This document shows positions 1 to 64,000 of a stretch of DNA of 64,000 nt, piece by piece. The notes beneath the pieces were generated by a model, which saw only the letters and a program-made list of their open reading frames with translations, was not told the DNA's origin and ran no database searches. The position numbers were made by a program, and so were the translations under genes. Every line of letters starts with the position of its first letter. Within the stretch, counting starts at the first letter, position 1. The DNA comes from Sideroxydans sp. CL21 (lineage in GTDB: Bacteria > Pseudomonadota > Gammaproteobacteria > Burkholderiales > Gallionellaceae): the NCBI RefSeq assembly GCF_902459525.1, contig NZ_LR699166.1:2058501-2122500 (forward strand), written 5' to 3'.

Positions 1-234
1 ATCCAGTCCCGCAGCAGCAATGCGTTTGCTCAACCGCTCACAGGCGGCTTCGTCCAGCAGCACGGCATAGCGCGGCTGGAAACGCTGGCATTGTTCGAAC
101 AGGAGTTCGTCTTGTTGTTGCGCGGTCAGCGCAATGATGCGGTATTTGTCGGGATGACGCGAGACCACGTCCAGTGTGCTTTTGCCGATGCTGCCGGTTG
201 AACCGAGCACGGTGAGTCGGGTGAGCTTGCTCAT
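1..234 (-). CDS. dxr: 1-deoxy-D-xylulose 5-phosphate reductoisomerase, N-terminal part (cut by window edge)
   Basis: The first 78 codons of DXR, the NADPH-dependent enzyme that turns DXP into MEP in the non-mevalonate isoprenoid pathway. The N-terminus reads [20 protein letters not shown], carrying the GSTGSIG dinucleotide-binding loop typical of the family, then [12 protein letters not shown]. The ATG at 234 overlaps the cdsA stop in an ATGA arrangement, so the two are probably translationally coupled. The rest of the gene lies outside the window. It directly follows cdsA and uppS, the usual betaproteobacterial order. Confidence 0.95.
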
Positions 235-1055
235 TCCAGCCTTTGCAGAATGAGCGCGATACCCGCGAATGGCAAGGTCGAAGTCAGGGCATCGATGCGA
301 TCCAGCAGGCCACCGTGTCCGGGCAGCAACGCTCCGCTGTCTTTGACCCCGGCCTGGCGTTTGACAGCAGACTCGAACAAGTCGCCGATCACGGCCAGTG
401 CCACCCACCACCATCCGGCGACGATGATACCGGGGAACAGCGGATAATGTTTGTACAGACCGCTCGCCCAGCCAACGACAAGCACATATACGGTCACACC
501 GATCATGGCGCCGAGGACGCCCTCCCAGGTCTTGCCGGGGCTGATCGAGGGTGCCAGTTTGTTCTTGCCGAAGCGCTTGCCGGTAAAATAAGCCGAGATA
601 TCAGCCATCATCACCATCGTCATTGCGAACAGCAATATCCACGGACTGAAAGCGCGCAGGTCGATCATTGCCAAACCGGTAGGCAAGAGCACAATCCAGC
701 CAACCAATCCCATCAACCATCGATTCTGCGGGCGCCAGCCCAGCATCAACCAGGCGGGAACTACCAATACCCACAGCAACACAGCCATGGCATACCACGC
801 CAGATGCAACATATTCTGCTGCTCCAGTGCGACACTGTTATCGAACCACAGTATGCCTGCCATGATCGCCAGGGTCAGTGCCCAATAGGCAGTGGCTGTA
901 CGCCCGTTCAATCCGGACAACCTTGCCCATTCCACCGCACCTTGCCACATCACGACCAATATCAATACCTGCCAGCCCGCAGCTGGCAGGCCGAACAAGG
1001 CTGCAAGGAACAATACGAACAATATGATCGCAGTGATGATGCGCTGCTTAAGCAT
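231..1055 (-). CDS. cdsA: Phosphatidate cytidylyltransferase
   Basis: Makes CDP-diacylglycerol from CTP and phosphatidic acid at the inner membrane, the branch point of phospholipid synthesis. The 274-aa protein is a polytopic membrane protein with about eight hydrophobic segments. The family signature lies near the C-terminus: SAVKR, then [12 protein letters not shown] and LLDRIDAL, with the conserved Asp and His-Gly-Gly residues. A second conserved stretch, SPGKTWEG, sits mid-protein. Length is normal. The start overlaps the end of uppS by 8 bp and the stop overlaps the dxr start, so it belongs to one minus-strand operon. Confidence 0.97.
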
Positions 1056-1815
1056 TGGTCTTGCCCTCGCTCAATTGTTCACTGGTGCGCCCGAAACGAC
1101 GTTCGCGTTTTTGATAGGATTGGATGGCTGATTCCAGCTCGGCGCGGTCGAACGCCGGCCACAAGGTATCGGTAAAATACAGCTCGGTGTAAGCCAATTG
1201 CCACAGCAGGAAGTTGCTGATGCGTTGTTCGCCGCCGGTGCGGATGAACAAGTCCGGCTCCGGCGCGTAGTGCATGGAAAGGTAAGGGGCGAGCTCTTCT
1301 TCTTCGAAAGCGGTGGCACGTTCGGGATGCGCCTGGCTCAGGGCATGCATCGCCTGCATGATATCCCAGCGCCCGCCGTAATTTGCGGCAATAGTCAGCG
1401 TCAGGCTCGTGTTATTGGCGGTGAGTTGCTCGGCCTCTTCGATGTAACGCACAAGCTGCGACTCAAACCGACTGCGGTCGCCGATGACTTTCAAGCGGAT
1501 GTTGTTCTCATGCAGCTTGCCGACTTCGCGTTCCAGCATCTTGAGGAACAGCTGCATCAGGAAAGATACTTCATCGGCAGGACGCCGCCAGTTCTCGCTG
1601 CTGAAAGCGAACAGCGTCAGGTACTCCACCCCCAGCTGGCGGCACGCCTTGACCATCTCGCGCACCGTTTCCACGCCGCGCTGATGTCCCATGACACGCG
1701 GCATGAAGCGCTGCTTCGCCCAGCGACCATTGCCATCCATGATGATGGCGATGTGACGCGGGACAGTCGTAATGTCGGGAATCGTGCGGGTGGAACTGAA
1801 AAAGGGCAGCGCCAT
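1048..1815 (-). CDS. uppS: Undecaprenyl diphosphate synthase (cis-prenyltransferase)
   Basis: Condenses isopentenyl diphosphate onto farnesyl diphosphate in cis, giving the C55 carrier lipid for peptidoglycan and O-antigen synthesis. The 255-aa protein shows the expected N-terminal motif [13 protein letters not shown] with the catalytic Asp, then [11 protein letters not shown], and the C-terminal [19 protein letters not shown] with RTGGE and SNFLLWQ. Length fits the family. The ATG at 1815 lies 15 bp downstream of the frr stop, and the 3' end overlaps cdsA. Confidence 0.97.
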
Positions 1816-1830
1816 TATCGATGGCCCGTC

Positions 1831-2388
1831 TTACACGGCCATTAAATCGGCTTCTTTAACCTGCAGGGCTTTGTCGATTTCGGCAACGAAGCGGTCGGTC
1901 AGTTTTTGAACATCGTCCTGCGCGCGACGCTCTTCGTCCTCGCCGACTTCCTTGTCTTTAAGCAGCTTTTTCAGTTGCTCGTTCGCATCGCGACGGATGT
2001 TGCGCACGGCGACCTTTGCGTCTTCGCCTTCATTCTTGACCACCTTGATCAAGTCGCGGCGGCGTTCTTCGGTCAGCATCGGCATCGGCACACGTATCAG
2101 ATCGCCATTGGTGGCCGGGTTCAAGCCCAGGTCGGAATCGCGGATCGCCTTTTCGATCGGACCGATCATGTTTTTCTCATACGGCTGCACGCCGATCGTA
2201 CGCGCATCGGTCAATGTGATATTTGCCACCTGATTCACCGCCGTCGGACTGCCGTAGTAGTCCACCATCACGTGATCCAGAATGCCGGTATGCGCACGTC
2301 CTGTGCGGATCTTGCTCAAGTCCGTTTTGAGTGCTTCCAGCGACTTGTTCATTTTTTGTTCGACGTTCTTTTTGATGTCAGCAATCAT
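1831..2388 (-). CDS. frr: Ribosome recycling factor
   Basis: RRF splits post-termination ribosomes together with EF-G. The 185-aa length is exactly that of typical bacterial RRF. The protein has the family features: N-terminal helix [20 protein letters not shown], the domain II region [18 protein letters not shown], and the C-terminal [15 protein letters not shown] helix. A GGAGAA Shine-Dalgarno lies 7 bases before the ATG. It follows pyrH as usual, but here a 142-bp palindromic element separates the two genes. Confidence 0.97.
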
Positions 2389-2404
2389 CTTCGTTCTCCG
2401 TCAA

Positions 2405-2546
2405 GGATGCCTTTAAAAATTCAAATTTCTAAGCTAGGCAAGGCGCGAGCAAAAAATCACGACGCAGCATATAGCCTAATATGTAAGGAGTTATTTTTTG
2501 CGAGCAACGCAGCATAGCGACGAAAGTTGGGATTTTAAAGGCATCC
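2405..2546. repeat. MITE-like imperfect palindromic element between pyrH and frr
   Basis: The ends are perfect 14-bp inverted repeats: GGATGCCTTTAAAA at 2405-2418 and its complement at 2533-2546. The interior is also an imperfect palindrome: each half, read inward, contains GAGCAAAAAAT or CTCGCAAAAAAT, followed by an AT-rich centre (CATATAGCCTAATATG). The element starts 1 bp after the pyrH stop codon. There is no ORF of its own. The structure suggests a non-autonomous mobile repeat or REP-type sequence that forms a long hairpin in the operon mRNA. I saw no second copy in this window. Confidence 0.75.
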
Positions 2547-2547
2547 T

Positions 2548-3267
2548 TCAATCACAGTGTACAAGCGTTCCTTCATCCTGCCCCATCACCACACGCTTCA
2601 AGGCGCCCGCCTTGAATATGCTAAAAACGATAATGGGCAGCTTCTGGTCGCGGCACAGCGTCAATGCCGTGGCGTCCATCACCTTCAAATCCTTGCCGAT
2701 GGCTTCATCGAAACTCACCTTCTGGTAACGCACAGCCGAGGGATCTTTCTTCGGATCAGCGGTATACACGCCGTCCACCTTGGTCGCCTTGATGACGACT
2801 TCGGCATCCATTTCCACTCCGCGCAAAGCCGCCGCCGTGTCGGTGGTAAAGAACGGACTGCCAATACCCGCCGCGAAGATCACAACCTTGCCGTCTTCCA
2901 GATAACGCAGGGCTTTGCCGCGTATGAACGGCTCGGCCACTTGTTCCAGATTCAGTGCCGACTGCACACGGCATTCCAGTCCGCCGCGCGTCATCGCATC
3001 CTGCAAAGCCATCGAATTCATCACCGTGGCCAGCATGCCCATGTAATCGGCGGTGGCCCTATCCATCCCGGCTGCCGCCGGAGCCACACCGCGGAAGATA
3101 TTTCCGCCACCGATCACGATTGCCACTTCGACACCCAGCTCGGTCACTTCCTTGATCTCGGCCACGATGCGCTCGACGACTGTACGGTTGATCCCGTAGC
3201 TGTCATCGCCCATCAAGGCTTCACCGGAAAGTTTAAGCAGGATACGTTTGTAGGCGGGAGCAGTCAT
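2548..3267 (-). CDS. pyrH: UMP kinase
   Basis: Phosphorylates UMP to UDP with ATP in pyrimidine nucleotide synthesis; a member of the amino acid kinase fold, usually hexameric and feedback-inhibited by UTP. The 239-aa sequence begins with [13 protein letters not shown] and contains [13 protein letters not shown], the nucleotide-binding Gly-rich loop, plus [18 protein letters not shown] and [13 protein letters not shown]. Length is typical. An AAGGAAA stretch precedes the ATG. It lies 15 bp downstream of tsf. Confidence 0.97.
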
Positions 3268-3282
3268 GGACGTGGTTTCCTT

Positions 3283-4194
3283 TTAGCCTTTCTTGACAGA
3301 AGCTGCGGAAGCAGCGGCAGCAGCAACTTCTGCAGCGTAGTCTTCCACTTTCTTTTCGATGCCTTCTCCAACCACGAACATCTGGAAAGCAGATACCGAA
3401 GCGCCCTTGCTCTTCAGCAATTGCTCTATGGTCTGCTTGCCATCTTCAGCCTTGACGAAAACCTGGCCCAGCAAAGTGACTTCCTTGAGGAATTTTTGCA
3501 CGGTGCCTTCGGCGATCTTTTCCAGCATCGCCTCCGGCTTGCCGGATTCCTTGGCTTTCTCGATCGCGATACGGCGTTCGGTGGCAATGTCTTCCGGATT
3601 CACGCCGGATGCATCGACAGACTTTGGCTTGCTCGCAGCGATATGCATCGCCAGATCCTTGCCCAGGGACTCGTCGCCGCCGGTGTAATTCACCATCACA
3701 CCGATCTTGTTGCCATGCAGATAAGTCGCCAGCTTGCCGGTGGCGGTCGAGTAGCGCTCGATACGGCGCACGCTGAGATTCTCGCCCAGCTTCATCACCA
3801 GCGCCATGCGGGTTTCTTCAACCGTGCCTGTACCATTTGCAATCGGCAATGCCAGCAACGCGTCGATGTCGGCCGGGTCCTTTTGCGCAACGGTTTGGGC
3901 CACGTTCCTGGCAAACGCCATAAAGTCGTCGTTCTTGGCCACGAAGTCGGTTTCGCAATTCACTTCCGCCACAGCGCCGGTCTTGCCGTCAGCCGCGAGG
4001 AACGACCCGATCACACCTTCAGCCGTCACGCGGGAAGCAGCTTTGCTGGCCTTCGCACCGCTCTTGATACGCATCAATTCTTCAGCCGCCTTGAAGTCGC
4101 CATTGGTCTCGACCAGCGCCTTTTTACATTCCATCATGCCGAGGCCGGTAGCCTCGCGCAGTTCTTTCACCATGCTTGCGGTGATTTCTGCCAT
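3283..4194 (-). CDS. tsf: Translation elongation factor Ts
   Basis: Nucleotide exchange factor for EF-Tu. The 303-aa protein starts [20 protein letters not shown], followed by [14 protein letters not shown], both diagnostic of the N-terminal UBA-like domain. The core subdomain carries [12 protein letters not shown] and the C-terminal part [16 protein letters not shown] strong AGGAG lies 6 bases before the ATG. A hairpin-plus-U-tract lies between rpsB and tsf, so transcription reaching tsf is probably attenuated. Confidence 0.97.
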
Positions 4195-4231
4195 GTCATA
4201 CTCCTAATGATTTCAACTAAATTCAGGTTAC

Positions 4232-4254
4232 AAAAAAGGGGGCTTGCGCCCCCT
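4232..4254 (-). terminator. Rho-independent terminator or attenuator between rpsB and tsf
   Basis: Read on the minus strand, a 7-bp perfect stem AGGGGGC/GCCCCCT with a 4-base loop is followed at once by six T residues. It lies directly after the rpsB stop and before the tsf Shine-Dalgarno. No tsf promoter is evident in the short gap, so it probably acts as a partial terminator setting the S2:EF-Ts ratio. An attenuator at this position is known in enterobacteria; its effect here is inferred. Confidence 0.85.
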
Positions 4255-4271
4255 CGTTGCGGGAAGGCTGC

Positions 4272-4994
4272 TTACGCGGCGCTTTCCGCAACTTGTGCTG
4301 TCAACTCGTTCAATGCTTGTTCGCGGCCTTCCAGAACCGCATCGGCCACGCCGCGTGCATACAGGCGGATCGCCTGGCTGGAGTCGTCGTTACCGGGAAT
4401 GATGAAGTCCACGCCGAGCGGGCTATGGTTGGTATCCACCACGCCGATGACCGGGATGCCCAACTTCTGTGCTTCGGTGACGGTGCCCTTTTGGTAGCCG
4501 ACGTCGATCACGAAGATGGCGGAAGGCAGACCTTGCAGATCCTTGATGCCGCCCAGGCTACGATCCAGCTTTTCCAGTTCGCGGCGGAACATCAGGCCTT
4601 CTTTCTTGGACACTTTGTCGATGCTGCCGTCTTCGATCATGCCTTCCAGTTCGCGCAGGCGCTTGATAGACAGCTGTACAGTCTTGAAGTTGGTCAGCAT
4701 ACCGCCCAGCCAACGGTGATCAACGAATGGGGAGCCGCAGCGTTGAGCTTCCTCGCGGATAATTTCGCGCGCCTGGCGTTTGGTTGCCACAAACAGGACA
4801 GTGCCCTTCTTTGCGGAAATCTTGCGCACTTCCTTCAGCGCGTCGTTGAACATCACGACGGTTTTTTCCAGGTTGACGATGTGAATCTTGTTGCGATGGC
4901 CGAAGATATAAGGGGCCATCTTGGGATTCCAGAAACGGGTCTGGTGACCGAAATGGACACCCGCCTCCAGCATTTGACGCATGGTTACTTGCAT
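4272..4994 (-). CDS. rpsB: 30S ribosomal protein S2
   Basis: Small-subunit protein S2, first gene of the rpsB-tsf operon. The 240-aa sequence begins [20 protein letters not shown] and includes [12 protein letters not shown] and GMLTNFKT, both typical of S2. I chose the ATG at 4994 over an in-frame TTG four codons upstream, because GGAG lies six bases before this ATG and the N-terminus then matches the family. A good sigma70 promoter lies about 130 bp upstream. Confidence 0.97.
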
Positions 4995-5121
4995 TTGATA
5001 CTCCAATCGTTAAGGGTTAAGTCTTCCACCCGTCAGCCTGATCCCTCTTAAGGGACACCCCAACATGAACGAGTGTGTGAATTACCGTTTGTCCAGTTGT
5101 TGCCGGATAAACAGGGCGCGC

Positions 5122-5150
5122 ATTGTAACCGAAGCGGCGCTTTGACTCAA
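5122..5150 (-). promoter_or_regulatory. Sigma70 promoter of rpsB-tsf
   Basis: On the minus strand, TTGAGT (complement of 5145-5150) is followed by exactly 17 bp and TACAAT (complement of 5122-5127). The -35 matches consensus at four of six bases and the -10 at five of six. The predicted start near 5115 gives a leader of about 120 nt before rpsB, long enough to hold an autoregulatory S2-binding structure, though I did not resolve one. Confidence 0.75.
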
Positions 5151-5202
5151 CGTTTGGATTTCGGAGATTGGAATGAAGGTACAGGCGATTGCCTTGGAGC
5201 CG

Positions 5203-6144
5203 CTAGACCAGCTTGTGCGGATTTTCAATCATCTGCTGATAGATCAGGCTTTGCAGAATGACGCTGTCGTTCGCCTGCATATCCTGAAACTCGATGCCGT
5301 GACGAATTAGTGCAGTTTTTGAATGATCTGCCGGATCAACAGTGAATACGGCACGAATAATGCCCTTAAGCGACAGGTAGGCATCGATATTGTGCAACTG
5401 CACGCGGAAAGCCAGATTGAGGATATCGCCCTTGTCGCCCAGCGTTTGTCTGGCCTCGAGGGATACTCCATGGGCGCTGATGTCGGAAATAAGAGCGGAA
5501 ACTTGTTTCTCAGCACCGTTCTTTGTGTCCTGCACTGCCGCGATGATGCGCGTTTTCACCCTGGGGGCTTTGCGTATCATGATTCCCTGAATATTGTCCG
5601 GGAATGATAAATGCATGTACTCAAAGGGAATCTTGCATATCCGCTCTATCGTGCAGGCAAAACCGAAAGCATTCTGTCCGGAGAAAGATCGCATCACGAG
5701 CTTTTCTTTTTCCATCAACTGCAGCCGCAAGCCGTTGGCGGTAATCGGCATGGAAACCAGCAGACTGGCCCCTCTGAGAAACCCGATGACTTTGACCGTA
5801 AAGCGTTCGCGGGTCAATTGCGCAGGGGGTTCGAGCTGCAACCTATCCTCCACCTTTAGCTTCATGTCGTCGAAAGTAAAGGTCCTGTCGGCTTCCTTTA
5901 CCCCGGACAGGTCGGCAGGTGATGCTTCGTCGGCAAAAAAACTGTCATCTGCACTCTCGAAGCCGGATGGCATTTCCAGGAGCAGTTCGTGACAAGCTCC
6001 GCCAGCAAGCAAAGCCTCGCGGTGCGCGTCGTCGCGAACCAGATCGCCCTCGTTCAAAAGCAGGTTCCGATTCTGGTCATACAATGCCCAGGGAATCGGT
6101 TTGCCGACTACGATTTCATCGCTATTAACTAAGATAAGGCTCAT
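5203..6144 (-). CDS. PilZ-domain protein, probable cyclic di-GMP receptor
   Basis: A 313-aa soluble protein. The C-terminal half holds a PilZ domain: RKAPR (RxxxR) at about residue 200 and DISAHG (DxSxxG) some 30 residues later, the two motifs that grip c-di-GMP. The preceding part, with TVKVIGFLRGASLLVSMP and GLRLQLMEKEKLVMRSFSG, resembles the YcgR-like N-terminal domain that packs against PilZ. The ATG at 6144 is preferred over TTG at 6147; no clear Shine-Dalgarno is visible for either. No flagellar gene is nearby, so calling it a flagellar brake would be a guess. It follows glnB by 75 bp on the same strand. Confidence 0.85.
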   Translation of the reverse strand: MSLILVNSDEIVVGKPIPWALYDQNRNLLLNEGDLVRDDAHREALLAGGACHELLLEMPSGFESADDSFFADEASPADLSGVKEADRTFTFDDMKLKVEDRLQLEPPAQLTRERFTVKVIGFLRGASLLVSMPITANGLRLQLMEKEKLVMRSFSGQNAFGFACTIERICKIPFEYMHLSFPDNIQGIMIRKAPRVKTRIIAAVQDTKNGAEKQVSALISDISAHGVSLEARQTLGDKGDILNLAFRVQLHNIDAYLSLKGIIRAVFTVDPADHSKTALIRHGIEFQDMQANDSVILQSLIYQQMIENPHKLV

Positions 6145-6219
6145 CAAAGGGGCCGGGGCACAACTGCATTATTGGCAGATGGATTCGCAATCCACCCGGT
6201 TTATAAACAGCAACAATAA

Positions 6220-6591
<372 letters not shown>

Positions 6592-8196
6592 CTAAAAGTC
6601 ATCCTGATAACGTACCGTGATCGGATAGCGCCAGTCCTTTCCGAATCCGCGATCCGTGATGCGGACTCCCACCGGTGCCTGACGGCGCTTGTATTCGGCG
6701 ATGCGGATGAGTTTCACCACACGCACAACGTCGGCTTCGGCGTATCCGATGTCCACAATCTGGGCGATGTTCATGTTTTTCTCGACATAGCAGGCCATGA
6801 TGGCATCAAGAACATCATAAGGCGGCAGGTTGTCCTGATCGGTCTGATCGGGTTTCAGTTCGGCACTGGGCGGCCGCGTGATGATGCGTTCCGGGATCAC
6901 CCTGCCCATGCTATTGCGCCACTTGGCCAGGCGATACACCCAGGTCTTGCTCACATCCTTGAGTACGGCAAAACCGCCGGCCATGTCGCCGTAGAGCGTT
7001 GCATAGCCGACCGTCATTTCGGATTTGTTGCCGGTGGTCAACACCAGCGAGCCGGTCTTGTTGGACAGCGCCATCAGCAAGGTACCGCGTATGCGTGCCT
7101 GCAGGTTCTCTTCCGTGGTATCGGCAGGCAATCCCCTGAACAAGGGTGAAAGTGTCTCTTGCAGGGCAGAAAAGGCTGGCAGGATATCCAGCTCTTCATA
7201 GCGCACGCCGAGCAATTTCACCATCTCGCGCGAGTCGTCTATGCTCATCTGAGCGGTGTAAGGCGACGGCATCATCACGGCAAGCACTTTGTCCGCACCC
7301 AGCGCATCCACTGCCACTGCCATCGTCAGTGCGGAATCGATCCCCCCGGACAAGCCCAGCAGCACTCCCGGAAAGCGGTTCTTTTGGATATAGTCCCGCA
7401 CGCCGACGCACAAGGCCCGGTAGATGCTGGCTTCATCCTTGAGCACGGCCTGCTGCTCTCCCCCCGACAACTTTCCGTCTTTCAATTCGACGATGCCCAG
7501 CAATTCATCGAATGCGGCGAACTGATCAATCAGCTTCCCGTCCGCATCCATCGTGAACGAACCTCCGTCGAACACCAGTTCGTCCTGCCCACCCACCATG
7601 TTGGCATATATCACCGGCAGGCCGGTCTCCGCTATACGGTCACGCACCGTGTCGTAACGCGTTGCCTGTTTGTCGAAGTGATACGGCGACGCATTCAATA
7701 CCAGCAGCATCTGTGCGCCCGCTTCCTTCGCGTTCATTGCCGCCCGCTCGTGCCACACGTCCGCACAGATGACGATACCAAATACGATGCCGTCCATCTC
7801 GAGCAGGCACGGCTTATTGCCGCTCTCAAAATAGCGCTCCTCATCGAACACACTGTGGTTGGGCAGGGAATGCTTGTGATAGGTTGCGGTGATCTTGCCA
7901 TCGCTGAGTATCGAGGCAGCGTTGTAAATATCTTTCCCGACCTTGTGCGGATGGCCGACGATCAGCGTAATACCCTGCGCTTGCCGTGCCAAATCGCGCA
8001 AGACTTTCTCACAGGCTTGATAAAACCCGTCGCGCAACAACAGATCTTCCGGCGGATAGCCGCACAGGCCGAGTTCAGGAGTCAGTAAAATTGCAGCGCC
8101 CTGCGCTTTGGCTCGCTTGGCATACTCGGCGATCTTGCCGGCATTACCAACCAGGTCTCCGACGGTACAATTGATCTGTGCGATTGCGATCTTCAT
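6592..8196 (-). CDS. nadE: Glutamine-dependent NAD+ synthetase
   Basis: Final step of NAD synthesis: amidation of nicotinate adenine dinucleotide with ammonia channelled from glutamine. The 534-aa protein is the two-domain form. The N-terminal nitrilase-type glutaminase has the Glu-Lys-Cys triad at E41 (LTPELGLCGYPP), K108 (YHKHSLPN) and C144 (VICADVW). The C-terminal ATP-pyrophosphatase domain has SGGIDS at residues 283-288. It sits 22 bp after the EF-hand protein gene and 33 bp before glnB, so the three probably share a transcript. Confidence 0.97.
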   Translation of the reverse strand: MKIAIAQINCTVGDLVGNAGKIAEYAKRAKAQGAAILLTPELGLCGYPPEDLLLRDGFYQACEKVLRDLARQAQGITLIVGHPHKVGKDIYNAASILSDGKITATYHKHSLPNHSVFDEERYFESGNKPCLLEMDGIVFGIVICADVWHERAAMNAKEAGAQMLLVLNASPYHFDKQATRYDTVRDRIAETGLPVIYANMVGGQDELVFDGGSFTMDADGKLIDQFAAFDELLGIVELKDGKLSGGEQQAVLKDEASIYRALCVGVRDYIQKNRFPGVLLGLSGGIDSALTMAVAVDALGADKVLAVMMPSPYTAQMSIDDSREMVKLLGVRYEELDILPAFSALQETLSPLFRGLPADTTEENLQARIRGTLLMALSNKTGSLVLTTGNKSEMTVGYATLYGDMAGGFAVLKDVSKTWVYRLAKWRNSMGRVIPERIITRPPSAELKPDQTDQDNLPPYDVLDAIMACYVEKNMNIAQIVDIGYAEADVVRVVKLIRIAEYKRRQAPVGVRITDRGFGKDWRYPITVRYQDDF

Positions 8197-8218
8197 TTTT
8201 GCACTCTACTCAAAAACA

Positions 8219-10348
8219 TCACGAAAAAATCCCCGCTTTCCAGGCCCATGCCACTGCGCCCAGCAGCAACAGGACAACCAGAACGTAAGGCCAAACCGGC
8301 TTCTTTTCGGCATAGGGATCGGCCAGGGAGCGATGTGCACCTGCCGGCAGATTAGGCAAGGCAGTCAGCGAAGTCCCGAACGGGATGTTGATATGCACCC
8401 TGGCGTTGATTGCCCAGCCGCAGCCATCGAGGATAGGGCCCAGATTGCGGCGTTTCAATTTGAACCAGGCCAGCACCATGGATGGAAGGGAAACAGCCAG
8501 CATCAGTCCGCCAAAGGCCAGCGGAATTTGCCACAGTTTCAGACTGAATATCCCGCTGACGATGGAAGCGATAATGCCCCCGATTGCACCGATTGCCAAT
8601 CCTATCGCTGCAAAGATACCGGCAAATTTTGCAACATCGAACGGCGGTTTGGGCGGCATGTTTGGCGCTGCAACAACACTCCCGCCACTTTCCACAACTG
8701 CTTTGACCACCTTTTCCTGCACCGCGTTCGCTTTGGAAGCGGCGAATTTCTGTATCTGTTCGCTGATGACCTTGGATACCTTTTTATAAGGCGACCAGAA
8801 CGCCTGGCGGATGCTGATGGGATGATCGGTGATGCGCACTATGGTTGCATTCCAATCCTGTCCTTTGCGGTCGTAGAAGACACCATGACGTCCCACCATC
8901 AGAAAATCCGAATCGCCAGCCGTGAAGGCCGCAGCGATGTTCATTTTCTCGGCACCGCCGTTACGCACCAGCTCGCAGTAGGCCAGACACACGCCGCTGG
9001 TGTTGGCATAAGCGGCATGCGTATTCACATCCTCGACCTTGATGCATAACTCGCAGCTGCGGCCATCCAGGTAAAGTGTGCCGGCCTGAAAAACGGCTTT
9101 GGATTTGCCCGAATAGAACTCGCTGAACGATACGAAATTGTGTGACAGTCTGTGCAGATCGCGACGGTAGCGCAGCAATCGCTCCACCGACTGGATGGAT
9201 TTGATCTCTGCCTCAACTGCCCTGTCTTGGGCGATGAGTTCATTGATCGCGGTTTGATGCCGGTTAAACAGCATTTCGCGCAAACGCGCGATGCCGAGTT
9301 CGCCGACCGCAACAGCCGGTTTGGCATTTTGCCACGCGTCGAACGGGTCGAATTTTGCGGACACCCCGGACCATTCCCCTGCCGTGATACTGGCTTTATC
9401 ACCCAGCAATGGCTTGATCACAAGTTTATGAAACGCCCCGATCTCATCAATCCATGCAGGATTCAATTCAGCATGCAGGGGTAACGGTTTGTCCGGTGCG
9501 ATGGTAGCCAAAGGAAACGCGGCCACTTCGACGTTTTGAACCGACAATATCTGACCGGCCAGCTTTTCGTAATCCCCGGTTGAGCGACTCAACGGCAAAG
9601 CTGCGCGGGTATCATAGGCCGCCATCCGGCAGCGCATGAAATAATCATCGACCTTTTCCCGAATCGCTCGCAGTGCCTGGGCGGCGGCTTCGGTATCCCT
9701 GTCTAGGGGAAGAATAGCCGGATCAGTCTCGCTTTGGGCATTCCAATCCCAATAGGCCTTTGCATCCTCAAAGAATTTGTCCGCGATCTCCTGATTGATA
9801 CCGGTGTCGCCGCTCCTGTCGGGGACCGTCCCCGCAATTCTGGCAATATCTTCGACCGATGCCTTCAAGCCGACATCCTCGACCTGTTTCGAACAGATCA
9901 CGCCGTCTCCATTGAATTTCAATCCGTCCAGGAACTTTTCGATGTCCGCCATCTCGCCCAGCGATATCTCGCTTGCATCCGGCTTGCCCAGACTCTTCAG
10001 GATATACCGCGCAGACGCCAATATATGCTTGCCTTCCTCGCTGGCGTCCGAGATATCGGAAAGCGATAACGCATCGCGTCCGCCGATCAGCAGATCGCTG
10101 TTCTTCAATAACGAACCGGCCCAGCCGATCGCCGCCAGCACCTCGTTTGCGCGCACCTGTCCATCGCCGTCCGCATCGATCATGTCCAGAGTGCGGCTGT
10201 CGAATTCGATTCCCCGCGTCGGACAGCTCAGTGCCACCCACAGCTTCTGATCAAGCTGGTTCAAGGCGAGCAGATCGGAACCGTTATCCAGTTGCACTTG
10301 ATCGAATCCGCCGGCTCGGAAAAATTTCCATGTGTGAAAGGTTTTCAT
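8219..10348 (-). CDS. EF-hand membrane protein of unknown function
   Basis: A 709-aa protein I do not recognise by name. Residues 58-69 (DADGDGQVRANE) are a textbook EF-hand loop with ligands at positions 1, 3, 5 and 12. Two weaker look-alikes follow (NGDG near 145, DRSGDTGI near 185). The middle is a long helical, soluble region. Three hydrophobic segments lie at about 590-612, 615-640 and 688-707, with a charged stretch before the last. There is no N-terminal signal peptide, so the large N-terminal part is probably cytoplasmic with C-terminal anchoring. Spacing to rmuC (25 bp) and nadE (22 bp) suggests an operon. A role in calcium sensing or binding is inference only. Confidence 0.75.
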   Translation of the reverse strand: MKTFHTWKFFRAGGFDQVQLDNGSDLLALNQLDQKLWVALSCPTRGIEFDSRTLDMIDADGDGQVRANEVLAAIGWAGSLLKNSDLLIGGRDALSLSDISDASEEGKHILASARYILKSLGKPDASEISLGEMADIEKFLDGLKFNGDGVICSKQVEDVGLKASVEDIARIAGTVPDRSGDTGINQEIADKFFEDAKAYWDWNAQSETDPAILPLDRDTEAAAQALRAIREKVDDYFMRCRMAAYDTRAALPLSRSTGDYEKLAGQILSVQNVEVAAFPLATIAPDKPLPLHAELNPAWIDEIGAFHKLVIKPLLGDKASITAGEWSGVSAKFDPFDAWQNAKPAVAVGELGIARLREMLFNRHQTAINELIAQDRAVEAEIKSIQSVERLLRYRRDLHRLSHNFVSFSEFYSGKSKAVFQAGTLYLDGRSCELCIKVEDVNTHAAYANTSGVCLAYCELVRNGGAEKMNIAAAFTAGDSDFLMVGRHGVFYDRKGQDWNATIVRITDHPISIRQAFWSPYKKVSKVISEQIQKFAASKANAVQEKVVKAVVESGGSVVAAPNMPPKPPFDVAKFAGIFAAIGLAIGAIGGIIASIVSGIFSLKLWQIPLAFGGLMLAVSLPSMVLAWFKLKRRNLGPILDGCGWAINARVHINIPFGTSLTALPNLPAGAHRSLADPYAEKKPVWPYVLVVLLLLGAVAWAWKAGIFS

Positions 10349-10373
10349 CCTGGCTGATCTCCCTGATACTGAG

Positions 10374-11663
10374 TTAGCGATCGATTTCGGTGATGCCTTT
10401 GGACAACGATGCCGTGTGTTCCAATTCTACCTGCTCGATACTGATGAAGCGTTTCGATATCTTCTGGCTGGTGGTGTGCACATCCTGCGCGTCTTCATGT
10501 GCCTGGCGGATATGGTCCGCCAGTTTCTTCATGCGCTCGTCGAAGCGGCCAAACTCCTTGCCCAACTTGCCCAACTCATCTTTGATGATGTGGACTTGTT
10601 TGCGTGTCTCCACGTCCTTCATCACGGCCCGCGCGGTGTTCAGGACTGCCATCAGCGTGGTCGGCGACACGATCCAGACGCGCCGCTGCATGGCGTAATC
10701 CACCACATCCGAATGATGCGCGTGGATCTCGGCGAACACCGCCTCGGCCGGGATGAACATTACCGCCCCGTCGGAAGTGACATTGGGAATGATGTATTTG
10801 CTTGCGATATCTTCCACATGCTTTTTTACATCGGCCTTGAATTGCCTTTCCGCAACCAGTTTTTCCGCCGGGCTCGCCGCATCGAACATGCGGTGATAGT
10901 TTTCCAGGGGAAACTTGGAATCGACCGCCACCATGCCCGTGGGCTCAGGCAGCTTCAGCACACAGTCTGCGCGGCTGCCGTTGGGCAGTGTGTATTGCAT
11001 CTCGTAGGCCTGCGGCGCCAGGATGTTGCGCACCAGCCCTTCCAGCTGTACCTCGCCGAACGCACCGCGCGAACGCTTGTCGCCGAGCAGCTCCTGCAGG
11101 CTGACGACGTTGGTGGTCAGGCCGTCGATCTTCTTCTGCGCTTCGTCGATGGTCGCCAGCCGCGCCATCACGCTGACGAACGTTTCATTGGTCTTCTTGA
11201 AGCCTTCGTCCAGGCGCTCGTTGACCTTGCCGCCGATCTGCTCCAGGCGGGCATCCACCGTCTTGGACAAGGTCTCGATACTGGTCGCCAAGTGTTGCGT
11301 GGCATTGCGGAAGGAATTCTGGATCAGTTCCTGATCGGCGCGCCCCTGCTCCGCCAGCTTGGCCAGCGTCTGTGCCAGCATCTCGCTTCTGAGCAGGTCC
11401 TGCTTGGCTTGCAGCGCATTGACGGCATCGCGGGTGGTACGCAACTCTTCGCCTACCGCGGCACGCAAGCGCTCCGATTCGGCTGCTTGCGCTGCGATCA
11501 GCCGGTCACCCTGCTTGTTCAAACCGTCATGCAAATCGCCAAGCATCGCTCTGTGCTGCTGTTCCAGCATCCGGGCGGCTCGCGCCGGCTGCTTGAATTG
11601 CATCGCCAGCAACACAACCAACAGCACCAGCACTGCAACGATCAGAAGAATCTCCAGGGTCAT
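10374..11663 (-). CDS. rmuC: DNA recombination protein RmuC
   Basis: RmuC-family protein, linked in E. coli to limiting short-repeat inversion; the biochemical activity is not firmly known. The 429-aa protein has one N-terminal membrane segment (residues 2-22), a long coiled coil to about residue 170, and the conserved nuclease-like core with GAFGEVQLEGLVRNIL, VAVDSKFPLENY and SPTTLMAVLNTA. The ATG at 11663 is preferred over an upstream in-frame TTG. It follows the dienelactone hydrolase gene by 20 bp. Confidence 0.93.
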   Translation of the reverse strand: MTLEILLIVAVLVLLVVLLAMQFKQPARAARMLEQQHRAMLGDLHDGLNKQGDRLIAAQAAESERLRAAVGEELRTTRDAVNALQAKQDLLRSEMLAQTLAKLAEQGRADQELIQNSFRNATQHLATSIETLSKTVDARLEQIGGKVNERLDEGFKKTNETFVSVMARLATIDEAQKKIDGLTTNVVSLQELLGDKRSRGAFGEVQLEGLVRNILAPQAYEMQYTLPNGSRADCVLKLPEPTGMVAVDSKFPLENYHRMFDAASPAEKLVAERQFKADVKKHVEDIASKYIIPNVTSDGAVMFIPAEAVFAEIHAHHSDVVDYAMQRRVWIVSPTTLMAVLNTARAVMKDVETRKQVHIIKDELGKLGKEFGRFDERMKKLADHIRQAHEDAQDVHTTSQKISKRFISIEQVELEHTASLSKGITEIDR

Positions 11664-11683
11664 CAATACATACCGGTCAACTA

Positions 11684-12475
11684 TTACTTCGCTTTGAACA
11701 CTTCGTCCATCAGCGCCATCCCCTTGCTCCAGGAGTCCTTGTCCGCATCGGCGTTATAGGCCATCGGCAAATTGAATTCCTTGCCGAGCTTGTCCGCCTC
11801 CGGGCTGGTGAAGCTGTGCATTGCCCCCGGATAAGTCACCACCAGAGGAGTAACGCCGGCCTTCTCCATCTCCTGACGGAACGCCGCAACCTGCTCGGCC
11901 GGGATGAAGGGATCGGCCTCTCCGGTGAACGAGGCGATGCGTGCCTTCACCACGCCCGGCTCCGCCGGATGCGACGTCTTCAGGCCGCCATGAAAGCTCT
12001 CCACCACTTTGAGCGGTTCGCCAAGGCGCGCCATGTTCAGTACCACGGATCCGCCAAAGCAATAGCCGATGGCGCCGATGTTGTCGGCATCCACCGTCTT
12101 CTGTTGCTTGAGCAATGCAAGTGCAGCTTCAAAGCGTGCCTTGGCCAAGCCTTCGTTCTGGCTCACTTCGCTGGAGAACTTCTGCGCATCGTCCGGATGG
12201 TGTGCCATCTTGCCGTTGCCGTACATGTCGAGTGCGAGTGCGGTGTAACCCTGCTTCGCCAGCATGCGTGCCCGCTTGCGCGCGTAGTCATTGAGCCCCC
12301 ACCATTCATGCACGACCAGCACGCCGGGGCGCTTGCCTTTCACAGCATCGTCGTAAGCGACATAGCCCTTGAGCTTGGTACCGTCGGCCTCGTAGCTGAC
12401 TTCCTTTCCCTGAATTGCGGCTTGTGCTGCTGCGGCAACCAACATGAGACCAATGAAATAGAGCGATCTTTTCAT
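11684..12475 (-). CDS. Secreted dienelactone hydrolase family protein
   Basis: An alpha/beta hydrolase of the dienelactone hydrolase group, 263 aa. Residues 1-19 form a signal peptide ending AAAAQA, so it is probably periplasmic. The nucleophile elbow is GYCFGG with Cys in place of Ser, followed by the Asp in GEADPF and the His in AMHSF, giving the Cys-Asp-His triad of DLH enzymes. A GGGGGA stretch precedes the ATG. The natural substrate cannot be told from sequence; no chlorocatechol pathway genes are nearby, so a general esterase role is as likely. Confidence 0.88.
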   Translation of the reverse strand: MKRSLYFIGLMLVAAAAQAAIQGKEVSYEADGTKLKGYVAYDDAVKGKRPGVLVVHEWWGLNDYARKRARMLAKQGYTALALDMYGNGKMAHHPDDAQKFSSEVSQNEGLAKARFEAALALLKQQKTVDADNIGAIGYCFGGSVVLNMARLGEPLKVVESFHGGLKTSHPAEPGVVKARIASFTGEADPFIPAEQVAAFRQEMEKAGVTPLVVTYPGAMHSFTSPEADKLGKEFNLPMAYNADADKDSWSKGMALMDEVFKAK

Positions 12476-12521
12476 GGCATTCCCCCAGGATTGAACGAGC
12501 GGTCAGTATAAATGAAGTTGA

Positions 12522-12556
12522 AATAACAAGGGACGCCGAAGCGCCCCTTAGTTATT
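12522..12556 (-). terminator. Likely intrinsic terminator after typA
   Basis: Arms AATAAC and GTTATT enclose a GC-rich inner stem (GGG-CGC/GCG-CCC) with a short CGAA/TTCG loop. On the minus strand the hairpin ends in a T-rich run (GTTATTTC). It lies 15 bp past the typA stop, between typA and the dienelactone hydrolase gene. Confidence 0.6.
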
Positions 12557-12571
12557 ACGTGCTGGCAAAAA

Positions 12572-14404
12572 TCAGTCCGCCGAACGCATTGCCTTCTTGC
12601 GATCGAACTCTTTCAGGTAACGTTTGCGGATACGGATAGACTTGGGCGTCAGTTCCACCAACTCGTCGTCGTCGATGAATTCAACAGCCGATTCCAAGGT
12701 CATCTTCAGGGCAGTCGTCAAACGCACCGCTTCGTCAGTTCCGGAAGCGCGCACGTTGGTGAGCTTCTTGCCCTTGATCGGGTTGACGACCAGGTCGTTG
12801 TCGCGCGAGTGAATGCCAATGATCATGCCTTCATACAACTTGTCGCCGGGCACCACGAACATGCGTCCGCGATCTTCCAGATTCCACAGGGCGTAGGCTA
12901 CAGCTTCGCCATCTTCCGCCGAAATGAGGACGCCGTTGTGACGGCCAGGCAAATCGGGCTTGACCGGACCGTAGTCATCGAACACATGGCTGATGAGGCC
13001 GGTACCGCGTGTCATGGTCATGAAATCGGACTGGAAGCCGATCAAACCACGTGCAGGAATATGGTATTCCAGACGGGTGCGGCCCTGGCCGTCGGATTCC
13101 ATGTTCGTCAATTCGCCGCGACGACGGCCGATTTCTTCCATGATCGTGCCCTGGTTCTCATCTTCCAGGTCGATACTCAGGTTCTCATACGGTTCGCATT
13201 TCTCGCCGTTGATCTCTTTGTAAACCACGCGCGGCTTGCCCACTGCCAATTCGAAGCCTTCACGTCGCATGGTTTCCAGCAGGATGGTCAGGTGCAATTC
13301 GCCGCGACCGGAGACGCGGAATACGTCCGCATCGGCTGTGTCTTCGACCTTCAAGGCCACGTTGGTCAACAATTCCTTGTTCAAGCGGTCACGGATCTGG
13401 CGGCTGGAAACAAACTTGCCTTCGGTACCGGCCAGCGGCGAGCTGTTCACCATGAAGTCCATGGTCAGGGTCGGCTCGTCCACCAGCAACATGGGCAGAC
13501 CGACAGGATTGTCCCTGTCGCAAATCGTGACGCCGATACCGATCTCATCCAGACCGGAAATGATGATGATGTCGCCCGCTTCGGCGCTCTCCACCGGAAT
13601 ACGCTCCAGGCCCTGGAAACCCAGCACCTGGTTGATGCGGCCGGAGCTGACCTGGTCGCCATGGTTCATCACGACCACATTCTGGCCGGGCTTGATGCGT
13701 CCGTTCAGCACGCGGCCAATGCCGAGGCGTCCGGTAAAAGTGGAGTAGTCCAGCGCGGCCAGTTGCAATTGCAACGGCGCATCGGGATCGCCCGGCGGTG
13801 TGGGAACATGCTTCAACACGGTGTCGAACAGCGGCTTCATATCGGCAGCAGATCCGCCGTTGTTCGGGGCATCTTTCAGATCCAAGCAGGCCCAGCCGTT
13901 CAGGCCGGAAGCATAGATGACGGGGAAGTCGAGCTGTTCGTCGGAAGCGCCGAGCTTGTCGAACAGGTCGAAAGTCTGGTTCAGCACCCAATCGGCACGT
14001 GCGCCGGGACGGTCGATCTTGTTGATGACGACGATGGGCTTCAGGCCCAGCGCCAGGGCTTTCTTCGTCACGAAACGTGTCTGCGGCATCGGGCCTTCAA
14101 CCGCATCCACCAGCAGCAGCACGCCGTTCACCATGCCCAGCACGCGTTCCACCTCGCCGCCAAAATCGGCGTGCCCGGGTGTATCCACAATATTGATGTG
14201 GGTGCCTTCGTATTCGATGGCCGTGTTCTTGGCCAGAATGGTAATGCCGCGCTCTTTTTCCAGATCGTTGTTGTCCATCACGCGGATTTCCAGCTTCTGG
14301 TTGGCGCGGAAAGTGCCGGATTGGCGCAGTAATTGGTCAACCAATGTGGTCTTGCCATGGTCAACGTGGGCGATGATGGCGATGTTGCGAATGGCGCGGG
14401 ACAT
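12572..14404 (-). CDS. typA: Ribosome-associated GTPase TypA/BipA
   Basis: Translational GTPase of the EF-G/LepA group, involved in ribosome assembly and stress or low-temperature growth. The 610-aa protein has the G motifs [10 protein letters not shown] (P-loop), DTPGHADF (G3) and NKIDRPGA (G4), then EF-G-like domains and the BipA-specific C-terminus ([32 protein letters not shown]). Length and ends match the family. A terminator follows it. Confidence 0.97.
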
Positions 14405-14472
14405 GATGTACTACCTGTACTGAATTCGAAGGGGGCGCATTCTAGCACAGTGCACAACGGTAAATATGACAA

Positions 14473-16173
14473 CTATAAGTCGGCGAAATACACCCTGTTG
14501 CGGCCGGATGCCTTGGCCTGGTACATCGCCGCATCGGCCAGCCTGATCAGGTCCTCCTGAGTGACGCCATGATCGTTGAACACCACCACGCCGATACTGG
14601 CTGTGCAGTGATGTTCGACGATGCGCGGCTCCAATTTGCCCTCTTGCAACACTGTCAGCCGGTAAACTTCCCCCAGTGACTGCCGTATTTTCTCTGCCAC
14701 CACACCGGCTTGTGCCATCGAAGCGTCTTTGTCGGTATCCAGTTCGCTCAACATCACCACAAACTCGTCGCCTCCGAAACGCGCAACGGTATCGACCTCG
14801 CGCACGCAGCTGACAATACGATGCGCGACTTCCACCAGCAGGATGTCACCCACATTGTGGCCATGTTCGTCGTTGAGCGGCTTGAAATTGTCCAAGTCGA
14901 TGAACATCACGGCTGCATAGCGATTGTTGCGCTTGCAGGCAGAGATGACCAGACTGAACCGATCCTGCAGCAGGCGCCGATTGGGCAGTTGCGTCAGGGT
15001 ATCGTAGAAAGCCAGGTTGCGTATCTGCTCCTCGGCCTTTTTGCGCTCGGTGATGTTACGCATCACCCCCAGCAGGATCATTTCATCGCTTTCATTTTTG
15101 GCGAAATGGGTCGTCACTTCACACCACACGGTCGAGCCGTCGCGGCGGCGGTATTCCACTTCATCCAGATAAATATGGTCTCCATCCTTTCCGCTCAGGA
15201 ATAATTCACCGCGTTCGCGTAGCCAGCCCTGTACATCGGCGCTCGATTGGGACGTCAGGGTTTTCTCCATCGGTTGCTGCATAAGCTCCTCGACGCTATA
15301 TCCAAGCAGTCTGGTGATCGACGGACTCACATATATCCATTGCCTCGTTTTCGGGTCCAGGATCCAGATCACATCGGATATGTTGTCGGCCAGAAAACGG
15401 TACTTGGCCTCGCTTTCATGTATCAATTTCTTTTGCTGTTCAAGCGCATCCAGCATGCGATCCAGATGGCGTGCCAGCACGCCGATCTCGTCTGACCGTC
15501 CTATATCTGAACGCCGTTTTTCCAGGCCATGTTCAACAGCGGCGGCAACCTGCATCAAGTGATTCAAACCATGCGTCAACCTGCGCCCCAGCACATATGC
15601 GATAAGCGACACTGCCAACACCGCAAACAGCATGAACTCGATCCACATTCGAGTTAGTGCGGCAAGATTCGCATTGACCGTATCCCGCGACATTTCCACT
15701 CGCACCCAGCCGAGAAACCTGCCTTCTGCCATCACAGGATGAGCGATGACGATCAGGTCCTTCTGGTTCACCAGGATGAACTGCTCCCTGGAAGTCGAAG
15801 CCAGCATGTCGCGGCTCACCTTGTCCGTCACGAAAAAGCCCACTTCGTCCGGGTTGCTTGAGGCCAGTACTTCTCCATGCGTATCCAGAAAGCAAGCACG
15901 TCGCATATCCTGTGTCTTGGCAAATCCCTGTACCACTTCCTGCAACCCCACGAGGTCGTTGGCCAAAGCCCACGAGGTTCCGCTAATAGCCAGCGCATGT
16001 GCCAGCGAAGATGCGCGCTCTTCGGAGGATTGATAAAGTGCCTTGCGTTGTTGTTCAAGCACCAGATAGCCGAACCCGAGCATCAAAGCGAGTGATGCCA
16101 GTGTAAAGCCCAGGATCAGCTGCCTGCGTATTGAACTGCGCCACAGTGCGCTGATATATCCACTCAGTTTCAT
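14473..16173 (-). CDS. Membrane diguanylate cyclase with periplasmic sensor, HAMP, PAS and GGDEF
   Basis: A 566-aa sensor enzyme that should make c-di-GMP. Transmembrane segments at about 19-38 and 178-197 flank a periplasmic domain. HAMP spans about 198-250 and PAS about 255-378 with a PAC-like tail ending GVMRNITERKKAEEQ. The catalytic GGDEF motif is intact at 467-471, and an RxxD inhibitory site (R458-D461) sits five residues before it, so product inhibition is likely. No EAL or HD-GYP domain is present. Its ATG overlaps the TGA of the upstream binding-protein gene, implying coupling. I use this start, not one 96 codons earlier, which would run through that gene. Confidence 0.92.
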   Translation of the reverse strand: MKLSGYISALWRSSIRRQLILGFTLASLALMLGFGYLVLEQQRKALYQSSEERASSLAHALAISGTSWALANDLVGLQEVVQGFAKTQDMRRACFLDTHGEVLASSNPDEVGFFVTDKVSRDMLASTSREQFILVNQKDLIVIAHPVMAEGRFLGWVRVEMSRDTVNANLAALTRMWIEFMLFAVLAVSLIAYVLGRRLTHGLNHLMQVAAAVEHGLEKRRSDIGRSDEIGVLARHLDRMLDALEQQKKLIHESEAKYRFLADNISDVIWILDPKTRQWIYVSPSITRLLGYSVEELMQQPMEKTLTSQSSADVQGWLRERGELFLSGKDGDHIYLDEVEYRRRDGSTVWCEVTTHFAKNESDEMILLGVMRNITERKKAEEQIRNLAFYDTLTQLPNRRLLQDRFSLVISACKRNNRYAAVMFIDLDNFKPLNDEHGHNVGDILLVEVAHRIVSCVREVDTVARFGGDEFVVMLSELDTDKDASMAQAGVVAEKIRQSLGEVYRLTVLQEGKLEPRIVEHHCTASIGVVVFNDHGVTQEDLIRLADAAMYQAKASGRNRVYFADL

Positions 16174-17069
16174 CAGTATTCGATTTCCCGCACTGTTTCG
16201 GAAAAGACCTTCAGATATTGCTGAACAGGCTTGTAAGTCGCATTGTCGGCATGCTCGAAACGGCTGATACCCAACCTCGCGAGCATGGCCCTCCCTTCTT
16301 GCGACTTGTTCAAGCCGACCAATGCATTGCCGAAATCTTTCGCCAACATAGGCTGAACATCGTTCCGCACCACCCAACCATTGTTCGGTAGCGTTTCGGT
16401 TTGCCATTTCACTTCCAGTTGCGCCGCCATTTCCGGATATTCCTGCTGGAAGGTCTTCCACGGTACGGGCCAGGTTGTCCCGGCCGCGACATGCCCGCGC
16501 AACACGTTCATGATTGATGACTCTTGCGAACCCACATAGACGTTCTCGATATCGCGATGCACGTTAATCCCATGCGTATGCAGATAGTATTGCGGCATCA
16601 TGGTTGCCGCCAAGGCGGTAAGGGATGGGTACGACACTTTCTTGCCCTTGAGATCCGCCACTTTGCGGATGTTGCTGTCTTTGCGTACCAGGATGATGCC
16701 GCGAAACATCTCGTCATCGCCCATCTTGCCAAACACGCGGTAGCCAAACTTGAGAGAACGCACGGTCTGGTAGGGATTGGGCATGGCAAAATCGAAATGC
16801 CCGCTATAAAGCCGCTTTTCAAACTCTTCGTAGTTGCGTGATGCCTCCAGCCGGAAATGCGCCTGCGGAATGCTGGTATTCAGGTAATCAACGATGGGAC
16901 CGTACACCTCAATCAGGTGTTTGGGGTTGTGCAAAGGATGAATGCCCACAATATATTCCTTGGGCTCATCCGCCCCACGTTCGGAAAATGTGGGTTGATA
17001 GACTTCTTCTTGCGGTTTACCGCAACCGGCAACCAGCAAAGCGGCAAGTGCAACAACGTGCCATTTCAT
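16173..17069 (-). CDS. Phosphate/phosphonate-type periplasmic binding lipoprotein (PhnD-like)
   Basis: A 298-aa lipoprotein: MKWHVVALAALLVAGCGK with the lipobox LVAGC. The mature part is a type II periplasmic binding fold of the PhnD/PtxB group, with EYIVGIHPLHNPKHLIEVYG, FDFAMPNPYQTVR, VADLKGKKVSYPS and VYVGSQESSIMNVLRG. The start is set by the lipoprotein signal and a GGGGG stretch before ATG 17069; 37 codons upstream in frame are rejected. No ABC permease or ATPase is present. The gene instead overlaps a membrane diguanylate cyclase, so it probably serves as a ligand-sensing partner rather than a transport component. Confidence 0.87.
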   Translation of the reverse strand: MKWHVVALAALLVAGCGKPQEEVYQPTFSERGADEPKEYIVGIHPLHNPKHLIEVYGPIVDYLNTSIPQAHFRLEASRNYEEFEKRLYSGHFDFAMPNPYQTVRSLKFGYRVFGKMGDDEMFRGIILVRKDSNIRKVADLKGKKVSYPSLTALAATMMPQYYLHTHGINVHRDIENVYVGSQESSIMNVLRGHVAAGTTWPVPWKTFQQEYPEMAAQLEVKWQTETLPNNGWVVRNDVQPMLAKDFGNALVGLNKSQEGRAMLARLGISRFEHADNATYKPVQQYLKVFSETVREIEY

Positions 17070-17202
17070 CCAAGTACCCCCAGATTGCGGATCAGCCGGA
17101 ATACCTCTTTGTTCTGCAAGGCTAAATATACTCGAAATCCGAATACGGCGACCGTTATCCAACGGTTTCAAACATATCACTAGCTATTATTTCATCGCTG
17201 AG

Positions 17203-17410
17203 TATAATGCGCGCCTTGCCGTTCCCGGAACGGTATTGAGTCCATCGTTTTCTGACCCTCTAGCGTCCATTTCAGGACGCGCCAAGCTTCACCGGTTAGC
17301 GACGATGTTTTGTTTGCGCCGGTAGAGGTATGTTATTTCCCCCTACTGAATTTCATTGTGTGGCCCTAGGCCGCGCATGCGCTGTATCTAAAAAAATTAA
17401 AGGAACAACT
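17203..17410 (+). promoter_or_regulatory. Probable -10 element and long leader of rhlE
   Basis: A perfect TATAAT occurs at 17203-17208; no convincing -35 is visible 16-18 bp upstream. If used, it gives a leader of about 195 nt before the helicase GTG start. The leader can form local hairpins, for example GCGTCC/GGACGC around 17263-17280 and ACCGG/CCGGT around 17291-17324. Long structured leaders are common for RNA helicase genes and often cold-regulated, but that role is inferred here. Confidence 0.45.
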
Positions 17411-18991
17411 GTGTCTGATAAAACTATTACGACTGCTGTACCCGCGACTGCCGAAAACGCGGTTACTTTTGCCTCTTTGGGCCTGGCCCCTGCCATTTTG
17501 CAAGCCGTGCAAGATGCGGGCTATACCGTACCTTCTCCTATTCAAGCCGAAGCGATTCCCCAGGCGATGGCCGGGCATGACCTGATGGCTTCCGCCCAGA
17601 CCGGCACCGGCAAGACCGCCGCGTTCATCTTGCCCGCCCTGCAGAAATTGTCCGTTGAGTCCGCAGTACGCGGCAAAGGTCCGCGTATTCTGGTGCTGAC
17701 CCCGACGCGCGAACTGGCACAGCAAGTGTCCGACGCCGCCAACAAATACGGCAAGAATATGCGCGTCAAGGTGGTGAGCATCCTTGGCGGCATGCCCTAC
17801 CCGCTGCAAAACAAGCTGCTGTCCGGTTTCGTGGACATCCTGGTGGCAACACCGGGCCGTCTGATCGACCACATCGAACGCGGACGTATCGACTTCTCGC
17901 GCCTGGAAATGCTGGTGCTGGACGAAGCCGACCGCATGCTGGACATGGGCTTCATCGACGACGTGGAACGCATCGCTGCTGCCACACCGGCTACCCGCCA
18001 GACCCTGCTGTTTTCCGCCACGCTGGAAGGCGCGATCGGTAACCTGGCAATGCGCCTGCTGAAGAGCCCGAAACGCATCAGCATCACGTCGGCCCAGGCC
18101 CGTCACGAAAACATCGATCAGCGCCTGATGTATGTTGACGACATGGCACACAAGAATCGCCTGCTCGACCACCTGCTGCGCGATGTCGACCTGAACCAGG
18201 CATTGGTATTCACCGCAACCAAGCGCGATGCGGACTCGTTGGCGGATGAGCTATCTGCACAAGGTCACGCTGCCGCTGCCCTGCACGGCGACATGAACCA
18301 GCGCGAACGTAACCGCACCCTGCTCAACCTGCGTCGCGGCACTGTGCGCGTGCTGGTCGCTACCGACGTAGCCGCACGCGGCATCGACGTGGCGGGCATC
18401 ACCCACGTCATCAACTTCGACCTGCCCAAGTTTGCAGAAGACTACGTGCACCGTATCGGCCGTACCGGCCGTGCCGGGGCATCGGGTATCGCCGTTTCCT
18501 TTGCCTCCAATCGCGATGCAATGAACCTGAAAAAGATCGAGCGCTTTACCGGCCAGCCGATCCAGGCGCATACCATTGCAGGTCTGGAGCCCAAATTCAA
18601 GCCGCGTCCGGCTTCTTCGCAACCGCGCAGCGGTGCCGGGCGTGGCAACGGCGGTGCAAGTCGCGGTAACGGTGGCGGTTTCGGCCGCAGCAATGGCGGC
18701 GGCAACGGCAGCAACTTCAGCCGTCATGCTGCACCGGACAGCCGTCATGAGCATCCGCAAGGCCAACGCCGCGAAGGTCCAAAGCACACGCGTTTCACTA
18801 ACGATGCGCAACCGCGCAGCGCCAATCCGAACGGCAACGTGAATGGCAATATGGGCGGCAATCGCGCCCATACACCGCATACGGCAGCTCCCCGTGCAGC
18901 GGCACCGCACACTGCTGCACGCCGTCCGCAGGGAACCAGTTTCTCTTTGGGGCGCGGCCATAACAGCAACCCTAACGGCAATAAGCGTTAA
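17411..18991 (+). CDS. rhlE: DEAD-box RNA helicase, RhlE type
   Basis: ATP-dependent RNA helicase of 526 aa. In order: Q motif (FASLGLAPAIL...PIQ), Walker A AQTGTGKT, PTRELA, DEAD (VLDEADRMLDMGF), SAT (LLFSATLEG), then helicase C with ATDVAARGIDV and HRIGRTGRAG. The last 110 residues are a low-complexity tail rich in Gly, Asn, Arg, Ser and His (GRGNGGASRGNGGG and similar), probably a disordered RNA-binding region. The GTG start at 17411 is chosen because AAAGGAAC precedes it and upstream codons look non-coding. The RhlE name rests on overall architecture. Confidence 0.93.
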   Translation: MSDKTITTAVPATAENAVTFASLGLAPAILQAVQDAGYTVPSPIQAEAIPQAMAGHDLMASAQTGTGKTAAFILPALQKLSVESAVRGKGPRILVLTPTRELAQQVSDAANKYGKNMRVKVVSILGGMPYPLQNKLLSGFVDILVATPGRLIDHIERGRIDFSRLEMLVLDEADRMLDMGFIDDVERIAAATPATRQTLLFSATLEGAIGNLAMRLLKSPKRISITSAQARHENIDQRLMYVDDMAHKNRLLDHLLRDVDLNQALVFTATKRDADSLADELSAQGHAAAALHGDMNQRERNRTLLNLRRGTVRVLVATDVAARGIDVAGITHVINFDLPKFAEDYVHRIGRTGRAGASGIAVSFASNRDAMNLKKIERFTGQPIQAHTIAGLEPKFKPRPASSQPRSGAGRGNGGASRGNGGGFGRSNGGGNGSNFSRHAAPDSRHEHPQGQRREGPKHTRFTNDAQPRSANPNGNVNGNMGGNRAHTPHTAAPRAAAPHTAARRPQGTSFSLGRGHNSNPNGNKR

Positions 18992-19011
18992 GTTTCGCGT
19001 ATAGCACCCCG

Positions 19012-19040
19012 AAAAAGGCACGCTGTCAGCGTGCCTTTTT
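19012..19040. terminator. Intrinsic terminator after rhlE
   Basis: A perfect 13-bp inverted repeat, AAAAAGGCACGCT and its complement, with a three-base loop, ending in TTTTT. It lies 20 bp after the helicase stop. It is symmetrical, but only the plus strand has an upstream gene to terminate. Confidence 0.92.
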
Positions 19041-19118
19041 CAATGTCAAATCTGTAAATTGTTGTGCTTGTTCGTTCTATCCTCTATCCTCACGCCAGTC
19101 AGCAATTCAATGAATATC

Positions 19119-19910
19119 ATGCCTATCAGTATCAAGACCCCGCAGGAAATAGAAAAGATGCGCATTGCCGGACGTTTGGCCGGTGAAGTGCTGGATTACA
19201 TCACCCCTTTCGTGCAGGCAGGCATCACCACGGACGAACTCGACAAGCTGTGTCATGACTACACAGTGAACGTGCAAGGCGGCATCCCTGCCCCGCTCAA
19301 TTACGCACCGGGCGGGCATACGCCCTACCCGAAATCCATCTGCACCTCGATCAATCATCAGGTATGCCACGGCATACCCAGTGACAAAAAATTGAAGAAC
19401 GGCGACATCGTCAATATAGATGTGACTCCCATCAAGAATGGATATCACGGCGACTCCAGCCGCATGTTCTATGTCGGCGAACCCTCCATCCAGGCCAAAC
19501 GTTTGTGCGAAACAGCCTATGAATCGATGTGGCGCGGTATCCGCATGGTCAAACCCGGGGCGTATCTGGGAGACATAGGCCACGCCATCCAGACTTTTGT
19601 CGAAAGCATGGGTTACAGCGTGGTGCGCGAATTCTGCGGCCACGGTATCGGCAGCAAATTCCACGAAGAACCGCAGGTGTTGCACTATGGCAAGCCGCAT
19701 ACCGGCGTCAAACTTGAAACCGGCATGATCTTCACCATCGAACCCATGATCAATGCAGGCAAGGCCGGGATCAAGCAGCTGGGGGACGGCTGGACCGTGG
19801 TTACAAAGGACCACAGCCTGTCCGCACAGTGGGAACATACCGTTCTGGTCACCGAAACCGGCTTTGAAGTACTGACCCTGTCCGCCGGTTCTCCCCCTAT
19901 TCCCGCTTAA
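19119..19910 (+). CDS. map: Methionine aminopeptidase, type I
   Basis: Removes the initiator Met from nascent proteins; a dinuclear metalloenzyme. The 263-aa protein has the five metal ligands in their usual settings: NIDVTPIKNGYHGD (two Asp), CGHGIG (His), FTIEPM (Glu) and the C-terminal AQWEHTVLVTE (Glu). The start MPISIKTPQEIEKMR fits the family; an ATG three codons earlier (19110) is an alternative, and neither has a clear Shine-Dalgarno. glnD follows after 10 bp, so the two are likely co-transcribed. Confidence 0.96.
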   Translation: MPISIKTPQEIEKMRIAGRLAGEVLDYITPFVQAGITTDELDKLCHDYTVNVQGGIPAPLNYAPGGHTPYPKSICTSINHQVCHGIPSDKKLKNGDIVNIDVTPIKNGYHGDSSRMFYVGEPSIQAKRLCETAYESMWRGIRMVKPGAYLGDIGHAIQTFVESMGYSVVREFCGHGIGSKFHEEPQVLHYGKPHTGVKLETGMIFTIEPMINAGKAGIKQLGDGWTVVTKDHSLSAQWEHTVLVTETGFEVLTLSAGSPPIPA

Positions 19911-19920
19911 GCAAGCCGCG

Positions 19921-22452
19921 ATGTCCATTGCAGAAATACGTGACAGTCTGCGCAGTGAACGTCGTGCGCTGCAGGAAAACTACATTGAGCGTCCTAACCC
20001 GGCTCGCTACCTGCGTGCTCATGCAAAGATCGTAGACGAGCATCTGCGCCATATCTGGCAACTACTTGAGATTCCTGCCGACTTGGCGCTGGTTGCGGTG
20101 GGAGGTTATGGCCGCGCAGAGCTCTATCCGAAATCGGACATCGACCTGCTGATCCTGCTGCCGCAACAACCGGATGAATCATTGCAGCAACGCCTGCAGG
20201 ATCTGGTCGGCAAGTTGTGGGACATCGGACTGGAGGTCGGGCACAGCGTGCGTACTGTGGGAGACTGCATGTCCGAATCCTCGGATGTGACGGTGCAGAC
20301 CAATCTGCTTGAGGCACGTCACATTACAGGCAATCAGTCACTGTTCATGGAGATGCGCGAAACGCTTTCAGCGCACCTGAGTCGCCGTGCTTTCTACCTC
20401 GCCAAAGTGCAAGAGCAGGAACAGCGCCACACACGTTTCGTGGATACCGACTACAACCTGGAACCCAACCTCAAAGAAAGCCCGGGTGGCCTGCGCGACC
20501 TGCAATCTGTGCTTTGGATCTCGCGCGCCTGCGGTTTTGGCCATACCTGGCAAGCGCTGGCTGAAGCAGACCTCATCACCGGGACCGAAGCACGCCAGAT
20601 TACGCACCACGAGCATCTACTGCAGGACCTGCGCATCCGTCTTCACTATCTATCAGGGCGGCACGATGACCGTCTGGTATTCGAGTATCAAACGGCACTC
20701 GCGCAGCAACTCGGCATCACCGCCAGCGCACAACGGCGTGCCAGCGAACACCTGATGCAGCGCTATTACCGTACCAAGCGGGCCGTACTGCAACTCAATG
20801 CCGTATTGCTGCAGACGATGCGCACACGCATCTTCCCGACTGCCGAAACTTATCCCTTGAACGAACACTTCATCGCCCGCGACGACAAACTGGAAGCGCG
20901 CGACGAAGCCCTGTTTGAAAACGAGCCCTCCGCCATACTGGAAAGTTTCCTGGTGCTGGAACAGCATCCGCGCTTGACCGGATTCTCCGCCCAAACACTT
21001 CGTGCATTGTGGCGTGCACGCAAATTGATCGGTTCCGCCTTCCGCAAGGACCCGCACAACCGCAGGCTGTTCATAGACCTGTTCCGCCAGCCGCAAGGGC
21101 TGACCCATGCTTTGAGGCGCATGAATCATCTGGATATTCTGGGGCGCTATCTCCCGCCCTTCGGACGGATCGTCGGGCAGATGCAGCATGACCTATTCCA
21201 CGTCTATACCGTGGACGAACATATCCTGATGGTGGTGCGCAACCTGCGCCGTTTCACGCTGCCCATATACGAACACGAATATCCGCTTTGCAGCAAACTC
21301 ATCCATGACTTCGCCCGCCCGGAGGTACTGTACATCGCCGGCATGTTCCACGACATCGCCAAGGGACGCGGCGGCGACCACGCCCAACTGGGCCGCGTCG
21401 ACGCCACCCGTTTTTGCAAACAGCATGGTTTGATGCGCGAAGACACAGACCTCGTCGTCTGGCTGGTGGAACATCACCTCACCATGTCCGCTACTGCGCA
21501 AAAGCAGGATCTTTCCGACCAGGATGTGATTGCCGCTTTCACTGCCAAAATCAGGAATGAACGCTACCTGTCCGCACTCTACCTGCTCACGGTTGCCGAC
21601 ATCCGCGGTACCAGTGCCAAAGTCTGGAATGCCTGGAAGGCACAGTTGCTGGAAGATCTCTACAATGCGGCACGGCGTTTCCTGACCAGCGGCAAAGTGG
21701 CCGACCAGGTTGGAGAGATTCGACAACGCACAACCGAGACGCTCACCCTGTACGCTATCCATCCCGATGTGTACGAGTTGCTGTGGGCCCAGTTCGATGC
21801 AGATTATTTCCTGCGCCATGAACCGCACGAGATCGCCTGGCACACGCGCATGCTGGCTCATCGGGTGAACAGCGTCGAACCCGTTGTAAAAACGCGCCTG
21901 AGCCGGATCGGCGAAGGTTTGCAGGTACTGGTCTATACACAGGACAAGCCCTATCTGTTCGCCCGGATCTGCAGTTTTTTCGCGCACATGAGCTACAACA
22001 TCATGGAAGCCAAGGTGCACACCACTCAACACGGTTATGCGCTGGACAGTTTCCTGGTGATGGATGCCAATAATGACAAGACTGTCTATCGCGACGTCAT
22101 GAACTACATCGAGTACGAACTGGCACACCTGCTGACCGACGACACACCGCTCGCCGCACCGAATGTAGGCAGAGTCAGCCGCCAGCTCAAGCACTTCCCC
22201 ATTGCGCCGCAAGTCAGCATTGCCAGGGACGAAAAAGGACAACACATCTTGTCCGTCGTCGCAGGCGACCGTCCCGGCCTGCTGGCCCGCATCGCGTATT
22301 TGCTGGCAAAACACGATATCGAGCTGCGCAGTGCAAAAATCAACACCCTGGGCTCACGTGCAGAAGATACCTTCTGGATCAGCGGAGAAGCATTGGAACG
22401 GGACGGAGAAGTTAAAGATTTGATTGAAACGTTGCAGCAACAACTCGCCTGA
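19921..22452 (+). CDS. glnD: [Protein-PII] uridylyltransferase/uridylyl-removing enzyme
   Basis: The glutamine sensor that adds UMP to Tyr51 of PII when glutamine is low and removes it when high. The 843-aa protein has, in order, the nucleotidyltransferase motif GGYGRAELYPKSDIDLLIL, the linker region, an HD phosphohydrolase domain (MFHDIAKGRGGDHAQLG), and two C-terminal ACT domains (around YTQDKPYLFARICSFFAHM and VVAGDRPGLLARIAYLLAKH). Length is slightly below the E. coli enzyme. Its substrate glnB is in the same window at 6220-6558. No termination hairpin is visible downstream. Confidence 0.97.
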   Translation: MSIAEIRDSLRSERRALQENYIERPNPARYLRAHAKIVDEHLRHIWQLLEIPADLALVAVGGYGRAELYPKSDIDLLILLPQQPDESLQQRLQDLVGKLWDIGLEVGHSVRTVGDCMSESSDVTVQTNLLEARHITGNQSLFMEMRETLSAHLSRRAFYLAKVQEQEQRHTRFVDTDYNLEPNLKESPGGLRDLQSVLWISRACGFGHTWQALAEADLITGTEARQITHHEHLLQDLRIRLHYLSGRHDDRLVFEYQTALAQQLGITASAQRRASEHLMQRYYRTKRAVLQLNAVLLQTMRTRIFPTAETYPLNEHFIARDDKLEARDEALFENEPSAILESFLVLEQHPRLTGFSAQTLRALWRARKLIGSAFRKDPHNRRLFIDLFRQPQGLTHALRRMNHLDILGRYLPPFGRIVGQMQHDLFHVYTVDEHILMVVRNLRRFTLPIYEHEYPLCSKLIHDFARPEVLYIAGMFHDIAKGRGGDHAQLGRVDATRFCKQHGLMREDTDLVVWLVEHHLTMSATAQKQDLSDQDVIAAFTAKIRNERYLSALYLLTVADIRGTSAKVWNAWKAQLLEDLYNAARRFLTSGKVADQVGEIRQRTTETLTLYAIHPDVYELLWAQFDADYFLRHEPHEIAWHTRMLAHRVNSVEPVVKTRLSRIGEGLQVLVYTQDKPYLFARICSFFAHMSYNIMEAKVHTTQHGYALDSFLVMDANNDKTVYRDVMNYIEYELAHLLTDDTPLAAPNVGRVSRQLKHFPIAPQVSIARDEKGQHILSVVAGDRPGLLARIAYLLAKHDIELRSAKINTLGSRAEDTFWISGEALERDGEVKDLIETLQQQLA

Positions 22453-22484
22453 AGAATTGACCGATACTTGCGTTGGTATGTTAA

Positions 22485-22997
22485 CTATTCGGAACCATTT
22501 TTTTGAGGTTGAAACTGCACAGCGGCAATGCGTGTTGCCACCAATATGGCCAGCAGGAAAGACAAGGCAAGAATTTCAGTCCAATTCATGCTGTGGTCGT
22601 AAAGACCGATAAAAACCTCTCTCAATACAAATGCGATGCCCACTTCAGCCAATACCCTTAAGCGAACGCGATGGAACTCCAGATAATCCGTGAAGGTGCG
22701 AAACAATTCAATCAGAACAAAGACTGATAGAACATCAATAACAAGTTCGCGATCAATGCCATCAACGATGCCATGCACAATATTATGAGAGGACACTGCA
22801 CTCCCAAACGAATTGGCGGCTGATAAAAAGTCAATTACCAACCCGACCAGGGCTCCTATCAGAGTCAGTACCATAACAAAGATCAATGCAGTCACGATTA
22901 AGTCCAGAAACCTGCCATAGATTCGAAGAGCTTTGCCTTTCGCACTGGCTTTAGAGGGATCCGATGGGAAATTGCCTGCTTGCAGTTTTTCTTGCAT
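22485..22997 (-). CDS. PsiE-like (phosphate-starvation-inducible E family) membrane protein
   Basis: A 170-aa inner-membrane protein with four hydrophobic segments, near residues 31-56, 84-101, 115-131 and 138-158. The C-terminal half, RVRLRVLAEVGIAFVLREVF followed by a fourth helix ending ILVATRI, matches the pattern of the PsiE family. Function of that family is unknown. The ATG at 22997 is the first in the frame. It faces the end of glnD (convergent) and is divergent from the patatin gene. Confidence 0.65.
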   Translation of the reverse strand: MQEKLQAGNFPSDPSKASAKGKALRIYGRFLDLIVTALIFVMVLTLIGALVGLVIDFLSAANSFGSAVSSHNIVHGIVDGIDRELVIDVLSVFVLIELFRTFTDYLEFHRVRLRVLAEVGIAFVLREVFIGLYDHSMNWTEILALSFLLAILVATRIAAVQFQPQKNGSE

Positions 22998-23222
22998 ATG
23001 TCAGCCTGTCGGCTCTCCGAGTATCTTCGTTGAACGTTAGCATATTCTGCCGGTCTTCACATGACCTGAACAACGCCAAGCCCAATCATTTGGTAATGGG
23101 TTGGCAAGTCCAGCTATGTTAAATTTACATTCGAACAAACTCTGACGCACGACGCAAATGCATTTTCATAAAATGATACAGAATTGGAAGCAGTTCGTCG
23201 GGACCTACCCGGCTGATCAATT

Positions 23223-24491
23223 ATGAAAATAATTTACCTATCTTTCCTGCTCAGTTTGTTGATATTGGCTGGATGCGCCACAGCTCATCGAGAGCCGGCA
23301 CCTGAATCCCTGCTCAATAAGCCTGCTCCCATAGGCTTTTCACCTGACATTCGCTACGTTAGTACAGATCCGAAGGCCATCAAATCCAGATTCTCGGAAA
23401 TTATTCAGCGTCGGCGAGCCACCTCCAAAGACCATGGGCTCAACATCCTGGCGCTCTCAGGCGGTGGAGCGGGAGGTTCATTTGGTGCCGGAGCGCTTGT
23501 TGGCTTTAGCCGGTATGGTAGTCGTCCCCAGTTCGACGTTGTTACGGGAGTCAGCGCGGGGGCCTTGATTGCGCCATTTGCTTTTTTGGGATCAACCTGG
23601 GATGCCAGTCTGGACGAAAATTTCTCGGGTGGCCACAGCGAACACTTTCTGGTTCCGCGCTGGCTAGGCGTGCTCTTCCAACCCGGACTGTATGGAAACG
23701 AACCGCTCGTCAAATTTGTGGATGACTTTGTCACCGACAAAATGATCCAGGATGTAGCCGATCAGGCAGCTCTTGGCCGCTTGCTTTTGATTGCGACAAC
23801 CGATCTGGACAAGGAAGAAACAGTTATCTGGGACATGGGACAGATTGCCGCCCGCGGTGGCAAGGCGGCACACAATCTCTTCCGTGACGTTCTGGTGGCA
23901 TCCGCAAGCATTCCCGGCGTATTTCCTCCAATCATCATTCCGGTCGGTAATGTGGGGAACCGGTATGACGAAATGCACGTCGATGCCAGTGCAACCGTCC
24001 CCTTTTTTGTCGCGCCTGCATTGGCCTATGTCCTGCCACTCGATCCGAGTGCGCTCAAAGGCGCCAACGTCTATGTCATCGTCAACGGCCAATTGGGCAC
24101 AAACCCGCAGACCACGCCGGTGGATACCATCTCGATTCTTTCCCGGAGTTTCACCGCGGTTCTTCAACACAGGGCAAGGAGCGAGATCGCGCTCACATCG
24201 GAATTTGCCCAGAAATACGGCATGAATCTTAGACTCACGGCAATTCCGGTCAGCTATCCATTTCAGGGGCCTCTATATTTCCATGCATCCAGTTCACGGG
24301 AATTGTTCAATTATGGCGCTGATTGTGCCCGGAAAGGCAGGCTATGGACCACGGTCGAACAATTGGTGGCTCTCGATGAAAATGATCTATCTGGCAGGTT
24401 TGCGAAGCATCAATCCAGCGGAGAACAACCGATGCTGACTTGCCCGATGGATGATTCAAACAAACCGCCTCTGACTTCGGCCAAACCGTGA
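23223..24491 (+). CDS. Patatin-like phospholipase lipoprotein
   Basis: A 422-aa lipoprotein (LILAGC lipobox, Cys18) with a patatin fold. The oxyanion loop is SGGGAGG at 80-85, the nucleophile Ser111 lies in GVSAG, and the partner Asp is probably D254 in HVDASATVPFF, where most patatins have DGG or DGA. The expected activity is acyl-ester hydrolysis of lipids at the envelope. No Shine-Dalgarno is evident, but the lipoprotein signal fixes the start. It lies 105 bp before the TAXI protein gene on the same strand. Confidence 0.88.
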   Translation: MKIIYLSFLLSLLILAGCATAHREPAPESLLNKPAPIGFSPDIRYVSTDPKAIKSRFSEIIQRRRATSKDHGLNILALSGGGAGGSFGAGALVGFSRYGSRPQFDVVTGVSAGALIAPFAFLGSTWDASLDENFSGGHSEHFLVPRWLGVLFQPGLYGNEPLVKFVDDFVTDKMIQDVADQAALGRLLLIATTDLDKEETVIWDMGQIAARGGKAAHNLFRDVLVASASIPGVFPPIIIPVGNVGNRYDEMHVDASATVPFFVAPALAYVLPLDPSALKGANVYVIVNGQLGTNPQTTPVDTISILSRSFTAVLQHRARSEIALTSEFAQKYGMNLRLTAIPVSYPFQGPLYFHASSSRELFNYGADCARKGRLWTTVEQLVALDENDLSGRFAKHQSSGEQPMLTCPMDDSNKPPLTSAKP

Positions 24492-24596
24492 AGGCAACCT
24501 TGACTGTCCAATACCAACTTTTTCCAATCTAAGACGATACAAATTTATGCAAACATGTGTACTTGGCTAGTTCGCTTACATTGAACAGGGTAAATT

Positions 24597-25976
24597 ATGA
24601 AAACTCCAAAAGTATTCCTGACCAGGTTATTGGCCAGACTCACCACGCTTTTTGGCCGTGGCCAGATCGTATCCATCAGTATCATTCTTTCTGCAAGCCT
24701 GATCATTGGCTTGGCAATCTTTATTTACCTGGATTCCACCGCTCCCAACACGATTACGATCGCCAGCGGACCAATGGGGAGCACCTTCCAGAACTTTGCC
24801 GAGCAATACAAGAAAATCCTGGCCAAAGAAGGAGTCACCCTCAAAATAGTTCCTTCGGAGGGTTCTTTGGACAACTTTCACAAATTGTCCAACCCCAAAG
24901 TTGCTGTCGATGTCGGATTTGTACTGGGCGGCGAAGTCAACGGAGCCAACATTGACAATCTGGTTTCACTCGGAAGTATTGCCTATCAGCCGCTCATGAT
25001 TTTTTATCATGGCAAAGCCAAAAACCTGCTTTCAGATTTCAAGGGCCAGCGATTGGATATTGGCAAAGAAGGCAGCGGCACGCATTCCCTGGTACTCACG
25101 CTTCTTAAGGCCAATGGCATTGAGCCGAATGACGGAACCGCTTTTGTCGATAACATCTCCGGCGATTCGTTGCGTGCGCTGGAAGAAAACCGGATCGACG
25201 CTCTGTTCATCATGGGCGACTCCACTTCAAGAGATTTGATGCATCGCTTGCTGCACACCCCCGACATTCATCTTTTCAATTTCACCCAAGCGGATGGCTA
25301 CGTCCGACGCATCAACTATCTTAACAAGCTTGAATTGCCCAAAGGTTCGCTCGATTTCGGCAAGAATATTCCATCCGAAGACTTAAACCTGATTGGGCCC
25401 ACCGTGGAACTTATTGCCAGAAAAGGGCTGCATCCGGCTCTCTCCGACCTGTTGCTGGAAGCCGCGAAAGAAGTGCATTCGTCTCCAGGCATCTTCAAGA
25501 ATCGCGGCGAATTTCCTGCCCCGCAGGAGCACGAATTCCCGATCAGTTCTGATGCGAGCCGCTATTACACATCTGGCAAGAGCTTTCTTTACCGCACCTT
25601 CCCCTACGGAATCGCGAGTCTGATAGCGCGCTTGCTCTCGGTCATTGTCCCTGTTGCAATACTGCTGATACCCGCGCTCAAAGCGGCGCCGGCATTTTAT
25701 CGTTGGCAGATGGAGTATCGAATCAAAAGCTGGTATAGGGCCTTGTTCGAAATCGAACGCAATGCCTTCATGCATTGGTCAGATCCGCATAAGCGGGAGG
25801 AGCTTTTGCGCCGCCTGGATCACATCGAAAACTCGGTGAGCAAAATCGTTGTGCCGCCCAAATTCGGCGATCTGCTTTACGGCCTGCGCGGGCACATCAC
25901 CTTTGTCCGGAGCAGTTTGCTTTCACTGAAAACAGAAACCCCACCCGGATCAGGAATCAGCAAAAGCGCATCTTAG
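24597..25976 (+). CDS. TAXI-family TRAP solute-binding protein with C-terminal membrane segment
   Basis: A 459-aa protein. The N-terminal membrane segment (about 25-46) is followed by a TAXI binding domain: ITIASGPMGSTFQNFAEQYK, IVPSEGSLDNFHKL, RLDIGKEGSGTHSLVLTLL. A second membrane segment at about 330-352 and a 100-residue charged helical tail (LFEIERNAFMHW, LRRLDHIENSVSK) follow. Standard TAXI proteins end after the binding domain; this one is tethered at both ends with a cytoplasmic tail. No TRAP permease subunit is nearby, so it may sense rather than transport. Confidence 0.85.
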   Translation: MKTPKVFLTRLLARLTTLFGRGQIVSISIILSASLIIGLAIFIYLDSTAPNTITIASGPMGSTFQNFAEQYKKILAKEGVTLKIVPSEGSLDNFHKLSNPKVAVDVGFVLGGEVNGANIDNLVSLGSIAYQPLMIFYHGKAKNLLSDFKGQRLDIGKEGSGTHSLVLTLLKANGIEPNDGTAFVDNISGDSLRALEENRIDALFIMGDSTSRDLMHRLLHTPDIHLFNFTQADGYVRRINYLNKLELPKGSLDFGKNIPSEDLNLIGPTVELIARKGLHPALSDLLLEAAKEVHSSPGIFKNRGEFPAPQEHEFPISSDASRYYTSGKSFLYRTFPYGIASLIARLLSVIVPVAILLIPALKAAPAFYRWQMEYRIKSWYRALFEIERNAFMHWSDPHKREELLRRLDHIENSVSKIVVPPKFGDLLYGLRGHITFVRSSLLSLKTETPPGSGISKSAS

Positions 25977-26060
25977 GGGCGAATTCCAGACCAATTTTCC
26001 GGGCAGGGCGCCTATTCAGGTGCCCAAGGCCCGATGGCGAATCCCTGAGCTGGCGACCTG

Positions 26061-29000
26061 CTATTTGAATTCGACTACCTCACAGACATCGTGCCCGTCA
26101 GAGGGGGCTTCTTTACCGAACATCATTTGCAACGGCGCCCAGACCACTGACGTGGTGAACTGCCCCATTGTTTCCAACACATCAATGGGCCTCACTCCGA
26201 CGCCAAAATTCTCAAAATTGCCGTCAAGTTCGACAGGTAGCGAAAAGCTCAAAAATTGGGGCGTCTTGGCACGGGGCTGCATGTAGAAATTGATTTTTTC
26301 GGCAGTGAAATCCACCCCGCCCTTTCCGGTGACACGCATCCGGGTCGTGTCCACCAGGAGTGTCTTGCCGGAAAGCTTTCCATCATTCAAGACAAAACGT
26401 CCCACAGCGCAGTTGACCACGGACGTGTTCGACGAATCAATCGCAGGCAATAACGCCATCAGTACATTCACCGCCCACATGTCGAGTAATCCCGATTTCA
26501 TATTCTTCGGCCACACCACAAAATCAATATTGCCCTTGCCATAGCGCAACAACTCAGAGAAGTATTTTGCACGGGCGCTTACGTCGACATTCAGACTCAA
26601 CGTTCCCTGCATTTTACTTTTATGGTCAATACGGCGTGCCAGAATACCGTAATCGAAATGCTTTGCTTCAACGTTCAGCTTTAACGCAACATCCTTTTCG
26701 GCGGGTTCATACCCCAGACGCAGCGATGCCGAGCCGCCAGGCGTGTTGATGATCACCGGACCAATAACGGCGTTTCCATTCTCCAGGCGCGCATCGAGTT
26801 TGCCGCTCCCAAGCATATCCTGGCCTGAAACGACACGATCCACACGCACAGTTACGAACGCATTCTGCCGTCGCAGTACTTCCGGACTTAAAACCTCCTT
26901 GGCTTCGTTACCCGTTTTATCGGCTTCCTTGAGCAGATTGTCCCGGGATTCCGGAACTTTCGTTGCGACACGCTTGGTTTTTTCCGGCGACCAGTCGCCA
27001 AATCTAAAATCGTCGAGCTGAATCGTTGGTGCCGTCAGTTCAATGTCAATACGCGGCGGCACAACGCTTGTGTCGAGCTTGCCATGACCGTTGAGCTGAC
27101 TGCTTCCAACCTGCAGCAGCAAGGAAGAGACTTCATAACCAACAGGAGACATATGAAGTTTTCCGGTGCCCGACCACGGTCCCCACGGAGGCAACGAGGT
27201 ATTGGCGAGCAAATTGAGATTGTCCAGACGGGTGCCACTCATCTCGAGTGCAAGATCGATGTCCAGCTTCGCAAAAGGACGGTCGATATCGCCGGACAAC
27301 TTCAAGGTGGCACCGGACATGCTCGCGTTCAGTTGGAACGGGATCGGCAGGTTCGGATTGATAAGATCTGCAGCCTTTCCGGTTTCCAAGCCGATAGAGA
27401 TGGGAGCCTTATCCAGCGATCCGCGCAGATTCAGATGCACAGGCTCTCCCGCCAAAGATTTTAGTTCACCGTTGTCGAGCAAAATGACCATCTTTCCCCC
27501 TGTATTGGCATCATGCAATGTGAGATGCCCACCCTCGAAGTCCAGGGCCAGGTCGGATTTCGCCAGTAGTTTTCCCAAGCGGCTCGAATGAAGATCCAGT
27601 TGCAGGCGCAAGTGATCGACATCGACATCGATGTTTTTCGCGATACCGAGTTTTTTCATTGCGCTGCCTATATTCATGCCGATCGACGACAACCACAAGA
27701 CAGAATGCGGTTGCTGCGTGCGCAGATCCAGCAGGATCGCACCTTTGAAATCATTGCCATCCACATTGGCCTCGAACGGTGAGGCTGGCATCATGCCATC
27801 GCGTATGCGTCCGTCGAAACTCAGGTTGTGAACTTCCAACGGTGAAGAACTGGTGATGCGTTTCACACGGACGGTGATATCGGCATCCGCCAGATTGATG
27901 CCCTTCGGCAGGATCGGAAGATCGATCAGATTGGAGGCAGCCGATGTCGTCGTGTGCGTATTCTCGCTGCTCTCGGGCAACATCGATTCCAGTTCGTCCA
28001 CATCCACGAGATCGGCCGTCAATTGGAATTTGATCAGCGAGCGTCCCTCGCCAAACGTGCGCAGTACATCCGCATGCAGTGCACTATGCCCCAATTGCAG
28101 GGCAAAATCGGCCAAATGCCAGCGGTCATCGTGTGTCCGAAAATTTCCGTGCACACCGATCGGTTCATCCACTCCCGGCTTGAGGCCGAGCCAGCCGGCA
28201 ATCTCGCCCGAATGCGGCGCGGAGAGTTCGAAAGCCACCTTGGATCCGGAATTTTCCGTGGACGGCTGCAAGACGGCATGTATCTCCACCTTGGCACTAC
28301 CGGCCAGCAATTCGAAATCGACCGGCGTATGCGACTCCTGCATGATGGCTGTCAATGAACCGCTGTTCAATGTCGCGCTGAAATTCTTGTCCAGCAAAGA
28401 ACCATGCGCCTCTCCTCGCAATGCCTTGCCTGCCGGCAGCGCAATTTTCAGGTCATCCAGAGAGAATTTAACGGGGTGCTCATCTGTCTGGCTGCCATAC
28501 GTCAATTTCCCATTTTTCACCAGTAGCTGCACATCCAGACTATCCATCAACTCCGGGCCGCGGTCACCCCGCGCTGCAATGCGCAGATCGAAACGCCCCA
28601 ACCGCCCTCTGACATCGCGCGCACCAAGCAGCAGTTCTGCCAAATTTCCCAGATTGGAATCATGCGTGCCGAGGGAAAGTTTAAACCGGGGTGGTTTCAC
28701 GCTTGCATCGGCGATCGCACTGCCGGACAGTTTCACATCCGCCACAGTGGCTTGCAACGGTAAGGAAAGTCGACCTTGCTCGAGTTTCACTTGCAATACC
28801 GCGTCGCGCACCGCACCGGGGAAGCCGATCAATTGCCCGATACGCAAGGTCAGATCGGCATTCGCACTATTCAGGTCGTTCAAACTGAATGTCGCCTTGA
28901 CGAATTCCTGGTACATCTGGGCAAGATCCTCGGGAGGTTCATCTTGCGTAACGGCTTTTCCCGTCATGAAGGGGCGCACATCCAGCACCGGTAAAACGAG

Positions 29001-30032
29001 TTCGCCAGACACGCTGGGGCGCTCGCCGCTATAGTCCAGACCGAGTGAACCATTGAGCGTCGTCTTGCCCATGGCCCCACTCAGATTATCCATCGCGACC
29101 TTCCCCGGTGCGTATTTGATATCCCCCGAAATGCGGGTGACGCCCACGGCTGGCAACCTGGTCTGGAACAAGCGTTCGATTTCACCGAGGTCATCCGTAA
29201 CGAGACCAAAATGCAAGTCTCCGCTGCTGCCGGATACATTGCCTTTCAGTGTCAATCGCGAACTCAGGAAATCGAGCGACATATCCAACGGCCATGGTTT
29301 GTCGAAACGTACCAGGTCAGCAAAGGTGCCGCCGGTGATATTCATCTTGTAGGGATATTTCTTTTCAACCGTGCCGTTTAGAGCCAGCGTCAACGGTTGA
29401 CCTTCCGGCAAATGTGCAACGAGAGATTGCAGCTCAAAGAAGTGGCTATTCCCATTGGCACCGGTAAATTTCACGTTCAGATTTTCCAGTGACACACTTT
29501 TGATATCCAGCCGCGCGAGCAACTCTTCCAATTCCATACCTTCCCCTGTTGCTGCCTTGGGAGAAGGCTGCGCCACATTCGCTTTCCGATTGGCCGCTTT
29601 GAAAGTCCAGTTGTTGCTGCCGTTCTTGTTCAATTGCAGACGAATATGCACATCGCTGCCGGACAGTTCATCGATTTGCAGACGCAGCCGCATAAGAGCC
29701 CATAAATTCAGTGCCAGATGCGCATCGCCCAGGCTGGCAAAATCCTCTCCCTCGAAGCCCTGTGCATTGGCAATATGCAATCCTCCAACATGCAGTTTGG
29801 GACGGGCGGATACTTCAAGTTTCATCGCTCCCTCGAAGCGCACCTCTCGCCCAAGGCTTTTCTCAAGCAGCGCAGCAACCTTGTCGCGCTGCGGGGACGC
29901 GTCAAAGGAAATTCCCACAATTGCGACATACGCTATACACCCAAGCACCAAGGCGGCCAATACGGCCATCACGCGCAGCACTCTGAAAAACAAATGTTTT
30001 AGCCCCGAAGAACTAACTGGATTCGGCATCAT
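26061..30032 (-). CDS. AsmA-family protein, very large
   Basis: A 1323-aa envelope protein. One N-terminal membrane helix (about 16-42) is followed by the AsmA N-terminal motif (SLGREVRFEGAMKLEVSARP, LHVGGLHIANAQGFEGEDFA) and a long beta-rich repetitive body. The AsmA-like C-terminal region lies near 1130-1280 (GSGKLDARLENG, LSLNVDVSARAKYFSELLRYGKG, DGKLSGKTLLVDTTRMRVTGKG). AsmA-like proteins form periplasmic beta-groove bridges linked to phospholipid transport to the outer membrane. Two adjacent ATGs (30032, 30029) are possible starts. It is about twice the length of E. coli AsmA. Confidence 0.85.
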   Translation of the reverse strand: MMPNPVSSSGLKHLFFRVLRVMAVLAALVLGCIAYVAIVGISFDASPQRDKVAALLEKSLGREVRFEGAMKLEVSARPKLHVGGLHIANAQGFEGEDFASLGDAHLALNLWALMRLRLQIDELSGSDVHIRLQLNKNGSNNWTFKAANRKANVAQPSPKAATGEGMELEELLARLDIKSVSLENLNVKFTGANGNSHFFELQSLVAHLPEGQPLTLALNGTVEKKYPYKMNITGGTFADLVRFDKPWPLDMSLDFLSSRLTLKGNVSGSSGDLHFGLVTDDLGEIERLFQTRLPAVGVTRISGDIKYAPGKVAMDNLSGAMGKTTLNGSLGLDYSGERPSVSGELVLPVLDVRPFMTGKAVTQDEPPEDLAQMYQEFVKATFSLNDLNSANADLTLRIGQLIGFPGAVRDAVLQVKLEQGRLSLPLQATVADVKLSGSAIADASVKPPRFKLSLGTHDSNLGNLAELLLGARDVRGRLGRFDLRIAARGDRGPELMDSLDVQLLVKNGKLTYGSQTDEHPVKFSLDDLKIALPAGKALRGEAHGSLLDKNFSATLNSGSLTAIMQESHTPVDFELLAGSAKVEIHAVLQPSTENSGSKVAFELSAPHSGEIAGWLGLKPGVDEPIGVHGNFRTHDDRWHLADFALQLGHSALHADVLRTFGEGRSLIKFQLTADLVDVDELESMLPESSENTHTTTSAASNLIDLPILPKGINLADADITVRVKRITSSSPLEVHNLSFDGRIRDGMMPASPFEANVDGNDFKGAILLDLRTQQPHSVLWLSSIGMNIGSAMKKLGIAKNIDVDVDHLRLQLDLHSSRLGKLLAKSDLALDFEGGHLTLHDANTGGKMVILLDNGELKSLAGEPVHLNLRGSLDKAPISIGLETGKAADLINPNLPIPFQLNASMSGATLKLSGDIDRPFAKLDIDLALEMSGTRLDNLNLLANTSLPPWGPWSGTGKLHMSPVGYEVSSLLLQVGSSQLNGHGKLDTSVVPPRIDIELTAPTIQLDDFRFGDWSPEKTKRVATKVPESRDNLLKEADKTGNEAKEVLSPEVLRRQNAFVTVRVDRVVSGQDMLGSGKLDARLENGNAVIGPVIINTPGGSASLRLGYEPAEKDVALKLNVEAKHFDYGILARRIDHKSKMQGTLSLNVDVSARAKYFSELLRYGKGNIDFVVWPKNMKSGLLDMWAVNVLMALLPAIDSSNTSVVNCAVGRFVLNDGKLSGKTLLVDTTRMRVTGKGGVDFTAEKINFYMQPRAKTPQFLSFSLPVELDGNFENFGVGVRPIDVLETMGQFTTSVVWAPLQMMFGKEAPSDGHDVCEVVEFK

Positions 30033-30112
30033 CGCAATGATCAGGTTCGGTTCGTTATTGAGACAAGAATGAGTTGAGGCATGTAATTGTTACCAACATT
30101 TACTTCCATAAA

Positions 30113-31417
30113 TCAGAATTTTCGCTGCGCTGATATCGTCAGACCATCAACCGGAATACCGAATTCTATCCGGATAACATCCGAATCCATTGCCACCAGT
30201 TCAAAATTGGATTTCAGCAGCAAGTCAGCGAGATATTTTTTGCTGTGACTATAGCGCCCGTGCAGGTTAAGACAAAATATTTCATTCGTGACCTTCTCCT
30301 CCTCGACGGTGAAAATAAAATACCCACCGGGGTGAAGCGCAGAATATGCTGCACTGATCAATTCTTCCAGGTCTCCAAAATAGATCAAAGTATCAGCGGC
30401 AGCGATCAGATCAAAAATATCCGGATGTTCGACAAGATAATTGGTGATCTCGCCTTTCACAAGTTCGTGATATAGACCACGCTTCTTGGCCTCTTCAAGC
30501 ATCGCTGAAGAAAGATCGACACCAATGAGGTGATCTGCACACGAAGCAAGTATCGGCGCGCAAAGTCCTGTGCCACACCCCGCATCTAGCACCGAAAGGT
30601 TTGCTTTATGGACGACAACCCTCGCCAGCGCTTTGGCAATCATTTCCGGTCCACGATAAAAGATGTTTTGCAGATTGGAATCGAAATTGGGTGCGAACGT
30701 ATCGAAATGCTTTTCCACATAGGCGTGTGATGCGCCCAGTGGAACAACCCCTTTTGAGCAAGCCAGGAAGTGATACTGCGGAATAGGATTGTCCGGTTCA
30801 TCGAGCATCCATTTACGGTAGATTTCAGCAGCCTCAGCCAACCGTCCCAGCTTGTAATAGGCGATTCCCAGCATGGATTTGGGTTTGTCGTGCGTCGGTT
30901 CCAGTACATAGGCGCGACAATGATATTCTGCTGCTTCCACTTGCTTTCCCTCGCGATCAAGCAAGTTGGCCAGATTACTCAGTGCATCCCCGAATAATGG
31001 ATCGAGGGCAACCGCTTTCCGAAAAGCAAGATGAGCCTCTGCCGTTCTCCCGCCGCGGTCCTGCACAGCCCCCAGATTATTCCAGTACGTTGGATTGCCT
31101 GGCGTTAAGGCAATGGCACTTTCAAATTCGTCCACAGCACCCGCCAAATCCCCGCGCTCCGCAAGGATATTACCAAGATCATTTCTCCAGTCGGGAGAAT
31201 CCGGAAGAAGCTCGATCGATCTCTTCACGCATGACAAGGCCAAATCACTTTTCTCTTCCTGATGCAGCAGAATACCGAGAAAATGCAAAGACCGCGGCTC
31301 TTCCGGCACGACTTCCAGAATCTTCAGATAAATCACTTTGGCTTCTTGCGTATCACCCTTCTTGTGACAGGAAAATGCATGTTCAAAGGCTTCGTCGATA
31401 CTCAGTTGTTGATCCAT
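30113..31417 (-). CDS. TPR-repeat protein fused to SAM-dependent methyltransferase
   Basis: A 434-aa fusion. Residues 1-215 are about six TPR units (for example DWRNDLGNILAERGDLAGAV and YWNNLGAVQDRGGRTAEAHL). Residues 225-434 form a class I methyltransferase domain with motif I VLDAGCGTGLCAPIL, the acidic loop LIGVDLSSAML, and AAADTLIYFGDLEELI. No signal peptide. The TPR part may choose a protein or glycan substrate; similar fusions occur in polysaccharide and surface loci, but none is visible here. It lies 80 bp upstream of the AsmA gene on the same strand. Confidence 0.88.
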   Translation of the reverse strand: MDQQLSIDEAFEHAFSCHKKGDTQEAKVIYLKILEVVPEEPRSLHFLGILLHQEEKSDLALSCVKRSIELLPDSPDWRNDLGNILAERGDLAGAVDEFESAIALTPGNPTYWNNLGAVQDRGGRTAEAHLAFRKAVALDPLFGDALSNLANLLDREGKQVEAAEYHCRAYVLEPTHDKPKSMLGIAYYKLGRLAEAAEIYRKWMLDEPDNPIPQYHFLACSKGVVPLGASHAYVEKHFDTFAPNFDSNLQNIFYRGPEMIAKALARVVVHKANLSVLDAGCGTGLCAPILASCADHLIGVDLSSAMLEEAKKRGLYHELVKGEITNYLVEHPDIFDLIAAADTLIYFGDLEELISAAYSALHPGGYFIFTVEEEKVTNEIFCLNLHGRYSHSKKYLADLLLKSNFELVAMDSDVIRIEFGIPVDGLTISAQRKF

Positions 31418-31645
31418 TTCCCGATTCCCGACTGTGCTAATAATGTTGGCTTTAGTATTTTTTATTCGGAGACTTGAACAAAATCCCCGTTAACCGGGAA
31501 ATCTCGATCCGAGCAAGTGATGATGTTAAACGTCCCGGACTTGCTTTTAAACTGGCAAAACGATGAGGTCAAGTAATTCCAGAAATACATACTCATTGGC
31601 ATTTTTTGAAGTGCTCAGTATGTCTGAAGACAATATTTGGTTTTA

Positions 31646-31661
31646 TGTGATCAAAGTCACT
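31646..31661. promoter_or_regulatory. CRP/FNR-family operator upstream of the barrel gene
   Basis: TGTGATCAAAGTCACT matches the CRP consensus TGTGA-N6-TCACA at nine of ten positions. Its centre at about 31653.5 lies 41.5 bp before a start at 31695, and TACAGT at 31683-31688 would then be the -10, a class II activator geometry. The core also resembles FNR/DNR half-sites (TTGAT-N4-ATCAA), so the regulator could be either. Confidence 0.6.
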
Positions 31662-31721
31662 GAGCGCAATAAATTAGATGTGTACAGTTCAGGCCCTCAC
31701 ATTCTTTCAGGAACAAATATT

Positions 31722-32279
31722 ATGAAACGCACTATCCTCGGCACATTACTTGGCTTAAGCCTTGTCACAGTCTCTGCAGCAACATTTGCGGATGACTGGA
31801 AATTCATGCCCGTGCTCGATGCAAAATACAAACCCGATGCAACATTTTCCCTGGTTGGCGGCGTTCTTAACGGGACACCCGCAGGCAGCGGAAGTTATCA
31901 AGGTATCGAAGTTGCATTTAACTGTCTGGCACTACAGCCCCCTTCCGGAATAATACGCAGTCAAATCTCTCTTGGCACCTTCGATCACAACGGCATGAAG
32001 CTAACCACTTTTGAAATCAACCCGCACTGGACAACGAGCCTAGCCAACAACCTTACGTTCGGTGTTGGCCCCGGTGTTGGTTATGTCAAAGCTGAAGTGA
32101 ATGGACAAACCACAAACATGGCTGCCCTGCAAATTGGCGCGGATTTGAATTATCGAGTTGGCACTCTCAATTTGGGACTGGGTGCGCGCTGGCAAGACAC
32201 GAGCAATAAGGACATCGCTCCTGGCATCCATGGTGCGAACAACACACTTATGGAAGCAAAGGTCGGTATTAACTTCTAA
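31722..32279 (+). CDS. Outer-membrane beta-barrel protein, small
   Basis: A 185-aa exported protein. The signal peptide MKRTILGTLLGLSLVTVSAA ends near residue 25 (ATFA-DDWK). The mature part alternates polar and apolar residues in strands (NLTFGVGPGVGYVKAEV, TLNLGLGARWQDTS, LMEAKVGINF) and ends in Phe, as outer-membrane barrels do. The ATG at 31722 is used; 53 codons of upstream open frame lack coding character and include the CRP-type operator. The family is not identified; OmpW- or PagL-sized barrels are possible. Confidence 0.7.
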   Translation: MKRTILGTLLGLSLVTVSAATFADDWKFMPVLDAKYKPDATFSLVGGVLNGTPAGSGSYQGIEVAFNCLALQPPSGIIRSQISLGTFDHNGMKLTTFEINPHWTTSLANNLTFGVGPGVGYVKAEVNGQTTNMAALQIGADLNYRVGTLNLGLGARWQDTSNKDIAPGIHGANNTLMEAKVGINF

Positions 32280-32464
32280 TTAAACGGTATGGGATGGAAA
32301 GGAACTGAAACCCAAGAACAGTGCATCATCTTCAAACACGTGGATTATCGATGGCCAGAAAGCAAAGCCGAAATCTGGTGCAGACTCATCAAACACCTAT
32401 GAAACTGGAAGGTTGCCGATTTTGGCAGTTGCGGGTCAGTTGGTTCTAAGGCTTTGGTGGCGCA

Positions 32465-32683
32465 ATGGATGAACTACCAGTTCACACGCTAATTGGCCAT
32501 GAGAACAGAGAAGGCGAACTTCTGCTGTGTGGCCTCAACCTTGGCTATAGCAAAGAAGATGAGCGTCAAGAAGCTGCGGGCATCAATAGGTCAGATACCG
32601 AGAAGTCATTTTTTTCAGACGGTGAAGTCAACGACTATCCTTTCAGAAATCGTATCGTCTCGTGGTTTTCGCTGTGGGGCTAG
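32465..32683 (+). pseudogene. Possible remnant of a nitroreductase C-terminus
   Basis: The open frame has GELLLCGLNLGY followed about 15 residues later by NRSDTEKSFF, which resembles the end of NfnB/PnbA-type nitroreductases (LLVCGMSLGYAD, then TER-PVDEF). No start, ribosome site or nitroreductase FMN-binding N-terminus is present upstream in any frame. The surrounding 32280-33011 holds no other convincing gene. The match is short, so treat it as a decayed fragment at low confidence. Confidence 0.25.
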
Positions 32684-33011
32684 CGCTGTCCGAAAATACG
32701 GAGAAAGGAGAAAGCAATTTCGAGATGAAAATCCAATTAAGAATAAGGATCATCAAGCCGGAATCCGGAACATCAGAATTCTTTCTTCTGCTTCATATTT
32801 CATGCGTTCGAAGAACAGTCTCAGAATGACAATCAAGCGCCTCACTCTGCAGCTTGTGAAAAATGCGCCATGTATGTTCAACTCGGCAGCGCTCTCAGTA
32901 TTGGCGATTCTGACTTCTCTCTGCCAGGTATCGGATGAAGTTGTGCGACATTCTCCTGACTGTTATCACTTCTACAAGCTGGTCGCCGATGCGCGCTCCC
33001 CACCTTCAAGG

Positions 33012-33191
33012 TCAAGTCGAATTCGAGCCAGTCTTTTTTACTTTCAGCGCTTCATACCTTTCCCGCAATTCATGGATTTTGGGAGAGGTGGGAGGATTTT
33101 GCGTATTGGATCCCGCTCTGCTTGCCGGGGTGTTATCTGCGGTGCGCCGGTATTGGTGCGGTGGAAATTTTGCAGGGATATCTGTCGACAT
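33012..33191 (-). CDS. Small hypothetical protein, 59 aa
   Basis: Starts MSTDIPAKFPPHQYRRTADN and ends with a charged helix (HELRERYEALKVKKTG). A near-perfect AAGGAGG lies four to five bases before the ATG at 33191, which is the main reason to believe it. It is rich in Pro, Arg, Lys and Ser, has no membrane segment or Cys, and is probably basic and partly disordered. I do not recognise it. The next gene upstream on the same strand is the 134-aa membrane protein, 48 bp away. Confidence 0.55.
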   Translation of the reverse strand: MSTDIPAKFPPHQYRRTADNTPASRAGSNTQNPPTSPKIHELRERYEALKVKKTGSNST

Positions 33192-33239
33192 GATGCCTCC
33201 TTGTTCCAACATTGAAGGAATCAACCGGCGATGTCACAT

Positions 33240-33644
33240 CTACGAAGATTCTAAAGTTTGCTTTTTCAGTTTTGTTTGTTTTGTTAATAACTCTACCAGT
33301 TCGTCGAATCCTTCCAGGTGACTTGGAAAACTCAGCTTTTTCCAGTCCCGGAAAGTGATAACCGCCATCCGTTCGCCCTTGGCAGGCCAGACATTGATCG
33401 CCGTTATATCGGAAACTTGGTATTGGGCGCGCTTATTAAAATCTACAACAGTAATGCAATCGTCATTGATCGTTAATAAATACTTGTAAGTGCGAAAAGC
33501 TTTGGCTACGACAAACAGAAATAATGGCGAAAACAGCAGCCATCCCCAAATCATCGGCTTAGTGCCGATGTACAAAGCAATCAACATTGCCAACGCGGCA
33601 GCAAGCTGCAAAATCACCAATCGTTTTGAATACCGATAAGTCAT
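33240..33644 (-). CDS. Small membrane protein with PH-like C-terminal domain, unknown function
   Basis: 134 aa. Two hydrophobic segments form an N-terminal hairpin (about 10-28 and 33-47). The C-terminal 80 residues (YKYLLTINDDCITVVDFNKR, YQVSDITAINVWPAKGERMA, VITFRDWKKLSFP) look like the bacterial PH-type fold found in many two-helix membrane proteins. No clear Shine-Dalgarno. Downstream at 33012 is a 59-aa gene. The function is unknown. Confidence 0.6.
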   Translation of the reverse strand: MTYRYSKRLVILQLAAALAMLIALYIGTKPMIWGWLLFSPLFLFVVAKAFRTYKYLLTINDDCITVVDFNKRAQYQVSDITAINVWPAKGERMAVITFRDWKKLSFPSHLEGFDELVELLTKQTKLKKQTLESS

Positions 33645-33915
33645 ATGAAGTGTTGAAACATGTCATACAACAAATTTTCCGCAAAGTTACGTCCGATTCA
33701 ATTTGATACTTTTGAAGGCAACTATAGTGGACTGCTTAAAAAACCAACATTGAGGAATTTTATAAGGGTGGAGAACAGTGAAAACTCTCCAGACGATGCG
33801 GGAACTTCTTTGAGCAAATACTACTCTTGCCATACCAATTTGGTCAACTTAAGACGGTATCATTAAAGTGGCTTTGCGATGGCTCGGTTCTGATTGCTTG
33901 ATAAATAGAACTTTT

Positions 33916-35553
33916 TTACGGTTCCAACAGCATGGGTCTAAGATTCATGGGGCCTTCCAGAAAGATTCTGGCATCCATTAATCCGGGTTTTGCGTTCATG
34001 ACCGGTCGAAAGGCCATGAGCGCGAGAATGTCACGTTCGGTATCGATGCCGGGTGCGATCTCGATCAGTTCGAGCCCATCCGCGCAAAGGCGGAAGACGC
34101 AGCGTTCGGTAACGTAGAGCACGGTCTTGCCGCTCTTGTTGGCCTCGATGCCGCTGAAGGTACGGTGTTCGACTTCGTTGACGAATTTCATCACTTCGCC
34201 ATCCCTGATGATTTTCAGCTTGCCGTCTTCGACGACGATTTCCTGAGCGCCGGCTGTGAAGGTGCCGACAAAAACGACTTTCCTGGCACTCTGGGAAATG
34301 TTGATGAAGCCGCCTGCGCCGGCCAGCCGCGAACCGAACTTGGAGACGTTCAGGTTGCCCTGGCGATCCGCCTGCGCCAAGCCGAGAAAGGCGATGTCCA
34401 ACCCGCCGCCGTCGTAGAAGTCGAACTGGCTCGGCTGGTCGATGATGGACTGGGTGTTAGTGGCGGCGCCGAAGTTGAGGCCGCCGGCCGGGATGCCGCC
34501 GATCACGCCGGGCTCGGCGGTGAGCGTCATCAGGTCGAGGATGCTTTCTTCGGTGGCCACAGAGGCAACGCCCTCGGGCATGCCGATGCCGAGGTTCACA
34601 ACGGCATTGGCGGACAGTTCCATGGCGGCACGGCGCGCGATAATCTTGCGGTCGGACATCGCCATCACCGGAATTTCCGACAACGGCACACGAACCTCTC
34701 CCGCGAAGGCTGCACTGTATTGCTCGATAAATGTCTGCATGTGGTATTCAGGCTTTTCGGCCACGACCACGCAATTCACCAATATGCCCGGGATCTTCAC
34801 CTGGCGGGGACTGAGCGCGCCGCGTTCGGCGATGCGTTCGACCTGGGCGATGACGATGCCGCCGGAATTGTGCGCGGCCATGGCGATGGCCAGCGCTTCC
34901 AGCGTCAGCGCTTCCTTTTCCATCGTGATGTTGCCGTCGGGATCGGCGGTGGTGCCGCGGATGATGCCGACATGGATGGGGAAAGCCTTGTAGAACAGGT
35001 ATTCCTCGCCGTCGATCTCCATCAATCGCACCAGGTCGGCAGTAGTCTTCTCGTTGAGTTTGCCGCCGCCGAAGCGCGGGTCAACAAAGGTGCCCAGGCC
35101 GATACGCGTCAGCGTTCCAGGTTTGCCGGCGGCAATGTCACGGTAGAGATGGGTGATGACACCCTGCGGCAGGTTCCAGGCTTCGATGCGGTTCGATACG
35201 GCAAGTTGTTGCAGCTTGGGTACCAGCCCCCAGTGCCCGCCGATCACACGGCTCAGCAGACCCTCGTGGCCGAGATGGTTGAGGCCGCGCTCCTTGCCAT
35301 CGCCTTGGCCGGCGGCATAAACAAGGGTCAGGTCACGCGGGTGTCCCGGGCTATGCGCATCGGCCCCCTTCCCTTCCAGATACAGGGCCTCAAGTGCAAC
35401 GGCGATGTTCTCTGGAAAACCGATGCCGACAAAGCCGCTGGTTGCGAGGGTGTCGCCGTCGCGGATACGACAAACAGCCTCGCGCGCAGTCATGATCTTG
35501 CCGGTATCGGACACACGCAGCGAATTCGCCGCCGGAAACTGTGATTTAGGCAT
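33916..35553 (-). CDS. Acyl-CoA:acetate/3-ketoacid CoA-transferase, single-chain class I
   Basis: A 545-aa fused alpha-beta CoA-transferase of the Pct/YdiF type, moving CoA between acyl-CoA and a free acid. The first half starts [20 protein letters not shown] with [12 protein letters not shown]; the second half has [16 protein letters not shown] and the catalytic Glu347 in [14 protein letters not shown]. It follows the GntP permease by 32 bp. With thiolase, PhaB and AtoE nearby, acetoacetate or 3-hydroxybutyrate is the likely free acid; substrate cannot be read from sequence. Confidence 0.92.
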
Positions 35554-35585
35554 GGCTGGTTTCTTGTTGTTGCTTTCGCGTTTCC

Positions 35586-36983
35586 TCAGACCACGCCGGT
35601 GAGGTAGAACGCCGCGATGACGACGAATACCGCGGAGGTCTTGATGACGGTGATCGCGAAGATGTCCTTGTAGGAAACGCGGTGAGTCAGTCCCGTCACC
35701 GCCAGCAAAGTGATCACGGCTCCATTGTGCGGGAGCGTATCCATGCCGCCGCTGGCCATCGCGGCGACACGGTGGAAGACTTCGAGCGGAATGCCTGCCG
35801 CCTGGGCGTTCTGGATGAAGGTATCGGCCATGGCCGCGAGCGCGATGCTCATGCCGCCCGATGCCGAGCCGGTGATCCCGGCCAGGGAGGTGACGGTGAT
35901 TGCTTCATTGACCAGCGGATTGGGGATGGAAGTGAGCGCATTGGAGACGGAAAGAAAGCCCGGCAAGGCCGCGATCACGGCGCCGAAGCCGTATTCAGAA
36001 GCGGTATTCATCGAAGCCAGCAGCGCCCCACTGATGGCCGATTTCGAGCCTTCGGCGAACCTGGAGAATACCGCCTTGCCGGCAAAGACCAGCACGACGA
36101 GTATGCCGACCAGCAGCGCACCTTCCACTGCCCAGATAGCCGTGATCTTGGATATCTCCTGAACCACCGGTGCAGCCTTGCCGACGACCGACGGAATGAA
36201 GGAATGCGTTTTGCCATAGGCCGCCGGTATCGCGATGGTGAACACCTTGTTCATGACACCGACGAGGACAAGCGGCAAGATCGCGATCCAGGGATTGGCC
36301 AGCTTCTCGCGTTCGAAGGGTTCCGGTTCATTCACCAGATTGGTGCCGTAACCTTCGCCGGCTGCCGCAGCCTGGCGACGGCGCCATTCGAGATAGGTGA
36401 GACCGCTGATCAGAATGAAGACGGCACCGATGGTACCGAGCCACGGCGCGGCATAGATGTCGGTCTTGAAGAACGTGGTCGGGATGATGTTCTGTATCTG
36501 CGGTGTGCCCGGCAGCGAATCCATGGTGAACGTGAAAGCGCCGAGTGCGATCGTACCGGGGATCAATCGCTTCGGTATGTCGCTTTGCCTGAACATTTCG
36601 GCTGCGAAAGGATAGACCGCAAAGACCACGACAAACAGGGAGACGCCACCGTAGGTCAGGATGGCGCAAACGGTGACGATGGACAATATGGCCCGTTCGC
36701 GCCCGACGATCCTGATGATGGCAGAGACGATGGATTTGGAGAAACCGGACAGTTCGATCACTTTGCCGAAGATGGCCCCAAGCAGGAAGACGGGGAAATA
36801 CAGTTTGACGAATCCGACCATCTTGTCCATGAACAGGCCGGTGAACATCGGCGCGACCAGCGTTGGATCGGTCAGCAGCACAGCACCGAGCGCGGCAACG
36901 GGAGCGAAAAGAATGACGCTGTAGCCGCGATAGGCGACAAACATCAGAAAGCACAAGGCTGCAAGTACGATGATGAAGTCCAT
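35586..36983 (-). CDS. GntP-family organic acid permease
   Basis: A 465-aa polytopic inner-membrane protein, about 12 helices. It has the GntP-type pattern: [49 protein letters not shown] and [16 protein letters not shown]. The family imports gluconate and other hydroxy acids; relatives import D-3-hydroxybutyrate. Co-location with a CoA-transferase and acetoacetate genes suggests a short-chain hydroxy or keto acid. GGGAGAG lies six bases before the ATG. Confidence 0.88.
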
Positions 36984-37261
36984 GAATCACTCTCCCATGG
37001 TTGTTGTCGGTAATTTCGCGTTTGAAGTCGGCGACACGTGTCGTCGTTATGGAAACTGCCATGTCTTTATGGCTGGCAATCCGCTCAGCATGATCTGTTT
37101 TCGAGACCTGCGTCGACGATGCCCAGTGCCGGAATCGTAATGGGCTATGTCTGATGACGGTAGTCAGAAGGTTCTAATCAGCGCGTAGGAAAAAACTGAC
37201 ATGACGTGCTTATGTGCCTGATAGCCCGGTCAACTGCCGTTCCGGGATAGCCTGCAGCGGC

Positions 37262-37891
37262 TCAGACGATTTCATTGCGCAACGCGAACTTGGCGAGTTC
37301 GGCATTGCTTTTGACGCCAATCTTCTCAAGTATGCGGGTGCGATAGGTACTGACCGTCTTGACGCTGATGTTCAGGCGTTCGCCGATCTCGGTCAGCGAG
37401 ATTCCGTTGGCGATCATTCTCATGATCTCGAATTCGCGGGTCGAGAGCTTCTGGTGGGTTGGGCGGTCGTCTTTTCCGCTGAATTGCATCAGCATGAGTT
37501 CGGTTCCCCGGTTGGTCAGGTAGCGGCCGCCTGCGGCGATCTTCCTGATCGCCCCGATCAATTCGGCAGGCTCGGCATCCTTGGACAGATAGCCGTTGGC
37601 TCCGGCCTTCATGGCGACCACGGCGTACTGCTCTTCGGAATACATCGAAAGGATCAGTACCGGTAATTGGGGGAATTCGATGCGCAGCGATTCGAGGGCT
37701 TCCAGGCCGCTACGGCCTGCCATGCTGACGTCCATCAGGACGAGGTCAAGTTCATGTTTGCGGATCTTGTCCAGTGCGTCTGTGCTGTTGGACGCCTCAT
37801 CGACGACAGAGATGTCGTTTTCATCGGAGAAAAGACGCTTGAGCCCCGAGCGAAAGATAGTGTGGTCATCCACGATGAGTACTCTGATCAT
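37262..37891 (-). CDS. NarL/LuxR-type response regulator
   Basis: 209 aa. The receiver domain has the Asp pair after LIVDDH and phospho-acceptor Asp54 (LVLMDVSMAGR), with the conserved Lys in YLSKDAEP. The C-terminal LuxR-type HTH reads LSTREFEIMRMIANGISLTE and IGERLNISVKTVSTYRTRIL. AAGGAG lies nine bases before the ATG. The kinase gene ends 1 bp upstream, so they are a cognate pair. Position between thiolase/PhaB genes and the GntP permease suggests control of this acid-use locus. Confidence 0.93.
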   Translation of the reverse strand: MIRVLIVDDHTIFRSGLKRLFSDENDISVVDEASNSTDALDKIRKHELDLVLMDVSMAGRSGLEALESLRIEFPQLPVLILSMYSEEQYAVVAMKAGANGYLSKDAEPAELIGAIRKIAAGGRYLTNRGTELMLMQFSGKDDRPTHQKLSTREFEIMRMIANGISLTEIGERLNISVKTVSTYRTRILEKIGVKSNAELAKFALRNEIV

Positions 37892-37892
37892 G

Positions 37893-38951
37893 TCATTGAA
37901 CTCCTTGATGCACTAAGGGAGCAAACAGGCAAAGCCGGGTACCTCCTCCCGGATTGGACCCGATCTCCAGGGTCCCGCCAATCTCTCTGGCTCTTTCCGA
38001 CATGCCAAGGAGACCGATGGGTGTCATTGTTTGTGACTCCATGTCGATACCTCGACCGTTATCGACGATCTCCATTCGGAAATCGTCATCGTTGAATTCC
38101 AGGCGTATGAAGACGGAAGTGGCGTCGGCGTGACGCGCGATGTTGGTCAACGCTTCCTGAAAGATCCGGTAGATGGCGATATTTCGTTTGGGAGAGAGTT
38201 TGGTTGTAACTTCGCAGGGAGCCATGCAGGTGGCGATGTTGTAGCGATTGGAAAATACGGCGATCTCTTTCTCGATCGCGGCCACGAGACCGATATGGTC
38301 AAGCGCGCTGGGCCTGAGTTCCTCCGATATTTCCCTGACCGTATTGATCGTATCCTGGGTCAGTGCGAGCAGGCCGTGGGTGATCTCCTGCACTTCGGGC
38401 GAATCGACCCTGCGCATGATCCTGCTGACATCCATCTTGATGGAAGTCAGCATGCCTCCAAGCACGTCGTGGAGGTCGCGGGCGAATTTGGCACGCTGCT
38501 CTTCGCGCAATCTGTTGATATTCGCCGCAAGCTCCTGCAACTGGGCCTTGGAGCGAATCAGCTCCTCGTCTCTTTTCAAACGCTCGGTGACATCGACCCC
38601 TATACCGACAATGGCAGGGCGTCCCTTGTAGTCCATCCGCGTGCCGTGCACTTCGATCAGTATGACGCGGCCGTCTTTATGCACAAGACGTGTAACGAAC
38701 CTCAGGCTTTTCAGGTCACCGTTGATGCGGCGCCAATAGAGCGCCATCAATTCGTCGAGAAAACCGGGATCCACGAACTCGCGCAGGTGCCCTCCGATCA
38801 TTTCTTCCGGCGTCCTTCCTATCATTTCCGCCCAGGTGGCATTTGCATAGGCAAAGTGCTCATCCTGTAGCACGTAGATACCCGCCAATGATTGTTCGAC
38901 AATGGCGCGAAACGGTATTGAAGGAAAAAATTGGTCTTCTTGATCAATCAT
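37893..38951 (-). CDS. Cytoplasmic PAS sensor histidine kinase, NarX/DegS type
   Basis: 352 aa without membrane segments. A PAS domain (about 13-125, ending GVDVTERLKRDEELI) precedes a HisKA_3 dimerisation region with His161 in FARDLHDVLGGMLTSIK and a HATPase domain (N box EALTNIARHADA, DNGRGID, PIGLLGMSERAREIGG). The ATG at 38951 follows AAAGGAACGGCCC and is preferred over a TTG 33 bp upstream. With no periplasmic part, it should sense an internal signal such as redox, a small ligand or a metabolite. It lies 54 bp after the thiolase gene. Confidence 0.92.
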   Translation of the reverse strand: MIDQEDQFFPSIPFRAIVEQSLAGIYVLQDEHFAYANATWAEMIGRTPEEMIGGHLREFVDPGFLDELMALYWRRINGDLKSLRFVTRLVHKDGRVILIEVHGTRMDYKGRPAIVGIGVDVTERLKRDEELIRSKAQLQELAANINRLREEQRAKFARDLHDVLGGMLTSIKMDVSRIMRRVDSPEVQEITHGLLALTQDTINTVREISEELRPSALDHIGLVAAIEKEIAVFSNRYNIATCMAPCEVTTKLSPKRNIAIYRIFQEALTNIARHADATSVFIRLEFNDDDFRMEIVDNGRGIDMESQTMTPIGLLGMSERAREIGGTLEIGSNPGGGTRLCLFAPLVHQGVQ

Positions 38952-39005
38952 GGGCCGTTCCTTTGAGCGCAGGAATGGATGCAAAGTCGAGTATGCAGGG
39001 CGTAC

Positions 39006-40187
39006 TCAATACCTTTCAAAAATCACTGCAAAGCCCTGGCCACCCCCGATGCACATGGTCACCAGGGCGTAGCGCCCGCCGGTGCGCTGCAATTCGTAAA
39101 TGGCCTTGGTTGCAAGGAATGCCCCCGAGCAGCCAACCGGATGACCCAGTGCGATCGCGCCGCCGTTCGGATTGACCTTGTCCGGGTCGAAATCGAGTCC
39201 GCGCGCAACCGCGATGGCCTGCGCCGCAAAGGCTTCGTTGCTCTCGATCACATCCATCTGGGCAAGCGTGAGTCCGCCTTTCTTCAGCGCCAGTCTGGTT
39301 GCAGGGATGGGGCCTTCTCCCATGATCTCGTTGGACACACCGGCCACGGCATAAGACACGAGCCGCGCCATCGGTTTGTGCCCTGCCGCGCCCGCCACTG
39401 CGGCATCGGCAAGCACCAGGAAAGCGGCGCCATCGTTGATGCCCGAGGCATTGCCCGCGGTCACGGAGCCATCCTTCTTGAACACGGGTTTCATCTTGGC
39501 CAGCGTCTCCATCGTCGTGCCGGGCCTCACATGTTCATCGGTGTCGAAGACCACCTCGCCCTTGCGGGTCTGCTTGACGATGGGAACGATCTGCGAACCG
39601 AAACGGCCTTCGGCAATCGCCGCAGTGGCACGGCGGTGCGACTCGACAGCAAGTGCGTCCTGCTCCTCGCGCGTGATGCCCCACTTGGTAACGAGATTTT
39701 CGGCGGTGATGCCCATGTGGCCCACGCCAAACGGGTCGGTCAGCGTTGCAACCATGGTGTCGATCAGATGGGTGTCGCCCATGCGCGCACCGGTGCGCAT
39801 CGCACTGGACAGGTAACCGCCACGGCTCATCACTTCGACGCCGCCGCCTATGCCATAGTCGCAATCGCCGAGCAGAATGTTCTGCGCGGTCGTCACGATA
39901 GCCTGCAGGCCGGACGAGCACAGGCGGTTCACCGACATGGCGACCGACTCCATCGGCAGCCCGGCCTGGATCGCCGCCACGCGGGCGACGTAGGCGAACC
40001 GGCTTTCGGTGGGAATGGTGTTGCCGACTGTCACGTAGTTGATTGCTTTCGGATCGACTCCGGAACGCGCCACCGATTCCTTCATCACGGTGCCTGCCAG
40101 TTCGGCCGGTTCGATATCGGCCAGGGAGCCGCCATAAGTACCGATGGCGGAACGGACTGCGCTAAGGATCACGACTTCTTTGCTCAT
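39006..40187 (-). CDS. Acetyl-CoA C-acetyltransferase (beta-ketothiolase)
   Basis: 393 aa thiolase II. Signature regions: the nucleophilic Cys in MSVNRLCSSGLQAI, the NEAFAAQ motif, GGAIALGHPVGCSGA and the C-terminal VTMCIGGGQGFAVIFER. Works in either direction: condensing two acetyl-CoA or splitting acetoacetyl-CoA. Next to PhaB and acetoacetate-activating enzymes it probably splits acetoacetyl-CoA during growth on ketone bodies, though PHB synthesis is possible. The ATG at 40187 is preferred over GTG at 40199. PhaA/BktB naming is not settled. Confidence 0.95.
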   Translation of the reverse strand: MSKEVVILSAVRSAIGTYGGSLADIEPAELAGTVMKESVARSGVDPKAINYVTVGNTIPTESRFAYVARVAAIQAGLPMESVAMSVNRLCSSGLQAIVTTAQNILLGDCDYGIGGGVEVMSRGGYLSSAMRTGARMGDTHLIDTMVATLTDPFGVGHMGITAENLVTKWGITREEQDALAVESHRRATAAIAEGRFGSQIVPIVKQTRKGEVVFDTDEHVRPGTTMETLAKMKPVFKKDGSVTAGNASGINDGAAFLVLADAAVAGAAGHKPMARLVSYAVAGVSNEIMGEGPIPATRLALKKGGLTLAQMDVIESNEAFAAQAIAVARGLDFDPDKVNPNGGAIALGHPVGCSGAFLATKAIYELQRTGGRYALVTMCIGGGQGFAVIFERY

Positions 40188-40229
40188 TTGTAAACTCACC
40201 CGATCTAAAAAAACAATAAGAAATTCTTT

Positions 40230-40973
40230 TCAGTACATGTGCAGACCGCCATTGATGGCGATGTTGGCACCGGTGATGAAAGCCGCATCATCCGAAGCAA
40301 GATAAGACACCAGTTTGGCGATCTCTTCCGGCTTGCCCAGCCGTCCTACCGGAATGGTAGAAACGATCTGGTCGAGTATCTCCGGCTTGATCGCCATGAG
40401 CATCTCGGTGCCGATATAGCCGGGCGAGATGGTATTGACGGTAATACCCTTGGCGGCAGTTTCTTGTGCCAGCGCTTTAGTGAAACCATGCATTCCCGCT
40501 TTTGCGGCAGAATAATTGGTCTGTCCGAACTGGCCTTTTTGACCGTTGACGGAGGACATGTTGATGATACGGCCCCAGCCTTCTGCCAGCATATCATCCA
40601 CTACCTGGCGCGTAACATTAAACACGCTGTTGAGATTGACGTTAAGCACATCCATCCAGTTTTCCAGCGGCATTTTCCTGAACACACCGTCTTTGGTGAT
40701 GCCGGCATTATTTATCAGCACGCTCACGGGACCAATGTCTGTCTTTATTTTTGCCATCATGACCACGACGGAATCATAATCTGAAACATCGCCCTCTGCG
40801 ATATGCACATCTCTGCCGGCAGCACGCTCGGAGATCTGCCAGGAATGAGCCCGTTCCTTCTCTGCCGCGATGTAATTGGCCACCACCACAAAACCGTCGG
40901 CAAAAAGCTGTCTGCAGATGCTGCTGCCGATGCCGCCTGTGCCGCCCGTTACCAATGCAATACGTTTGTTCAT
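40230..40973 (-). CDS. phaB: Acetoacetyl-CoA reductase, NADPH-type short-chain dehydrogenase
   Basis: 247 aa SDR. Cofactor loop TGGTGGIG at the N-terminus, INNAGITKDGVF, catalytic Ser-Tyr-Lys in MSSVNGQKGQFGQTNYSAAK, and PGYIGTEML. The stretch RIINMSSVNGQKGQFGQTNY is typical of PhaB. It interconverts acetoacetyl-CoA and (R)-3-hydroxybutyryl-CoA. A GGAGGG lies nine bases before the ATG. It is the first gene of a minus-strand run (phaB, thiolase, kinase, regulator). No PHA synthase gene is visible in the window. Confidence 0.93.
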   Translation of the reverse strand: MNKRIALVTGGTGGIGSSICRQLFADGFVVVANYIAAEKERAHSWQISERAAGRDVHIAEGDVSDYDSVVVMMAKIKTDIGPVSVLINNAGITKDGVFRKMPLENWMDVLNVNLNSVFNVTRQVVDDMLAEGWGRIINMSSVNGQKGQFGQTNYSAAKAGMHGFTKALAQETAAKGITVNTISPGYIGTEMLMAIKPEILDQIVSTIPVGRLGKPEEIAKLVSYLASDDAAFITGANIAINGGLHMY

Positions 40974-41162
40974 GTCGCGTTCCCTCCGGCCTTCTTGTCT
41001 ATAGATGCGCCTTCACGGCTGATGTCTTCTTCACGATCAGCCTGTCGGGCAGTACCTCTGATCAGTCCGCAATTAAAGACCTCTTCCGCATTGAGGAATC
41101 CATTTTGGTGGCATCCCTGTCACAGTGGAATTAATATGCTGGAGCATTGCCGGGCGACTCTC

Positions 41163-41192
41163 TGTAGGAAGAGTCTTGTTGTCTTGTAGGAA
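41163..41192. promoter_or_regulatory. Phased direct repeats in the phaB/atoE divergent region
   Basis: TGTAGGAA occurs at 41163-41170 and 41185-41192, with similar flanks (CTGTAGGAAGAGTC and TTGTAGGAATGTTC). The 22-bp spacing is two helical turns, placing both copies on the same DNA face. The repeats lie in a 379-bp gap between the divergent phaB and atoE genes, in a place suited to a regulator binding site. The best candidate is the NarL-type regulator encoded at 37262-37891, but that link is inferred. The rest of the gap shows only the phaB and atoE ribosome sites. Confidence 0.45.
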
Positions 41193-41352
41193 TGTTCTGA
41201 AAATGTGGTTCAGATAGAGCGAGCGCAATCTGAATCCATTATGCATGGTAGATTCTGCGGATATCAGTTCAGGAAAGAGCAGTTCTAGTCAGATGTTGGT
41301 GGATTATTTTTAAAAGCTTGAATCTTAACTTGGTGAACGAGGGAGTAAAAAA

Positions 41353-42768
41353 ATGAATAAAAAAAGTTCTCAGGCAATTGCAGGTCAGGAAAAGGAAGGC
41401 GCTATCGCAAGAATGGGCATCAGTCTGGCCAACTGGAGTGAAAGATGGTTTCCGGACGCCTTTGTCTTTGCCGCGCTGGCTGTGGTCATCGTCAGTCTCG
41501 GCGCGCTGGCAATGGGCAGGACCCCTTCCCAAGTCTCGGTTGATTTTGGCAAATCCTTCTGGAACCTTATTCCCTTCACCATGCAAATGGCCTTCGTCGT
41601 GATCGGCGGCTATGTAGTGGCGGTGTCGAAACCGGTACAAAAGCTGATCGTCGTGCTGGCCAGGTTTCCGAAGACTCCCAAGGGTGCCGTTGCCTATGTT
41701 GGTTTCATGGCGATGCTCACTTCATTGCTGAGCTGGGGTTTCAGCCTGATCTTTTCAGGCATCCTGATGCGCGAAATCTGCAAGCGTCTGGACGGGGTGG
41801 ATTATCGCGCGATCAGCGCAGCAGGCTTTCTCGGCCTCGGCACGGTGTGGGCGCTAGGCTTGTCATCTTCCGCAGCATTGATGATGGCTACGAAGGGATC
41901 CATTCCTCCGGCATTGCTCAAGATCAGCGGGGTGATCTCGCTCGAACAGACTTTGTTTACCTGGCAAAACCTGGTGATGATTCTTACGCCCATGGTGATT
42001 TCCACATGGATCTGCTATTCGTCTACCCCGGCCGCGCATTTGGCGAAGACCTTTGAGATGGCGGGCGTAAAACACCAAGAGTCCGAAGATATCGGGGTCG
42101 CAAAAACGCCCGGCGAGAACCTGGAATTCAGTCCTTTCCTGACGGTAGTACTTGTCGCCCTGGGCGTGCTCTATCTGGTGGACGTCTTTGCCACCAAGGG
42201 AGGGTTGGCCGCGCTGGATTTGAACACTTACAACTTCATGTTCATCATCGCCGGATTGCTGTTGCACTGGAGGCCTCGCGCTTTCTTGCGCGCCATCGCC
42301 AAAGCGGTACCCATGACCGGCGGCATCCTGATCCAGTTTCCGCTCTATGCCGGTATATTCGGAATATTGATGGGCTCCGGCATCAATGAGATTCTGGCGA
42401 AATTCTTTGTTTCCATCTCGACACAAGATACATTGGCTGCGGTTGTGGGGGTGTATTCGGCGATCCTGGGCTTGTTCCTGCCGTCCGGCGGTGGCAAGTG
42501 GGTAGTCGAAGCACCATATCTGCTGCAGGCAGCAACCGAACTCAAGGTCAACCTGGCATGGGTGGTGCAGTGCTATAACGCGTCCGAAGCTTTGCCGAAC
42601 TTCATCAATCCCTTCTTTATGCTGCCTTTGATGGGCTTGGTTGGCGTGAAGGCGCGCGAACTGGCCGGTTACACCATGTTGCAACTGATATTCCTGGCCC
42701 CCGTCACGATCTTCCTGTTGTGGTTGCTTTCCATGACCATGCCCTTTGTGGCTCCGATCCTGCCTTGA
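41353..42768 (+). CDS. atoE: Short-chain fatty acid transporter, AtoE family
   Basis: 471-aa polytopic membrane protein of the AtoE family. Typical stretches: WSERWFPDAFVFAALAVVIV, MLTSLLSWGFSLIFSG, LGLSSSAALMMAT and FLPSGGGKWVVEAPYLLQAA. Takes up acetoacetate and other short-chain acids. GAGGGAG precedes the ATG by seven bases. The gene is divergent from phaB and followed by acetoacetyl-CoA synthetase, which would trap imported acetoacetate. Confidence 0.92.
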   Translation: MNKKSSQAIAGQEKEGAIARMGISLANWSERWFPDAFVFAALAVVIVSLGALAMGRTPSQVSVDFGKSFWNLIPFTMQMAFVVIGGYVVAVSKPVQKLIVVLARFPKTPKGAVAYVGFMAMLTSLLSWGFSLIFSGILMREICKRLDGVDYRAISAAGFLGLGTVWALGLSSSAALMMATKGSIPPALLKISGVISLEQTLFTWQNLVMILTPMVISTWICYSSTPAAHLAKTFEMAGVKHQESEDIGVAKTPGENLEFSPFLTVVLVALGVLYLVDVFATKGGLAALDLNTYNFMFIIAGLLLHWRPRAFLRAIAKAVPMTGGILIQFPLYAGIFGILMGSGINEILAKFFVSISTQDTLAAVVGVYSAILGLFLPSGGGKWVVEAPYLLQAATELKVNLAWVVQCYNASEALPNFINPFFMLPLMGLVGVKARELAGYTMLQLIFLAPVTIFLLWLLSMTMPFVAPILP

Positions 42769-42913
42769 GTCCGGGACGGTTTTTCTTCAAGTAACGACAG
42801 TCGCCTCGTGTTCTGTGTGGCGGCTGTCAACATGAAGATGGAGTCTGAAATCCGAAAATTTGCAGTACTGCATCCATGATGAATTCAAAATTCGTTTCGA
42901 TATAAAAAACACC

Positions 42914-44884
<1,971 letters not shown>

Positions 44885-44939
44885 CCGGGCCGAGGTTGCA
44901 CGCGCAGGTTAATCTCTCCCGGCAGATCGCCAATCTGCA

Positions 44940-45365
44940 TCAGGGTTTATTCGGACACTTCGGCTTGATGCAATCGGCGTAGATATAGAGCGAATGATCG
45001 TGAACTGAATACCCACGGTCGGCAGCAGCTTTCTTTTGTCGCGACTCGATGGTCGCATCGTAGAACTCTTCTATCCTTCCGCATTGCAGGCACACGATGT
45101 GATCGTGATGCTTGCCTTCATTCAATTCAAACACCGACTTGTCGCCTTCAAAGTGGTGTCTTATCAGCAACCCGGCTTGCTCAAACTGGGTCAGCACCCG
45201 GTAAACCGTAGCCAACCCCACGTCGTCGCCGCTGGCCAGCAGTTTTTTATAGACATCCTCGGCACTTAAATGGCGCTCATTTCCGTTTCCAAACAGGTTT
45301 AACACCTTGAGACGCGGCAGGGTGGATTTCAGCCCGGCCGTCTTGAGATGAGTCAAATGATCCAT
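44940..45365 (-). CDS. fur: Ferric uptake regulator, Fur family
   Basis: 141 aa. Winged-helix N-terminus (STLPRLKVLNLFGNGNERHL, GLATVYRVLTQFEQAGLL) and a C-terminal dimerisation domain with the metal motif HHDHIVCLQCGRIEEF (CxxC) and a terminal CIKPKC (CX4C), the usual structural zinc cysteines. GGGGAG lies before the ATG. Divergent from an FTR1 iron-uptake operon with overlapping promoters and a Fur box, so it probably represses both that operon and itself under iron sufficiency. Confidence 0.93.
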   Translation of the reverse strand: MDHLTHLKTAGLKSTLPRLKVLNLFGNGNERHLSAEDVYKKLLASGDDVGLATVYRVLTQFEQAGLLIRHHFEGDKSVFELNEGKHHDHIVCLQCGRIEEFYDATIESRQKKAAADRGYSVHDHSLYIYADCIKPKCPNKP

Positions 45366-45398
45366 GGTGAAACTCCCCGCTTTCTGTGAATGTTGAAA

Positions 45399-45427
45399 AT
45401 AATATATGAATGCAGTTGCAAATGCAA
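45399..45427 (-). promoter_or_regulatory. Sigma70 promoter of fur
   Basis: On the minus strand TTGCAT (complement of 45422-45427) is followed by 17 bp and TATTAT (complement of 45399-45404), five of six matching the -10 consensus. It overlaps the -35 region of the opposing iron-uptake promoter. Confidence 0.6.
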
Positions 45428-45444
45428 ATGAGAATGATTACTAT
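45416..45444 (+). promoter_or_regulatory. Iron-uptake operon promoter with Fur box over the -10
   Basis: TTGCAA (45416-45421), 17 bp, TACTAT (45439-45444) form a sigma70-type promoter. The Fur box TGAGAATGATTACTA at 45429-45443 matches the 7-1-7 consensus TGATAATNATTATCA at 12 of 14 positions and overlaps the -10, the position for repression by iron-loaded Fur. Confidence 0.72.
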
Positions 45445-45484
45445 TACCATCAGCTGATTCATATTCCCAACTAAAGGAACAATT

Positions 45485-45841
45485 ATGCGGATTCCATTTT
45501 TACTACCAATTATGCTGGTCGGCGCATGTGCCATAAACAGCTTTGCGCTTGCTGCAGATGAAGCACCAACCGTGCTGACGATCCGCGACGGCAAGTTCGA
45601 ACCGAACCAGCTGGTACTCCCGTCCGGCGTCAAGTTGAAATTGTTAGTCCGCAATCTGAATGCTATTCCGGCCGAGTTCGAAAGCTATGACCTTTCGCGC
45701 GAGGTTGTTGTGCCGGGTCATGGAGAAGCGACGATTTATATCGGGCCGATGGATCCGGGAAGCTACCAGTTCTTTAATGACTTCGACCACGAAATGCAAG
45801 GTTCGATTATGGCGAAACCCGCCGTCAGAAAGGAGAACTGA
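45485..45841 (+). CDS. Periplasmic cupredoxin-like protein of the FTR1 iron-uptake system
   Basis: 118 aa. Signal peptide to about residue 23 (INSFALAADE). The mature part is a single cupredoxin domain: TIRDGKFEPNQLVLPSG, LNAIPAEFESYDL, GEATIYIGPMDPGSYQFFNDF. Its copper ligands are not fully the classic Cys/His set, so it may bind iron or copper without being an active oxidase. Such proteins pair with FTR1 (Bordetella FtrB, EfeO-like). FTR1 starts 2 bp after its stop, with AAAGGAG in between. Confidence 0.85.
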   Translation: MRIPFLLPIMLVGACAINSFALAADEAPTVLTIRDGKFEPNQLVLPSGVKLKLLVRNLNAIPAEFESYDLSREVVVPGHGEATIYIGPMDPGSYQFFNDFDHEMQGSIMAKPAVRKEN

Positions 45842-45843
45842 AC

Positions 45844-46680
45844 ATGCTTGCAACGGCAGTCATCATGTTTCGCGAAGTGTTGGAAGCGGCGCTCATCATT
45901 GCAATCGTGCTTGGCGCGAGTCGAGGGATTCCCGGTCGGGGTCGCTGGGTAATCGGTGGTGTCGCACTGGGTTTGCTCGGTGCATCCATTGTTGCAATCC
46001 TGGCCAATGTTGCTTCTTCGGAGTTTTCCGGTAATGGACAAGCAATTCTCAACGCGGCGATTCTGCTAAGTGCTGTAGTCATGCTTACATGGCATAACGT
46101 ATGGATGAGCTCCAACGCCCGGCAATTTTCAACTGACATAAAAGAAGTCGGTTCAGCCGTTCAATCCGGTCAACGTCCTCTGGCGGCATTAATGGTCATC
46201 ACAATGGTAGCGGTGATGCGCGAAGGATCCGAAGCGGTGCTCTTTCTTTGGGCCATTGCCACCAGCGGCGAGCAAAGCTTGAATATGGTTATGGGTGGTC
46301 TTGGAGGCGTGGTCGCTGGCGTTATGGCAGGGCTGTTGCTGTACCTCGGCTTGTTGCGCATCCCCGTCCGGCATTTCTTTTCAATCACGAGCTGGCTGAT
46401 CCTTCTCCTTGCAGCCGGGCTTTCAGCACAAGCGGCTGCCTTCCTGAATCAGGTCGGCCTGTTGCCGGCATTGGGAAACGGGCTATGGAACACTTCAAAC
46501 ATACTGAGCCAAACCAGCCTGCTCGGGCAGCTGTTGCATATTCTGGTGGGCTACATTGCCCGTCCGTCAGGCATTGAGGTCGTGTTCTATGTCGGCACAT
46601 TCCTGACGATCCTGATTCTGATGCGTTTGTCTGGAAAAAAACGAAGTGAACAGGTAAAGGCCGCTGAAAATCCAGGTTAA
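45844..46680 (+). CDS. FTR1-family high-affinity iron permease
   Basis: 278-aa polytopic protein with about seven membrane helices. Both iron-binding REXXE motifs of the FTR1/EfeU family are present: REVLE at 10-14 and REGSE at 126-130. The helices carrying them are typical (FREVLEAALIIAIVLGAS, MVAVMREGSEAVLFLWAI). It imports ferric iron after oxidation of ferrous iron. No polyferredoxin (FtrD) or P19-type (FtrA) gene follows; an outer-membrane barrel gene is next. Confidence 0.93.
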   Translation: MLATAVIMFREVLEAALIIAIVLGASRGIPGRGRWVIGGVALGLLGASIVAILANVASSEFSGNGQAILNAAILLSAVVMLTWHNVWMSSNARQFSTDIKEVGSAVQSGQRPLAALMVITMVAVMREGSEAVLFLWAIATSGEQSLNMVMGGLGGVVAGVMAGLLLYLGLLRIPVRHFFSITSWLILLLAAGLSAQAAAFLNQVGLLPALGNGLWNTSNILSQTSLLGQLLHILVGYIARPSGIEVVFYVGTFLTILILMRLSGKKRSEQVKAAENPG

Positions 46681-46761
46681 TTCACAGATGTAATTCAAGC
46701 AATTTTATTCAAGGAATAGATTTCCTCATTAACCATACAGAATATGAATGGAAGAATATTT

Positions 46762-47505
46762 ATGCAACGGAATCGATTAATTGCACCAATTGCCACGCTT
46801 GCAATCATGACAGGTCTGGCAGTAAGTACGGCTCGTGCGGACAACGACTTCATCGTCTATTCGCCTTATGTGGTTCAAGGGCAAAGCGAAGTAGAAGCAT
46901 ATGGTTTCAGCTCGCAGGATGGTCGCAGCAATCTCAATGGTGCGAGTGGTTACAACATATCGGTAGCACATGCGGTAACCAGTTGGTGGAAACCGGAGAT
47001 ATATGTCGGCGAATTCAATCGCGATCCTGGCGCAACAACGCATCCTTCAGGTTATGAATTCGAAAATACATTTCAACTTACTGATCGGGGCGAATACTGG
47101 GCAGACGTTGGGTTTTTGGCGGCTTACGCTCACAATAAACAACCCGGAGTAATAAGCAACACAGAATTTGGGGCGCTATTGGAAAAGTGGTCCGGACATA
47201 TTGATCAGCGTCTGAATTTGATTTTGGAAAAACAAGTTGGTGGCGCAGCTAGCGGAGTGTATGCGTTCCGCTCGGCCTACAGCGTTAGCTATAAAATGGA
47301 CTTTAACAAGGCTTCATTTTCGCCCGGTATCGAAGTCTACTTCCGCCCCAATGACAACTCCTATCAAATCGGGCCGGTGCTTTATGGGGAAATCCGGACC
47401 GATGCGGGAAACGAACTGGAATATAGCCTAGGCGTAGTTCATGGCATTAACCTGGGTGCTCCTGACAGAACTCTATTGGCCAGATTGGAATACGAGTTCT
47501 TTTAG
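46762..47505 (+). CDS. Outer-membrane barrel protein next to FTR1
   Basis: 247 aa. The signal peptide ends VSTARA-DND. The rest is strand-rich (VEAYGFSSQDGRSNLNGASG, YWADVGFLAAYAHNKQ, SFSPGIEVYFRPNDNSYQIG) and ends in EYEFF, a terminal Phe typical of outer-membrane barrels. The ATG at 46762 follows GGAAGA; the ATG six codons earlier lacks one. Its place 80 bp after FTR1 suggests a role in outer-membrane passage of iron or another metal. The family is not identified. Confidence 0.75.
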   Translation: MQRNRLIAPIATLAIMTGLAVSTARADNDFIVYSPYVVQGQSEVEAYGFSSQDGRSNLNGASGYNISVAHAVTSWWKPEIYVGEFNRDPGATTHPSGYEFENTFQLTDRGEYWADVGFLAAYAHNKQPGVISNTEFGALLEKWSGHIDQRLNLILEKQVGGAASGVYAFRSAYSVSYKMDFNKASFSPGIEVYFRPNDNSYQIGPVLYGEIRTDAGNELEYSLGVVHGINLGAPDRTLLARLEYEFF

Positions 47506-47768
47506 TCTCAATGGAAACAATTAGCTCTGTTGAAATTATTGCCGCATCCCGTCCATAAAAGTGGGCCTCGCATATTTCGTCCAACATCATTTCAGGCAAG
47601 AGTGGCTATGATGAACGGCCGACATCGAGAGTCGTGAAGGATCTAAATTGGTAAGGCAGACACTGAAATCTCAACCTACATAATGGCAACAAATCAAGCG
47701 GTTCAGGTAGCCTGTATAGTGGCTTGGAGAATTTTAACTTCGGAACCGTTATATTCTAAAGTTCTTTT

Positions 47769-47853
47769 TGGTGCGGAAGACAGGACTCGAACCTGCACAC
47801 CTTGCGGCGCTGGAACCTAAATCCAGTGCGTCTACCAATTCCGCCACTTCCGC
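47769..47853 (-). tRNA. tRNA-Leu (anticodon UAG)
   Basis: An 85-nt tRNA on the minus strand. The acceptor stem GCGGAAG pairs with CTTCCGC before an encoded CCA. D arm GGTAGACGC region, anticodon loop TTTAGGT giving UAG (reads CUA/CUN), a long variable arm as in class II leucine tRNAs, and TTCGAGT in the T loop. It lies convergent with the barrel gene and 50 bp downstream of the acuI-like gene end. Confidence 0.96.
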
Positions 47854-47903
47854 ATCCGGAACACTGAAGGCTCCAAAGGGCGCGCATTATAACCGAGCGA
47901 TTC

Positions 47904-48899
47904 CTAGTTCGGAGCAAATTCCACCACAGATCGCCCATGAGCCTCGCCCTTGATCAGTTTTACACAGGCTTCGGGAAGCTCGGAAAAAGCGATTCGATGG
48001 GCGATCTGGTCGAATTTTGGGATGCGCAGATCACTGGCCATCCGTTGCCACATCAGCTTGCGCAATGGCATCAATGTCGCCGAGGAATCCACGCCGAGCA
48101 GTTTCACCCCGCGCAGGATGAAGGGGAACACCGTAGTGTGCAACTCGGCACCGCCGGCATTGCCGAAACTGGCAATGGCACCTTCCATCTGCATGGTACG
48201 GGCAAGCCAGGCCAGAGTATCTCCCCCCACCGCATCCAGTGCACCTGCCCACAAAGCTTTTTCCAACGGGCGCGTGCTCTTCATGTCGATCTCGTTCCGC
48301 GCCAATATTTCGCTGGCACCAATTGATTTCAGGTAATCATGCTCGCCGGCTTTCCCGGTCAGAGCGACCACGTGATAACCGAGTTGAGACAACATCTGGA
48401 CTGCAATACTGCCCACGCCCCCTGTCGCACCGGTCACGATCACCTTGCCTTTTTGGGGCGTAAGCTCGTTTTGTTCCAGGCGATGGATCGCCAGGGCGGC
48501 AGTAAATCCGGCAGTACCCAAAGCCATCGACTCGAACAGGGTTAGCCCGGACGGCAACGGCACGATCCAATCTGCCGGAACGCGCACGTATTCGGCAAAC
48601 CCGCCGTCATGCGCCACGCCCATGTCATAGCCGGTCACCAATACCTGATCGCCCGCCTTGTAGCGTGCATCCTGAGAAGATTCAACGACCCCGGCAACGT
48701 CTATGCCTCCCACGCATGGGAAACGGCGAATGACTTTGCCAGCCCCGGTTGCGGCGAGCGCATCCTTGTAATTGACACCGGAGTAATGCGTGCGGATAAC
48801 TACTTCACCCGTGTCAAAATCGTCCTGAGATAACTCGACGAAACGTCCGGCGGATTTACCGCTTTCCTCAACAATCCGGTAGGCGCGAAACGTCTTCAT
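47904..48899 (-). CDS. acuI: Acrylyl-CoA reductase/quinone oxidoreductase, YhdH-AcuI family
   Basis: 331-aa medium-chain dehydrogenase without zinc ligands. N-terminus EVVIRTHYSGVNYKDALAAT, family motif RFPCVGGIDVAGVVE, and NADPH loop VTGATGGVGSIAVQMLSQLG. The AcuI branch reduces acrylyl-CoA to propionyl-CoA; the substrate in vivo is unproven. Its ATG abuts the sucB stop exactly, at the point where many bacteria place lpd (E3), and no lpd is seen in the window. Confidence 0.88.
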   Translation of the reverse strand: MKTFRAYRIVEESGKSAGRFVELSQDDFDTGEVVIRTHYSGVNYKDALAATGAGKVIRRFPCVGGIDVAGVVESSQDARYKAGDQVLVTGYDMGVAHDGGFAEYVRVPADWIVPLPSGLTLFESMALGTAGFTAALAIHRLEQNELTPQKGKVIVTGATGGVGSIAVQMLSQLGYHVVALTGKAGEHDYLKSIGASEILARNEIDMKSTRPLEKALWAGALDAVGGDTLAWLARTMQMEGAIASFGNAGGAELHTTVFPFILRGVKLLGVDSSATLMPLRKLMWQRMASDLRIPKFDQIAHRIAFSELPEACVKLIKGEAHGRSVVEFAPN

Positions 48900-50111
48900 T
48901 TACAGGTCCAGCAACACGCGTGCCGAAAACTCTTCCAGCACTTCTTTGATAGTGACGAGGAATTGCACGGCTTCGCGCCCATCGATGATGCGGTGATCAT
49001 AGGAAAGCGCAAGATAGTTCATCGGGCGGATGACCACTTGGCCGTTCTCAGCCACCGGACGGTCCTTGGTTGCATGGATGCCAAGAATCGCGCTCTGCGG
49101 CGGATTAATGATGGGTGTGGAAAGCATGGAGCCGAATACGCCGCCATTGGTGATGGAAAAAGTACCACCGGTCAATTCTTCCATTGTGATCTTGCCGACT
49201 TTGGCGCGCGCGGCATACTCAGCGATGCTTTTTTCGATGTCCGCAAGGGACATCTTGTCCGCGTCACGCAGAATCGGCACGACCAAGCCGCGTTCGCTGC
49301 CAATCGCCATGCCGATGTCGAAAAATCCGTGGTAAATAATGTCCGTGCCGTCCACAGACGCGTTGACGATAGGAAACTTCTGCAAGGCAATCACGACAGC
49401 CTTGACGAAGAACGAGGAGAAGCCCAGTTTGACGCCGTGTTTCTTCTCGAAAGCCTCTTTGTACTTGTTGCGCAACTCGATCACCGGCTGCATGTTCACT
49501 TCGTTGAACGTGGTCAGGATCGCGGAATTCTGCTGCGATTGCAGCAAGCGTTCGGCGATACGCTGGCGTATGCGCGTCATCGGCACACGTTGTTCGGGGC
49601 GGACACCGGCAGGCACGGCAACTGGTGCGATCATTGGTTGACTTGCCGCTGGTTGCTGGGCTGCACCCAACACATCTTCCTTTGTGACCAGACCATTGCG
49701 GCCGCTGCCCTGCAAACTTGCAGCATCCACATCAAGCGCATGCGCCATTTTGCGTGCCGAGGGAGAAACGGCTGCGGCTTGAGACGACGCCTTGGGAACA
49801 CTGGCGGCAACGGGTGCCGCTATGGAAGCCGGGGCTGCAACAGGTACCTCAGCCGCAGCTTGCGCGACAGCCGCCGTGTCGATCTGGGCGATGACTTCAC
49901 CGCTACCCACTTTCGCTCCATCAGCTTTGATGATCTTCACCAGAACACCGCTTTTGATTGCCGGCAACTCCAACACCACTTTATCGGTTTCGATATCGAT
50001 CAGATTCTCGCCTTCCTTCACTGCCTGGCCGGCCTGCTTATGCCAGGTCAGCAAAGAAGCTTCGGACACCGATTCGGAAAGTTGCGGGACTTTGACTTCA
50101 ATGATGCTCAT
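48900..50111 (-). CDS. sucB: 2-oxoglutarate dehydrogenase E2 (dihydrolipoyl succinyltransferase)
   Basis: 403 aa. Lipoyl domain with lipoylated Lys44 in [11 protein letters not shown], an Ala/Pro-rich linker ([15 protein letters not shown]), the E1/E3-binding domain ([20 protein letters not shown]), and the acyltransferase core with catalytic His and Asp in [16 protein letters not shown]. The start overlaps the end of sucA by 14 bp (the sucA tail HEHH contains ATGAGCATCATTGA), indicating coupled translation. Confidence 0.97.
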
Positions 50112-52965
50112 GGTGCGCTCCTGGTATGTTCTTTACATCGAGGTCGGGACGGAATGCAGCTTCAATCACTGCTTTTTGTTGTTCACTATGTGTGGCCAGA
50201 TAACCGGCTGCGGGCGAGGCTGAAGATGGACGCAGTGCATATTCGAGACGCATCCCTTTCCGCATATGGCGAACAAGGTAATGCTGAACGCGATGCCATG
50301 CACCCTGATTACCCGGTTCTTCCTGACACCAGACCACTTCGGTCGCTTTTGGATACGCTGCGATCTGCGCCGCAAATTCGTCGTGCGGGAAAGGATAGAG
50401 TTGCTCCAGCCGGATGACAGGGGTATTCTCTATACCCTTTTCACGGCGGTGTTTGACAAGGTCGAAATACACTTTTCCGCTACACACGATGACACGCTTC
50501 ACCTTTGCCGCATCCACTGTGTCGATTTCGGGTATCACGGTCTGGAAGGCTCCTTCCGCCAGCATTTGCATCGGAGAAGCCGCATCCTTGCTACGCAGCA
50601 AGCTCTTGGGTGTGAACACAACAAGAGGTTTGCGATAGGGGCGCAACATCTGACGGCGCAACAAGTGAAATATTTGGGCGGATGTGGTCGGGACGCACAC
50701 CTGGATATTGTAGTCGGCACACAGTTGCAGGTAACGCTCGATACGTCCTGAAGAGTGCTCCGGCCCCTGCCCCTCGTAACCATGCGGCAACAGCATGGTC
50801 AGGCCGCACAACCTGCCCCACTTGGCTTCGCCGGAAGCGATGAACTGGTCGATGACCACTTGCGCACCGTTCACGAAATCGCCGAACTGCGCTTCCCAGA
50901 TAGTCAGGGTATTCGGCTCGGCGGTGGCGTAACCGTATTCGAATCCCAATACTGCCTCTTCCGAGAGTATCGAATCGATCACGATAAAGTCGGCCTGATC
51001 CGGAGCGATGTTTTGCAACGGAATATACAAGCCCTTGTCCCATTGTTCACGGTTCTGGTCGTGCAACACGGCATGCCGGTGGAAGAAAGTACCGCGACCG
51101 GTATCCTCGCCGGACAGGCGCACCGGATAGCCTTCTGCAACCAGGCTTGCATAGGCGAGGTTTTCGGCCATACCCCAGTCCAGTGCCAATTCGCCTTTGC
51201 CCATCGCGACACGGTCTGCGATGATTTTCTCCACGCGCGAGTGCAACTTGAAATTCTCGGGGATCGCGACCAAACGTCCAGCCAGTTGCCGCAGGCGCTC
51301 AAGCGGAACGCTGGTCACCGCTGGCGTCTTCCAGGAAATGTCGCCGATGAATTTCGACCAGCTCACTGCAAATTCATGCTTGAACTCGGTCAGCACCGGC
51401 TGTATTGGATTCCTGCCTTCGTCCATCGCTTGCCGATAAGCTGCGACCATCGCATCTGGTTCGTCCGCAGTCAACACACCCCGCTCAACCAGACGCTGCG
51501 CGTACAAGGCACGCGTGCCCGGGTGCTGATTGACCTTGCGATACATCAACGGTTGAGTGACCAAAGGTTCGTCTTGTTCGTTGTGTCCCAACTTGCGGAA
51601 ACACACCAGGTCCACAACCACGTCCTTTCCGAAATGCATACGATAATCGATTGCGATCTCGGTGATCAGCAACACCGCCTCCGGATCATCTGCGTTCACA
51701 TGCAGAATCGGCGCGTCGACCATCTTCGCCACATCGGTGCAATACAGCGACGAGCGCATGTCACGCGGGTCGGATGTGGTAAAGCCGATCTGGTTGTTGA
51801 CCACGATATGCACGGTCCCGCCGGTACCGTAGCCGCGCGTTTGCGACAGGTTGAACGTTTCCTGATTCACGCCCTGGCCGCCGAAAGCCGAGTCGCCGTG
51901 AAGCAGGATCGGCAACACCTGCTTGCCTTTGACATCGTGACGACGATGCTGCCGGGCGCGTACCGAGCCCTCGACGACAGGATTGACAATCTCCAGATGC
52001 GACGGATTGAACGCCAGTGTGAGATGCATAGGGCCGCCCGGCGTGGCGATATCCGAAGAAAAACCCTGATGGTATTTCACATCGCCGGCAGCCAGATGTT
52101 CCGTATGAATGCCTTCGAATTCCGCAAACAATTCCTTGGGCAGCTTGCCCAACGTATTGATCAGCACATTCAGACGGCCGCGGTGTGCCATGCCGATGAC
52201 CGACTCCTTGACGCCTTGATTGCCAGCCCGCTGCAACAAATGGTCCAGCATCGGGATCAGCGTGTCTCCGCCTTCCAGGGAAAACCGCTTTTGCCCGACA
52301 TACTTGGTGTGCAGATAGCGCTCCAGTCCCTCGGCTGCAGTCAATCGTTCGAGAATGCGCTTTTTGGTTTCATTGGGGTAATGCGGCTCGCCGGCAGCCC
52401 CCTCCAGACGCGCTTGTATCCAGCGTTTCTCAACGACGCTGCTGATGTACATGTATTCGGCACCAACGCTGCTGCAGTAGATCCTGCGAAGGCGTTGCAG
52501 TATCTCGCGCAGGGTCATGCGCTTGCCGCCTTCCAGCGATCCGGTAAAGAAGGTCTCGTCCATGTCGGCTTCGCTCAGCCCGTAATAGGACGGGTTCAAT
52601 TCCGCCACTTCCGGTGCGGGATGGCGTTTCAGCGGATCGAGCTCGGCAATGCGCGCACCCAGGAACCGATAGGCATTGATGAGCTGAAGAACCTTGGCCT
52701 GCTTACGCGTCTCATCGGCATGCACCGGCGGCTCAGCCTGGCGCTTGTTCAACTCCAGGAACCCCCGTTGAATCGGGCTATGCGCCACGTCGCGCTGGAG
52801 ATTCGCGGATTGCAGTTTGTCAAAATAGGCGCGCCATTCAGTCGGCACGGATGACGCATCCTGAAGATAGTCTTCATACAGACTCTCGACGAATACATTG
52901 TTTCCTCCCGACAACAGGGAGGTATTTTGCATCATTTGCAGATAGTTAGTTCCCGGAGCATTCAT
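50098..52965 (-). CDS. sucA: 2-oxoglutarate dehydrogenase E1
   Basis: 955-aa thiamin-diphosphate E1 subunit of the oxoglutarate dehydrogenase complex. Typical regions: N-terminal [15 protein letters not shown] and [13 protein letters not shown], active-site [20 protein letters not shown] loop [15 protein letters not shown], and [20 protein letters not shown]-type stretch (here [18 protein letters not shown]). GAGGTG precedes the ATG at 52965. It follows gltA by 17 bp. Confidence 0.97.
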
Positions 52966-52982
52966 GATCCACCTCGCTTCCC

Positions 52983-54269
52983 TCAGCGTTTCGCAACCGG
53001 CACAAAATCGCGCCGCACTGCTCCACGATACAATTGGCGCGGCCGCCCGATCTTGTATTCAGAATCAGCAATCATCTCGTTCCACTGCGATACCCAACCG
53101 ATGGTGCGCGCCACGGCAAAGATCACCGTGAACATGTTGGACGGGATGCCCAGGGCGCGCAATACGATGCCGGAATAGAAGTCGACATTCGGATAAAGTT
53201 TGCGCTCGATGAAGTACGGATCGCTCAAGGCGGTCTTTTCCAGCACCATCGCCAGCTCGAACAGTTTATTGTTCTCAAGTTTCAGTTCCGACAGGACTTC
53301 GTGACAAGTCTGGCGCATCACCGATGCCCGCGGATCCATGTTCTTGTAGACACGATGGCCGAAGCCCATCAGTTTGTATTTCTTGTCCTTTACGCCCTGC
53401 ACATATTCGGCTACACGCGACACGTCGCCGATCTCTTCCAGCATCTTCAGTGCAGCTTCGTTCGCACCGCCGTGAGCGGGTCCCCACAGGGCCGCAATAC
53501 CCGACGCAATGCACGCGAACGGATTGGCCCCGCTCGATCCGGCCAGACGCACGGTCGAAGTGGAGGCATTTTGCTCGTGGTCGGCATGCAAAATAAGGAT
53601 ACGTTCCAGCGCGCGCACCAGTATCGGATTCGGCACATACTCTTCTGCGGGCGTCGCAAACATCATGTACATCAGGTTCTCAACGAAACCGAATTTGTTC
53701 TTGGGATAAATGAACGGTTCGCCGACACTGTATTTATGCGTCATCGCAGCAATGGTGGGTACCTTGGCCAGCAGGCGCTGCGCCGAAACCGCCCGGTGCT
53801 GCGGGTCATTGATGTCGAGCGAATCGTGGTAAAACGCGGAGAGCGCACCGACCACGCCGACCATCACCGCCATGGGATGCGCATCGCGGCGAAATCCGTT
53901 GAAGAATCGGGCCAACTGGTCGTGCACCATGGTGTGGTGCGTGATTTTGTAGTTGAACTGGGCCTTTTGCTCAGCCGTCGGCAGTTCGCCGTTCAGCAGC
54001 AGGTAGCATACTTCCAGAAAGTCGGATTTCTCCGCCAGTTGCTCGATCGGGTAACCACGGTAGTACAGCAATCCCGCATCGCCATCGATGAAGGTGATCT
54101 CCGAGGTGCAACTTGATGTGGAAAAAAATGCGGGGTCATACGTAAATACGCCCAATTTCCCCAAGGCCCTGATGTCGATCACATCGGGGCCGAGCGTACC
54201 GGACATAATTGGCAACTCTATGCTGCGACCATCATCCAAAGTCAATGTTGCGATACGCTTGCTTTCCAT
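52983..54269 (-). CDS. gltA: Citrate synthase, type II
   Basis: 428 aa. Condenses oxaloacetate and acetyl-CoA. The long Gram-negative type II form with the N-terminal beta extension ([20 protein letters not shown]) and active-site His residues in [14 protein letters not shown] and [15 protein letters not shown]. Such enzymes are usually inhibited by NADH. The ATG at 54269 is used (GAGG seven bases upstream) instead of TTG at 54275. It lies 18 bp from sdhE. Confidence 0.97.
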
Positions 54270-54287
54270 TTTCAACCCTCGCCTCGT

Positions 54288-54605
54288 TCAAACTTCTTTT
54301 AGCCATTCCAGCACTACACGCTGATGCGCAAGTGCCGGCTCCTTTTTCCCCGTGATCAAATCCCAGAGTTCCGTATCAGGCAAATCCAGCAATTCATCGA
54401 AGATAATTCGTTGTTCGTTGTTCAACATCGTGTATCGTTGCTTAACAAAACGTCCCAGTACAATATCCAATTCCAGCAAGCCGCGACGACAACGCCAGCG
54501 CACCCGCTCCAAAGCGACAGGATCGAGAAGGCAGGGTTCAGGATACAAAACCCCGCGTCCAGCTACTGAATCCTGAATCCCGAATCCTGTTTCCTGCTTC
54601 TTCAT
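54288..54605 (-). CDS. sdhE: SdhE, FAD assembly factor for succinate dehydrogenase
   Basis: 105 aa. Core residues about 30-105 match SdhE/YgfY (ERVRWRCRRGLLELDIVLGR, then FDELLDLPDTELWDLITG), the small helical protein that promotes FAD attachment to SdhA. The RG motif in CRRG is present. The start overlaps the sdhB stop as ATGA. The first 30 or so residues (MKKQETGFGIQDSVAGRG) have no family equivalent and are encoded by repetitive DNA, so the functional start may be internal or this is a species-specific tail. Confidence 0.9.
   Translation of the reverse strand: MKKQETGFGIQDSVAGRGVLYPEPCLLDPVALERVRWRCRRGLLELDIVLGRFVKQRYTMLNNEQRIIFDELLDLPDTELWDLITGKKEPALAHQRVVLEWLKEV
54567..54587. repeat. 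Triple heptamer repeat inside the 5' end of sdhE
   Basis: On the plus strand TGAATCC-TGAATCC-CGAATCC lies in tandem at 54567-54587. An inverted copy, TTCAGGAT at 54537-54544 against ATCCTGAA at 54570-54577, can form an 8-bp stem across the same stretch. It encodes the non-conserved GFGIQDS region at the start of SdhE. Confidence 0.7.
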
Positions 54606-55297
54606 ACCGTGCGTTTGACCATCATATCCTTGATCTTGCCGATAGCTTCCGTCGGGTTCAGCTCCTTAGGACACACATCCACACAATTCATGATGGTATG
54701 GCAGCGGAACAGACGATAAGGATCTTCCAGATTGTCCAATCTCGCCTCCGTATCCTGGTCGCGCGTATCGGCGATGAAACGATAGGCTTGCAGCAGGCCG
54801 GCCGGTCCGACGAATTTGTCCGGATTCCACCAGAACGACGGACAAGAAGTTGAACAGCAGCCGCACAGGATACATTCGTACAAACCGTCCAGTTCCAGGC
54901 GATCTTTCGGCGATTGCAGGCGCTCCGTTTCCGGGGGCGGATCGTTGTTCACCAGATAAGGCTTGATCGAATGGTACTGTTTGAAAAACTGCGTCATATC
55001 CACAATCAGGTCACGGATGACCGGCAGGCCCGGTAGCGGACGTATCTCGATGGGTTGCTTCAGCGAAGAAAGCGCCGTGATGCAAGCCAGTCCGTTACGC
55101 CCGTTGATATTCATCGCATCAGATCCGCACACGCCTTCGCGGCAGGATTTACGGAACCCGATGCTATCGTCCTGTTGCCTCAGCAGCATAAGCGCATCCA
55201 GCAACATGGCATCACCCGCTTCCAGGCTCAGCTCGAAGTCCTGCATGTAAGGTGCAGAGTCGGTGTCCGGGTTGTAGCGGTAAATTCTGAATTTCAT
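54602..55297 (-). CDS. sdhB: Succinate dehydrogenase iron-sulfur subunit
   Basis: 231 aa. Three cluster motifs in order: 2Fe-2S CREGVCGSDAMNINGRNGLAC, 4Fe-4S CILCGCCSTSCPSFW, and 3Fe-4S CHTIMNCVDVCPKELNP. Electrons pass from SdhA FAD to quinone. AGGAG lies before the ATG. It is 114 bp from the sdhA end, the largest gap within this run; nothing gene-like is seen there. Confidence 0.97.
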   Translation of the reverse strand: MKFRIYRYNPDTDSAPYMQDFELSLEAGDAMLLDALMLLRQQDDSIGFRKSCREGVCGSDAMNINGRNGLACITALSSLKQPIEIRPLPGLPVIRDLIVDMTQFFKQYHSIKPYLVNNDPPPETERLQSPKDRLELDGLYECILCGCCSTSCPSFWWNPDKFVGPAGLLQAYRFIADTRDQDTEARLDNLEDPYRLFRCHTIMNCVDVCPKELNPTEAIGKIKDMMVKRTV

Positions 55298-55411
55298 TGC
55301 CTAGCTCCTATAACCAACCATTTGGCATGCTTCTTTAAGCGGAATGGCTTTAAGCAGCGACTTGACTGCATGTTTCGTCAGTCGATGGCCAGTAGTCCCA
55401 TCAGTTGTTCA

Positions 55412-57175
55412 TCAATACACACGCGCTTTGAGCGGGAACGATTCCACCGTCAGCGGCTTCAAGTGCACCGGTTTGTAATCGAGCCTATAACCTTCGCTGT
55501 AGTACAGCGAATGCTTCAGCCAGTTTTTATCATCGCGTTCCGGGAAATCCTCGCGCGCATGAGCACCGCGGCTTTCCTTGCGCGCCTCGGCTGCCGTCAT
55601 CGTGGCTTGCGCAACCTCAATCAGATTGTCCAGTTCCAAAGCCTCGATACGCGCTGTGTTGAACACCTTGCTCTTGTCTGTGATCTCGGTGTTGCGCACG
55701 CGTTCGGCCACTTCGCGGATCTTGGTCACGCCTTCAGCCAGCAGATCCGGAAAACGGAATACTCCGCAGTGCGCCTGCATCACCCTGCGCATTGAATCCC
55801 CGACATCTGAAACCCGTTCGCCATTTTTCTGGTTTTCCAACCGGGCCAGCCGGGCCAGCGGACGATCCGCAGCATCGGCAGGCAGCGGCTTGGGATTCGG
55901 ATTGCTTTTCAAATCCTCAATGATTTGTCGTGCGGCTGCGCGCCCGAACACGATCAGGTCGAGCAGCGAGTTGCAACCCAGACGGTTCGCACCATGCACC
56001 GATACACAGGCACATTCGCCTACCGCATAGAAGCCCTGCACGACATCTTCCGGTGCTGTACCGTGAGGTGCAACAACCTGTCCGCGATAATTGGTCGGGA
56101 TACCGCCCATCATGTAATGCGCGGTAGGCACCACGGGGATGGGTGCTTTGGACGGGTCGACATGAGCAAATTTGATCGCAATATCGCGGATGCCCGGCAG
56201 ACGATGGCGTATCACTTCATCGCCCAAATGGTCCAGTTTGAGCATGACGTGGTCGCCATGCGGGCCACAGCCGCGACCCTCCTTGATTTCGGTAGCCATG
56301 GCGCGCGACACTACATCGCGGCTGGCCAGATCCTTTGCTGTCGGCGCGTAGCGCGGCATGAAACGCTCGCCATCCTTGTTCACCAGATAACCGCCCTCGC
56401 CTCGCACCCCTTCGGTAATCAGCACTCCGGAACCATGCACCCCGGTCGGGTGGAACTGGAAGAATTCCATGTCCTCAAGCGGTATGCCTGCTCGCGCCGC
56501 CATGCCCAGTCCGTCGCCGGTATTGATATACGCATTGGTGCTCGCCGAGAATATGCGCCCTGCGCCGCCTGTAGCAAACAGAGTGGCACGTGCTTGCAGG
56601 ATCATCACCTCGGAAGTTTCGATCTCCATTGCCACCACACCCAGCACGTCGCCGTCCTGGTCGCGGATCAGATCAAGCGCCATCCACTCGACAAAGAAGT
56701 TCGTGTTGGCCTTGACGTTCTGCTGATACAGCGTGTGCAAAAGAGCATGGCCGGTGCGGTCTGCGGCAGCGCAGGCACGCGGTACCGGATTCTTGCCGTA
56801 CTCCTGCATGTGACCGCCAAACGGGCGCTGGTAAATTTTGCCGCTATCGAGACGATCGAACGGCATGCCGAAATGTTCGAGTTCGTACACCACTTCCGGC
56901 GCAGCGCGGCACATATATTCAATGGCATCCTGGTCGCCCAGATAGTCCGAGCCTTTCACCGTGTCGTACATATGCCAGTGCCAGTTGTCTTCGTTGACAT
57001 TGCCCAATGAAGCCGCGATACCGCCCTGGGCTGCAACTGTATGGGAACGCGTGGGGAACACCTTCGACAGGACTGCGACTTTAAGCCCGGCCTCCGACAA
57101 ACTCAGCGCGGCGCGCATCCCTGCGCCTCCGGCTCCCACCACCACTACATCGAATGTTCTTTTCGCCAATGCCAT
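55412..57175 (-). CDS. sdhA: Succinate dehydrogenase flavoprotein subunit
   Basis: 587 aa. FAD site [18 protein letters not shown], the covalent-FAD His in [18 protein letters not shown], substrate residues in [20 protein letters not shown], and [18 protein letters not shown]. The ATG at 57175 overlaps the TAA of sdhD by 1 bp; 69 upstream open codons would run through sdhD and are rejected. Confidence 0.97.
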
Positions 57176-57522
57176 TAAAGTCCCCAAAGAATCTGCACCG
57201 ACCAGATCGTGTAAAGAACCAGTGCAAGAATGACCAACACATGAATCAACAGACGGATACTTGCCGGCTTCACATAATCCATGACGATGTCCCGCACGCC
57301 GATCCATGCGTGATAAAACAGGCTCAGCAAGAACAGCATGGAGAAGGTGCGCATCACATTGCCGGAAAACAACTCGGCCCATGTGTCATAGCCGAAGGAC
57401 GACTGCATCAGCAGATAAACGACGATGATCACTGCGTAGATTGCCATCACCACAGCAGTAATTCGCTGCACCATCCAGTCGCGCAAGCCGTAATGCGCAC
57501 CGGTCACGATACGATTTACCAT
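57175..57522 (-). CDS. sdhD: Succinate dehydrogenase membrane anchor SdhD
   Basis: 115 aa with three membrane helices (about 20-42, 55-77, 88-110). The stretch [20 protein letters not shown] and the helix [16 protein letters not shown] (heme-ligand His region) fit SdhD. The ATG at 57522 lies inside the last codons of sdhC with GGGAG upstream, an ATGGTAA overlap. Length is typical. Confidence 0.93.
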
Positions 57523-57899
57523 AGCTTCACTCCCAACAGAACGGTCAGCGACAGACTCACGGCCAATACCCATTTGCTGCTGCTACGCGCCAGTGCGAGA
57601 GTCGGCAGAAGATGCAAATCAATCGCCAAATAGCGCAGTCCGGCACAGAAGTGATGCAGGAACGCCCACATCAGGCCAAGCAGAACCAGCTTCAGCAGAG
57701 GATGCGCCAGATATTCGGTCAGATTGGTGTAAGTTTCAATCGAGCGCAGACTCTGATCGAATAGCAGCAGCAATAGCGGCAAGGAAAAAAATAAGACTGC
57801 TCCACTGACGCGATGAAGGATGGAGACATAACTGGGGAGAGGAAATTGAATCTTGTGTAAAGCGAGATGCTTGGGACGGCGTTTAATTATTTTGTTCAT
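57516..57899 (-). CDS. sdhC: Succinate dehydrogenase cytochrome b556 subunit
   Basis: 127 aa with three membrane helices. The signature YVSILHRVSGAVLFFSLP and the His in HHFCAGLRYLAIDLH (heme ligand) identify SdhC. The ATG at 57899 follows GGAAGA; an in-frame TTG five codons earlier is weaker. First gene of the sdhCDAB-sdhE-gltA-sucAB-acuI run, divergent from mdh across 180 bp. Confidence 0.93.
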   Translation of the reverse strand: MNKIIKRRPKHLALHKIQFPLPSYVSILHRVSGAVLFFSLPLLLLLFDQSLRSIETYTNLTEYLAHPLLKLVLLGLMWAFLHHFCAGLRYLAIDLHLLPTLALARSSSKWVLAVSLSLTVLLGVKLW

Positions 57900-58079
57900 T
57901 GATTTCTTCCACAACCAAATTCCAAGAGCCCGATGCTACACCTACACTTCGCGAGTGAAAAGCATTAAAGACCATAAAGTTTCCGCATGTACAAAATTTA
58001 TAATTCAATGCTGAATATTTAATAATCCTTTCGATAAATACGGCTTTATAATAAATTTTTAACCCCAAGCGAGGACACC

Positions 58080-59063
58080 ATGAAAGCACCAATCCGCGTA
58101 GCAATTACCGGCGCCGCAGGACAAATCGGTTACAACCTTCTGTTCCGAATCGCCAATGGTGACATGCTGGGGCGCGAGCAACCGATCATTCTGCAACTGC
58201 TGGACATTCCCCCCGCCCAGGCGATGCTGCACGGCGTGGCGATGGAACTGGAAGACTGCGCCTTCCCCAACCTGCAACAAATCATCACTACCGACGATCC
58301 CCGTGTCGCCTTCCGCGATGCCGAAGTTGTAATACTGGTTGGTGCCCGTCCGCGCGGCAAGGGCATGGAACGCAAGGACCTGCTGGAAGCCAACGGTGCG
58401 ATCTTCTCGGAGCAAGGTCGCATCCTCAACGAGGTGGCGGCACGCCATGTAAAGGTACTGGTGGTCGGCAACCCCGCCAACACGAATGCCCTCATCGCCA
58501 TGAGGAACGCTCCCGACCTCGATCCGCAAAACTTCACCTCCATGATGCGCCTGGACCACAACCGCGGCATTGCGCAGGTGGCCTTGAAACTGTTCCAGCC
58601 GATACGCGATGTCAAGAAAATGGTTATCTGGGGCAACCACTCCGGCACACAATATCCCGACTTGTCACACTCCGAAATTCGCGGGCGCAAGGTAACCGAA
58701 GTGCTGCAAGACCTCGATTGGATCGAGAGCACTTTCATCCCCACCGTTCAGAAACGCGGTGCGGCCGTGATCGAAGCTCGCGGCCTGAGCAGTGCAGCGA
58801 GCGCCGCCAATGCCGCCATTTCCCACGTTCACGACTGGTTATTGCATTCGCATCACAACGATTGGGTCAGTATGGGCGTACCTTCCGATGGCAGTTATGG
58901 AATTCCGGAAGGGGTTATATACGGATTCCCCGTCACCTGCCGCAACGGCCGTTACCACATCGTGCAGGATCTGCCCATCAGCGACCTTGGCCGCAAGCAT
59001 ATGATGGACAGTTACAATGAATTGCTCGGTGAGCGCGACATGGTGAAACACCTGCTGGGTTAA
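58080..59063 (+). CDS. mdh: Malate dehydrogenase
   Basis: 327 aa, NAD-dependent, of the longer cytosolic-like MDH type. NAD loop [19 protein letters not shown], substrate arginines in [29 protein letters not shown], catalytic His in [19 protein letters not shown] lies before the ATG. TATAAT at 58047-58052 is a probable -10 in an AT-rich stretch; no strong -35 seen. A strong terminator follows at 59140-59175. Confidence 0.97.
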
Positions 59064-59069
59064 TCGATT

Positions 59070-59108
59070 TTTTTCATGGCATCTGCTGTTTGTTGATGCC
59101 ATGAAAAA
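59070..59108. repeat. 14-bp perfect inverted repeat after mdh
   Basis: TTTTTCATGGCATC at 59070-59083 and its complement at 59095-59108 enclose an 11-base loop. The outer arms are T then A, so neither strand has the 3' U-tract of an intrinsic terminator. It may stabilise the mdh 3' end; a true terminator follows 30 bp later. Confidence 0.7.
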
Positions 59109-59139
59109 TATCCGGCATCTCAAACCGACAGCACGCATC

Positions 59140-59175
59140 AAAGCAAACGGCCGCGTAAGCGGCCGTTTGCTTTTT
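59140..59175. terminator. Bidirectional terminator between mdh and icd
   Basis: Perfect 15-bp stem AAAGCAAACGGCCGC and its complement with a GTAA loop, ending TTTTT on the plus strand and in a T-run on the minus strand. It can serve both convergent genes, mdh (+) and icd (-). Confidence 0.93.
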
Positions 59176-59200
59176 CCGGTTCAACTCTTATTGTTGCCTA

Positions 59201-61796
<2,596 letters not shown>

Positions 61797-61829
61797 AAAA
61801 AATGGCCCGCAATTTCGCGAGCCATTTTT
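61797..61829 (-). terminator. Terminator of the DQT-repeat gene
   Basis: Arms AAAAATGGC and GCCATTTTT enclose a partly paired inner stem (GC/GC, two mismatches). On the minus strand it ends in a run of six T. It lies 17 bp after the stop of the 137-aa gene. Confidence 0.8.
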
Positions 61830-61846
61830 ATTTTCCAGGACGTACC

Positions 61847-62260
61847 TTATCGCTTGCCGCCACCGAGGCCCATTCCGCCACCCATTCCACCTCCCATGCC
61901 CCCGCCCATACCACCTGCTGGAGGACTGTCAGGAATGGATGCGCCTTGCTCCTTGGCACGTTCCTTCATTCTTTCGTGATGCTCGGCACGCACTTTTTCA
62001 CGCTCTTCCTTGGTGGTAGTGCTGCGCATCTTGGCACGTTGCTGTTGACGCTCTTCGGGAGTCGATAACTCCCTGCCTGTTGTTTGCCGCGTGCGATCCT
62101 GTATTTGTGTCCGATCTTGCGTCTTCGTCTGATCCCGTGTCTGATCCTTGACCTGATCTTGAGTCTGATCCCTGGTTTGCGTCTGATCGGCAGCCATGGC
62201 AGCCATTCCAGACAACAAAGTAGCAACGGACAAGCTTAACAACATGACTTTCTTGTTCAT
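61847..62260 (-). CDS. Exported DQT-repeat, glycine-methionine-rich small protein
   Basis: 137 aa. Signal peptide MNKKVMLLSLSVATLLSGMA to about residue 23. Residues 25-60 are short repeats of DQT/DRT with Arg, Lys and Gln (TRDQTQDQVKDQTRDQTK). Residues 63-105 are a highly charged helix (KEEREKVRAEHHERMKE). Residues 116-135 are GGMGGGMGGGMG. GGAGGG lies before ATG 62260. Probably a disordered periplasmic or surface protein; family and function not recognised. It has its own terminator and is divergent from the Memo operon. Confidence 0.75.
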   Translation of the reverse strand: MNKKVMLLSLSVATLLSGMAAMAADQTQTRDQTQDQVKDQTRDQTKTQDRTQIQDRTRQTTGRELSTPEERQQQRAKMRSTTTKEEREKVRAEHHERMKERAKEQGASIPDSPPAGGMGGGMGGGMGGGMGLGGGKR

Positions 62261-62493
62261 AATGCCCTCCAACTGGATTTGGGATGGCCCGAAAAGTTCA
62301 TTAAAGACTCATCTTCATACTCCCATACCATCCCGCTACGGAAGCACAGGAGGTATGCTACATCTGCAATTGAGCAATGTCAGTGATGCACGTCACATAA
62401 GTCCCGGAAAAATACCCTGCTTCAAACCTGGCAAGGGCTTGATTCTTCCTGTTCTGTCTCAATATTGTCGAGTATTACAACCAGGAGATCGCC

Positions 62494-63294
62494 ATGCCTG
62501 CCGTTCGTCCACCCGCTGTGGCCGGAATGTTCTACCCGGCCGATCCACGGCAACTCGCACATGATGTGCAGAAATTCCTGCGTGAGGCGCAGCCGCGAGC
62601 CTTGAACCCCAAAGTTCTGGTCTGCCCGCACGCTGGTTACATCTATTCCGGCGCAATCGCTGCGAGTGCCTATGCTGTATTGCATGACATCGCACCGCAT
62701 ATACGCCGCGTGGTACTACTGGGCCCTACCCACCGGATCGCAATAAATGGGTTGGCCTTGCCGAACGCCGAGGCATTCGATACACCGCTGGGGCGTATAT
62801 CTCTGGATACCAAAGCGATGCGCATCATTGCGGATCTGCCTCAAGTGGTCGTCAACAATGAAGCGCACCGGCAGGAACACTCGCTGGAAGTGCAGTTGCC
62901 ATTCCTGCAAAGCGTATTGAAGGATTTCACTTTGCTGCCGTTGGCGGTTGGCATGGCAACAGCAGAAGAAGTGGCTGAAGTGCTGGAAAAAGTATGGGGT
63001 GGAGAGGAAACATTGATCGTCATCAGCTCCGACCTGTCGCATTATCTGCCCTATGCTGCCGCACAATCCGTAGACAACAAAACCATCCGCGATATCCTTG
63101 CTCTGAGGCAGCCCGTCGCCCATGATCAAGCATGTGGTGCGACACCCATCAACGGACTGATTCTCTCCGCACGCAGGCACCGGCTAATCCCCCATCTGCT
63201 TGATCTGCGAAACTCTGGCGACACAGCCGGATCCAAGAACGAAGTAGTCGGGTATGCTTCCATCGCCTTCACTGAAGGAGAACAGAATGATTGA
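62494..63294 (+). CDS. amrB: AmmeMemoRadiSam system protein B (Memo family)
   Basis: 266 aa. Memo fold related to extradiol dioxygenases. Conserved metal-site-like motifs: VCPHAGYIYSG, VVLLGPTHRIAI, EHSLEVQLPFLQ and VISSDLSHYLPY. CAGGAG lies before the ATG. It overlaps the next gene by 8 bp. Together with the AMMECR1 protein and radical SAM enzyme it forms the three-gene AmmeMemoRadiSam set, whose reaction I do not know to be established. Confidence 0.93.
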   Translation: MPAVRPPAVAGMFYPADPRQLAHDVQKFLREAQPRALNPKVLVCPHAGYIYSGAIAASAYAVLHDIAPHIRRVVLLGPTHRIAINGLALPNAEAFDTPLGRISLDTKAMRIIADLPQVVVNNEAHRQEHSLEVQLPFLQSVLKDFTLLPLAVGMATAEEVAEVLEKVWGGEETLIVISSDLSHYLPYAAAQSVDNKTIRDILALRQPVAHDQACGATPINGLILSARRHRLIPHLLDLRNSGDTAGSKNEVVGYASIAFTEGEQND

Positions 63295-63853
63295 TTCAAA
63301 CCGGGGGAGAGTACTTCTCGACCTCGCGCGCGGCGCCATCTCCGAGGCGCTGGGTGAAGCGAGTTCGCCAGTATCACAAGAACAATGGCTGAACGAGAAA
63401 GGCGCAACGTTCGTCACACTGACACAAAATGGCGAGTTGCGCGGCTGCATTGGCACGTTGCAGGCGCATCGCCCGCTGGGTGAGGATGTGCGCCAAAACG
63501 CACTCGCCGCGGCATTCCGAGACCCGCGTTTCAAACCTCTCGGTCGGGACGAGTTGCCGGTGACGCGATGCGAGGTTTCCCTGTTGTCAGCGGCCGAAAC
63601 GATGAAGTTCAGCGACGAGCATGATGTGCTGGCGCAACTGCGCCCGGGAATAGACGGTGTCATTTTCGAATATGGCTCTTATCGCAGCACTTTTCTACCG
63701 CAGGTCTGGGAACAGCTACCCGAGCCGCGCGATTTCATGGCACATCTCAAGCGCAAAGCCGGGTTACCTGACAATTTCTGGGCACCAGAAATCAAGCTGT
63801 CGCGTTACACCGTAAGCAAGTGGCGCGAGACTGATTTCACCGAGGCATGCTGA
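63287..63853 (+). CDS. amrA: AmmeMemoRadiSam system protein A (AMMECR1 domain)
   Basis: 188 aa. AMMECR1 domain with the hallmark LRGCIGTLQA at about residues 55-64, ALAAAFRDPRFKPLGRDEL, and FLPQVWEQLP near the C-terminus. The ATG at 63287 follows GAAGGAG and lies in the end of the Memo gene. The ORF could extend 11 codons upstream but that overlaps more of Memo. The radical SAM gene follows after 1 bp. Confidence 0.93.
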   Translation: MIDSNRGRVLLDLARGAISEALGEASSPVSQEQWLNEKGATFVTLTQNGELRGCIGTLQAHRPLGEDVRQNALAAAFRDPRFKPLGRDELPVTRCEVSLLSAAETMKFSDEHDVLAQLRPGIDGVIFEYGSYRSTFLPQVWEQLPEPRDFMAHLKRKAGLPDNFWAPEIKLSRYTVSKWRETDFTEAC

Positions 63854-63854
63854 A

Positions 63855-64000
63855 ATGGATGAACCTATCAGCATCTCCGAGCGGTATCCGGCCAGATATT
63901 GGCACAAGCTGGATGACGGACGCATACAGTGCGATCTGTGTCCGCGTGACTGCAAATTGCATGAAGGGCAGCGCGGCGCATGCTTCGTGCGGGGACGTAT
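63855..64000 (+). CDS. amrS: AmmeMemoRadiSam radical SAM enzyme, N-terminal part (cut by window edge)
   Basis: The first 48 codons. The N-terminus has RYWHKLDDGRIQCDLCPRDC and GQRGACFVRGR, with Cys26, Cys29, Cys33 and Cys43, the pattern seen before the SAM-binding domain in this family. The radical SAM CxxxCxxC motif itself lies beyond the window. The ATG at 63855 is 1 bp after the stop of the AMMECR1 gene. Confidence 0.85.
   Translation, partial: MDEPISISERYPARYWHKLDDGRIQCDLCPRDCKLHEGQRGACFVRGR

Follow-up and report, generated by a model that had tools for sequence, protein, structure and literature searches.

What a compact set of Memo-family, AMMECR1-domain and radical SAM genes makes or modifies is the question raised by the last 1.5 kb of the window, by which we mean the whole 64,000-nucleotide stretch of Sideroxydans DNA that was analysed. 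The three genes lie on the same strand of a host genome that consists of a single contig of 3.77 Mb, as listed here.

62494..63294, + strand: Memo gene (AmmeMemoRadiSam protein B, amrB), 266 aa; TIGR04336, PF01875
63287..63853, + strand: AMMECR1-domain gene (protein A, amrA), 188 aa; TIGR04335, PF01871
63855..64000, + strand: 5' part of the radical SAM gene (amrS), with its ATG at 63855; TIGR04337

A complete member of a named gene set

The ORF coordinates confirm the spacing given in the initial annotation, with an 8-bp overlap between the Memo and AMMECR1 genes and a 1-bp gap between the AMMECR1 and radical SAM genes, all on one strand. The AMMECR1 stop codon occupies 63851-63853. Its start is placed at 63254 in the mechanical ORF list (199 aa), and the in-operon ATG is at 63287 (188 aa). 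An AGGAGA-like ribosome site is present immediately 5' of the Memo gene. The radical SAM gene runs beyond the window to the equivalent of position 64949, as read from L002, a genome stretch that spans the window edge (window position = L002 position + 57000; gene at L002:6855-7949), and is complete at 364 aa. It had been called a radical SAM gene from its truncated beginning, and the sequence past 64000 bears this out by supplying the expected CxxxCxxC motif. A scan of L002 5200-8200 yielded four promoter-like sites, against 1.7 (sd 1.5) for shuffled sequence, and three terminator-like sites, against 2.3 (sd 1.5); a promoter-like site lies on the Memo strand 230 bases upstream of Memo.

All three proteins exceed their NCBIfam cut-offs, with 271.5 bits against 26 for Memo (TIGR04336), 200.4 against 99 for AMMECR1 (TIGR04335), and 633.4 against 220 for the radical SAM protein (TIGR04337, E = 1e-190 in its own genome). 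They also match the Pfam families PF01875, PF01871 and PF04055, respectively, and each of the three has one match in the whole genome. These three linked genes are therefore the standard, already named AmmeMemoRadiSam set (amrA, amrB, amrS), and the window copy is an ordinary, complete member of this widespread system. Its gene order, B-A-S, is that of 75 of 80 relatives, and it shows no difference from the system as known, with B and A separate here and joined in one ORF in 16 of those relatives. The initial annotation regarded the joint reaction as unsettled, in agreement with the type 'hypoth_equivalog' given to all three NCBIfam models, and no reaction for the bacterial trio was found reported in the literature surveyed, mostly at the level of listings and passages.

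The surroundings are mixed. Downstream of the trio is an HD-domain protein gene on the opposite strand. Divergent from the trio, positions 61847-62272 (- strand) encode a small exported-looking protein with a middle rich in DQT/DRT repeats and a GGM-rich end, for which there is no Pfam match. Further upstream is an ORF (58080-59063, + strand) that we take to be malate-dehydrogenase-like, and its family recurs on the same strand upstream of the trio in seven loci, L002 included.

Conserved residues and predicted folds

Memo residues were assigned from a profile of 23 sequences aligned to human MEMO1 (7kq8), with residue numbers counted from chain positions. The sites of interest in the three genes are the following.

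62629..62631, + strand: H46 codon (human MEMO1 iron ligand H49); H in 75/75 canonical sequences
62731..62733, + strand: H80 codon (human H81), from the profile alignment to 7kq8
63133..63135, + strand: C214 codon (human C244), from the profile alignment to 7kq8
63437..63454, + strand: LRGCIG motif of AMMECR1; R52, G53, C54 and G56 each in 78/78 canonical sequences
63930..63983, + strand: C26, C29, C33 and C43 of the radical SAM protein, upstream of its SAM-cluster motif; each in 81/81 canonical sequences

The PHAGY, GPTHR, SSDLSH and LRGCIG motifs named in the initial annotation are all present in the translations, and its statement that Memo and AMMECR1 both look active holds at the level of residue conservation. 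Specifically, the window Memo is homologous to human MEMO1 (7kq8, 7l5c, 3bcz) along the domain and keeps all three of the iron ligands described for the human structure, H49, H81 and C244 (PMC11081632), in the form of H46, H80 and C214. The human protein has an insertion after its SSDFCH segment, whereas the window copy has none. The 2-His-1-Glu/Asp iron site of extradiol (LigB) enzymes is not present in the window Memo, where the third ligand position is C214; the same replacement of Glu by Cys is described for MEMO1, which showed no dioxygenase activity with the substrates its authors tried, according to passages of the same paper (PMC11081632). The overall fold is nevertheless alike, in that the Memo domain in the fusion model of a relative resembles LigB-type extradiol dioxygenases such as 2-aminophenol dioxygenase (3vsg, Foldseek E 3.4e-7). 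A model of the natural Memo-AMMECR1 fusion of Thiobacillus (L037) gave a pLDDT of 94.3 for the domains and a pTM of 0.75, and the latter value leaves the placement of AMMECR1 on Memo unsettled. The folds of the fusion model match MEMO1 and archaeal AMMECR1 proteins, and LigB-type dioxygenases more weakly.

The radical SAM protein AmrS carries its SAM-cluster motif as CNLACKFC (C91-x3-C95-x2-C98), which is kept in all 81 aligned canonical sequences, as are eight further cysteines (26, 29, 33, 43, 308, 311, 334 and 337). The N-terminal site of four cysteines is probably an auxiliary metal site. The AmrS model (pLDDT 87.7, pTM 0.90) finds its nearest solved fold in PFL activase (3cb8, 3c8f; TM 0.80 by target length, 18% identity), from which it differs by the extra four-Cys motifs at both ends.

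By sequence, too, PFL activase is the closest protein of solved structure to AmrS, weaker NCBIfam matches point to the same kin, and the predicted fold is of the kind that a glycyl-radical-enzyme activase would have. AmrS might therefore generate a glycyl radical, or one of similar kind, in a protein, and Memo and AMMECR1 would be accessories or the targets themselves, a role that the near-invariant LRGCIG motif also supports. However, the Gly_radical domain (PF01228) is absent from the window's own genome, which thus lacks a cognate enzyme, and from 48 of the 59 genomes that carry the trio (it is present in 11), and on this ground we reject glycyl-radical activation as the general role. Furthermore, an AMMECR1 protein can be present where the radical SAM family is missing, as in Haloferax, in one genome of our sample (G109) and in animals. 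Overall, we judge activation of a protein in this manner to be improbable.

Co-occurrence and linkage in other genomes

Among 150 Pseudomonadota genomes, matches over the cut-offs were found in 61 for TIGR04337 and in 60 each for TIGR04336 and TIGR04335, with the Memo and AMMECR1 lists comprising the identical 60 genomes. The whole trio is present in 59 genomes, none of it in 88, and an incomplete set in three. One of these (G109) has Memo and AMMECR1 in a fragmented assembly in which radical SAM does not exceed its cut-off, and the other two (G022 and G127) have radical SAM only, with no Memo or AMMECR1 match in the whole genomes. These genomes are not independent because the sample is clustered, with one family (f24) very frequent and Memo found in 27 of 92 genera. 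Among 97 Myxococcota genomes, where the thresholds differ, Memo was detected in 41, TIGR04337 in 39, both in 37, one alone in six, and neither in 54. In a set of 14 control genomes, Haloferax has AMMECR1 but not Memo, and Thermus composti has Memo but not AMMECR1.

Three loci, L112 (from G022), L113 (from G127) and L119, encode a long variant radical SAM protein that is extended at its C-terminus and has Ser instead of the second N-terminal Cys.

Gene neighbours were mapped in the 80 relatives fetched by the radical SAM protein, which are the closest 80 of 592 and thus biased to near kin. The whole trio is contiguous on one strand in 75 of them. It is cut by a contig end in two (L005 and L067), and one or both partners are missing beside the radical SAM gene in three (L035, L045 and L076). 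Searches of whole genomes revealed that Paraburkholderia panacisoli (G150) has the radical SAM gene but matches neither Memo nor AMMECR1, that Variovorax sp. Sphag1AA (G151) has Memo and radical SAM with no AMMECR1 match, and that the myxococcote Hyalangium (G152) has an unlinked radical SAM gene with a Memo/AMMECR1 pair elsewhere in the genome. The suggestion in the initial annotation that the tight coupling reflects one complex or pathway is thus upheld in part. Co-occurrence, contiguity and the natural Memo-AMMECR1 fusions are in its favour, but the parts sometimes live apart, and the ability of the radical SAM protein to persist alone argues against a strictly obligate complex. We know of no radical SAM partner of MEMO1 in animals.

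Sideroxydans, Gallionella, Nitrosomonas and Thiobacillus are among the nearest relatives, and human MEMO1 is described as binding iron and interacting genetically with iron genes (in passages of PMC11081632). Both observations have been counted for a role in iron or copper handling, wherein Memo would be a metal-binding regulator and the trio would serve metal or Fe-S homeostasis. However, these genera say little about the whole family because they were chosen by similarity to the window copy, and family genes also reside on a plasmid of a human-source Segatella (amrB and amrS) and on Sinorhizobium plasmids (radical SAM genes). Such a role would also leave the usual radical SAM partner unexplained, and we regard it as highly improbable.

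Three records are perhaps mislabelled or contaminating bacterial DNA. Two, titled Chitinophaga pinensis (L039) and Halobacteria archaeon (L053), contain trios very like betaproteobacterial ones, and the third is an unannotated faecal 'Bacteriophage sp.' record with a Memo match (MT836786 3906-4685).

A sister branch with export-like signals

Sampling covered Pseudomonadota and Myxococcota, and all export signals described here were called with crude patterns rather than with a calibrated predictor. One set of Pseudomonadota families, perhaps Magnetococcia, contains 13 extra Memo-AMMECR1 fusions, 11 of which (L103-L109, L111 and L120-L122) have a hydrophobic, Sec-like N-terminus, called by eye in three cases with long upstream frames. 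The other two (L117 and L118) have no such N-terminus, and the second His and the Cys are lost from their Memo ligands. In six of the 11 cases the Sec-like fusion has the radical SAM gene as its neighbour; in one the gene is distant on the same stretch, and in four it is off the stretch. At an additional locus (L110), a radical SAM gene lies beside a lone AMMECR1 with a Sec-like N-terminus. No export signals were found on the radical SAM proteins of this set.

In Myxococcota, 15 of 16 fused Memo-AMMECR1 frames carry a hydrophobic segment with a lipobox, and the 16th is cut at a contig end. Another contig of that same genome carries a Memo part with a lipobox, which is one of only two lipobox-bearing frames among the 45 unfused Myxococcota Memo frames. 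These counts left out two genomes (G182 and G214) in which Memo is present under the script threshold. When a positive charge is also required, 14 of the 16 fused frames pass. The export-like forms, counted with L117 and L118 excluded, keep the Memo ligands, with D at the Cys position in one of 15 lipoprotein forms. Their LRGCIG motif is likewise preserved apart from a single R-to-K change among 15 sequences and single C-to-S and I-to-M changes among 12.

Many Myxococcota radical SAM proteins start with twin-arginine-like signals such as MFKINRRKFLKYSTIFSGG and MNRRDFLKIPGALAAGAIAG. By rule, such a signal is scored in 10 of the 17 genomes that have a Memo with a lipobox and in none of the 24 others that have Memo or radical SAM. 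A further five of the 17 (G163, G170, G172, G179 and G191) were recognized by eye, not blind, leaving two without (G197 and G232); the frame in G170 has no usual start codon close upstream. Under an earlier, similar rule, one signal was scored among 102 frames of canonical type and 10 among the 74 remaining frames. An extension over 195 Myxococcota genomes added seven radical SAM proteins from five further genomes, a non-random selection picked by high score or long frame. Of these, four have RR (in G342, G348, G303 and G306), one has a KR variant (G348), and two have no signal, namely L284 (G342), beside a signal-less unfused Memo, and the canonical-like L287 (G326). TatC was found in all 13 genomes tested, twelve from Myxococcota and the window's own, and its presence alone therefore says little. 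The Myxococcota loci with twin-arginine-like radical SAM proteins are L143, L157, L184, L185, L189-L192, L194-L196, L198, L199, L202, L228 and L281-L283, with KR in place of RR in L282.

A tree built from 78 radical SAM domains places 14 Tat-labelled proteins together with seven from the Pseudomonadota set plus L152 and L127 (SH-aLRT 94), and in it the window AmrS lies in a separate clade (SH-aLRT 99). This is a quick tree with long branches, in which five of the 14 Tat labels were assigned by eye and the Tat label needs two changes. The cluster cysteines are kept in all 14 proteins of the Tat set and all nine of the second export-like set, and the second C-terminal Cys is replaced by D in eight of the nine and in one of the 14. 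The window proteins have no signal sequences by eye (their starts are MPAVRPPAVAG, MIDSNRGRV and MDEPISISERY), and hence the window trio shows neither a signal on Memo or AMMECR1 nor a twin-arginine motif on the radical SAM protein, the features that mark the sister branch.

An in-frame TGA flagged in additional radical SAM genes raised the possibility of selenocysteine, which was rejected on reading the frames. In six or seven loci (L103-L109), the flagged TGA is the ordinary stop that directly follows a conserved GVW(T/A) terminus, and L114 and L115 are alike. The rejection rests on frames read individually, and stop flags that appeared later in Myxococcota fall outside that reading.

Genes near the trio and its sister branch

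Neighbour clustering of ORFs of at least 90 aa across 101 loci produced 24 clusters common to at least four loci, two of which are the trio itself and some of which are antisense shadow ORFs. No small precursor-like gene recurs beside the trio in this analysis, and short precursors would escape it because of the length limit. This result bears on the possibility that AmrS modifies an unlinked protein or peptide post-translationally and that Memo and AMMECR1 finish the product. A related radical SAM domain is described in peptide-processing conflict systems (in a passage of PMC7159879), which is consistent with such a function, but the clustering result is a point against it and we consider it unlikely.

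A membrane spermidine-synthase-like protein is encoded near or beside the radical SAM gene in 11 of 27 sister-branch loci, in none of 81 canonical loci (which represent 4.6x more DNA), and in none of 10 third-clade loci. Five of the 11 (L281-L283, L285 and L286) belong to the later, non-random selection, and leaving that out gives six of 22. Five of the 11 proteins also contain a double CxxxCPxG, as in the NosR/NapH polyferredoxins of the membrane, and Fer4_5 was matched in both members scanned. The arrangement differs from NosR/NapH-type proteins in that this part is joined to the spermidine-synthase-like domain and twice also to a radical SAM domain, and no such part turned up at any of the 81 canonical loci. 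NosR/NapH-type proteins work for periplasmic enzymes that leave the cytoplasm by the Tat route, and the NosR/NapH-like part would thus suit as an electron donor. Two genomes have these parts in one open frame.

L285 5323-9486, - strand: fused frame of genome G303, ~1,360-1,390 aa
L286 5278-9345, - strand: fused frame of genome G306, ~1,360-1,390 aa

In both frames the order is spermidine-synthase-like domain, ferredoxin-like domain, twin-arginine or transmembrane segment, and radical SAM domain, and both adjoin a lipobox-bearing Memo-AMMECR1 fusion. There may be a second branch of the system that functions outside the cytoplasm, a proposal to which we give an even chance. In this branch, a Tat-exported radical SAM protein, supplied with electrons by the NosR/NapH-like membrane ferredoxin domain and aided by the membrane spermidine-synthase-like domain, would act together with a lipoprotein fusion of Memo and AMMECR1 on an envelope or exogenous substrate.

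Proposed chemistry and substrate of the trio

For the window trio, we favour a cytosolic pathway that modifies a small or lipid-like compound in two steps, a radical SAM step and a Memo-AMMECR1 redox step, and we hold this reading tentatively, at slightly less than an even chance. AmrS, with its PFL-activase-like barrel and its N- and C-terminal four-Cys motifs, would make the 5'-deoxyadenosyl radical for C-H activation. Memo, whose LigB-type fold would bind iron through two His and a Cys, would form one functional unit with AMMECR1, and this unit may follow with a redox step that takes the same substrate or the product. The substrate would most likely be a small molecule, a lipid or an envelope-associated compound rather than a tRNA or a glycyl-radical enzyme. 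We infer this class from the predicted exported branch, whose substrate may have diverged.

The same branch is relevant to the proposal that the trio modifies a tRNA or a nucleotide base, with AMMECR1 binding nucleic acid through a RAGNYA-type fold. Work by Burroughs and colleagues reportedly discussed both nucleotide-base and isoprenoid modification, which has been counted for this proposal. AMMECR1 is called a RAGNYA-domain protein in one paper (in a passage of PMC6969169), and another cites Burroughs and colleagues (2019) for Memo-Ammecr1 systems (in a passage of PMC7159879). However, the lipobox of nearly all Myxococcota fusions and the hydrophobic N-terminus of most of the extra Pseudomonadota fusions count against such a target. 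If the sister branch is exported, then neither tRNA nor a cytosolic protein would be the general target, and the chemistry would need no RNA or ribosomes. Because this branch is predicted to be exported with its catalytic residues nearly all kept, a small, lipid or envelope-associated substrate is favoured over tRNA, although the substrates of the two branches could differ. Nucleic-acid modification is thus quite unlikely in our estimation.

If the exported branch is real, a radical SAM enzyme would be at work outside the cytoplasm, and it would have to be asked by what route SAM and low-potential electrons get there. Moreover, the range of compounds on which such systems act would be narrowed, with tRNA unlikely as a general substrate, and the window trio would represent the cytosolic form of a chemistry with a small or lipid-like substrate. 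A single search of openly accessible papers, with few subscription ones covered, found none on a periplasmic radical SAM enzyme, and novelty is therefore not claimed. The window copy is itself ordinary and of a known, named kind, and it is the comparison with relatives that provides a testable and surprising constraint. As a compact cytosolic set, the window trio is suited to deletion and reconstitution. The human counterparts of Memo and AMMECR1 have been tied to cancer-cell motility (in passages of PMC11081632) and to a developmental syndrome (in a passage of PMC6969169).

Other recurrent neighbours

A dienelactone-hydrolase-like gene is present in 21 of the clustered loci and a phosphoribosyltransferase gene in 10, as named from Pfam matches of one member of each, and neither adjoins the window trio. 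The former, found for instance at L008 4199-4855, is located downstream of the radical SAM gene, and all 19 cases scored for strand have the two genes in the same orientation.

A membrane protein with a Gate domain (nucleoside recognition) follows the export-like fusion in four loci, and its gene overlaps the fusion by 4 bp in L103, L106 and L120.

L103 5775-7076: Gate-domain protein
L106 33-1331: Gate-domain protein, with Pfam match
L120 4725-6029: Gate-domain protein, with Pfam match
L105 5224-6543: Gate-domain protein

A large lipoprotein-like protein is encoded near the lipobox fusion in six loci (L141, L142, L145, L148, L149 and L151). The protein from L151, the sole one scanned, contains choice-of-anchor D / HYDIN-type Ig domains.
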